Below, piece by piece: positions 1 through 64,000 of a stretch of 64,000 nucleotides of DNA. A program made the position numbers and the translations under genes. The stretch is from positions 266,001-330,000 of the forward strand of contig MCFG01000021.1 of the NCBI GenBank assembly GCA_002104895.1, written 5' to 3'. Origin of the DNA: Anaeromyces robustus (taxonomy: Eukaryota > Neocallimastigomycota > Neocallimastigomycetes > Neocallimastigales > Neocallimastigaceae). Below the pieces are notes generated by a model. It saw only the letters and a list, made by a program, of their open reading frames with translations, was not told the origin of the DNA and did no database searches. Positions within the stretch are counted from its first letter, which is position 1; each line of letters begins with the position of its first letter.

Positions 1-3229
<3,229 letters not shown>

Positions 3230-3660
3230 AAAAGATAATATAGATGATCAAAAAAAAAATAATAATAATAATAATATTAAATAGTTTAATTTAGAATTTA
3301 AAACAACTCTCATATATTATAAAATAATTTAATAAAAGTAAAAAAAAATTTTTTTTTTTTATTTATTTCATATAGTTATATATAACAAAACATTAGATAT
3401 ATATATATAAAGAATTATAAGTTTTATAAATAAAATAAATAAATTAATAAATAATTACCAAAATAATAAAATAATATCCATTTGTAAATAATCCTTATTT
3501 ATTTTTAAATAAATCAATTAAAAATATATTTAATTATAATAGTAATGATATATTATTAATTTATTATCTTTATATAAATTTTAAAAATTTTTTTTATAAT
3601 AGAAAGTGTATTTTTTGAATTTTTGAAAAAATTATATGTAATTTTTTAACATCCACAAAA

Positions 3661-3696
<36 letters not shown>

Positions 3697-3760
3697 AAAA
3701 TAATAAATAATAATAATATTAATAATAGTATTAAATAACCTTGAATAAAATTAAGAATAA

Positions 3761-3791
<31 letters not shown>

Positions 3792-4838
3792 AAGAAATTT
3801 AATTATCATAACAAATTTTTATTATATATATATAATTTAATTTTATTTTATTTTTATTTTATTTTTATTTTATTTTTTATTATTAATAATATGAAAAAAA
3901 AAAAATTTTTTTTTGTTATTTTTCTTTTTTCTTTAATTTTTTTATCCTTTTCTTTTCCTTTTTTTTTTATTATATTTTTATAATTTCCATACATACAAGA
4001 AATATATATATATATATATTTATATTTCTCTTTTCTTGTCTATATATATAAAAGAAAAAATAAAGAAAAAGAAAATGAATTAAAAAAAAAAAAAAATAAG
4101 AAAATTTAAAAAAAAAATAATGAAAATGTGTTTTTTTTTTTTTTTTTTTTCTTTTTCAAAAGAGAAAAGAAAAAAAAAAAAAAAAAAAGGAAAGATTAAG
4201 TGTATATCTACATAACGTAGTTCAATTCTATTAGGTTTTTTGTTTTTTTTGTTTTTTTTTTTTTTTTTGTTTAATGTTAATTTGTTTGTTTGTTTTTTAA
4301 ATAAAAGAAATTTTTGATCAATATTAATTTTTCTTATATTAATTTTGTTTATTTATTTTTATTATTATTAATTATTATGTTAAATTTTATTATTATTATT
4401 TTTAATATTATTATTTTATTTTGTTTTTTGTTTAAATAATTTTTTTTTTGTTTGTTTTATTTTATTTTTAATTTCATTTTATTATTATCTTATTATTAAA
4501 AAATGCTATTTTTTTATTTTTTATTTTTTATTTTATATTTTTTTTTATTTAAAAAAAAGAAAAAAAATCTTTTTTATTATTATTTTTGTTGTTATTTTTA
4601 ATTTAGTTAAATTATTACTATTTTATATTAAATTATTTTTAATTTATTTTATTTTGAGAATTATAAACTATTTTTTTTATTGTGAAAAAAAAAAAAAAAA
4701 AATTTTTTTATGTATTAAAAACATATTGAAATTAATTATATTTTTATACTTTTTTTTTTCTTTTTTAAGTTATTGTAGTATATATATATGTGTAAAAAAA
4801 AAAAAAAAAAACTTTTTTTTATATAAATTCTATTAGCC
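3230..4838. other. Convergent intergenic region
   Basis: The space between two genes pointing toward each other. It holds A and T homopolymers, TTTA/AAAT repeats and short (AT)n runs; both 3' UTRs and termination signals should lie here, but no single site stands out. No coding signal: the open frames present are low-complexity Lys, Phe and Ile. Confidence 0.6.
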
Positions 4839-5361
4839 TTAAAATACGATTTGATGATTTTGTGAGATAATAGCATAATTTGCTGTATTTCTTTTGATAA
4901 TATCTACAACTGGACCCAATAATCTTGTAAATGCCTTTTTACCTAAAGTAGCACACTTTATCTTTCCTTTAGCCTTAATAGTAGCAGCTCTTGGTTTATC
5001 GGTTAATAAAGCTAATTCTATTATAGAATAAATATATAAATATATAATAATATTTTATATTTATATAATAAAATAAATAAATTACAAAAAATAAAATAAT
5101 ATTAATTTTTATACGTTTAATGTGATTAATAATATAAAATATTATATATTATTTTTATATTATATTTAATATGTTTAATGTGATTAATAATATAAAATAT
5201 TATATATTATTTTTATATTATATTTAATATGTTTAATGTGATTAATAATATAAAATATTATATATTATTTTATTATTATTATATTTAATATGTTTAATAT
5301 GATTAATATATATAAAATATTATTTATATATATTATTTTATTTATTTTATTATTATTCTAT

Positions 5362-5412
<51 letters not shown>

Positions 5413-6151
5413 CTTACCACCAAAGTATTCTCCCTTATGTAAAGTAGAAATTTCACGAACAACACCTTCATCATCTTCTTGCCAAACAGAAGCTTCACCA
5501 GATTCTATGAGATAGAAATTCTCTCCAACATCACCTTGTTTAATAATAACTTCAGAATCATTATAGGTGACAGATTCTAAAGCATCAGCAATCTTATGAC
5601 GTTCGTAAGGTTCTAATGAAGTTAATAATGGAACTTCTTCTAAGAAGATTTCATACATTTTTCTCTTACGTGAAGTATTTTCCATAAGAATCTTACGGAA
5701 AGTAATACGATCTAATGCCCATAAAATACAATCAGAAGTAGCAACAATGGTAGCAGCTCTTGGAGCATTATACATTAAAGCTAATTCACCAAAACTAGCA
5801 CCTGGTCCATAATCACCAACCTTAATTGGTGGATTACCATTCTTAGAAATAAAGATATCAAGAGTACCAGTTTCAACAACATAGAAGAAATCACCAACAC
5901 CACCTTGTTTAATAACAATATCACCATTTACAGCACGTTTTTCACTCATAGCATTAACAACATCAGTGTATTGTTCTTCATCTAAATTCTTGAATAAGAA
6001 ATTATTAGAGATTGAAACTTGAATACGATTACGTTGTTCTTGAGTTTTTGGAATAATAACTTTAACATAATTTTTATCAGATGTTGGAGCCATTGATTCA
6101 GCACTAACAGATGTACGACGACCTTTTTTTTTATTTATTTATTTATTTATT

Positions 6152-6189
<38 letters not shown>

Positions 6190-7507
6190 TATCGATAATT
6201 TTTTAATTTTCATTATTCAATTATTCAATTATTAAATTATTCAATTATTTTTATATTAAATTGATATATTAATGTTTGAAATAATTTGAATTATATATTC
6301 AAAATTATTTATATTTCATTGTCAATTTATTAATATTAAAATTCAAGGAGTTTTCATTTATTCATTTATTTATTAGTATTTCATAATAGTTTTATTAATA
6401 ATAGTATATATCAATTATCAATTATTTATTATTGGTTATTCATTATTTTTATTATTTAGTGTTTTAATTTAATTCATAAAAAAATATTTTATGAAAATTA
6501 AAATAGTTTTTGATAAATTTATAAATAAATAAAGTAATATATATATATATATAAATATAAAGAGATTAAAAAAAAATTAATATTGATATTAATATATTCA
6601 TCTATTTTTTTCCAACTATTACTATCAAAAATTTAAAAAAAAAAAAAAAAAATATTAATAATTATATGATCTTTATATTAAAATTACCTCTGTTATAATT
6701 AACTGGTGGTGGTGGTGGTAAATCCATAGTTTCATCTTCAGATTCAGTTTCTAAATGATCATGATCATTGGTATCCTTATTATCAGTTGTATTTGTAAGA
6801 GAAGCAACTTCATCTTGTTCTTCTCCTTTTTCTTCTTCTTCTTCTTCTTCTTCAACATTTGAAGTGTGGTCTGACTTTTCGCTATTTGCAGCACTTTCTG
6901 ACATTGTTTCTCTATCTTCCATTTCTTCTGAATGAGCAGCATTTTCATTATTGTAAGATTCGGAATATGATTGTGCTTTTAATTATTATATAAAATTTAT
7001 TATATTTTTTAAAAAAAAAAAAAGGTATATATATATATATTTAATTTATATAGCCCATATTAAATATTACATAATTGTAATATTAAAAGATTAATATATA
7101 AAAAAATAATAACAATATATATATAAATCAATATATATGATAATAAATTTTTATTTTAAATTTTTAAAGTAAAAATATAAAAAAAGTAAAAATAAATATA
7201 ATATTAAAGATTCACTAATAGTTTAAAACTATTGCTTTTTTTTTTTTTTTTTTTTTTATTATTATTATTATTATATTATATTATATTATATTATATTATA
7301 TTATATTATATTATATTATTTTTATTATTTTTATTATTTTTTACCTAAAGAGATTAATTGAGCTCTTTGTTCCTTAAGTTTATAATGGAAATATGTAGCA
7401 CAAAATTGAACAACATCTTGTGGTTGATGTTCTAATAATTCCTTTTCCAATTCCTTTAAAATTTCTTCAGCATCTGCTGAGAGTTCTTTATTTTCTTTAT
7501 TATCCAT
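4839..7507 (-). CDS. cAMP-dependent protein kinase (PKA) regulatory subunit
   Basis: Four exons on the minus strand (7507-7345, 6975-6688, 6122-5418, 5017-4839) join in phase to 444 residues. Residues 1-55 form a dimerisation/docking helix pair (LKELEKELLEHQPQDVVQFC). An acidic, Ser-rich linker with a PPPPP patch follows to about 148. The inhibitor site GRRTSVSAES at about 151-160 has Ser at the substrate position, as in type II subunits, so it can be phosphorylated. Two cyclic-nucleotide-binding domains follow, each with a phosphate-binding cassette: FGELALMYNAPRAATI in domain A, and FGELALLTDKPRAATI assembled across the last intron in domain B. The end, FTRLLGPVVDIIKRN, is typical of the family. 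The role is to hold the catalytic subunit inactive until cAMP binds. The last exon is very short and would be missed by an ORF scan. The start is the first ATG ahead of the docking helix. All key arginines and glutamates are present. Confidence 0.93.
5115..5345. repeat. 58-bp tandem repeat inside the last intron of the PKA regulatory gene
   Basis: The unit beginning GTTTAATGTGATTAATAATA starts at 5115, 5173, 5231 and, more diverged, 5292. Spacing is 58, 58 and 61 bases. The copies lie wholly within the intron between the two cAMP-binding halves. Confidence 0.85.
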
Positions 7508-10500
7508 ACTTAAAAATTATTTATTTAAGAAAAATATACTATAAATCAAAAAAAGAAAAAATAATTGGCCTTATTTATGATTTTATTATATATTATTATC
7601 ACCAAGTGAATTTAATAAATTTTCACATTAATAAATATTGATAATATTATATATTGTTTATATTTGAATTAATATATTTGAAAATAAAATAATATAATAT
7701 AAAAAAAAAATAAAATAAAATAAAATTAATTAGTATTTTTATATATAAAAATAATTTAATTTTGATAATAAATAGTTATTTTAAAAAAAGAAGCTAAGAA
7801 TATTAAATTTATTTAATTATATATATAAATATATAATTCTTTCATTATAATTTTATCTTTATATTTGTTTTTTATTTTTTATTTTTTTATTTTCTTATTT
7901 TTGTTTTTATTTTTTTTTAATTATTTTTTATTTCTTTTTTCTTGATTTCTATTAATTTTATTTTTATGTTTATTTTTTTTTGTTTCTCATTTCCTTTTCT
8001 TTTCCTTCATATATATTTTCGAAGAATTTAATACTCTTGATTTCCTTATGATTTATCTTACATCTTTCATAAAAAAAAATATTGTTTTTTGTTTCACATT
8101 TATTACTTCTTTTTTTTAAAAAAAAAAATAAATTTAAATGAATATATTATTCATAATAAATATATCATGTTTTATAAATAATAGTGTTTTAAATATATAA
8201 CATATTGAATATTATAAGATATTTTATTTATATCAGCTTTTATTTATATATTGATTAATGATTTGCTATTATTAAAATATTTATGACTATTTTTTTTTTT
8301 TATTTTAAATAAGATTTAAAATTTTTTTTAAAAAAAAGACTTTTTAATAATTATTTATATTATTATTAAATTTTAAATTATTTTTTGAATAACTTTGTAC
8401 TGTAATATGAAATTTAATATTGAATCACTATTATTATTATTATTATTATTAATATTGTTATTATTATTATTATTTTTATTATTATTATTATATATTATTA
8501 TGATTGGTTTTTTTATTGTTATTTATTTATTAGTTTTACTTATTATTTACATAAAAATAAGAAAATTATCTATTATTCTTTATTGAATATTCTTTTTATT
8601 TCTATCTTTTAGTTAAAGATTATATTTTATTTTATTTTATTTTATTTTATATTATTTATTAAATTTAATTAAATCAGGTTTAGGAAGATTTCTTAATCCG
8701 TATTTTGAATATACAAAATAAAAAAAATAAACATATAATATATAAAAGTTTATTAAATATTATTTATATACTATTTATATTTGATTAAAAAATATATATT
8801 ACTTTATTAGTTTTACTTTTTTATCTTAAAAAATATTTCTCTTTAATTTTAATCTTTAGGAAAGAAGAAAAAAGTAAAAAAAAATTATATTATTATAATT
8901 ATTATTATAATAATAATAATTATAATTAAAATATATAAAAATAATAATAATAAATAATAATAAATAATACTATATATTATATAAAAAAATATATATATAT
9001 AATTTTTTTTTTTTTTAATTTATTAAATATTTAACTTTTATTTTATAAACATATATAGCAATATTATAATAATATATATTAATAATATTAAGAAATAAAT
9101 AAAAATAATATTAAATAAAATAATTTAACAAATTATTTATATATATCAACATTATTTAATATTTTTCAATACCTTTTTTTTTTATTAAATAATTTTTATA
9201 TATATATTAATTATAATAAATATATAAATATATAAATAAATAAATAAATAAATATAATATATATAAATAATATAATATTAGTTCAATAAATAAATAAATA
9301 AAATAAATAAATAAATATATATAAAATAAATAAATATATTTTATTTTAAATTATATACATTTAATAAATATATAAAATACAATTAATATAATCACATATT
9401 ATCACATATTAATAATAGTTATATATAAAATCTTCTAATCTTTCTTTTTTTTTTTTTTATTTTTCATTCTTTTAGATATTTTTTTTTATTTGTATTATTA
9501 TTAATTTCAATAATCAATTTAAAATACCACAAAAAAAAAGAAAAATAAGGAACAAATAAGTATGCATTATTGAAATGAAATAATACAAAGTTAACAAAAA
9601 TATATTTTATATATCAATAAATAATGAAAAATTATTATTTAAAAATATATATTCAATATTTAGAATAATTAAAAGTACAATTTCTTTAATATTATTTGTA
9701 ATATACTAAATATACAAGTATATACTATAAAAAAAAAAAAAACGAGATAACATTATTAACATCTTTAAATAATAAAAAATATTATTTGATAAGTTATTAT
9801 ACTAATATTGATAATATATTTATAACTAAATCTTAATTATTATTTTTTTCTAGGTATAATAAAAATATTATACAAATATGTCTAATGCCTAAGCTTAATG
9901 ACAATATTTTACAATCTTATTAAATAATAAATAGAGTTTTTTTTTTTTTTTAAATATTTATATATTTATTATAATTATTTTTTTAATATGATAATGATTA
10001 TAATGATTTTTACTTTTTATATTTAATAAATAGAATTTATTAAAAGAATAAGTCATAAACGTTTATCTTTTTACAAATCATATGTTAATATAAAAAAAAA
10101 AAAACTTTCTATTTATAATATTTTCTATTTATAAAAAAGAACTTTTTTTTTCTTTTTTTTATTTTATTATTAGTAAAAAAAATATTTTTATCTATAATAA
10201 TAAGAAAATTTTTTATTTTAAAAACAAAAAAAAATTATAGATAAAATTATATATTTTTAGAATTAAAATAAATATAATTTATAAACATTATTGAGATAAT
10301 ATTATTTAAAAGAAATTAAAAAAAAAAAAAAAAAAAGTTAAAAATTTTATATAAAATTATAATAAGATAGTTGTAATTAATAAGAATAAAATTTTAAAAA
10401 AGATTGAGTTTATATACTTTAATATTTTTAAAAAGAAAGAAAAAAAATAAAGGTAAATAAAAATTATATTATAAACATACATAATTTTATTATTTATAAA

Positions 10501-12054
10501 AAATATAATGATAATACAAACAATTTTATTTTAATTTTTTTTATTTTTTTTCTATATTCTCTTTCTTTTATATCATATATCATGATAATAATTAATTTAT
10601 ATAAATACCTTTTTTATAGGTATTTAAAAAAACTAATAATTGTTTTGTTTTTGTTATTGTTAATGTTTATTTTTTTTTTTATTTTATTTTTATTTTATTT
10701 TTTATTTTATTTTTCTAATCATTGATGATTAATAATTAATTATTCCTTTTTTGGATAAATTTTTAATTTATAAATTTTTGTTTTAATAATAAGCAATATA
10801 GAATTTTTTTATATTTCATATTAAAATATTTTATTATAATTAAATAATATATTATTATTATATAATAACAATTAAGTTAGTTTGAAATTAATTAATAATT
10901 AATAATTTGATATTAATTATTAGATACAAAAAACAATTTTGTGTAATTGTTGGACTATATTTTTTATAATAAATTAATAAAAATATAACAATAAAAAAAT
11001 ATATGTTTAATAAAAAAAAATATATTATATTTATTTAATCTATTAATATAAAATTTATTTATTTATTTATTTATTTATTATTAATTTATTTATTTACTAA
11101 TTATTTAATCATTTAATTATATCCATCTATAAAAATATATTTTATGTGTATGATACATAAATTTAATATAAAATGTGTCATCTAATTCAGTCACAGAACA
11201 AAACAAATATTTTTTTTGTTTTTTTTAAATGTTATTTTTTTGCTATCTTTATAAAATGATATAATAAGAAATGAATATTTAAAGATAGTAAAATAAAAAA
11301 ATTACTTCAAATTTTAATTTATTATTATATTAATTATTAAATTATTTTTTTTAAAATGAAAAAAAAAAAAAAATAATTTAATATTCATAAGAATAATATA
11401 ATTGTAACAAAAAAAAAAACAAGAAAAAAAAAAAAAAACAAAAAAGAAAATAAAGAAAAAAATTTATTTAAAAAATTTTATAATTATTAATATTAAATGG
11501 CGCAGCAATTTTTATATTATTTATTTATGAAAAAATTATTTTTTTTATTAAATATTTATTTATTTAATATTATTTTTTAAGATGTTTGTTTTATTTTGCT
11601 TAATATGTATATTGTTAATTAATTGTTATTTAAAATAAATAATTTGAAAAAAATTTTTTTTTTTTTTTTACTTTATTCTTTTGCTATAGATAAATAAATT
11701 TATACTTTATGTTTTTTTTTTTTTTTTTTTTTTTTTTCTTTTCTTTTTTCTTAATATAATTATTCTATAAAAATATTATTTTTTAAAAACTCTCTTTATA
11801 TATAATATATTAAAAATTATATTTATATATATTTTTATTATATAAATATATTATTTTTTTTTAATATTATTACAATATTATTATAATAATATTCTAAATA
11901 TTTTTTTTATGATCATTATTATACAAATTAAAAAATTTTTATTTTTATTTTATGTTTCTTGTTTATTATCATTATGATTTATTACTTAATTATTACTTAC
12001 TATGATTATTATAGTAAGTAATAATTAAACTTAATAAGCAAGATATATATATTT
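7508..12054. other. Long gene-free A+T-rich intergenic region
   Basis: About 4.5 kb between the start of the PKA gene and the end of the aminotransferase gene. It contains homopolymer tracts, a (TTATA)n array near 7266-7318, (ATT)n near 8431-8490 and AAAT/TTTA arrays near 9235-9320 and 11055-11100. No frame shows non-repetitive protein-like sequence, and no tRNA-like box A/box B pair is visible. The PKA promoter should lie just above 7507. Confidence 0.6.
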
Positions 12055-15006
<2,952 letters not shown>

Positions 15007-15212
15007 TATTACTTTTTTTTTTATCTATTATTATTAATATTAATATTATTTAAAAATTTTTTAAATTTTTTAAATTTCAAAATTCAAAATTTAAAATTCA
15101 AAATTCGAATTTCTTAAAATTTGAATTTCTATTTCTATAAAAAAATATGAACAAAAAAAAAAATTAAAAAAAATTTTTTTTTTAATTTTTTTTTTTTTAT
15201 TTTATTATTTCG

Positions 15213-15255
<43 letters not shown>

Positions 15256-16094
15256 AAAAATGATTTACACTAAATAAATTAAATATTATGATATGATATG
15301 ATATGATGATTTAATTTTTAATCAGTAAAATGATACAATAAAGAAAAAAAAGAATTTTTTTTTTTTTTTTTCGTTTTTCGTTTTTTAATATATCACGTGA
15401 ATAATGTAATAATAATAAAAAAAAAAATTTAAATAATTTGATAAATATGATATTGATATAATATAAAGTAAGAAGAAAATGTTTTATCATATTATTCTTA
15501 ATCAATGAATAAAATATCAACTTTTTTATTTTAGACTTATTTATTTTATTAAAATTAGTTTAAAAATTACATATAACATTATATTTATTATAATTAGTTT
15601 AAAATTGCGTTAATGGATCATTAAGTTAAAAAAAAAAAAAAAATTAAAACAATTTTTTTTAAAAAGGATAGTAGAAGGTATTAAACTTTTAAACTCGCCC
15701 ATTCAACAAATAACACTCTATTTAGTATAAATATATATATATATATATATAAATATTAATTTATTTGTCTTTTATTTCAACTTATTCTTTATTATTATTA
15801 TTATTATTATTAATGCTTAGTTATATAAAAAATTTTATAAGATATGATTTAATAATAAAAAAAATAATTTCAATATTTATATATAATTTCAATATTTATA
15901 TATAAAAAAAATTTTAATATTTATAAATAAAAAAGAAAAAAAATTTTTTTTTCTCTTTTTTTTTTTTTTGTTTTGATTAATAATAAGGATTATTATTATT
16001 ATTATTATTATTTTTAAGAATTTTCACGATATTTTGTTTTATATTCTAGAACAAAATATTACATTAAATGAAACTAATAAATTACAAATATTTA

Positions 16095-16132
<38 letters not shown>

Positions 16133-16248
16133 TTTTTTACTTTTTAACTCTTTTTAGAAAAAATAAAAAAAAATTTTTTTTATATTTTAATAGAATAAAT
16201 AATAAATAATATATTATCTTTTAAAATATATATATTAATTTATTTATC
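15007..16248. other. Intergenic region with long poly(T) tract upstream of the aminotransferase
   Basis: It holds the likely promoter side of the aminotransferase gene, including a run of about 30 T near 15222-15251, repeated AAATTC-like words near 15060-15130, (ATGAT)n near 15289-15308 and ATT arrays. No coding signal is seen. Confidence 0.55.
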
Positions 16249-17796
16249 CTAAAAAATAATAATGATGAGTAAAAGAGTAATTAAACCTAAACTTTTTGAT
16301 AATTTTAAACTTTGACCATCTGATGTTCTCATTGAAGAATAATCTTCATTATTAAGTCTTGTTACAAATTCAAGAATATCTCCATGGTTATAATAATCAA
16401 CTGCAATGAAATTAATTCTATTTGGACAATATTGTGTTTGAGCATTAATACCACTAATTGAATTTGTTTTATCAATAATTGTAGTATCTGGAAGATAACC
16501 AGAATTTAAAACTTGAACATGCTTCATGTGATATCTATAATATAAAATAAAAAATTTAATAAAAGAAAAAATAAATAAATAAATAAATAAATAAAGATAA
16601 ATATCATTTATTATAATAATTAATAAAATAATGAATAAAAATAATTTATAATGTAGAAATAGATAATATATATAAATATATAAATATATATAATTCTATT
16701 ATAATATAATTATAAAATAATAAGATAATGAATAAAAAAAAAACTTACAATAAGAATAAACTACCATATCCACCCATAACATTACAATTCCAATCTTCAT
16801 TTTGTAATGAAACATAATTAGTATATTGAACATAACGGTCCCAAGATAAATACCATGGATATGATGGATCATCAGCCATTTGATCACCAAATATTACAAC
16901 ATTTTTTTGATTACTAATCATTTCACCTAAAGTTGGCCATGAACCATCATATGTTGGTATATAAGCATAATTAACTAAACCAGAATTGGTAAAAACTTCA
17001 TTAAGCATACTAACTGGTACATTATTATTTTCAATAAATATAGTTATAACTTCATATGGATTTTGTTGTATAAAATTAGTTATAACAGAAAGAATATCTA
17101 CTGCAGGTCCAGCATCTAAATAAACTGAATTATCACATTTATTATGACAAAAATGAACACCACCATCTTGTTCATTAATATGTGTATCAAGCATAAGACC
17201 ACGGATACCATCAGCAAGCTGTTGGTCAACACCTTTTTCTTGATTTGCTGAATATGATTTTCCTTTATGTTTATAATTATTTATTATTGTAGTTTGAAAT
17301 ATTTATAGGTTTACAAAAAAATTTTTTTTTTTTTTTTGAATAAAAAACAAAAAGAAAACATAATAATAATAATAATAATGTATATGTTATATATATTAAT
17401 AATAGAAATATTAAATAAATATACAAATATTTTGTTAGTTTCATTTTTCTTCTTATTTTTTTTTTTTATTTTTACTTATATATATATTTAAAAAAAAATT
17501 ACACATTTAAAAATTCATTTAAAATAATAAAACCTTTATATATTAATATATATAAAGATATTCTATTTTTATTTATGATTTTAAATGATATGTTTTCTCT
17601 CTATATTAATTTACATAAATTTTATATTGATATATTTACCAATAGCAAAGGAATTATGAGATGTAGCATAAGTTAATTCATCATATCCTCTATTACAATA
17701 ACTTTCATAACCATTACAATATATTTGGGCTTTAGTGAATAAAATGAAAAATGATGATATAAGGGTATAAAATAATATATTTTTATTGACAATCAT
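16249..17796 (-). CDS. Secreted PI-PLC X-domain-like phosphodiesterase, probable GPI anchor
   Basis: Three exons (17796-17640, 17262-16749, 16534-16249) join in phase to 318 residues. Residues 1-23 are a signal peptide (hydrophobic run FYTLISSFFILFT ending KAQ). The mature start is Cys-rich. The TIM-barrel phosphodiesterase motifs are ATSHNSFAIG with H47, RGLMLDTH at about 73-80, and FCHNKC with H92. These correspond to the two catalytic histidines of PI-PLC-like enzymes. TLGEMISNQKNVVIFGDQ matches the later core strand. The C terminus is a short hydrophobic stretch after a Ser-rich spacer, as expected for a GPI signal. No calcium-binding or SH2/PH regions are present, so it resembles the small bacterial-like and fungal secreted forms, not signalling PLC. 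Substrate could be phosphoinositide, GPI anchor or another phosphodiester; the sequence does not decide this. Confidence 0.85.
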
Positions 17797-20049
17797 CGTC
17801 TTTTTTTTATTATTTTTATTTTATTCTATTTTTGAAATATTTTTGGTATTATTAAGTTTTTTTTTTTTATATATATAACTAAGAACTTTTATTAATAAAA
17901 AAAAATATTTTTTCTTTTTTTTTTTTGGATTTATTTACTTGTTTGTAAAAAAAAAAATTATTTATTTTATTTTATAAGGATATTTATTTATTTATTTTAT
18001 TGATATACAATTAAATATGTTACAGATTGTAATTATATTTTTAAATAAATCAATATTTATTGTCACTTTTGTTATTAATTTTTATTTTTTTTAATATTTT
18101 ACCGATATATATGAATAATGATATATATATGAATGTTATTTAATATTTATAATTTATATAAGTTTAATAAATAAATACTAATTTTAGTTATTTATAATTT
18201 TTGACTATTTGAAAAACTTTATATTTAAAAAGTTTTCGTCATTGGATAGTTTTGTCTAAATATAATTTCGTAATATATTTAGTTATTTTATTTTTTTTTA
18301 TTTTTGCTTTATTTTTTTTTTTTTCCTTCTTTTATTTTATAAAAAAAAGTGAAACAAATTTACTACTATAATATAACAATAAATAAACGTTTGAAGTATT
18401 TTTTGAAAGGAAAAAAAAAAATAATTAAAAAAAAAGGAAAAATATAAATACTTTTATAATTCTATGACAATTTAAACATAAAAAGAATTAGAAATAAAAA
18501 TATTTCACAAAAAAAACTTAAAAAAATAAAATGTAAAAAAGAAAAAAAAAACGTTTTTAATAAACTTTTTCATAATATATTAAAATAATATATATTTAAA
18601 TATATTAAATATATTTATTATTTATATATTATAAATACAACAATAATATAAAAATTGTTTAAAATAATAAATATAAATAAATAAATAAATAAATAAATAA
18701 ATTAATCATGTAGAAAAATCATCATATTATTTATTTATTAAGTAATAATTTTATTATTAATAAATAACAATATAAAGTTTTTTTTTAAATATACATTTAA
18801 ATGAATAATCGATAATATATATAAATGAATAAATAAATAAAATTTAAATAAATAAGTAAAAAGTAAAATATAAATTTATTCAAAAATAAATAAACAAACA
18901 AATATATAAATAAATCAAAAAAATATAAATATTTATAATATTACATAAAGCTTGTTTTTTTTTTTCTATTCATTTTTATTTGTTAAATTTATTTATAATA
19001 GTATTTGAATATATATTCAAATATATTTATAATATATTGAAATAAATTAATTGTATATAACTTCTTAGCGGCTAATAAAAATTTTAATATAATTAATGCC
19101 ACATTTATTATTGTAATATAAATACACAATATATTATAGTATATTTCTGATATATATAATATATATTATAATTTTAATATTTAATAAAATTAATTATTCA
19201 ATATTAGAAATTACCATTAATAAATAAATAAATAAATAAATAAATAATAAATTAATAAATAAATAAATAAATAAATAAACAAATAAATAAGTAAATGAAT
19301 GAATAAGTAAATAATTTTTTTATATGTGAAAATAAAAAAGAAATAATTTATTATAAAAATAAGTTTAAATTGGTTAAAAAATAAAAAAGAATTTTAAATA
19401 AAAATAATTAAATTATTAATTATATAAACTTTAATTATTATGATTGTTAATAATCTATAAAGACTGGAAAAAAAAGCTTTTTTTTTACTTTTTTTTTTTT
19501 TTTAAAAGAAAAATAGAATCATAAAAATGTTAAAATAATAATTAATATAATATATACATTATTAATATATATGATATATAAGATGATAATAAAATAATAA
19601 TAATTAATTATTATTACTTTATAATTAATTATTATCACTTTATTATTGATAATTATTCTTATTCTTATTATTATTTCATTCTTGTTATTATTTCTTTTTT
19701 AACTTTATATTTTTATTATTATTTTAAGATTTGTACATAATATTTTAATTATTCTTTTTTTTATTATATCTTTATTTTCATATGATTTAATATTAGTAAA
19801 AGAAATTACTTATTCCAAATTAAATTTAAAAAAAAAAACTTCATAATAAAATTTAAATCTTAAAACAAATAATATTACTATTTTATTTAATAATAAGCAC
19901 TCATTTTAATTATTATGTCATAACATGAAAATTTTAAATATTCATATAATGACACACTGAAAAATAATAGAATAATTAATGGAAATAATAAAGAAAATTT
20001 TATTATTGATTTAATATTAATTAACTTTTATTCTTAATTTATTATAAAG

Positions 20050-20112
<63 letters not shown>

Positions 20113-20485
20113 TTATAATTTATTTCTTTTTTTCTCATCAATATATATAATATATATATTGATAAATTTATAGAAATAAAATATTATAAAATATAATATG
20201 ATATATAATTAAATACTATATCTCTATATTTTTTATAGAAATATATAATTTAAAATAATTTTTACATTTATATTTATACATTTATTATTTGATTATTATA
20301 TTTAATATAAAGAAAAAGTATTGTAAATATTTGGTGTATAAAAATATTGCATTATTTGATAAGTTTTATTTTATTTTATTTTTTTAATTTACTTTATGAA
20401 TATAATATTTATTTTATTTTTTTTTTATTTACTTTATAAATATTATATTTAATTTTTTTTTTATTATAATATAATATGTTTAAAA
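17797..20485. other. Gene-free intergenic region
   Basis: About 2.7 kb of A/T homopolymers, AAAT arrays (near 18671-18700, 19215-19300) and an (ATT)n block near 20052-20112. Nothing coding. The word GCCACATTTAT near 19099 also occurs near the inverted-repeat element at 32310-32867 and may be a shared repeat fragment. Confidence 0.55.
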
Positions 20486-21445
20486 TTATATAGTTTGTAT
20501 CCAATTATTTATTTGATCAATGATACCACTATAAATTTCTTTTTGAAATAATCTTTTATATTGTTTTTTAACTTTTAAAATGTTATTATCATCATCAATT
20601 TCTCTTAATATATGATTTACATTATCTGGGGTATAAACAGTTACACCATTAAAAGAAGCAATTTTTTCTAATTCTCTATAATCTGCTTGAATATCAGCTT
20701 TTCCAGTAATTGCTAAACATTTTCCATTAAACTCTTTTATCATTTCTACATATTTTTCACTAGTTAAGGCACCATGTTCTTGCATATATTTTGTACTAAA
20801 GAAGGCTCCTCTAAAGAAAAATCTTGGTTTATTACTATTATTTGCTTTTTCAAATAAATCATTTACTTGTTTTTCTATTTTTTCTTCTGATACAACTTTT
20901 TTCAAATACCAACCTAAAAATCCTGTCATAGTTTGAGTTTGATCATATACTTTATAATTTTGATAATGTAAGGCTTCTTTTAATCCCATACATGCTCCAC
21001 TTAATAGTATAATTCCTTTAAGATTTTTATTTAATTCTTCCTTTCTTGTTAATAAAGTGGCAATAATAGATCCTTCACTGTGACCACATACAATAATTTT
21101 TTCTTCATCAACAAATTCAAGTTCTTTAGCATATTGAATAACATTACAAGCATCATTTACTAAATCACTTAATCCAGAAGTTTTATGGTCACCATCTGAT
21201 TCATGAGTACCTCTTTTATCATATCTTACACAAACACATCCCATATTTACAAATTCATCTGATAAGTTTTTATATAAATCTGAATGAAATCCTCTTCCAT
21301 TACCATCTCTATCAAGGGTTCCTGTTCCCATAATTAATAAAACCAATGGTCTTTTTTCATTTTTATTTTTATATGCAATTGTTGCACCAATATTTATATC
21401 ATTTGAAATTGTTACTTTTTCTTCTTCAATAATTATTTCAACCAT
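20486..21445 (-). CDS. Alpha/beta hydrolase, serine esterase type
   Basis: A single-exon gene of 319 residues. The N-terminal half has the strand PLVLLIMGTGTLDRDGNG (oxyanion region), then VRYDKRGTHESDG, the nucleophile elbow CGHSEGS with S123, the acid ITGKAD with D251 and the base VNH with H278. This is a complete Ser-Asp-His triad in standard order. No signal peptide is seen, so it is probably cytosolic. The closest-looking family in memory is the bacterial dienelactone-hydrolase or acyl-ester-hydrolase-like group common in Firmicutes. Being intronless beside intron-rich neighbours and having bacterial-style motif wording, it is a candidate for transfer from rumen bacteria. Start chosen at the only early ATG, next to poly(T)-rich upstream DNA. 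Substrate unknown. Confidence 0.85.
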   Translation of the reverse strand: MVEIIIEEEKVTISNDINIGATIAYKNKNEKRPLVLLIMGTGTLDRDGNGRGFHSDLYKNLSDEFVNMGCVCVRYDKRGTHESDGDHKTSGLSDLVNDACNVIQYAKELEFVDEEKIIVCGHSEGSIIATLLTRKEELNKNLKGIILLSGACMGLKEALHYQNYKVYDQTQTMTGFLGWYLKKVVSEEKIEKQVNDLFEKANNSNKPRFFFRGAFFSTKYMQEHGALTSEKYVEMIKEFNGKCLAITGKADIQADYRELEKIASFNGVTVYTPDNVNHILREIDDDNNILKVKKQYKRLFQKEIYSGIIDQINNWIQTI

Positions 21446-23730
21446 TATTATTACTTTTAAATTTTTTTTGAAATATTTTACTTATATATCTATATTATAT
21501 ATTTAGTTTTTTTTTCTTTTTTTTTTATTCTTTTTAAAAATTCAAGTTATTTAATTATATTTATTAAATATAATTAGTTGCTAAATATTATTTTTGTATA
21601 GCTTTTTAATTTATTATTTTGATAAACAAAATGTATTATTATTAACAATAAATAATTAAACACTTTATTAATATATATAGTTTACTTTTTTGAGAAATTT
21701 ATGATTTTTTTCAAAAGGAAAAACATGTATATATATAATTTTTTGATTTTTAAAGTTAATAAAAATAATATAATATATGTAATTATATATTTTATATTTT
21801 ATCTTCACATGTTTAATATTATACAAATATGTTAATATATATTTTATAATCTTTAATATTGTCTTATTAACTGCCTGTCTAAATAAAATTATTTTGGTTT
21901 TTTTTTATTATTAATATTATAAATATTTATAAATAAATTTTAAATAATAATTTTTTTTTATAAAATTATATTAACTGCCTAAATAGAGATTATTAATATT
22001 TTTAATGAATTTTATGAATTATAATAAAAAACTATAAATATTAAGATTATCATAAATTATTAATTAAATTTTTTTTTTAAAACTCAATTTATATGATATT
22101 AAATAATATATATGATGTATATATATTTTTAGTAATTAACCATTATTATTTTAATAAATAATCATTAGTTGTGTAACTTTTTTTTTTTTTAGATTTAATT
22201 AAAACTTTCAATTTTATTATTATTAATGTCAGTTAAATCTGATAATTTCATATAAATGTAAAGATTTTAAACTAAACTAAAATTAAAATATAAAATATAT
22301 AAATAGTTTCAAAAGTAAAATAAATCTTTTTATAAATATAAAGAAATATTAATTATATTATAAAATAACATTAATTATTTTTATAAAACTTTTTTTTTTT
22401 TATATTATATTGTATTTAATAAATAGATAAATATAACTTCAAATATAAAAGTTATTGAATTTTCAAACGTTAGTAATAATCATTGATTATTTAGTATTAT
22501 TATAATAAAAAATTAAAAATATATATATATTTTATATAATATTGTGTTATATTAATAAATAAAATAAAGATTATTTTAGTAATTAAAATATTTTATGTTT
22601 TATATTTTATCTATTAATTAGGGATTTTACAATTTAGTGATAAATAGTTTAATTTAATTATGAAGATTACTAATTAATATTGGTTATTTAAGAACAATAT
22701 TATAATTTAGTAGATATTAAACAATAATACAATTACTGTTAACTATTATACTATTTTAATTAAGTAAATTATTAAAAATTATTCTTAAAAAAATTATTTT
22801 CAAATTTAAAATAACTCAAAATTATATTTAAATTTTTATTATTTATTTTATCAAGTAAATCCTTACGACTTTTTATTTATAGTCTATTTATTTATATATT
22901 TATTGATATTTTGTAGTTAAAGCGAAAAAGTTTAAAGTCTAAATTAATTTTTGAGTTAAATAAATTGAGTTTATTAATGTTATAATTATTCCTATTAAAA
23001 CTATTATAATAATAATAATAAGGAAAAAAAAAAAGTAATATTATAATTATTCCTATTAAAACTATTATAATAATAATAATAAGGAAAAAAAAAAGTAATA
23101 TTATAATTATTCCTATTAAAACTATTATAATAATAATAATAATAATAACAAGGGGAAAAAAAGGTTAAATAAATTATCATTTTTGAAAAAATATATAAAA
23201 GAAAACATACACAGAAAACAAGAAAAAAAAAAAAAAAAAAAAAATAAAAATAAAAATAAAATATATATTTAAATAATATTATTTGATAATTATTAATTAT
23301 TATTCTTTTTTCTTTCTTTCTTTCTTCTATTTTATTAAATAAAGAATACACTTTTTGTGTTATTTTATTTTACTTTATTTTATTATATTTATTTACATAT
23401 ACAAATAATATATTAAAATATAAATATTAGTTTCGTTTTGAATATAAATTAATTTTTAATATTTTTACATTATGTCTAACGAATAATACAGTTTAAATAA
23501 ATATTAATTTTTGTAGGGTATATATTATATAAATATTATTTAATTATTTAATAAGACAAAATAGTAATATTCATTAATTATGAATTAAATACATCATCAT
23601 TATTATTATTATTACTATTATTATTTTTGAGAAATAAGATATTATATAATTTCTTGATTACATTTATTCTTGTTATTAAATTTATTTTATTTCTACTACA
23701 AATAAAATATTTTTAAAATAAAAGTATTTA
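21446..23730. other. Intergenic region with 60-bp minisatellite
   Basis: About 2.3 kb of A/T-rich DNA. Besides the minisatellite annotated separately, I see no protein-like frame or RNA gene. The short open frame over the minisatellite is an artefact of the repeat. Confidence 0.55.
22980..23158. repeat. Three-copy 60-bp tandem repeat
   Basis: The unit starting TTATAATTATTCCTATTAAA occurs at 22980, 23041 and 23101, each followed by ACTATTATAATAATAATAA, then AAGG and a poly(A) run. The copies differ only in homopolymer and trinucleotide length, so the duplication is recent or homogenised. Confidence 0.95.
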
Positions 23731-24198
23731 TTAAGTTTCTTCTTCAATAGGTTTTGGTTCTTTTTTATATCCATACAGCTGACCTTCTATACCAAGATCA
23801 GATATAAGAATATCACCAATAGGATAAGTAACAAGTTGATCCTCTGTTATACTACCATCAAAACCATAGCAATCAATGACATTTTGCTTTGTTTTACAAA
23901 GCCACAAAGCATAATTAAAATATTCTTTAGATATTCCCATTTTAATACAAATTTCATTTATTAAATTATCTGTAAATTTCCATTTTAATTCTTCATTCTC
24001 ACTTAATTCATCCATATCATATTTCTTAAATAATTTATCTGTGTCTAATTGAAATCTTTCTTTAAATTCCTCAATCATTCCTTCTATATTTCGGACGCTT
24101 TCATCTTCATCTCCAAATATTTCATATTTTAAAACTTCACGTCCAGTAAGAATATGATCTACTGTAGATATTTCTTCACATCGATATCCACATTCCAT
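23731..24198 (-). CDS. Hypothetical protein, 155 residues
   Basis: A single-exon gene whose protein has balanced composition, unlike the low-complexity frames around it, so it is probably real. The sequence is acidic and mostly helical by eye. It starts MECGYRCEEISTVDHILTGR, has a central Glu/Lys helix region (about 35-75), then EYFNYALWLCKTKQNVIDCYG, and near the C terminus DILISDLGIEGQLYGYKK and a proline/glutamate tail. There is no signal peptide or membrane segment. I do not recognise the family. Like the alpha/beta hydrolase 2.3 kb away it is intronless and on the same strand. Both could be of bacterial origin, but nothing in the sequence links their functions. Confidence 0.65.
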   Translation of the reverse strand: MECGYRCEEISTVDHILTGREVLKYEIFGDEDESVRNIEGMIEEFKERFQLDTDKLFKKYDMDELSENEELKWKFTDNLINEICIKMGISKEYFNYALWLCKTKQNVIDCYGFDGSITEDQLVTYPIGDILISDLGIEGQLYGYKKEPKPIEEET

Positions 24199-25568
24199 TC
24201 ATTGAATAATATATATCTTAAAATTTTATTATAATTATATATTTATTGTATTAATAGTTTATTAATAATAATGTTTTTTTAATAGAATATACTAATTGTT
24301 ATTATAATTTCTGATTATGAATGTACTAAATTCTATTTAATATATTTAGTTTAGGGAATCAAGTATATTATATTTATGTAATTGTAATTATAAATAAATA
24401 TTTATTTATTTATTTATAAACAATTATTATCAAATTATTAATGTGTTGTAATTATTTTATTATTATATAGTATAAAAAAGGAATATTTTTATTAATTAAT
24501 TATAATTAGATAAAGAATTATAAAAAAAATGTTAAGCTAACATATTATTATTTAGGAAAGTAATAAATAAATAAATGAATGAATAAATAAATAAAAATTA
24601 ATGGTAAGTGTTTGTTATTCATTTATTAAATATATTTATATATATATTATAATATATTATAATATATTAGTTTTTTATTGTTATATATAATTTTAAGTAT
24701 TTAACATTTAAAAAATGTAAATTCTTTTTTTTTTTTTTTTTTAAAAAAATAACAAAAAACTAATTAATTAAATTTATAATTTTTAATTTATTTCATACAT
24801 TTAATTATTAGTTATATATATTCCATTAAGATGTTCAAACAAACAAAATTTGTTGTAATTCATAATTACTAATATATATATAAAAGAAAAAAATAATAAA
24901 GACAAGAAAAAATCAATTTCACTATAAAAGAGTTAAACATGTAAAAAACATAAGAATTAAATATTGGATAAAATAAATTACATCTATTAATATTTATTTT
25001 TTTATATATTTATATATTTATATAATTGATTATAGATCTACTTTTTAATTTTTTTTTGTTTTATTTTACCTTTTTTTTTTTTCCTTTTTTTTTTTTTATT
25101 TATAAAGTAATCATAGAAATTCTATGAATAATTAATATAAAAATTAATAAAAAAAATTTTCTTTTTTAATATATTAAAATGCAAGAAAAATTTCATTTTA
25201 AAAAATTTTTTATTTGTCGATTTTTTTCTTTCATAAATAATATCTTCTTATTTATTCATTAGTAGAAATTAAGTTAAATTAGGTAAATATTATTAATCAT
25301 TAAATGTTTATGTTTTATTTTTTTTCCCTTTTTATTTTTTAATTATTTTAAAGTTTATAAGATTACTAATGAAAAAAAAAAAAATAAATAAATTAAAATA
25401 AAAATAAAATTATCATATTCTCATTTAATCTATATTTAAATATGCATTTATTTATTTTCTTTATTCATATTTAATAAAATAGAAAAAATATATTGTAATA
25501 TAAAATATAATATATAATATAATATATAATACCTAAAATTTAAATGTCTTTTTTTTAAATAAAATTTA

Positions 25569-25602
<34 letters not shown>

Positions 25603-27056
25603 ATTTAAATAAATTCATTTAATTATAATATTTTCATTAAATTAAATTAAATTAATGATGCTCATTTTAATTTCTTTTTTTTTATTTATTTATATTTATG
25701 TTAAAATTAAAGTTTAGATCGAAAGAAATCATTTTTAATTTATGTTCATAATCATAATCAGTATAAATTTTTATTTTTATTCTAGTTGTTTTTAACACAT
25801 TACTAGGGTTTTTTACATTATATTTAAAAAACTTGGTTTCCTTCCTTCAACATAAAAAGTCTCCCATTTTTAAAGCAATAAAAATATTTAGATGAATTGT
25901 CTTGATTGTCATGAGGATTGTGATCAATTTCTATGACTTCATGGATTGATGAAGATGGAAGGAAAAATCAATCGTTTGAAATTATCAATGAATGATGGTT
26001 GCTAAAGAGTATATAACTCATATCGTAAAAAAATACATAAAATATATTGATATCGAATTGAATTGGTATGATATGGACAAAAGTCTATATATTTATAAAA
26101 CAAACATTATATTTTATTTATTTATTTATTTATTTTTAAATAAAAACTATTATAATATAAAGTTTACAATTATCATATATTCTTCTTCAAATATTATAAA
26201 CAAAAAAAAATCTAAATATAAACATAAAATATACTATATAATATATAATATACTATATAATATACTATAACTATTCAATATTAACCAAATTACAGTTAAG
26301 ATTTTTTAAATATTTTAAATATATATATTATATATTATATATTATATTATATAAAATATTATATCCATTATCCATTTTCTATTTATTTTTTTTTATCCAT
26401 TATCCAATTTTTTTTAAAAATGTTCAAAAATAAGAAAAATTAATTTACAGAATAAAAAGAAAAAGAAAAAAGAAAAAAAAAATTTTTTTTTATCATATTC
26501 TATTTTATTATTAATTAAACTTTTTTTTTTTCATCGCTTTTATTATAAATATATTAAATATATTAAATATTTAAAAAAATAAATAAAAATTTTATGTAAA
26601 AAAAATAAATAAAAATTTTATGTAACGAAAAAATAATTAAAATTTTAATTTGTAGTTTTTTTATTTTTTAGAATTTCAGTGTACGAAACCAAAAAAGAAA
26701 CAAAAAAAAATTTTTTTTTTTTTTTAAATTTTATATTACAAAAAAAAAATGTTTTTAATTTTATTATATATATAAATATATAGTTAAATATATTCATATT
26801 TTATATTTAATATAAATATCTACAGAATATTATATTAAAACATATTTAATTTAATTATATTAAATATAAAACCTTTTATAGTATATATGGTTTTATATTT
26901 CTTTTTTTCCTTTTTCTTTTCTTTTCTTTTTTTTTTTCTTTTTTTCTTTACCTTTTTCTTAAACTCTGTAAAAAAATTACATTGTATAATATAATTTTTG
27001 TTTTTCATAATATAAACTATTAGATTATATTTTTTTTTATAATAAATATATAGAAA
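24199..27056. other. Intergenic region with one faint GC-richer patch
   Basis: Mostly homopolymer and AAAT repeats. The patch 25790-26010 has more balanced composition and short protein-like pieces in different frames (MNCLDCHEDCDQF near 25893; MEGKINRLKLSMNDGC near 25949, ended by a stop at about 26002). This may be the remnant of a decayed gene but is too short to name. The last 200 bases before 27057 are pyrimidine-rich and are the likely promoter/leader of the oxidoreductase. Confidence 0.5.
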
Positions 27057-28670
27057 ATGACTTTAGAAAACGTTAGTTGTATTTTAAACAATTACCCAGA
27101 TGGTATGGTTACTGTTGATAACATGAAAGTAGTTAAAAGTCCAGTTCCAGAATTAGGTGAAAATGATGTATTACTTAAGAACCTTTGTTGTTCTATTGAC
27201 CCATTCATGCGTGGTCGTATGAGAGAAAATGTTAAGTCTTATGTTCCTTCTTTTGAAAAGGGAAAGGTTATGCAAGTTTTTTCTGTTACTCAAGTTGAAA
27301 AAATTGGTTCTGCTGTTACTGATATTAATGTTGGTGATAAATATATGTGTTTCAATGGTATTGAAAAATACACCGTTCTTCCACAACAAGTTATTAAAGG
27401 TGACGGTAAACAATCTCTTGGTAGTTTCACCAAAATTGATCAAAGAAACCCAATTAAGGATTCCTTCTATCTCGGTTTATTCGGTAAATATAGAAAAATT
27501 ATAAGTTTTTTTTTTTTTTTTATTATTTATTTTTAAAAAGTATTTTTTTTTTTTAAATAAAAAATTAGTTTTAAATAATTGTAGAAATTGAAATTAGTAG
27601 TAAATAAAAAATGGGTTTTAAATAATTGTAGAAATTAAAATTAGTAGTAAATAAAAGTAAATAAAAAATAAGTTTTAAATATAGGTAGAAATTGAAATTA
27701 GTAAATAAAAGTAAATAAAAAATAAGTTTTAAATATAGGTAGAAATTGAAATTAGTAAATAAAAATAGGTATTAAATAATAATAAATAATTGAAATTAGT
27801 AGTAAATAAAAAATAGGTTTTAAATAATAATAAAAAATTGAAATTAGTAGTAAATAAATTGTAAAATAATAGTTGAAAAGTATTATATATAAATAATTGA
27901 TAAATAATTAAATTGAAGATATAAATAAAAGAACAATAAAATAAATATATATATATATATATTTAAATTTCATTTTAATAGTGAATTTAATTTAAGTTAA
28001 TAATATTAATATTATTTATTTATAATTTTATGGTATAATAGGTATGCCAGGTATGACTGCTTGGGCTTTCTTCAACAAGGTCGGTAAGCCAAAAGAAGGT
28101 GAAACCATCTTTATTACTGCTGCTACTGGTGCTGTTGGTCAAGTTGTTTGTCAACTTGCTAAACTTAAGGGTTTAAGAGTTGTTGCTTGTGCTTCATCTC
28201 CAGAAAAGATTGGTTTCTTAAAACAAGCTCTTAAGGTTGATGAAGCTTTTAGTTACCGTGACTTCCCAGACAAGAAATCTTTTACTGAACAATTACGTAA
28301 GGTTTGTCCAAATGGTATTGATATCTATTACGATAATGTTGGTGGATACATTCTTGATTCTGCTCTTGAAGTTATGAACATTCATGGTAGAGTTATTATG
28401 TGTGGTATGATCTCTCAATACAACCTTAAGGACAAATACCAATACACTCTTAGAGATATTACTTCCAGAAGACTTACTCTTCAAGGTTGTTTATTCAATG
28501 ATTTCTTCCCACAATGTATGGGTGAATTTATGCAAGATATGATTCCAAAGTTAGAAAAGGGACAAATTATTTACAAGGAAGATATTTATGAAGGTGTTGA
28601 AAAGGCACCAGAAGCCTTTATTGGTTTATTCAACAGTAATAACTTTGGTAAGGTTGTTATTGTTCCATAA
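27057..28670 (+). CDS. Zinc-free MDR-family NADPH oxidoreductase (prostaglandin/leukotriene reductase-like)
   Basis: Two exons (27057-27483, 28042-28670) join in phase to 351 residues, reading through the junction as LGLFG-MPGMTAWAFF. The family reduces alpha,beta-unsaturated ketones and aldehydes with NADPH. Seen: SIDPFMRGRM near residue 50, the nucleotide-binding loop AATGAVGQVVCQLAKLKG just after the intron, YYDNVGG, MCGMISQYN, and the C-terminal EDIYEGVEKAPEAFIGLF with a final GKVVIV. All are typical of LTB4 12-hydroxydehydrogenase / 2-alkenal reductase types. No zinc ligands are present. Codons are richer in G and C than the surroundings (many AAG, GTT, CTT), suggesting high expression. 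There is no targeting signal; probably cytosolic, with a detoxification or redox role inferred from the family. Confidence 0.93.
27555..27875. repeat. Degenerate minisatellite filling the oxidoreductase intron
   Basis: Within the 558-base intron a unit containing GAAATTGAAATTAGTA, AATAAAAA and GTTTTAAATA recurs about six times with spacings of roughly 40-70 bases. Copies differ by small indels. It lies entirely between donor and acceptor. Confidence 0.8.
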
Positions 28671-30747
<2,077 letters not shown>

Positions 30748-31197
30748 ATGCATAAAACAAATTATTTTTTTTTATCTTTCTTCAATCTAATTTTCGTATA
30801 CGTAAGAGCTGAAGAATATGAAGAAAGGTATTAAGGATGCTATAAACAATTTTATGGAAACTAATAAATGTTACATAAATAACAAAACCATAATGAATAA
30901 ACTAGAAATCAAATACTTCACAAGACTATAATAAAGAATGAATGTAAAACTTAAAATACTGAAGAATGTTAAAAAATAGTGAAAACTGAATTCGACATTA
31001 TTGGTGATATAATTCAAGAATATAAAGATATTAACGTAGGAGAGGTTAAATCTCTTAAATTTCATTATTTAAAATATGGAAATATATTAGCATGTTCAAT
31101 TTCAATGAATGAAAATGATGGAATTATGTCCACATTCGAATCATGAAATTACTTCATGGTCTTTAAAAACTAAAGAAGAAGTCTTAAAAAAATAATG
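30748..31197 (+). pseudogene. Decayed gene for a small secreted protein
   Basis: Several protein-like pieces follow each other but in different frames. From the ATG at 30748 there is a clear signal peptide (FFLSFFNLIFVYVRA) then EEYEERY and a stop. A second frame gives KKGIKDAINNFMETNKCYIN through IKYFTRL and a stop. A third, about 30975-31140, gives IVKTEFDIIGDIIQEYKDIN through LACSISMNENDGIM. A fourth gives HSNHEITSWSLKTKEEVLKK and a stop near 31195. The composition is balanced, unlike the flanks. The simplest reading is one intact secreted-protein gene broken by frameshifts and stops. Small introns could restore some frames, but I see no clean GT-AG pairs. The family is not recognised. Confidence 0.55.
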
Positions 31198-31220
31198 AAG
31201 GGTTAATAAAAATAATGAAA

Positions 31221-31272
<52 letters not shown>

Positions 31273-32309
31273 TAATATTTAACAATAAAATATATCACAT
31301 ATATATTTATATATATATATTTATAAAAGAAATAGTTTTTATAAAATATAAACATAATAAATAGATTATTTGGAATAACAAAGGTTAATACTAAACCCAT
31401 AAAAGAGAAGGTTGATTATCTTTTAGAGATCAAAATAAGTTTCATTTATTTTAACACATTAATATATATGAAATTAATTATTAATAAATATAAAATTATA
31501 AATCAATTTCCATTGTATGTACAAAAGTACACATATAGTTTATTTATACTCTTAGTGTTATCGTAATATATCTTCTGTTGATGTACATAATAAATAAGTA
31601 TTGAACTATTTAAGATGATTTTTATTTTTGTCCATTTTTAATATAAATGAAATTAAAACTATATGTTATATTATTGTGAACATCCAAAATTTTATTTTTA
31701 AACAAAATATTTGGATCTTTGGAGAAAAAGAGATTGATATAGATATTATAAGTAAGTAATTATTTATAAGAGAATATTGAATATTGAACATGGTATAACA
31801 TGAAATAATATATTCAAGAATTTACACATTTTCAATAATCAACGATTAATTTAAAATATGGACTTATTCATTTAAAATTTAAAGAAAAAAAAATAAAATA
31901 ACCATAAATTAATATAATTTCAACGATTTAAAGTATTATAAATATTGAAACTAAATTAAAATAATTCATATATATTCTTTAATTAATATTGAAATAAAAT
32001 AATACATTATAAAAAAATAATAATAATGTTACTACTAATCAACAAAATATACACATATAAACGATATGAAATTTTCTATAAGTGAATAGTTTATGAGTAC
32101 TCAGTTAGAAATAAATTAATATCACCTCTCTTTAAGTGAAAGGTTTCCATCATAAATGATATATATATAACCAAATGAAATTTATTGTATTAAATTGAAA
32201 TTTAAAAAATCAAGCCATAATGTAAACGTAATTACAGTGATGAGTTTTTCATAAATATAACTTAAACAATTTCATCATATTAAGTTAACATAAAGAAATA
32301 GAAAAAAAC
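31198..32309. other. Repeat-derived region between pseudogene and inverted-repeat element
   Basis: It holds an (AAT)n array near 31225-31272. The section 32178-32300 is a diverged copy of about 30415-30550; both share the order TTATTGTATTA, TCAAGCCA, TTTTTCAT and AAGTTAACA. Short protein-like words appear near 31385-31440 and 31700-31745 but cannot be joined. No intact gene. Confidence 0.5.
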
Positions 32310-32867
32310 CTGAGTGTAGCATTTCGGCAATGTACATGAAATTTTTTGCATTGACAGGTCCTTTACGCCACATTTCATATTTTAAATTTATATAAATATT
32401 TTTGACGCCACATTTATATAAAAATTTTATAAGAGAGTTTATATACTAGTACTTGTATATTAAAACATTTCTTATTTATTTCATAATTTAAAGAATTATA
32501 AATATAAATTTTAAATTTCACTTAATATTTTATTTATTTCATAATTTAAAGAATTATAAATATAAATTTTAAATTTCACTTAATATTTTTTTTATTTCAT
32601 AATTTAAAGAATTATAAATATAAATTTTAAATTTCACATAATATTTTATTTATTTCATAAGTTAAATAAAAAAAAAAAGAAATATTAATAAAAAGAAGAT
32701 ATCACTAATAAATTGGTTTCATAAATCAATAATAAATAAAATATTGATTTTAATAATATAATAAATTTTTTATTTATTTTATAAGCCACAATATAATACA
32801 TTTAAATAATACGTTATTTTAATGCGCGATACATTTACGAAATACATTGCCGAAATGCACACTTCCC
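32310..32867. mobile_element. MITE-like element with terminal inverted repeats, possibly Mutator type
   Basis: The left end carries GCATTTCGGCAATGTA at 32319-32334. Its exact inverse, TACATTGCCGAAATGC, is at 32843-32858. The inversion continues outward imperfectly (CTGAGTGTA against GGGAAGTGT), giving ends of about 25 bases. Identical 9-base words GAAAAAAAC sit immediately outside both ends (32301-32309 and 32868-32876), the length expected for Mutator-like target duplications, though an A-rich word could recur by chance. The 558-base interior has no coding capacity. It contains two ACGCCACATTT words and a 58-base tandem repeat, so it would be non-autonomous. Confidence 0.7.
32466..32662. repeat. 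58-bp tandem repeat inside the MITE-like element
   Basis: About three and a half copies of a unit containing TTATTTCATAATTTAAAGAA and AAATTTTAAATTTCACTTAA, spaced 57-59 bases, near identical. Confidence 0.9.
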
Positions 32868-32983
32868 GAAAAAAACAAATTGAATTATTATATATAATAT
32901 ATTTAAAAAAAAAAATTAATGTATAAAATATTATTATTTTATATTATTTAAATAACATAAAAAAAAATAAAAATAACATTAGA

Positions 32984-33055
32984 AGGGGCGTTCCGGATTT
33001 GAACCGAAGACCTATTGATCTGCAGTCAATTGCTCTACCGCTGAGCTAACACCCC
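32984..33055 (-). tRNA. tRNA-Cys (anticodon GCA)
   Basis: A 72-base intronless cloverleaf on the minus strand. The acceptor stem GGGGTGT pairs with ACGCCCC (one T-G wobble). The D arm is GCTC-AGCGGTA-GAGC. The anticodon stem ATTGA/TCAAT encloses the loop CTGCAGA with anticodon GCA. The T arm is CCGGA paired with TTCGG around TTCAAAT. Box A (TAGCTCAGCGG) and box B (GGTTCAAATCC) are canonical. The discriminator base is T, the U73 identity element known for tRNA-Cys. CCA is not encoded, as in eukaryotes. Confidence 0.96.
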
Positions 33056-33121
33056 ATCATGTTCTTTTCGTGGTGAAATACTTTACTAAAAATTTTTTAT
33101 ATCCTAATCCATATTTTAATG

Positions 33122-33210
33122 TCAAGGATTTATGTAGATTTTAGTTATAAGCCGCATTAAATCTACTAACTAATAATTATTATATATGATCATACGCCTC
33201 AAATCCTTGA
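33122..33210. repeat. Nested inverted repeat, about 89 bp
   Basis: The outer arms TCAAGGATTT (33122-33131) and AAATCCTTGA (33201-33210) are exact inverses. An inner pair GTAGATTT (33134-33141) and AAATCTAC (33159-33166) lies within. It could be the end or core of a small foldback element, or a structured transcript. Confidence 0.75.
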
Positions 33211-33466
33211 ACAATTTAAATACTATTGAAATATTATTGATAATTGATATAATTGAGTTGAATCTAAATTATACTTTCATTATATTATTAAATTATATTC
33301 TTACTTTTTATTTTATATTATTCTTAATATATATTATTAATTACTTAATATTATGTATTGTTTAATAAAATGTATAATATGTAACTCTTAACATTCTTTG
33401 TAAATTTATTAATCATATAATAATTAAATAAAAAAAAAAAATTATAAATAAAATTTTATATTAAAA

Positions 33467-33513
33467 AGTAATTTATAATTTGAATACACTACGTATTCAA
33501 ATTATAAATTACT
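33467..33513. repeat. Perfect 21-bp palindrome with 5-base loop
   Basis: The arms at 33467-33487 and 33493-33513 are exact inverse complements around the loop ACTAC. The arms include AATTTGAATAC and GTATTCAAATT. No gene flanks it within 400 bases. Confidence 0.95.
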
Positions 33514-34787
33514 CATTAAACCAAATTCAAATTTTGCAAATTCATATTTTACATTTAAACCTTTTTATTCTTTATAAATTAATATTAAATGATATTTCTT
33601 TATAATGTTTATTAATTTTTTTACGTAAAATATTCTTAGATTATCAATATTTTATTAATATTTTATTATAAAATTTATATGAATACAATATTTTATTAAT
33701 ATTCCTATATAAATCTTATTAATATTTTATAATAAATTCAATATCTTTATTAATATTTTAAATAATATTATATTAATATTTTATCAATATCTAATACTTT
33801 ATAATATTTTATAAATATATCTTATAAATAATCTTATAACAAATAATTATTAATATTTCTATTATTATTTTATTAATAAATATAATTATAAATCTTTATA
33901 AGAAATATTTTTTAATAATTAATAAAATAGTTATTTATTATTTATTTTATTAATTATTTTTTAATAATTCCATTCTTTTCTTTTCCCTTCTTCTTTCCTT
34001 CCAACTTAAAAATCCTGAACAAATACAGAAATAAAAATATTCTGTTTATTATTTTAAATAAAGTAAAATAATAAATATTAACTATAAAATAAATGAATTA
34101 TTTGTAAAATGTAAAACACAGAAATTAAACGTATTTCTGTATAAAAGAACTACTTATTTTTTTAATTTTTATTTAAAACACTAAATAGATTAAGTAAAAT
34201 ACTTTAAATATAATTAAATAGCAAGAGCAATAAAAATAATAAAATAAATTTTAAAATATAATATTTAGAATAGTAAATTATTTAGATTAATTAAATGAAT
34301 AGTTTAAAAGATTATTATATATCTGTAATTTCTGTCATGGTAGAAATAGATAAATGTTTCTTATTATTATTATTATTTGTCTTTTACTTTAGGTGTATGT
34401 GACCGGGATAAACGATAGGAATATTATTAGAAATTCTATAATAATAAATTTATGCATTATAAAAGGAGGATAATTTTCTTTCTTTTATAAGAACGATCAT
34501 TTATTATAAAATATAATTATAATTATTTTATCAATATTTAATATTTTATTATTTTATAATACTTTATTAATATTATTATAACAAATAATTATTAGTATTT
34601 CTAATAATATTTGCTAAATAAATAAAATACTTTGATACAATTATATATCTTTATTATACTAACAATTTTTACAATAAAGATTTTATAATATATATATAAT
34701 TATATCAATAATTGAAATTTCTTTTCAATAATAGAACCTATCTTTTTACAATAATAAAAACATTTATTATATATATTTATAGAACTA

Positions 34788-35299
34788 AGGGACTTGACCC
34801 AGTCCCAGTTGGGTTGCGCGTTTAGCGGGTCGATGGAGGTATCGTTTGGTGCGGGTTCAAGACCAGGTGCAGGTCTACGTACGAGGGGTAATTCAAAGGC
34901 TGTATAAGTAGTTTTGAGGTTTCTATCCTAGGGATATCATGCAACCACCGTGATATTCAAAAGGCTTTCCCTCATGGTATTTATTCTACCCAACACAGGT
35001 ACTACAAATGATCACCAATGACTGGGAAGGGAGTCTTCGGTTAATTCTATAAGAATTAGGCGATGACAAAATTCTGCCTGTCTTAAAGTATCACTGTTGG
35101 AGAGACAAGCGGGGCCTATTCTGAAGCTCGTGGTATAAGGAGACGCTATAGGAATGTTAGGGCTAATCTTAATGTCCCAGCAGTGAATACGACAGCAGCA
35201 GAGCAGTGGTATCCGTTACGGAATTCCCTTCACACCTACATGGTATTGCACAGCTGTGTAGGTCACATAATGGAGATGGGTCCCATTAATGTGAGTCTA

Positions 35300-35328
<29 letters not shown>
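34788..35328 (+). mobile_element. SINE-like retroelement with (ATT)n tail and target-site duplication
   Basis: A 541-base block of balanced base composition in very A/T-rich DNA. It is flanked by an 11-base direct repeat TTATAGAACTA at 34777-34787 and 35329-35339. It ends in an (ATT)n tail next to the right repeat, as in target-primed retrotransposition. It begins AGGGACTTGACCC. Near its start a degenerate box A (TAGCGGGTCGATGG, 34823-34836) precedes a good box B (GGTTCAAGACC, 34854-34864), consistent with a tRNA-derived pol III promoter. No long open frame is present. It is longer than most SINEs, so it may be a composite or a structured-RNA-derived element. The identity of the partner LINE is unknown. 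Confidence 0.75.
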
Positions 35329-35333
<5 letters not shown>

Positions 35334-35572
35334 GAACTATAAAACAATAGAACACTATACCTTTAATAATAATAAAAAAAAAAACAAATAAAAAACAATA
35401 AAAAAACAATTAAAACTTATATATATAATAAATAATAATATTTTTATTATTATTATTATTATTATTTTCTTTTGAACTAATTGAATTACTAATTGATAGT
35501 TATTATTAATGGGATAAGAAGTTTAATATTTCCTATGAAAAAATTAACTAAAATTTTCTAATAAATTAATTA

Positions 35573-35755
35573 AATAAATAATAAATAATAAATAAATAAA
35601 TAAATAATAAATAAATAATAAATAAATAATAAATAAATAAATAAATAAATAAATAATAAATAAATAAATAAATAATAAATAAATAAATAAATTAATAATA
35701 AATAAATAATAAATAAATAATAAATAAATAAATAATAAATAAATAAATAATAAAG
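35573..35755. repeat. AAATA/AATAAATAAT array
   Basis: About 180 bases made only of AAAT, AAATAAT and closely related units, with no interruption by G or C. Confidence 0.9.
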
Positions 35756-36769
35756 ATTAAATTAGTTTTTGATTTTGATCAATTTACTATAATTGTAAAA
35801 AAAATTTTTTTAAAGTTGACATTATTCCAAATATAATTATGCATATTATTATATATATGTATAATATACATTAATATATTTAGATATATTAAAAATTTCT
35901 ATTGGAAGTATAAACATTTTTTTTTAAAAATAAGGTTTATTGACTATTTAAAAAAAAAAAAAAAAAGAAAAACAGTGGCACAATATTTAAAATATATACA
36001 AATATATATAAATATATATATAAATATATATATAAATATATATAAATATGTATATAAATATATATATATAAATTTATTTATTTTTTATTAATTTTTATTA
36101 ATTTTTTATATATTTATTTATTTATCCATTTATTTTTATTTTATGTAAAGTTTTTTTTTTTTTTTTTTTTTTTTTTTGGTCATTTTTCCTTATTGACATT
36201 CTTTCTAAAAATAGTATTTAACATGCGCAATTAAATAAAGATTAATAAAGAATATAATATACATATAATATGATATGATTTTGATTTTAATAACATTTTT
36301 TTTTATATAATATATAAAAAGTATTATTCAATTATATATAATATTATTAATAGTTGATTTTTATAATGTAAATAAATATATATATGAATCTTATTTATCA
36401 TAAAAATTTAATATTTATAGTAGATATGCAACATATAAAATATAAAACAATAAATATTTTCATTATTATAGTTTAGTAAATGGATTCAATAAAAAAAAAA
36501 ATAAAAATAAAACTTTATTTATGATTATTTACTGATGAGTTTAATATTAGTATTTATGAAAAAAAAAAAATTTTTTTTATCTTTATATAAAGTACTTTTG
36601 ATTATAAATAATATTTAATACTAAATAATAATGGGTAAATATATAAATTATAAATAATACTTAATTCTTAATAATGGTAAAAAGAGATTTACGTATTAAT
36701 AATAATAATATATAATAATAATATATAATAAATATATTAATAATTATAATTAATAATGAATAATAATAT

Positions 36770-36800
<31 letters not shown>

Positions 36801-37689
36801 TTAATATTATATTAATTATATTAATTATATTAATGGTAAAATTTACTATAATTTATATTATATTATATTGTTTTATATTGTATTGTATTTTGTGTAACAT
36901 GTATACATTTGATTTACCTTGAATTTAGAATGGAATATTTTTATTTTTTTATATTGATAAAATTTCTAAATATTATAACGTTATATATATAAAAAGAAAT
37001 AAAAAAGAAATTATATTATAAAACAATCTATATATTATATTCAGATATTTTAACAACTACTATACATATTTATTGTTATTTTAATATAATATTAAGGAAT
37101 AAATATTAGAGATTTTGTTTTGTATATTATTAGATTATATTATTTAATTATTTTATTTTGATTTCATTAATAATTCTTTTTTTTTTATTGAATATACTTT
37201 AAATATAAAATTTAAATCATTATTATTACTTTTACCATATTTTAGACAATTTTAATAACCAATGTTATTAATATATGTATTAAGAATATATATATATATT
37301 TTTTCTTTGATATTTCTTATTTTTTATATTAATATAAAAAAAATACATTATTATTATGTATTATATGTCATCCTATTTTTCATTATAAATTATTCTTTTT
37401 TACCTTTTAACCAAAAAAAAAAAATCACGGAATATTTCACAATGATTTTTCCTTATTTTACAAAAATGATAATAAATTTTCCTGAAAAAAAAATACATAG
37501 GAAAAACAAAAATATTAAAAAAAGTTAAACTTTATTTTAATATAAAAATATTTAGAAAATAATAAAATGTTAATATATTTAGGTTATACAATAGAAAAAA
37601 ATGAAGTAGAATAAAAAGTTAAAAAAAAATTAATAAATAAATAAATAATAGAATGATTATGTAATAGTCATAATGATTGATAAATTAAT

Positions 37690-37975
37690 AATAATAATAA
37701 TAAATAAATAATTAATAATAATTAATAATAATAATAATAATAAAATAATAAATAATAAATAATAAATAATAGTAAATAATAATTAATAATAATTAATAAT
37801 AATAATAATAATAAAATAATAAATAATAAATAATAAATAATAGTAAATAATAAATAATAAATAATTAATAATAATAATAATAATAAAATAATAAATAATA
37901 AATAATAAATAATAGTAAATAATAAATAATAAATAATTAATAATAATAATAATAATTATAATAATAAATTTTAAT
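37690..37975. repeat. 72-bp higher-order AAT repeat, three copies
   Basis: The block AATAATAAATAATAGTAAAT marks each copy. The copies are spaced about 72 bases, each followed by AATTAATAATAATAATAATA. A minisatellite has therefore formed from trinucleotide sequence. Confidence 0.8.
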
Positions 37976-38960
37976 TATTTATTTGGTAAAAAATGAATAT
38001 AGAAATGATTCTTTTGTCATGATGTTTACACATATTATCTTTCCTTTTTTTTTATATTAAGAATAAATATTTTATATTAAATAAAGTTTTATTTCATAAT
38101 ATATTATCAAAATTTATATTATGTTAAAATGACTCAATTGAATAGCGGTTGATTCTAATGAATTTGATAATATACAAAGATAAAACTCTATTTAGTAAGA
38201 AATTTTTAATAAATTTTAAATAAATTAATTCAAACTTTATTTAATAATAGTTTTCCAAATTCTTATAAATTTATTATTAAATTAATTTATTTCATTGACC
38301 ATCTAAAAAATAATACTATAATATAATATAGTATAATATAATATAATATAATATAATAATAACAATAATAGAATTAAAATATAATAAAATAAAATAAAAT
38401 AAATATATAAAAAAAATACACTATGTTATATTAATAAATTAAATTTTTTATTTAATCATTAATGAATTTAATTAATATTAATATATTATAATATTACTAA
38501 TTAATTAAAAAAAAAAAAAAAGTTTGATTAGTAATAAAAATAAAAATTTAAAAAATGAATCAATTCTTAATAATGAATCATGAATAATTATTACAAAATA
38601 ATAACACTAATTAAAAATATAAAAAAGTTAAATAATTAATAAATAATTTTTTTTAAAGTTTTTCCTTTGGTTTATATAAAATAATTTATTTTCCTTCATT
38701 ATTGGAAATTTTATTTTTTTTTTTTATACTCTATTATTTTATTTACTTATATATTTTATTTTATTATTAATACATTTTGATTAATAATAAGAAATTAAAA
38801 TTCAATTTCAGAGTAATTAAAATAATGAATATAATATTTTAATTAAATACATAAAAAAAGGAAACAGTATTTATAATATAAACAAAATACAAAAAGAGAG
38901 AAAAAAAAAAGAACTAATAACCAAAATTAATAATTAAATAAAATAAAGTTAAAATTAAAG

Positions 38961-40706
38961 ATGAATATAATTACATTTTTAACAACTATATTTATCTATG
39001 CTCAATTAATAATTTTAGCTGCTTCACAAAGCGGAATAGAGAGCGGAAAAGATTATAATATAGTATCAGTACTTAGTGGAAAATATGTAACAGCTGCCAG
39101 TAATGGTAATGTACAACAATATGAAAAACTTAATAATGACAAATCTCAAATATGGCGTTTAGAAAGTGCAGGTAATGGAAGATTTGCTATACTTCAAGGT
39201 AATATGGCTATGACTGTAGAAAATGGTAATAACAATAATGGAAATAATATTTATATGTCAGAATACAGAAAAACAACTGCTCAACACTTTTCAATTAATA
39301 GAGCTGATAATTCTTACTATATTGTTGCTCAATGTACAGTTAATGCTGCACTTGATGTATTTGATCAAAGTAAAGAAAATGGTGCTAATATTGATCAATG
39401 GGACTACTGGGGTGGAGATAATCAAAAATTCTATATTTTCCCAGCTGGACAAGATGGTCCTTCTAATGGTTCAACTAATGGTTCCAATGGAGCCTATCTT
39501 TTTGCCTTTTTCCAAGGTAACGCTCCTGAAAAAGAACAATTATCCTATGCTTTAAGTACAGATGGTTATCATTTTAATATTCTTAACAATGGAAATTCAA
39601 TATGGAAATCTAGTGTAGGTACAGGATGTTTACGTGATCCATTTATTCTTAAAGGTGAAGATGGTACTTACTTTTTATTAGCCACTGATATGAGATCTTA
39701 TAGTGGTTGGGATAGTAATCGTAATATTTTAACTGCTAGATCTACTGACTTAATTCATTGGACAAACGTTTCTCTTATTGAAGTTTGTAATAAATATCCT
39801 ATTTTCCAAAGAGGTGATCGTGCTTGGGCTCCACAAGCAATTTACGATCCAGAAAAACAAGCTTATATGATATACTTTGCTGTTAGAGTTCCAAGTAATG
39901 GTAACAAAACTATTATGTATTACGCTCATAGTAAGGATATGACTAGATTTGATACCACCCCACAACTTTTATTTGCTCCTAAGAATGGTAATGAAGCTAT
40001 TGATGCTGATATTATTTACCAAGGTGGTAGATATTATATGTATTATAAAGATGAAACAAGAAAAACTATTAATTTAGCTCTTGCTGAACATGCAAGTGGG
40101 CCTTACCAAGAAATTAAACAACTTTCTGATAATGGTATTGAAGTCGAAGGTTGTAATATTTATCCAGTTGTTGGTACTAATAAATGGCTTATGATGTCTG
40201 ATGCTTATGTTAATGGATATTTCGTATTACAAGAAACTACTGATTTAGTTAACTTTAGAACTCTTAATCGTAATACTTATGGTTTTAACTTTACTCCACG
40301 TCATGGTTATGTTATACCTGTTAGTCCTTCACAATATAATGCTCTTTTAAAAGCATATCCATCCAGAGGTATGTATACTATAAATGTTCCTACAACCACT
40401 ACTACAGTTAAAAAGACTACTACTACTACCGCTCCAGTTAATACTTCTGGAGCTGTTAATGAAATTCCTTACAGTTATCCATATTGTAAAACTACAAAAG
40501 ATGTAGCATTTGATGATGGTACATTACAATGGGGTGTTGAAAATGATAACTGGTGTATAATTAAAGGTCAATCAGCTCAAAAATGTAATTGTTGGGCACA
40601 AAAATTAGGATATCCTTGTTGTACAGAAAAGGTTATTTATTACTCTGATGGTGATGGTGATTGGGGATTTGAAAATAACCAATGGTGTGGTATAATGAAA
40701 TGCTAG
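38961..40706 (+). CDS. Dockerin-bearing GH43 glycoside hydrolase with ricin-type lectin domain
   Basis: A single exon of 581 residues. Residues 1-22 are a signal peptide (LTTIFIYAQLIILAASQS). Residues about 25-165 form a ricin B-like beta-trefoil carbohydrate-binding domain (YNIVSVLSGKYVTAA, FSINRADNSYYIVAQ). A GH43 five-blade propeller follows at about 178-455, with LRDPFIL (D226), the TDMRSY strand, WAPQAIYD and VEGCNIYPV (E396, likely acid). A Thr-rich linker (PTTTTTVKKTTTTTAP) leads to two CBM10-like fungal dockerins. The first is degenerate (LQWGVENDNWC); the second is complete (CNCWAQKLGYPCC ... DWGFENNQWCGI). The protein should dock on the fungal cellulosome and act on arabinan or arabinoxylan side chains; the exact specificity is not readable. 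I do not find the usual N-terminal catalytic base Asp at its expected place in blade 1. Being intronless with a bacterial-like core suggests horizontal origin followed by addition of fungal dockerins. Confidence 0.92.
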   Translation: MNIITFLTTIFIYAQLIILAASQSGIESGKDYNIVSVLSGKYVTAASNGNVQQYEKLNNDKSQIWRLESAGNGRFAILQGNMAMTVENGNNNNGNNIYMSEYRKTTAQHFSINRADNSYYIVAQCTVNAALDVFDQSKENGANIDQWDYWGGDNQKFYIFPAGQDGPSNGSTNGSNGAYLFAFFQGNAPEKEQLSYALSTDGYHFNILNNGNSIWKSSVGTGCLRDPFILKGEDGTYFLLATDMRSYSGWDSNRNILTARSTDLIHWTNVSLIEVCNKYPIFQRGDRAWAPQAIYDPEKQAYMIYFAVRVPSNGNKTIMYYAHSKDMTRFDTTPQLLFAPKNGNEAIDADIIYQGGRYYMYYKDETRKTINLALAEHASGPYQEIKQLSDNGIEVEGCNIYPVVGTNKWLMMSDAYVNGYFVLQETTDLVNFRTLNRNTYGFNFTPRHGYVIPVSPSQYNALLKAYPSRGMYTINVPTTTTTVKKTTTTTAPVNTSGAVNEIPYSYPYCKTTKDVAFDDGTLQWGVENDNWCIIKGQSAQKCNCWAQKLGYPCCTEKVIYYSDGDGDWGFENNQWCGIMKC

Positions 40707-40731
40707 ATAAATAAAATTTTAAAATATAGTT

Positions 40732-40765
<34 letters not shown>

Positions 40766-41689
40766 TATATTATATCTTTGATTTGATTTAATAAATAATT
40801 AAAAAAAAATAAAATTTTTAAAAATTATATATCATTGATTGAAATAATTTTTAAAAATTTTTATATAATTATTAATTAAAGTTAGTATTTAAAAATTCTA
40901 TGTCATTGATTGAAATAGTTTTTTATTTTTTTTAAAATTAAAAAAAAAAAAAATTGAAAAAAAATTGAATAATTTAAATTAAAATATATATGTGTAATGT
41001 TATTATCGACTTTAAAAAAAATATTACTTTATACGACAAATAATTGATATATATGTATGTATATATATATATATATAAAAAAAAAAAAAAGATACAACTT
41101 TTTTTTTTCTACTCTTTTTTTTTTTTTTACTCTTTTTTTTTTTTTTTTATAAAAAATTATAATTTCAAAAATTATAATTTTAATTTTTATTAAATAATGT
41201 AAATAAAAAAATTATTATAATTAAAAGTTCTAAAATTAAATGTTAAAAAAAAAAAAAAATTAAAATCAAATAATCAAACAATCAAACAATCAAATTATCA
41301 AACAATCAAACAAACAATCAATTAAAAATATTAAATATACATATATTTATATAGTTATATGTATATTAATATTAAATTTATTTATTTTTTTATTCAAAAT
41401 TTTTTCTTTATTTATGAAATAAAATATAAAATATATATATAAATGTTTTTTTTTTTTTTTTTGTTTTTTGTTTTTTTGTTTTTTGTTTTTTGTTTTTTTT
41501 TTTTAATTTGTTTTATTACTTTTAATGATAAAAAAAAGAAAGAAAAAGTAAAAAAGGTAATTAAGATGAATAAATAATGTATCAAGCCATGATATATTTT
41601 ATACAAAAATTTGTGGCTGACGAGAATAATCTTAGAATTTTTAATTAAAAATTTTGAATAATTTTACAAATAAGTAAAAAATAAATTAG
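40707..41689. other. Intergenic region downstream of the GH43 gene
   Basis: A and T runs, an ATCAAACA repeat near 41265-41322, and GTTTTTT repeats near 41461-41502. No coding signal. A poly(A) run directly after the GH43 stop (40739-40763) may mark its transcript end. Confidence 0.5.
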
Positions 41690-42305
41690 ATATATAATAG
41701 TATAAGTAATATAGATATATTAGGTAGTAAAAAAATAGTTAATAGGTATAGAATATATATTTTTTTAATTGGTGGTAGAGATTATGGTTTTAGTGATAGA
41801 ATTAACAATAGTCCATACAAAAAGGAATGGGAATGTTTGTTTAAGTGTCAGACTGAATCTGGTACTTATTCAAAATCCCCATTCTTGTTGCGATCTGCGG
41901 CTCTATTGAATGATATCATGCCTGTTGTCTGTAAAAGACAACATATATTATTCAATAAATTTAAAACCAACCTCTCCAGGAACGTCAATGCTGATAACAC
42001 AGTAGGACAGCCTAGTAGGGCAAATGCCGATCCTATTTCCGACCCTAGTGGAATAGGATAGATCAATTTTACTTTAATTCTATATTTAGAATTAAGGGCT
42101 GTATGGATTTATTGTTTTTAAATATTATTATACTACTTTTTTTCCTCCAGTATTATCTATTATTATCTATAATATTTTACTGGTTTTTATTTTTTTTAGT
42201 ATCATTTTTTTTCATTATGTGTTTTTTTTTATGATTAATGTATTTTAATATTTAAATTCAATAAAGTTGACGTACAAATTGTGTGCCATAAAAAAAAAAA
42301 AAAAA
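41690..42305 (+). mobile_element. 5'-truncated non-LTR retrotransposon tail (end of the RT protein plus 3' UTR)
   Basis: An open frame from about 41690 to the stop at 42060 encodes NRYRIYIFLIGGRDYGFSDR, then WECLFKCQTESGTYSKSPFL, LRSAALLNDIMP and LFNKFKTNLSRN. The pattern FF-R-SA-LLN-IMP ... F-FKTNLSR matches the conserved C-terminal tail of reverse-transcriptase proteins of LINEs, usually written RxxxxWNxLP ... FKxxL. About 230 bases of 3' UTR follow, with AATAAA near 42259, then a poly(A) tail starting near 42290. Base composition is balanced up to about 42060. The rest of the reverse transcriptase and the endonuclease are absent. No clear target duplication was found because the flanks are A-rich. 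Confidence 0.65.
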
Positions 42306-42724
42306 CAAAAAAAAAAAAAAAATTTTTATAATAAATTAAATATATATATTATAAATTTTTTTTTTTGCTTAATTTTTATTTTAATTCCGATGAACTATTT
42401 TTATTATTATTTGTAAAGAATATCAGTTACAAAAATACCTCTTATTACAGACATCTTTAATCAACTTATAATAAAATTTAATCTTAGAAAAAAGTAAAAT
42501 AAATATTAATCCAATTAATCCAATAATTATAAATATTATAATTAAAAAAAAAAAAACATATTTATTTAATTGTTTATCAAACCATTATGGTATTTTTTTT
42601 ATCTTTAGAAAATTAACAATAAGTTTTAATATAATAATATATAATATATAATATATAAAAAGATATAAAATATAATTATTTTTTTATTATATTATTATTC
42701 ATAACTATAGTTTTTCATAATTCA

Positions 42725-43018
42725 AATTTTTGATATTATGATACTATTATTCATAACTATTTAGTTTTTTATAACTCTATTTTATTGAATTATTAACTGT
42801 ATTTTATAACTCTATTTTATTATATTATTATTTATAACTCTATTTTATTATATTATTATTCATAATTGTATTTTATAACTCTATTTTATTATATTATTAT
42901 TCATAATTGTATTTTATTACTCTATTTTATTATATTATTATTCATAATTGTATTTTATAACTCTATTTTATTGTATTATTGTATTTTATAACTCTATTTT
43001 ATTATATTATTATTAATA
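42725..43018. repeat. Degenerate tandem repeat of TATTATTCATAATTGTATTT / TAACTCTATTTTATTA units
   Basis: Around seven copies of a 37-49 base unit built from ATTTTATAACTCTATTTTAT and ATTATTATTCATAATTGT. The most similar copies are in the middle. Confidence 0.85.
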
Positions 43019-43571
43019 ACTATTAATTCTTATAATAAACAAATATTGTTTGATAATAAATCCAAACAAAAATTTTTCCTAATTATTATAAACTTTATTT
43101 ATTAAATATTAATAATTTTTTCCGAAAAAAAAAAAAAAAGGAAGATTTTTTTTTAATATAAATATACATTAACAAATTAATATAAACATGTGAAGTAAAA
43201 TAAACATAAATTTAAAATTATTAGTAAATAATGCGCCACAATAAATTATTATATAATGTAAATTATATAATAATTTAATACGTATTAAATTTTATTACAA
43301 TACATAAATTTATTAAGAAATTAATTAATAATATAAGAACATAAAATCTATAAAATTATTTTATTATATACATAAATTAATGTATTATTTACATTAATTA
43401 TAGTTTTATAACATTAGGTAAAATATAGAAAATAGTGATTAATTATTTATATTAGTTATAATTATAAACTCCTTATTTTTCTCCTTAAAAATAAGGTAAA
43501 GAAATAATTATACAAATATTAAATAATTATAATTTTAAAAGTATAAAAAGAATTAAAAATATCTAATATAA

Positions 43572-43712
43572 AATGTAGACAAAAAAAAAATTAAGTTCAA
43601 AAATATAATAAATAATTAATAAATATAATAAATTTTATTAAGACAAAAAAAAAAAAAAATTAAGTTCAAAAATATAATAAATAATTAATAAATATAATAA
43701 ATTTTATTAAAA
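43572..43712. repeat. Two-copy direct repeat of about 65 bp
   Basis: Two adjacent copies each contain AATTAAGTTCAAAAATATAA followed by TAAATAATTAATAAATATAA and TTTTATTAA. They are identical apart from the length of the leading A run. Confidence 0.93.
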
Positions 43713-44137
43713 CAAAATTCTTTCCTTATTTAAAAATTTTCTGAACCTTAAAAGTGTTATACCTCACATGTTATATTAAGGTTTATAAATATTTATTTTA
43801 CGAATTATGGTAATAATTTTCCAATTTCATTTTAATACAGCTAATATTAATATAAAAAAATGGATATTTATCAAATAAGCATAATATGATGATTTAGGTA
43901 AAATTTAATATTTCTATATCAAAATTATATTAATTAATAAGATAATTTTTTTTTTTTTTATTTATAATAAAAACTATACAATTTTTATTAATTTTTTTGA
44001 AATTAATAAAAAAAAAAATAAAAAATAAAAAAAAAGAGTTTTTGACTAATAATATTCTAAATATTTATTTTTAAGAATATAAAGTTTGATTAAATACTTA
44101 AATTTTTACTTTATTTTATTTTTTGGCAAAAGAGAAA

Positions 44138-47100
44138 ATGAATTATTTTTATATTATAATAATAGTCTTATTAAATATAAGTAAGATAAATATATATCTC
44201 ATTTTAAACATAAAAACAAAATGACATAATCATATTTATTATGATATCAAAATAAATATATCTATATTTTTAGAATTTTTAAATGCTACTCTTACTTTAA
44301 AGGGTATGGCCTTTATAATGAATGCGTATGAAAAGGTTTATAGAGAAATGATAGATGAATTTAATAGATATTCAAAAGATAATAATTTAGATATCTTTTT
44401 AGAATTTAACTTTTTAACTGAAAATAATTCAACATATGATGTTACTGATTATGGTAATGTGATTAATTCACTTCTTACAAAGAAATCCACAAAATACGAT
44501 ATGTATATTTATTTTGACGCTTTTAATGATCTTTTTGCACCACATTTTATCAATTTAAAGGAATATTTAGATGATGATTTTATAAATACATTTCCACCTG
44601 AGTTTATTAAAAGATCATATATTAATAATTCTTTAACAGGAATTGTAATATAAAAAAATGAATTTTTATATTATATATATATATACCTATTATTTTAATT
44701 ATTTTCTCTCATTTTTTTTCCATTTATGAATAATATTTTTACAATAAAAAAAAATCAATTAATAAATTGAAATTTAAATATAAAATAAATAAATAAATGA
44801 ATAAATGTAAATTTCTAATTATTTAATTAATACAATATTATTTTAATATTAATTTATATAAATAAAATTAAAGCCATGTTTTTTATGTACAAATGTTTTA
44901 TATTCTAATCGAGAATTATTAACAAAATATGGAAAAGAACCTCCTAAAACATGGGATGAATTAATAGAAACTTCTAAATACATATTAAATGAAGAAAAAA
45001 AACAAAATAATACTGATTTAATAGCATACAATGGTGTATTTGCAAGTAATAAGAAGATAATAATATTATATATATATAATATTTATATAATATATATAAA
45101 ATAAAATAAAACTATTATTTTATTATTATTATTATTATTAATTATTATTATCCAAGATAACCGTTTTTATTTTATCATAAGATAATAATAATTATCATCA
45201 TCGTTTGAAATAAAATAAAATAAAAAAAAAAAAAAAGTAAACAAACAAATTATATTATTTTTATCCTATTCATTAAGGATTGTTTTAGATACACATTTTT
45301 TTTTTTATAATTAATATTGTTTTAAGGAACACATTTTTATTTTTTAACACATTTTTATTTTTTTTTTATAGAATATTTTATTATATATATATATTTTTAA
45401 TATAAATCCAAATTAATAATTTTATTTTTTTAATTTTTATATTATAAAGAGGATTCTGAAGGAACACTTTCAGTTTTTGAATTTATTCATTCTTTTAGGG
45501 AATCTAAATATTCACCTTATCCATCAATAAGAGATCAGGAAACCAAAGATAGTATAAAAATGATTAAAAAAATTAAGGATGAAATTTCTTCAGGTTTATA
45601 TTATTATTTTATAATTAAAATAGTATAATGAATTATATTAAATTGTGTAAAAAAAAAATTAATAATTAAATATATTTATAATTCATTATAAAAATTATAC
45701 TATTAAATATATATATTTAATATATCTTTTATATTTATAAAACTTTTTTAAAAATGACAAATTTTATTAATAAAATAATATATATATATAATGATAAATG
45801 AAAATCATTCACATAAAATATATATATAAAGATAAAATATTTTCTTCAGATATTCAGTTAACATTTGAAAAATTAAACACAGGAGGTGCCCTTTTTTTAA
45901 AATGCTATTATTTAGGAATTATTCCACAATATATAACTACAGCTCTTCCTGGTAAAAAAGAAGGTATATCTGGATCTATTCTTTCACCAGGATATATTTC
46001 AGTTAGTCGTTATGTAGATAAAGATCATCAAAAGGCAGCTACTGAATTTATAAAATTTTATACTTCTAGAGATACTCAAAAAAAATATTTTATGAAAACT
46101 AACATCTTTTCATCAGTTTCAAGTTTATATGATGATGAAGAAACATGCCAATGGATTGATTGTGATGTAGTAAAACAAGCTAGTCCATATATTTTTGTTG
46201 CTTATGATCCTGGTGAATACACTCAAGAGTATTATTACGCTAAATTTAGACAATATGCTTATGAATATATCTTTGAAAATGAATCTATATCAAAAATAAT
46301 AAAAAAAATGGATGATTTGAAAAAAGTATATTATTTTACTTTTAAAAATTGTGATTCATCTGTTGGATTGATTCTATCTAATGTTGTCTTTATAACATTA
46401 CTTATCATGTGTTTACTTTTAATCTTTTTTGTAATTAACAGAAAATATCTATATAATAAATTTTTACCAAATGAATTTTGGATTATATCTATGTTAGGAT
46501 CTATATTTATTTTGGGAACTATTTTTACATTATATGAAAAATTATCCGTTACAAAATGTTTTCTAAATATAACAATTTTTACTACAAGTTTTTATATAAA
46601 TATTATACCCATCTTTAATCAACTTATTGTTAATTTTCCAAAGACAAATAAAATATCAGATTGGTTTAAAAAACGATCAAATAGATATTTATTTTTATTA
46701 ATTATAATATTTATAAATATTGGATTAATTGGATTAATATTCATTAAGCCTTATACTATTAAAAATGTATTAATTACTGATGGAGAAAATTTTCAAATAT
46801 GTAATTTGAATAGTACGTGGAGTCAAACAATAAGTAGAATAATTTATTATCTTCAAATTTTCATTTTATTAATACTATTATCATTAATATTTATTGAATG
46901 GAATTTAACAGCTATTTTCTTTGATATAAGAATTATAACACCACTTATTTTTACTGATTTATTAATATTAATTATTTATAGAATTTTCAATTATATTAAT
47001 ATTAAAAACTACATTTTTAATGGTATAAATGTGTTTTTTGTTGTCTTTTTCATTTCTTTATCCAATTATATATTTACATGTCTTCTGAAAGTATATTATT

Positions 47101-47363
47101 TGATATTTAATTCTAAAAAAAATTCTATTGAAAATATGATTGAAAAATTGAAAGTAAATGAAATGCAATTTACCCCAGAAGCTTCAACTAATATATCAAC
47201 TAATGAAAGAATAGAATTAAATCTAGATAATAATAATTCTAGTTCATGTACATATAATAGTAATAGAAATAGTCATTCGAATATTATAATGAAAAAAGTT
47301 AATTATAATTCTCCATTTGGTTTATTAATGAAATACCATTATCAAAATACGATATCTAATTAA
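44138..47363 (+). CDS. Class C-like GPCR with extracellular bacterial-type solute-binding domain
   Basis: Five exons (44138-44180, 44274-44644, 44874-45045, 45450-45593, 45850-47363) join in continuous phase to 747 residues. Exon 1 is only 43 bases and encodes a signal peptide (MNYFYIIIIVLLNI). Residues about 15-400 resemble bacterial family-1 extracellular solute-binding proteins of ABC importers: YDMYIYFDAFNDLFAPHFIN, LYSNRELLTKYGKEPPKTWD, LPGKKEGISGS and the Ala/Phe-rich AATEFIKFYTSRDTQKKYF. Seven hydrophobic helices follow from about residue 413, the third starting with a Cys (KCFLNITIF) as in class C receptors. A Ser/Asn-rich cytoplasmic tail ends the protein. The solute-binding domain would close on a ligand, likely a sugar or oligosaccharide, and signal inside. 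Such fusions have, as I recall, been reported from anaerobic gut fungi. Ligand and G protein are unknown. Confidence 0.9.
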
Positions 47364-48711
47364 TACTATTATCAGGAATTATGAAATTATAAAAATATTA
47401 AAAAATCACAATCATATTATAAATACAAATAAATTTTCTGTATATTTTATACGAATAAAGTAGAAATATATTTCATTTTAAAAACTAATGAATTTTGAAA
47501 AACAAAAAATAATTATTATTAATTATAAAAATAAATATATATTTTTTATAAATATATAATGTATTGTATTATTGAATAAATGTTAATTATTAATGGTTAA
47601 ATTGGAAGATAAAACGACGTATATTGGATGATTAATAATAATTAAAATTATTAAGAAGACTTGATATAATATAATAAATTATTAATTCTAATAATTACTT
47701 CTTATAAAAATCAAAATTTTGAAAAGATATCTTCAAAAAACATAAATATATGAAATAATAATAACTAAAATCAAAACTATAAAGATTTAGTGTTTTTATA
47801 ATAATATATGTATAGATTATCAATAAAACTCTATTTTTTTATTTCTTTCTTTAATCATGTATTATTGCCAATATCTTTTTAATGAATGGAAAATAAATAA
47901 TGAAATCTATTAATCTTTATATTAATAGTAAAGCAATAAAGAATATTATAATTTATTTCATTATATATTTAATTTTTTTTTTCACATATATAATAAAATA
48001 ATAATCAAAGAAATTTAATTAAATATAGAAATAATAAATAAAAAATAGAATCAGAAAACTAAAAATATATCAAAATAAATATTATTTAATTATTCTCTAT
48101 ACATGATAAAGTGTTAAATATCTATATATATTAATTTATAAAAATGTAAAAATTCATTATAACAAAATATAAAATAATTATAAAAAATAATTATTGATAA
48201 TAAAATTATTAATTTTATAACATTATAGTATAACATCATATGCCATATAGTATATGATATATATATATATTATCTTTTTTTCTTCTTAAACAAATATATA
48301 TTAAACATATAAAACTATCATATGATAAAAGCATACGATTATTATTATATTATTATTATATTAATTAAATATTTATATATTATTCATTAAATATAAAGTA
48401 ATATGTATTTAAAATGTTTTTTATTATTTCATTTTACTGTTTTTTATTTTAATATATTACTTCAATAATCTATTATACTTTATAATTTTTCTTATTTTTA
48501 ATTATACATTATAAAGCTTTTGTTATTATAAATTTTTTTTTCTCAATAAAAAACTTGTACTATATTTATAAAGTATTAAATATATATATAATTACTATTA
48601 TTCTTTTCTTTTTATAAAATAACAATTTTCAGTCAAAAATAAAAAAAAATAACTTTTCAAATAAGCAATATAAAAACATAAAAATGAAAGTTATAAATTA
48701 AAAAAGAGAAT
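47364..48711. other. Convergent intergenic region
   Basis: The space between the 3' ends of the receptor and glycosidase genes. Plain A/T-rich DNA with ATTATTATATT repeats near 48330-48365. No coding, RNA or clear repeat feature. Confidence 0.55.
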
Positions 48712-50412
48712 TTAAATAAATAAAATTATACTAATAATTAAACTAATAATTAGGGTTTGCAAAGCCAAATGATGTAATTTTAATCCGAAAATAAAACTAA
48801 TAGCATCATCTTTTTCACTATTTTTTTCATCATTTTCAATTGCACTCGTATCAAAAGATTCTACAAAGAACAATGGAGTACTAGAAAGAATAACATTTTT
48901 CTTTTTACCAATATATTTTACCTCTTGTTTATAATCTATTTGTTCAGCATAAAAATCAAAAGTTAATTCTTTTTGTACTGTTGCTTCTGTTTCTTCATCA
49001 AAACATTCAACCCATGCAGAATAAACTATATCATGCCATTCTGTTTCATTTTCTTGTGGGAATTTTGGAATTAACACTGTACCTGTTAATCCTGAACCTA
49101 ATTGATCTCTCCATTTTCTTGTTTTTTCTACATCAACTTTCATTTTTGATAAATTAAATTTTTTTAATACTAATCTAGCTTTAGTGGATGGTTTCATTAA
49201 ATCCATAGCATTTTCCTTAGTTTTTGAACCTATACCAGGTAAATAATCAGCATTACCTTCAGAATTACCATCAGCTGTAACAAAATAATGAATTTGAGTA
49301 ATATTATATTCTAAGGCGTAAATTGGTGTCTTTAAATTAAAATTTCTTCTAATTAAATCACTACCAAATTCACCTGTAGAATCAACACCACTTTCAGAAC
49401 ATATATATATTTTTTCTGGATATTTTTTACCATCAAATCCATATTTTTTAATAAGATATTCATGATTCTTTTTCATGGTCATCATATTCATTGAGTAACT
49501 ATCACTAGCATATTTATTATATACTTTACCTGTTTGTACATCAGTAGTACCATATCTTGGATATTTATGGAAAGATTGACAATCAAAATAAGCACCACCT
49601 TGAGCAGGATATTCAGAAGTAATAGTACCACCATTTGGATTATCCGTATATCTTAAAATTGCATCTAAAAAAGAATCATAACCTAAACCTCCTGTAGCTA
49701 CATAAGCTTCTGGATGATATTTTTTAACAACTTCATAAGTAACTCGAAGTATTCGAATATATGAAAATATATCACCATTCCAGTGTGATAAAATTGTTGG
49801 ATCTGGTGGTTCATTATACCATGAATCAATTTGATTATAACTTCTTGTATAATCTGGTTCATTCCATACTTCATATATTAAGACATAAGGTTTATAATTT
49901 TGAACAACATTATATACATAATATGCCCAATAATTATTTTCATTTACAGTACCATCTTCATTCCAAATCTTCTCATATAGATTTTTAGGTGGAGAATTCT
50001 CAGCATTATTTGGGTTAGTGGAATGAGGATCATCTGGCTTTGCTAAATAAGCAATGAAATCATAAATACCTAATTCATTATTTGCTTTACAATCCCATGT
50101 TTCAATATTATAACCCCACCTAACTAAAAAATCTTCTGGAAGTTTTTTCCTTTGACCATCCAAACCTGCCATTGCAGCTAAATAAGAATTATTAGCATCA
50201 TCCCAATAACCACCACCAATATATCCTAAACAATTACCTGTTCTATATTTTAAATTTGATGGATCTGGTACGGATTTGTATGCACCAATATTTTCATAAT
50301 TTTCTCTTTTTTCATATTGATGTTCATTTAATTCTGATTCTTTTTCAGCCTTTATTGTATAATACAATACTGAAAACAAAAAAAATAATATAGTTTTATT
50401 CATCTGAATCAA
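48712..50412 (-). CDS. Secreted, GPI-anchored clan GH-A glycoside hydrolase (GH39/GH5-like)
   Basis: A single exon of 566 residues. The N terminus is a signal peptide (TILFFLFSVLYYTIKA); the Met at position 4 is an alternative start. A beta/alpha-barrel follows. The acid/base is E185 in IYEVWNEPDYT, the Asn-Glu pair that defines clan GH-A. The probable nucleophile is E340 in IYICSESGVDS, 155 residues later. YFDCQSFHKYP supplies the usual His/Tyr strand between them. The C-terminal part has a beta-rich domain and ends in a hydrophobic segment (LIISLIISIILFI) after a charged spacer, as for a GPI signal. It would act at the cell surface on plant polysaccharide or on the fungal wall; the spacing looks closer to GH39 xylosidase-like than to GH5 cellulases, but the family is uncertain. 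No dockerin, so it is not cellulosomal. It lies tail-to-tail with the receptor gene. Confidence 0.8.
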   Translation of the reverse strand: MIQMNKTILFFLFSVLYYTIKAEKESELNEHQYEKRENYENIGAYKSVPDPSNLKYRTGNCLGYIGGGYWDDANNSYLAAMAGLDGQRKKLPEDFLVRWGYNIETWDCKANNELGIYDFIAYLAKPDDPHSTNPNNAENSPPKNLYEKIWNEDGTVNENNYWAYYVYNVVQNYKPYVLIYEVWNEPDYTRSYNQIDSWYNEPPDPTILSHWNGDIFSYIRILRVTYEVVKKYHPEAYVATGGLGYDSFLDAILRYTDNPNGGTITSEYPAQGGAYFDCQSFHKYPRYGTTDVQTGKVYNKYASDSYSMNMMTMKKNHEYLIKKYGFDGKKYPEKIYICSESGVDSTGEFGSDLIRRNFNLKTPIYALEYNITQIHYFVTADGNSEGNADYLPGIGSKTKENAMDLMKPSTKARLVLKKFNLSKMKVDVEKTRKWRDQLGSGLTGTVLIPKFPQENETEWHDIVYSAWVECFDEETEATVQKELTFDFYAEQIDYKQEVKYIGKKKNVILSSTPLFFVESFDTSAIENDEKNSEKDDAISFIFGLKLHHLALQTLIISLIISIILFI

Positions 50413-51328
50413 TACCCAATAAAAATATTATTTTAAAAAAAAAATAATAATTTAAATCAAAAATATTAATTATTTAAAAATACATCAATACTTATTTTAA
50501 TAAGCTTTATTAATCAAAACTTTTTTTATTAACTATAATTAATTATATTAACTTTAAAAAGCCAATTTTAGCATTAGTTTTAAAAAAAAAAAATTTTTTT
50601 TTTTGATAATTATTATTATTTTATTAATTCTTCATACTTAAATAATTTGTTGATATTACAAAATTTATTACAAAAAAATAATTGGTAAAATATATATATA
50701 GATAATAATTATAAAAAAAAAACTTTCAAATATATCTTTATATATATCTTTATTTATAAAAAAAGAAGAAAATACAATACTTTTATTAATAGTTAAAAAT
50801 GAAAAAAAATAAAACAAAAGTATTTTAATTATGATTAATAAATATATTTTAGGATATATATCTTAATTTCACTTAAAAAAAATTATATAAATATTTTTTA
50901 AAATTTTATCTTTTAAATAATATTTATTAGAAAAGAGAGAGAGAATAAATAATTATTTAATAAATAAAATTTATTTTATAATATATATATATTTCATTTC
51001 TAAATCAAATAATTATAAATTATTAAAATGTTATTAATCACTTTTAATTGTTTATTTTTTATAAATAATAGTAGTATATTGTTTTAAATTATGCTTCATT
51101 TCTTTATTTCTTTTTCTTTTCCTTTCTATTTTCTTTTTTTTGTTGTTGTTGTTATATTTTTTTGAAATAATAGAATTTTAAAAGAGGATAGATCCTTATT
51201 AATTATTATTATTATTATTATTATTATTGTTATTGTTGTTGTCACTATTATTGTTATTGTTAGTAGTGGCGTTACTATTTATTCTACATATTATTCATAT
51301 TAATAAGTCACTCACAAAATTTATAATT
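50413..51328. other. Intergenic region between glycosidase start and polyketide synthase end
   Basis: A/T-rich DNA with an imperfect (ATT)n/(GTT)n array at about 51200-51280 in the probable 3' UTR of the large gene. No coding signal. Confidence 0.55.
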
Positions 51329-54300
51329 TTATATTCTTATGGCATTATTTAATTTTTCTATATCCTCTGTTGTTAAAAAATTATCTAGTATATTATTTGA
51401 ATTGTTATCATCAGATGATAAATATTTTATTATTTTTTTAGCTTGAGCAAGTGCAGCTTTTCTCATATTATCAATATTTGAAACAATATCATTAATATAT
51501 TTTGCTTTATAGGAATCAATGGCACTTATGTTTTCAGTTTCTAATTGTTTTATAAGACTAATATATTTGGTATCATCTTTAGCTTTAACCAATTCTTTCA
51601 TCCAATTAATATTAATTGGATTATTTTTTGAGTAGAAGAAAGAACGACGTGTAATAATTTTCCAATTAGATAAAAGAGCGATTAATATAGCAAGATCAGT
51701 TATTTCACCATTGAGACAACAAATTATTGGTACATTAATATTACTTATTTTAAGACAATTAAAATAAATTTTGTATACTTCTTTAAGTTTAGATTTAGAT
51801 GGTTTTTCTTTTGAAAGTTGTTCTTTTAATGATGGTTCTAAACCTTTAGAGAAGTTTTCCTCATATTCTATAATAAGTACCTTCATTTGTTGAAGTTGTG
51901 AAAGATTTGAAATGGCTTGTCCTAATTCTTCTGCATATTCTAATGTCATATAATGATTTTTCATAGTGAGATTATAAATACCGTTTTCTAAATGTTTATA
52001 AAATACATGCTTATTATCATTGATAGACTTTTTAATTTTATGATCCATATTTATATCATTATTATTATTCTTATTATTATTATTCTTTTTTCCATTAATA
52101 CTACCACCATATTTTAATGTTTTTTCACTGTCAATACTTTCACCAATACTACTATCACCTGTAGAACTTTCCCCATTATTACTATCTCCTACACTACTAT
52201 CACCTACACTACTATCCCCAGCAGTACTTTCTCCACTATTAATAGGTGAATAAGAACGATGATTTGAGGATAATGATGAATAATCACCATATACATACCT
52301 ATGAAGAATATAGTTTTCTTTATCTTCTAGTATTTTATGATGTTTTAGAGGTGGGAATTCTGGCTTAATAAGAAGAGGTATTGTAATTTTACCCTTATTA
52401 AGTTTATACATTAATACATTAGTAACCGGTGCAATATGTTTAGAATATTCATTATTAATTTGGAATCTAGATATCAGTTGAATACATGGGTCTACATCTT
52501 CTCTAAGGAAAAAGTCTAAAATATCAGATAAATCTTCTGAATCGAGTAATTCAATAACTTCGGAAAATTCACGTGATTGATTACCTTGTTTCCATTGAGA
52601 AAGATAGCCAGATCCCTTCATTGCTGGTAAAGAGAAACACTGACTTGAAAGACCTTTTTTTCTTCTATAATAAGTAAGATTATTAAGGAAGGAATTAGCA
52701 GCACCATAAGCAATTTGACCAGGATTACCAAAAAGATCAAGAACAGAAGAGAATAGAACAAAAGTGGAAAGAGGGAAACCAGATTGACTTATTTTATGAA
52801 GGTTTAATGCACCTCTAGCTTTTGGTTCAAATGAAGATATAAAGTTAGAAAAGGAAGAATCACGAATAAGTTTTGGACCAAATTTATTAGCAAAATGGAA
52901 GACACCATCAATAACTGGGGTGGTTTCTTTGAACAATTTTTCTACTTCATTATAATTACAAATATTACATTTAGTTATAGTAACATGAACGCCCTTTTGA
53001 CGTAAAGCATTAACAATAGGATGATTATATTTATTTTCTGGATTAGATGAAGTAGTTAATATAATATGACGAGCTCCACGAAGTTGCATCCAAAGACTAA
53101 CTCTTAATCCAACACCACCAAATGCACCTGTAACTAAATATGATTTATCTTCCTTAAATATACGACTAGGTAAACAATTTTGAATTTCTTCTTCTTCTTC
53201 TTCTTCCTTTTCTTTTTCTTTAACCATTGATAAACATGATTTACCTTGAAGTCGTCCACTTAGAATTTCTATTGAAGCATTACTTATTTTAGATAGAGGA
53301 TAGGTCTTAAGATCAATAATATTTACTGAATAATTTGAAATCATATCAATTGCTTGTCTAACAAATGGTAATATTTGTTGAGTTGTTAGTTTACTCATTT
53401 GAACAATTTTATGAGTAGTTACTTTTTTGGCACTGTGACTGAGATTTCCTACCTTAATATATTCATCATCAACAGGAGTAACTGATCTTAAACATCTTTC
53501 AAGAAGGACTTCTTTTTCTTTTTCAAGTTTAATATTGGCATCAATAATATAATTCACACCTTGACCATCTTTAGACAATTCTTTAACGTTACGAATATAT
53601 TCCGATTCATTTTTGGTAACTATCATATTTTGACGAAGGTTCATAAAAATAGGGTTAGTGCTTTTACTATATTTCATAGTGGGATCATCGATAATGACAG
53701 AAATATTTTTTTGTTGAGCAATAACAATGAGAGCTTGCATTAAATCACTGGCCATTGTAGAAAGAATAACAGATTCATTAGCTTGAATATTATTTAAAAG
53801 ATAAAGAGCCATAGTATAAGCATATACTGAAGAAATTAAATTATGTTGAGCTAAGATATTATTTTTATCAATATGGAAGAGTAAATCTTGATGAATTTTA
53901 ACATATGTAGATGGCACATGATTTGATTGAAGATTAAGACCAAAAATGAAATCGCCACGCTTAAAGTTTTTAACTTTAGATCCTACTTGAACTATAGTAC
54001 CAACACATTCTACTACATTAGAGTTCTTCATACTATCCACTAAATCTGGGAAAGAATTTTGAAGTACATCATTATTTTGAAGAGAAATCATTTTAACCTT
54101 CACAACAACATAATCACTTTCATCTTTGTTATAATTGTTACTTTCTTCTCCATTTCTATTGTTTTTTATCGCACTAGAAGTGGAATAAATATCTGGGATA
54201 CCATAAGATTTTCTAAAAACTATTTTATTAATATTACCAAAACGTTTAGATTCAGAATCGAAATTTTTGGATTGAATTTGAGGAATAGAATCTTTACTTA

Positions 54301-57300
54301 TTAATCTATTAACCAGAATTGTTTTATTATCATCAACAAAAATATCAGGCTCTTCTATAGAAAGACAACCAGAGAATAAACCATATGCAAATCCTTCTAT
54401 TTTATTGGCTTGAATAGAGTACATATGAGAACTCCTTGATTCAGAACGAGCAGCTCTTAACATTCCTGGAATACCTTGAGAAGCAGTAAATAAGTTTTCA
54501 AGATTTTCATCATTCTTTGAATGATCTAATCTTATATTACCAATAATGAAATTAAGGCCATTAGATACATAATATTGAATCTTTACAAAAGCTGTTTCAA
54601 TTGAAGAATCATCTAGAAGACATAAATCAATTAATACAACATTACTTTTATTAATTGTTTGATCCATAATCATTGTTTGAAGATTTTGATTATGAGTATT
54701 TGAATCATTTAATAAAGTGATTTTCATATTCATATTAGAAAGAGTGGGTATAATATTCAATTGTACTTGTGCTTCCTGTGATTTTGTACATAATACAATA
54801 ACGTGAGAAGTAGGAATTGGGAAACTTTTTTGTGGAATGGTGGGATTAATTTTTTCATAATTAAGAACATTATACCAATCTAATGGACGAATTTGTTTTA
54901 ATTTTCTAATCAAAAATTCCATAGTTTTAATTTTGACTAATGGCTGACCAGATTCATCGTAAATAAATAAATCAATAATAACACTATTTAAATCTTGATA
55001 TAATAATTGACTTACACATGTTATAAAATTAGATTTGAAGTAACCTCCATTAGCCATTTCAAATCTCTTTATTTTGTAAGGAAGAATTTGACGATTTCCA
55101 CAACCAAGACCTAAACAAATAATAGAATGGAAACAATTATCAAGAACAGCTGGATGACAAATCATTTTTTCATGGTCTTTTGTGATTTTAATCTTAGCAT
55201 AAGAATACTTTTTACCAGAGCGACCTGATTGAATTAGTTGGAATTCAGGACCATAATGAAGTTGAATAGCCTCAGTACGTTGATATATATAATCTTTATG
55301 AATACCTTCACCTCCATTAACTGTTGAACAACTTTTAATAATTTCAGAAAGATTTGGGAAATTAGTAATTTCTTTTTGAGAAGAAGCATCTACATAAATA
55401 CCTTTACTTATAACAGATCCATCTTGGTGTTTTAATGTAAACTGATGATCTGTATCTTCATAAAGCTTCATAGGAATTGGACCTTTACTATTTAATTGAT
55501 CTTCTGCTTTATTTTGGAAAGATGTTAATCCTATAAATTCTAAATTATTTAAAGCTACAATATTATTAACTTTATTATTATTATTATCATGAATTAATCC
55601 CCTACTTCTCATATAACCATATAATGCACGACTAACACTACCAGCAGCTGGGAAAACAATTTTATTGTTGACTTGATGATCTACTAAATATTTATTATTT
55701 TCATAAATCCAGAAAGCGTCATCTTCACTAGCATAAGATTGGCTATTTGATTTAGATTCAATATAATTGGTTTTTATGTTAGATGAAGATGTTTTACTTT
55801 CATATTTCTGATCTAAATGATCAATAGAACCACTTGCATTTTCATTTCTTAATTTATAAGGATTATTAGAACCACTTGCATTTTCATTTCTTAATTTATA
55901 AGGATCATTAGAATAAATATCTGAAGTAGATTGAACAGAAGTAGGTTTAAATATTTTTTCATTTACAATTGTATTCGAACTTGAACTTGAAATTGAACTT
56001 GGGTTTATTGTTTTTTTAATAGTACTCTCCTGTTTTTGATTTAATATTATAGTTGCTGCTTTTTTCATAGTTTTTTCATCTTTTTGAATTTTTTCTTCTT
56101 TATTTTTTCTTAAAATAGGTACTGAAACTGATTTAGATAGAGTTTTTTCACCTTTTTTCATTTGGGCCAATTTTTCTAAATATCCTACATCCTTCGTCTT
56201 AATACCAACGTTAACATCTCCTGGTAAACCATTTCTCATTGCTTTGAAAAGTTTTCTCAAGTATTTATGATTCCAACAACGAGTTGGAAGATCATAATGA
56301 ATACTATATAGTTGCTTGAAACTATTATCACCACCTTTAACATCTACGTAAGTTTCCCAAAGATGACCAAAATTAAGTTTAGGAGTTACATTATCACCAT
56401 GAAGAAGAGAAATAAAATGAATTAATCTCTTAAAACTAATATTATAATTTGCTTGATTAGTAGAAGAATAATGTTTATGATCATATTTCTCCTCATAGGT
56501 AAATATATTATATATTCTTTTTTTTTCACAGAATGCTTGAGAGGCTTGCTTAATGACAGGATGATCAAAACCTAAACCAATCTCTAAAATATTTTTACCA
56601 TCTGTTGGTAAGGAATTAATTGTGTGTGATAATACTTGAGCATAAAGTACTGGACATCTCATATTCATCCACCAATATTGACCATCTAAAACTCCTGTAT
56701 AAGGTTTTCCTTCTTTGTTGAACTTTACAGTAGAAAACATAGATATATCAGAATCATGAGTTTTAATATCCTTTAAGCTCTCCATTAATTCCTTTTTTAT
56801 AGATTCATTAATCATTTTAGAATGAATGCCAAAAATATCATTATATGTACCTAGAGTTTTAATTTCAACATCCTTTGCCATGGTTACAATTTTGTTCAAG
56901 ATTTCATATTCACCAGAAATAGAACAAGATACTGGACTTTGAATACCTGATATAGATATACCTTCTTTTTCCTTTTCTGTTAACTTAGAAAGAATAAATT
57001 GATTTACTTTACCAACAGAAGAACCTAACATAATAGAATATTGTTTTTGATTTTGCTTATTATAATTACTACTTAAGACTCTACCATAATGATAAAGAAT
57101 CTTAATAGCATCTTTTAAACTTATTTTTTCAGCAGCATAAGCAGCAGCAATTTCACCAGAACCATAACCAATAACAGAAGTTGGATTAACACCATAATAT
57201 TTTAAAAGAGCCGACAAAGATAATTGAATTACACCATTCAACATAATTATCACAGAAGGATCTTTAATAAGATCATGACGGAAGTTTTTCTTCTTCTCTG

Positions 57301-60300
57301 GATCTTTTTCTTTATCAAGTTTAAATAAATCATAATCTTGAAGAAGAGAACATTGATTATTACTTAAAACTTGATAAACTTTGTCACAATAATCAATACA
57401 ATTAGCAAAATAGACATTATTATTGTAAAGATCAATGCATAGGTCATTATAAGTACTATTTCTAAGAAAAGAGGAAGCAGTGGAGAAAGTAAGTGGTTCA
57501 TCAAAAGCCATAGTAAGACCCTTTTTACGATCACTTGTAGTTTCAATATACATCATATGTTCATTAGCTTTATAACCATTTTCAATAGTATTTTCATTTT
57601 CATTTATAAAGGAACGAATAGTTTGATAAAATTCTTCTGAATTTTTAACAAAAATAAAGAAACGATGTGATAAAACTCTACGAGTAGTTGAATTAAGATA
57701 AAGCATAGGTAATAATTCCTTTTCTGGAATATTTAGCCATTGATTTAAAGTTTCTTTTAAGAGTCTTAAATTAGAAGCAGAAAAGAACCCTACATAAGGG
57801 CATGGTATTCTCTCACCTAATTTATTTCTTTTAATTAAAACAGATATATTATTTTTATCAAATTGGGGTTCCTCTTCTAAAATAACATTAGCATTAGCAC
57901 CACCAAAACCAAAAGAATTTATTGCTACACGATGACGACCTTTACCGGAAAGAGGTTCCATTTTATCAGCTATACGAATACCTAATTTATCACAATCAAT
58001 ACCTGGATTCAAAATATCAAAAGCAGTTTGAGGTACAATAGTTTGTTTATGAAGAATTAAAGCACCTTTAATTAATCCAACAACACCACTTAAATATTCA
58101 CCATGGCCTACATTACCTTTAACCGAACCTACAGGAATAGGTGGATTTCCATTATTTTTATTTACCTTACCATAGGCTTCACCAATGGATCTTGCTTCAA
58201 TAGGATCACCAACTGCTGTTCCTGTACCATGAGCTTCAACAAAATCAATAGTACAAGGATCAATATGACCTTTATCATATACACGTTTCATTAATTGAGA
58301 TTGAGCCTTTGATGAAGGTGTAGTTAATGATGCAGTTTTTCCATCTTCATTACAAGCTGTACTTAAAATTGTAGCATAAATTTTATTATTATCTCTAAGA
58401 GCTTTTTCATAAGGCTTTAATAAAACCATAGCAGCTCCTTCTAAACGTGCATATCCATCAGCAGCAGCATCAAATGGTCGACAAGCCCCTTTTTTGGATA
58501 CTACACGAAGTTGTGAATAAGCAACACCATTAGAAGGAGTTTGGAAAAAGTTTGTACCTGCTACAATAGCCATTTCACAATCACCAACAGCTAAAGAATT
58601 ACAGGCTATAGATAAAGCAGTCATAGAAGAAGAGCAAGCTGTATTAGTAGAAAGAGAAGGACCATGAAGATCAAATAAATAGGATACACGATTAGCATGA
58701 ATAGAAGGTTCAATACCACTATAAGTATATTTTGTAATTTTTTCTGGAACTGAATAAACATAACTACCATAATCCATACCGGAAGTACCAACAAATACAC
58801 CTGTATTGCTACCTTTAAAATCATCTACATCTATGTTAGCATCTTCAATAGTCTCTACAGTTAATTCACATAACCATCTTTGTTCTGGAGTAGCGTCTAA
58901 AGCTTCATTTTGAGAAATACCAAAGAATTTATTATCAAAATCAAAAGCATTTTCAATAAAACCTCCATGAATAGTTTGAATAGTACCAGGTTTTTCAACT
59001 TTACTATACCATTCATCACGATCCCAACGATCTTCAGGAATAAGACCTGTAATAACTTTTTTTTCTGTCATTATCTTCCAGAAATCATCTTTATTACATA
59101 TTTCACCTGGTAAACGAATACCAGTTCCAATGATTGCAAATTTTGGATAAGCTTTAGGATAATGAACATTAGGATCACTATCAGTAATATGTTCCTTTAA
59201 TGGTGAAACTTTTTCTTGTGTTGGATCAGCCATATTTTCAATTTGAATTTCTTTTGGAATTGTAGTCAAATGAACTAATTTTGGATAATAATTAATTAAT
59301 ATAGATTGTAAAATAGTAAAAGCTTCATCAAGAAGTCGTATATTCATTGATCTTAAAATATTAAATTTTAAAATATCATAATTCATGTTGAATGCCTTTT
59401 TTACATAATAACATTCTTAATATTTATTAAATATAAAAACACAAAGAAATATAAAAATATAGATAGATATATATAGATGATATTATTAATATACTTATTC
59501 ATATGGAATTAAAAATGAATTTATATACATATATATATATATATATATAATTAATATATTAAAATATATAAATAGAAATTACTAATTTTATTTTTAAATA
59601 AATGTTGAGCTAAAGCTTCAATATCTTCATTTTCAATAATAATTGATGTAATAGCAGAAGAACTTTCAATAAATTTTAATCCTATCGTTTGACATTTCTT
59701 TTTCCAATATTTAATATTCTTTATTAATTGAGAATGAATGGAAGAATCATCAACATTTTCATCATTTTTAATATCATCATTTATATTATTTATATTTTTA
59801 AATTTTGTAGTATCATTTAAAATAATATCCAAAGAAGAATTTGCTACAGCAGCAGACAAAGTACTTATTGGAGAATAAAATGATTCATCAAAAAGATCAT
59901 TCTGTTGATGAGATAAGATGGATTCGATTTTATTATTAAATATATAAAATTGACCACTACTACATAATACTTTATCCATTGAACAAAAAATAATATCAAC
60001 TTCTTGTTGACATTGATGATAATCAAATGAACCTAAACCCTTTTTTCCTATAACACCTAAAGCATTAGATTCATCCAAAATTGTAATACAACCATATTTT
60101 TTTGATAAATTTAATAACTCTGGAAGGGAACATATATCACCTATTTATTAATTAAGTTATTTTTGTTTGTTTGTTTGTTTGTATGTTTTTATGTTCACGT
60201 TTATTATATTTTAAGTAAAAGTAATAATAAAAATAAAATGAAAAAAAAAGTTATAATAATATAAAAATATATTTATTTTTATTTGAATTATATATATAAA

Positions 60301-61038
60301 TTATATAAATATAATATAATTTAATTTAATATAAGGTTTTCAAATATATACAATAATAAATATATATTTTAAAAAATGTGAAATTTATATTATATATATA
60401 TATTTATATATTTAAATTCGTTGATTAATCAAACTTTTTTGATATTAATATATATTAATATTTTAAATAAAAAATTTACCTTGTAATTCAAAAACACCTT
60501 CTGTAATAATAAATTTCTTACTATCTGGATCGTCTAATATAATAGATTCTAACTTTTCAGCAAGATCTGATACATCATTATGAGAATAAATAATAATATG
60601 ATCATTTTTGATAACAGATGAATTTAATATTTGTTTAAAAGAATTATTGATATGTTCATCAATAAAAACATAATCTTCAGAACATATCAAATTATATAAT
60701 AAGATATCACGCACATCATTTTGATAAGTTTGTATTCTATGAGAAGAACCATATATTTTTTCTAATGATTGATTTAATTCAATATGATAAGGAGTAATAT
60801 ATCCGTAGGAACCTAAACCATATTCTTTTATAGCTTTTTCAGCAGCTAATTTTACTTTTAATTCCTTATTTAAAGAAAGATATGAAGTTGATTTAAAATT
60901 TATATATTTATTTGAACTCTTAATAGATGAAATGGAAGATTTATCATGTATATGAATTGAACCAGTTGAATCTACTAAAGTTACAACTGAATTATTATAT
61001 TTCATTGATAAAATATTATTTTCTTCACTGACTACCAT
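51329..61038 (-). CDS. Giant polyketide synthase-like protein: AOS-KS-AT-DH-ER-KR-crotonase
   Basis: Three exons (61038-60480, 60140-59583, 59415-51329) join in continuous phase to 3067 residues. Residues 1-425 form a PLP-dependent alpha-oxoamine synthase-like domain: YGLGSYGYI, DESNALGVIGKKGLG (D209) and SMDKVL (K243). Its last helices are read only after the second intron (NILRSMNIRLLDEAFTIL). KS at about 463-890 has C633 in NTACSSS, H768 in EAHGTGT and H810. AT follows with GYGSGE at 1122-1127 in place of GHSxGE. DH has H1619 in LVDHQVNNKIVFP and a LDNCFHS partner. A core region and an MDR-type ER follow at about 2140-2400, without the Gly-rich loop. KR at about 2460-2650 has TGAFGGVG, FSSV and AYGAAN. 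A Ser/Gly repeat linker leads to a crotonase-like domain (about 2840-3000). No carrier-protein DSL motif is found. The product is unknown; an iterative or trans-carrier system is inferred. Confidence 0.85.
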
Positions 61039-61218
61039 TATGTTTTAATGAAATTAAATTATAACCCGCTTTTTTTCAACTACTATTATTATTGTTATTT
61101 TAATAGTCAATTCTTTTTATTAATTATAATATGATTATAAACATTAAATTATTGATTTTTTTTTATTTTTTCTTGTTTTGTTTTTTTTTTTTTTCGTTTT
61201 TTTTTTTTTTTATTTTTG

Positions 61219-61265
<47 letters not shown>

Positions 61266-62378
61266 TTTGTTTTTTTTATATTTCGTTTTTTGTTTTTTGT
61301 TTTTTGTTTTTTGTAAAACGCGAAAAAAAGTTTATTTATTTAGCGAATGCATATGTATTTGTAAATAAATAGGAAAAATATTAGAAATAAGTATATTCTT
61401 AATAATTCTTTTTAATTAACTTTGCTTTTTAAAAATTTTATATATAGATATATTTATAAAAAAAAAAAAAAACTATTTTTATGTTCATATATCATATAAT
61501 AATATAGAAACAATATACAATTAAAAAGATAAAATATTATAATATAAAAAATATTGCTTAAAATAATAAATAAATACGTACTTTTTATATTTATTTCAAA
61601 AATATATATATATTGTTAAAAAACAATTTTCCTGTTTTATTTATTCTCTTTTTTTTTTTTTTTTTGTTTTTTTTTTTCTTTTCAAATAACAATTTTAAAT
61701 ATTTTTTATATTAAAAATTTTGTTTAAAAAATTTTTTAAAAAAAAAAACAAATTTTTTTTTGTATACTTAAAATTTATATTAAAAATTTTTAATTTATAA
61801 TTTTTTTTTTTTTTCACAAATTGTTGAATAATTAATTGCAGTTTTATCCTTCTAAAATATTTTTTTATAAAATATGTAATACTTTCGTGTTTTTTAACTT
61901 TATATATTAATATCTATTGAAAATAATAATTTTTTTTATTTTTTGTGAAAATAAATAATCTATAAACACAGTAATATACTAAAATTATAAAAATATAAAA
62001 CTCTCTCCCTTTTTTTATATTTTTATTAATTCTTTTAGTCAAAATAAATTTAAATATAAATATTTAATTATTATTTTAAATTAAATATTATAATGTCCCA
62101 AAATAAATTAAAAAGTAATATAACCATTCATTCACAGGATATATTTAATAATTCTTATTAAAATTATATTCTATTTGTCTTTTCCTTTTAAATAAAAATA
62201 AAATAAAAAAATATTATTTTAATATATATAATAAATAGAAAAAAGTTAGTCTTAGATTATAATATTCTTGATAAAATTTTATATTAATTAATATCATTAT
62301 CATTATTATCATTATTAGTAGTAGTATAAGTATTATTTTATATATCTTAATATCATTATTATCATTATTTTTATTATA

Positions 62379-62414
<36 letters not shown>

Positions 62415-63512
62415 AATATTATTATATTATTTAATATTATTATTGTTAATACACTATCTTATTTAATATCTATTGTTATAATTAATATTAGTATTGATTA
62501 TTGATATTAATATTATTATAAAATAAAAAATTAATAAAAATGAGTAAATAATTAGAATTTAAATGTACAATTTTTACTATTATTCTTATTATTATTATCA
62601 TTATTATTATTATTATTATAATTATATAAACAAGAAGTAACATAAATTATTTTTGAAATAGCAATCTTACTATTAAAGTAATAAAAGAAATTTTTATGAA
62701 ATTACTACTATTTTTTTTTATAATTATTATTATTGAAATCTCAATTTAAAAATTTAAATGAAATTAATCATTTAAACAATAAATTTTTCATTATAAATAT
62801 GAAAAATCATCTTAAATACTAATATTAATGTTATTAAATAAAAACACATGAATATATTTGTTTTGTTTTGTTTTTTTTGTTTTGTATTTTCCTTTTTTTT
62901 TTTTTTTCTTTTCTTTTTTTTTTTTTTTTTTTTTTGACTATCCAATATTACTATAATTTTTCTTCTAATTAATTGATAAAAAAAATAATAATTTAATATT
63001 TACTTTATGATAATATATGTTGTCAAAATATATTTTTCATTAAAAAAAATTAAAATAAAAAAAGAAATAAAGAAAAAAAAAAGAAATGAAATGAAATAAT
63101 ATAAAAATATTATTGATATAATTGAGAAGATTTAAAAACAGTTTTAAAGTATCTGACGAATTAATAAATTTGAATTTTTAATTTGAATTTTTTTTTTTTT
63201 TTTTTTTTAATTAAAAATATAATGATATAAAAAATTTTTATAATATATAAACTTTTAATATATAAATAAATTGTACAATATATAAAATATATTATAATAT
63301 ATATATATTAAATATTAGAATATTTTTTAAAAATAATAAATTTTAATTATAATTAAATATTAAACATAATATTGAAAATAAGTTTAATAAAATAAAAAAT
63401 ATTAAACTCAAAATAAATAATTATTATTATTATTATTAATACATATGATTTTTTAGAAGTACTGTGATTATTAAAATTATATCAAAATTACATAAGACAT
63501 ATATACATACAT

Positions 63513-63547
<35 letters not shown>

Positions 63548-64000
63548 TTTTATTTATTTATTCATTATGCATATTTTATTTTTAGAAGTCTTTGACTATG
63601 TTAAAATGATTTTTTTATATATAAAAAAGTTTTTTTTTTTGTTTAATTAGATTTTCAATTATATTATCATTCTTTTAATAAATAAATTAAGAAATAAATA
63701 ATTAAAATATATGTTATATATAATATACTTTTTTATTTGAATCTACTATGTGATTGTAAATACTATATATTAAAATATTCCATAGTACAAACAAGTAAAT
63801 TTTATATATATATATAACTATAAAAAATAATTTGAATAAAAAATTTTCTTTATATAATATTATAATATTCACAATAATGAAAAATATTATCCTTTATGGT
63901 TATATATTATAAAATATATAAGTTCATATACTTTTTATTTTTACTTTTATTTTTATTTTTACAATTATTTTTATTTTTATTTTTATTTTTATTTTTATTT
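61039..64000. other. Upstream region of the polyketide synthase-like gene, to the window edge
   Basis: A strong poly(T) block (about 61183-61264, poly(A) on the coding strand) sits 145-225 bases above the start codon and may act as a nucleosome-poor promoter element. The rest is homopolymer, ATT arrays near 62360-62412, (TTTA)n near 63510-63550 and (TTTTTA)n at the right edge. No protein-like frame or RNA gene is visible; the short Phe-rich frames over the poly(T) block are artefacts. Confidence 0.5.

Follow-up and report, generated by a model that had tools for sequence, protein, structure and literature searches.

A spliced megasynthase gene in Anaeromyces robustus

The window analysed here, a stretch of 64,000 nucleotides from the gut fungus A. 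robustus, carries on its minus strand a gene of three exons which, joined in frame, encode a protein of 3067 amino acids with the domain order alpha-oxoamine synthase (AOS)-KS-AT-DH-ER-KR-crotonase (Table 1). The splice model was derived by searching for GT/AG sites around both junctions. Since 14 GT/AG combinations preserve the frame, its openness in itself says little about splicing; we chose the present model because the P. finnis ortholog is fused and because the position and phase of one intron are common with a paralog. The ortholog, BCR36DRAFT_414372 (P0001, 2971 amino acids), is annotated as a single fused protein, shows 63% identity to the window protein with 100% query coverage and, by sequence comparison, continues across both junctions, the first of which is aligned. 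Intron 1 interrupts the same codon context in the same phase, between (Q/E)G and D(I/V)C, in the window gene and in the A. robustus paralog on contig C177, for which the same procedure yields a five-exon model identical at every letter to P0121, a public A. robustus protein. Immediately before the conserved start of exon 3, the ORF calls P0002 and P0003 begin with unrelated residues, as expected if intron 2 is shared. No annotated A. robustus protein for the window gene was found among the matches listed in the protein search. The initial annotation had spliced two small upstream exons to the 8-kb frame, and the fused ortholog and common intron uphold this model; as it had also claimed, the last part of the AOS comes from the large exon only. 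The single stop codon of the joined frame is the terminal one.

Table 1. The window gene and the domains of its product; coordinates are positions in the window, residues those of the 3067-residue protein
Feature	Position	Strand	Description
Exon 1	60480..61038	-	start codon and N-terminal part of AOS; start resembles that of P. finnis P0001
Intron 1	60141..60479	-	GT...AG; position and phase match an intron of the type-A paralog, contig C177
Exon 2	59583..60140	-	AOS core: DESN and lysine motif SMDKVLCSSGQF
Intron 2	59416..59582	-	GT...AG
Exon 3	51329..59415	-	end of AOS, KS, AT, DH, ER, KR, crotonase, stop codon
AOS	59273..60921	-	residues 40-420, across both introns; Lys kept, two His and Arg region changed; Pfam
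KS	57863..59146	-	residues 463-890; Cys-His-His intact; Pfam and alignment
AT	56513..57532	-	residues 1001-1340; GHSxG replaced by GYGSG (serine lost), second catalytic His kept
DH	54893..55732	-	residues 1601-1880; His and Asp kept
ER region	53213..54145	-	residues 2130-2440; GGVG nucleotide motif lost; Pfam below cut-off
KR	52463..53170	-	residues 2455-2690; TGAFGGVG, Ser, Tyr, Asn kept
Degenerate crotonase (ECH)	51332..52018	-	residues 2839-3067; Pfam E 0.0036, below cut-off

Pfam recognises aminotransferase class I/II in the first 441 residues (E 1.4e-11) and KS, AT, PS-DH and KR in the large exon, all above cut-off, with ADH_N and ECH_1 (17.1 bits against 27) below it. Homology to fold type I enzymes extends along the AOS domain, the best solved relatives of which are 3a2b and 8guh (serine palmitoyltransferase, SPT; E 4.9e-29), with LCB1 at 1.1e-20; the best matches of the type-A AOS are KBL 3tqx and SPT 8guh. 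The PLP lysine is present, as the K in SMDKVLCSSG aligns with those of type A and of 3a2b. By contrast, NHTT of type A reads INNS or LNTS, and DECH reads DESN, in 2/2 type-C proteins that include the AOS exons, so that both histidines are changed; we take these to be the stacking His and the DExH His, respectively. An LCB1-like domain devoid of the lysine was considered and rejected, given the aligned lysine, the best score to a stand-alone SPT and the presence in this fungus of a separate LCB2-like gene on contig C224, assigned by its motif. The AT fold is predicted to be kept despite the loss of the serine: the AlphaFold2 model has a pLDDT of 83.5, and every one of the 50 fold matches listed for it is to a PKS structure containing an AT.

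Three types of one gut-fungal family

By its sequence, the window gene is type C of a three-type megasynthase family, all named members of which come from gut fungi. In the KS tree, A, B and C each form one group and jointly one group (100/100), with B and C as sisters (97/94); the KS domains of C and A are 57% identical. Type A comprises A. robustus BCR32DRAFT_248107 (P0121) and N. californiae LY90DRAFT_512986 (P0122), known in databases only as hypothetical or uncharacterized proteins, which share with C the N-terminal AOS followed by KS-AT-DH-ER-KR but are complete, with intact AOS, AT and ER residues, 7-10 ACPs and no ECH hit. Type B, exemplified by P. finnis BCR36DRAFT_316229 (P0007), resembles C in its AOS-KS-AT-DH-ER-KR order, its damaged AT (serine lost in P0007) and AOS, and in that no ACP was found; unlike C, it has an intact ER motif, two fused ECH domains followed by HMG-CoA synthase at its end, and tyrosine in place of the AOS lysine. 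In the A. robustus genome, types A and C are both present, together with a C-terminal portion of type B, on different contigs. There is no P. finnis type A among the 16 proteins of the homolog listing and no N. californiae type B or C among the matches listed, so that co-occurrence of A and C is seen in A. robustus only. The unusual leading position of the AOS, pointed out in the initial annotation, is common to types A, B and C; among the 16 listed proteins, it lies downstream of KS in 9/9 KS-bearing ones outside types A and B.

The types part most clearly in their carrier domains. Pfam finds no PP-binding hit in the window protein at E<=1, nor does the protein contain a G-x-D-S motif; scans of P0001 and P0007 are equally devoid of PP-binding domains, and the precomputed Pfam annotations of 4/4 other type-C and 4/4 aligned type-B proteins do not include PF00550. 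The G-x-D-S motif occurs in 7 and 10 copies in the two type-A proteins and just once in nine non-A proteins, within the AT region of P0001. In the A. robustus type-A paralog, the 7 PP-binding stretches correspond to 7 tandem ACPs.

Catalytic residues were compared in 11 proteins (2 type A, 4 type B, 5 type C). KS Cys-His-His, DH His/Asp and KR Ser/Tyr/Asn are kept in all 11. The AT serine is lost in 5/5 C and 3/4 B and kept in 2/2 A; the one type-B protein that keeps it, P0008, has lost the second catalytic AT histidine, which is present in 5/5 C. The ER motif GGVG is gone from 5/5 C and kept in 4/4 B and 2/2 A. In the AOS, lysine is replaced by tyrosine in 4/4 B (P0005 to P0008) and retained, alongside the two changed histidines, in both type-C proteins that include this domain. 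The retained lysine (2/2) and second AT histidine (5/5) make remnant functions of these type-C domains possible.

Divergence relative to KS was estimated for a single type-A pair, three of the six type-B pairs and three of the ten type-C pairs. For AOS, the ratio is 1.3 in A, 2.8-4.4 in B and 3.1 in C (one pair); for ER, 1.7, 1.3-1.75 and 3.3-4.8; for KR, 2.1, 1.2-2.2 and 1.5-2.5. Measured against KS, faster divergence tends to go with the loss of residues in a domain and is not seen in KR; in the bootstrap, the intervals for types A and C overlap for AT (1.6-4.8 and 2.8-7.0) and ER (1.0-3.1 and 2.5-7.0) and, slightly, for AOS (0.75-2.45 and 2.34-4.16). The DH of type C is also fast (2.5-3.65), although its residues are kept.

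The C-terminal crotonase and the beta-branching cassette

The crotonase-like domain that the initial annotation had placed at the C terminus is supported by profile comparison: hhalign aligns it with the second ECH of type B, including that of P0007 (Prob 98.9, E 1.3e-17), of which, judging from this homology, it is a decayed relative. The first ECH of type B was rejected as its source (Prob 0.2). The structural model is weak (pLDDT 62.6; fold matches at TM 0.31-0.47), and the 50 listed fold matches of this low-confidence model, CurF ECH2 (2q35, 2q34, 2q2x) among them, are crotonase-superfamily entries. A profile of the type-C crotonase retrieved nothing at E<=1 from the PDB sequences. In a tblastn search, window residues 2627-3056 match positions 3-1283 of contig C35 (25%, E 1e-17), a match that also covers the first-ECH region and begins in the end of the KR, from which its score may derive. 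Compared by eye, type C reads NGEITDLAILIALLSNW where ECH1 of type B has KGVVFGGGMIFPCMSD, in what we take to be the region of the oxyanion-hole glycines.

In the HMGS beta-branching systems that are known, the cassette is made up of discrete bacterial proteins or modules. At the domain level, type B has HMGS and the two ECH domains of such a cassette, fused, unlike the known ones, to one fungal megasynthase; type C has only a relic of ECH2. PksH (3hp0) matches ECH1 of type B at E 4.9e-7, but the best sequence match of that domain is isohexenylglutaconyl-CoA hydratase (4zu2, E 7.7e-19).

Type C as a putative partner of a complete sister synthase

The AOS-first, crotonase-last order looks new, and to this extent the reading of the initial annotation is supported. 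The window protein itself, however, is unsupported as an assembly line, because no ACP was found in it, it has lost the AT serine, the ER GGVG and two AOS histidines, and it ends in a decayed crotonase. A putative line of the kind imagined is present elsewhere in the genome, namely, the type-A paralog on contig C177.

Fum1-type PKSs have their own ACP. Type C shows the KS-AT-DH-ER-KR order of fungal highly reducing iterative type I PKSs (ER by alignment) but neither their integral ACP nor the GHSxG of their malonyl-loading AT, which reads GYGSG, with the serine in 0/5 type-C proteins. Nor is it a trans-AT PKS with an AT-free module, given that it has an AT domain, predicted to fold, albeit without the serine. 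In fumonisin-type fungal systems (PMC4936691), the AOS releases the chain of the reducing PKS (Fum1) and, unlike in type C, is a separate protein. The same holds for the bacterial SgaA/SgaB of Pseudomonas fluorescens MYb115, where, according to PMC12134224, an iterative type I PKS and an AOS with SPT activity produce sphinganines. SPTs that prefer acyl-ACP are described in PMC9386255. PLP domains inside assembly lines are the subject of PMC3870968, the relevant passages of which contain no AOS-first case.

Given the missing carrier and several altered active sites, type C is most likely a helper subunit of the complete sister synthase rather than its own assembly line. Specifically, we give about an even chance to type C being an ACP-less KS-(DH)-KR partner that works in trans on type-A acyl-ACPs. 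Under this proposal, the KS, KR and probably DH of type C would act on chains held by the type-A ACPs and loaded by the type-A AT, and its damaged AOS, AT and ER would remain as dimer-forming or scaffold parts, comparable to the non-catalytic subunit of eukaryotic SPT. The intact AOS of type A would release the chain by condensation with serine, alanine or glycine, yielding an amino ketone, perhaps a sphingoid-like one, to which type B would add a beta-branch. As an alternative supply for type C, free-standing ACP and AT could serve.

The strongest competitor, though clearly less probable, is that type C has no catalytic role at all and serves A or B as a scaffold or regulator; it would then be a pseudo-synthase with its KS kept only as a dimer interface. 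Eukaryotic SPT, in which pseudo-subunits are the rule, consists of the paralogous AOS subunits LCB1 and LCB2, one without catalytic residues and neither fused to a PKS. The key residues gone from the AOS, AT and ER and the decayed crotonase would suit such a role, but the catalytic residues of KS, KR and DH are kept in 5/5 type-C proteins, and the KR, which is not the main dimer interface, diverges relative to KS no faster than in type A (intervals overlap). A partner of the LCB1 kind, with the lysine lost, fits type B (Tyr, 4/4) and not type C (Lys kept, 2/2). It is improbable that type C works autonomously, as a new assembly line fed by a stand-alone ACP and AT: the leading AOS and terminal crotonase are real, and the AOS lysine and second AT histidine are retained, but no ACP was found, 5/5 proteins have lost the AT serine and the ER motif, 2/2 have lost both AOS histidines, and the crotonase is decayed. 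A marginally poorer prospect still is a paralog heading for loss, which the domain-wise decay of AOS, AT, ER and ECH might suggest; against a pseudogene in the making stand the stop-free frame of 2685 codons in A. robustus, the full-length protein of P. finnis, frames of 2557-2851 amino acids in three metagenomic orthologs, the conserved C-terminus, and the identity of the window protein to other type-C proteins in KS (88-92%, four proteins) and KR (79-86%). Finally, the alternative open splice choices notwithstanding, it is very hard to credit that the AOS exons belong to a gene of their own and were wrongly joined, given the fused P. finnis ortholog, the intron position common with type A, an AOS that is incomplete without exon 3, and types A and B fused in the same order.

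PUFA synthase (Pfa) complexes have tandem ACPs on one subunit and ACP-less partners, with another domain order and no AOS; the distribution of ACPs across A, B and C fits this pattern, in which B and C would be the putative partners. Beyond the trans-acting partner favoured above, A, B and C might constitute one heteromeric iterative synthase that arose by triplication of an AOS-PKS. Through the AOS and KS dimer interfaces, pseudo-subunits would be paired with the one subunit that is catalytic and bears the ACPs, in the manner of eukaryotic SPT. B would contribute its integral HMGS beta-branching line and C additional KS-KR steps, and gut fungi would thereby make, without oxygen, an amino ketone that is sphingoid-like and beta-branched. 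We consider this scenario unlikely. If true, these proposals would imply a multi-subunit PKS of gut fungi with the carriers on one subunit and carrier-less sister subunits as partners; a PLP condensing domain would lead the chain, and one sister would end in a complete, fused beta-branching line. Such a system would allow pseudo-enzyme partnership to be tested in a megasynthase and would point to amino-ketone or sphingoid-like natural products of a class not yet described.

Among the papers listed in the literature searches, none deals with a gut-fungal synthase that is AOS-first or HMGS-fused. PMC8106346, which describes the polyketides of the gut-fungal phylum as hardly characterised, in its main text mentions neither 'aminotransferase' nor 'crotonase' nor any of 414372, 316229, 248107 and 512986; the A, B and C genes may nevertheless be among the six PKS families it reports.

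Gene model and position of the AOS domain

The window synthase (type C, a name that also covers its orthologs) had been read as an alpha-oxoamine synthase (AOS) spliced in frame to a large third exon. Because 14 splice combinations around the junctions keep the frame open, an open frame alone is little proof, and the splicing adopted here, which upholds that reading, was chosen on other grounds: the Piromyces finnis ortholog (BCR36DRAFT_414372, P0001) is a fused protein with 63% identity to the window protein across 100% of the query; an intron is common, in place and phase, to the type A paralog on contig C177; in the ORF calls of the metagenomic type C proteins P0002 and P0003, unrelated residues stand immediately ahead of the conserved exon 3 start; and the last part of the AOS comes from exon 3, so that the large exon indeed completes the domain. 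The protein search with the window protein listed no A. robustus annotation of the gene; the model that we built for the C177 gene equals the annotated BCR32DRAFT_248107 letter for letter. G+C is 0.27–0.29 in window 52001–60000, 0.195 in 50001–52000, a stretch still including the end of the gene, and 0.10 in 62001–64000.

The leading position of the AOS, singled out by the initial annotation, looks unusual. Sixteen proteins were retrieved with the type A AOS: three of type A, two of the ACP-less paralog type B, nine other KS-bearing proteins, P0124 (an adenylation/ACP protein with two AOS regions), and P0133 from Amoebophrya. In all 9 KS-bearing proteins outside types A and B, the AOS lies downstream of the KS, in a search that relies on shared 5-residue words and similar total lengths, so that AOS-first proteins may occur elsewhere.

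Features of the window and of other A. robustus contigs
Feature	Location	Strand	Remarks
Type C synthase, exons 1–3	window 61038-60480, 60140-59583, 59415-51329	minus	in-frame join, 3067 residues
Type A synthase	C177:54912-42791		AOS-KS-AT-DH-ER-KR, catalytic residues kept, then tandem ACPs
Type B C-terminal part	C35:3-3416		ECH-ECH-HMG-CoA synthase, truncated by contig start
LCB2-like serine palmitoyltransferase exons	C224:143067-145254		motif GTFTKSFGAAGGY
Low-complexity ORF	window 56-1816		586 residues; long asparagine run, Glu/Lys-rich repeats
Zinc-type alcohol dehydrogenase	window 27057-28670		halves in two ORFs
tRNA-Cys (GCA)	window 32984-33055		ARAGORN; Rfam tRNA at same place
GH43, ricin-type lectin, CBM10 protein	window 38961-40706
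ORF	window 48712-50403	minus	apparent signal peptide, hydrophobic C-terminus (by eye)

Catalytic residues, carrier domains, and divergence

Pfam places aminotransferase I/II, KS, AT, PS-DH, and KR above cut-off in the window protein, and ADH_N and ECH_1 below it. Eleven aligned proteins (5 of type C, 4 of type B, 2 of type A) were used to score residues; the letters themselves are read from this alignment, their functional roles being presumed from the families. All 11 have the Cys-His-His of KS, the His and Asp of DH, and the Ser-Tyr-Asn of KR. The AT serine (GHSxG) is found in 2/2 type A, 1/4 type B (P0008, as GYSTG), and 0/5 type C proteins, and the second AT histidine in 2/2, 1/4 (P0006), and 5/5, respectively; the two occur together in 0/4 type B and 0/5 type C. 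ER GGVG is kept in both type A and all four type B proteins and in none of the five of type C. AOS residues were scored in two type C proteins only, the metagenomic ORF calls P0002–P0004 being left out because they lack the AOS exons. The AOS lysine is retained in type A (2/2) and type C (2/2) and replaced by Tyr in all four type B proteins; the DExH His is kept in types A and B (4/4) and lost in type C (2/2); and the stacking His is kept in type A and lost in types B (4/4, Lys) and C (2/2, Asn). Type A additionally keeps the Arg region, along with the lysine and both histidines.

No PP-binding domain was detected in the window protein (Pfam, E ≤ 1), and the G-x-D-S motif is absent from it, from the four type B proteins, and from three other type C proteins; P0001 has one chance match, within the AT region. 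Type A carries seven such ACP copies in A. robustus, in tandem and in part near-identical, and ten in N. californiae (LY90DRAFT_512986).

Divergence of each domain relative to the KS of the same pair (1 type A pair, 3 of 6 type B pairs, 3 of 10 type C pairs; AOS of type C from one pair only; intervals in brackets)
Domain	Type A	Type B	Type C
AOS	1.34 (0.75-2.45)	3.64, 2.77, 4.37	3.10 (2.34-4.16)
AT	2.68 (1.62-4.80)	3.83, 3.89, 5.67	3.62, 4.00, 4.73
DH	2.10	1.72, 1.61, 2.69	2.51, 2.90, 3.65
ER	1.74 (0.99-3.11)	1.75, 1.28, 1.68	3.28 (2.49-4.36), 4.07, 4.79
KR	2.06	1.73, 1.24, 2.16	1.50, 2.16, 2.54

The point values mostly track residue loss, the type A and type C intervals overlapping for AT and ER and slightly for AOS; the DH of type C is also somewhat relaxed. 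The type C AT is predicted to retain its fold despite the loss of the serine: its model has a pLDDT of 83.5, and the fold matches listed (50 of 239, E ≤ 0.001) are all PKS structures with an AT.

The A/B/C family and descent of the crotonase

Named members of the family come from A. robustus, N. californiae, P. finnis, and Neocallimastix 'constans'; the remaining ones, unnamed metagenomic proteins, are assigned to gut fungi by similarity. A tree was built from 66 KS rows (13 A/B/C members, 7 other KS loci of the A. robustus genome, and 46 sampled search matches that we labelled bacterial). In it types A, B, and C form one group each; support is 100/100 for uniting the three, whose stem is long (1.46), and 97/94 for joining B with C, with midpoint rooting and long branches flagged by the tool. 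The C-terminal end of type B, ECH-ECH-HMG-CoA synthase as in P. finnis BCR36DRAFT_316229 (P0007), retrieved four proteins in a search confined to similar total lengths, all four of type B. Compared by hhalign, the type C crotonase matches the second ECH of type B (Prob 98.9, E 1.3e-17) but does not match the first (Prob 0.2); type C thus either arose from a B-like form or has a common ancestor with it. Across the whole A. robustus genome, Pfam ECH_1 at E ≤ 0.001 detects only two ECH domains, both on C35, and no type B KS was found among the KS loci examined. The proposal of a crotonase-like end is upheld: ECH_1 stays below the Pfam cut-off and the predicted structure is weak (pLDDT 62.6, fold-match TM 0.31-0.47), yet the fold matches listed for it (50 of 211, E ≤ 0.001) are all crotonase-superfamily entries by title or known family.

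Proposed mode of action and other loci

The complete type A synthase would load, extend, reduce, and carry the chain, and its AOS, with lysine, histidines, and Arg region in place, would release it via amino-acid condensation. Acyl-ACP-preferring serine palmitoyltransferases have been described (PMC9386255), and so have sphinganines made by a PKS plus AOS (PMC12134224). Type C is without AT serine and carrier and keeps the condensing and ketoreducing residues. It also retains domains whose relatives pair as dimers. The simplest reading of the sequences is that type C may act in trans as a partner of type A.

No description of the type C architecture was found among the papers listed by the literature searches. 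Swift et al. (2021) reported that gut fungi transcribe 23 PKS genes, which fall into six families (PMC8106346); this set may include the A, B, and C genes, but 'aminotransferase' and 'crotonase' are absent from the main text.

Elsewhere in the genome, divergent KS matches lie at C427:2305-2907 and C34:39744-40373, within ORFs reported as 4215 and 3843 aa long, respectively. We take the C224 motif to mark an LCB2-like serine palmitoyltransferase. In the window, neither the low-complexity ORF nor the minus-strand ORF with the apparent signal peptide, the nearest long ORF beside the type C synthase, has a Pfam match. CBM10 domains such as that of the GH43 protein are dockerin-like in gut fungi, and the alcohol dehydrogenase is probably interrupted by an intron.
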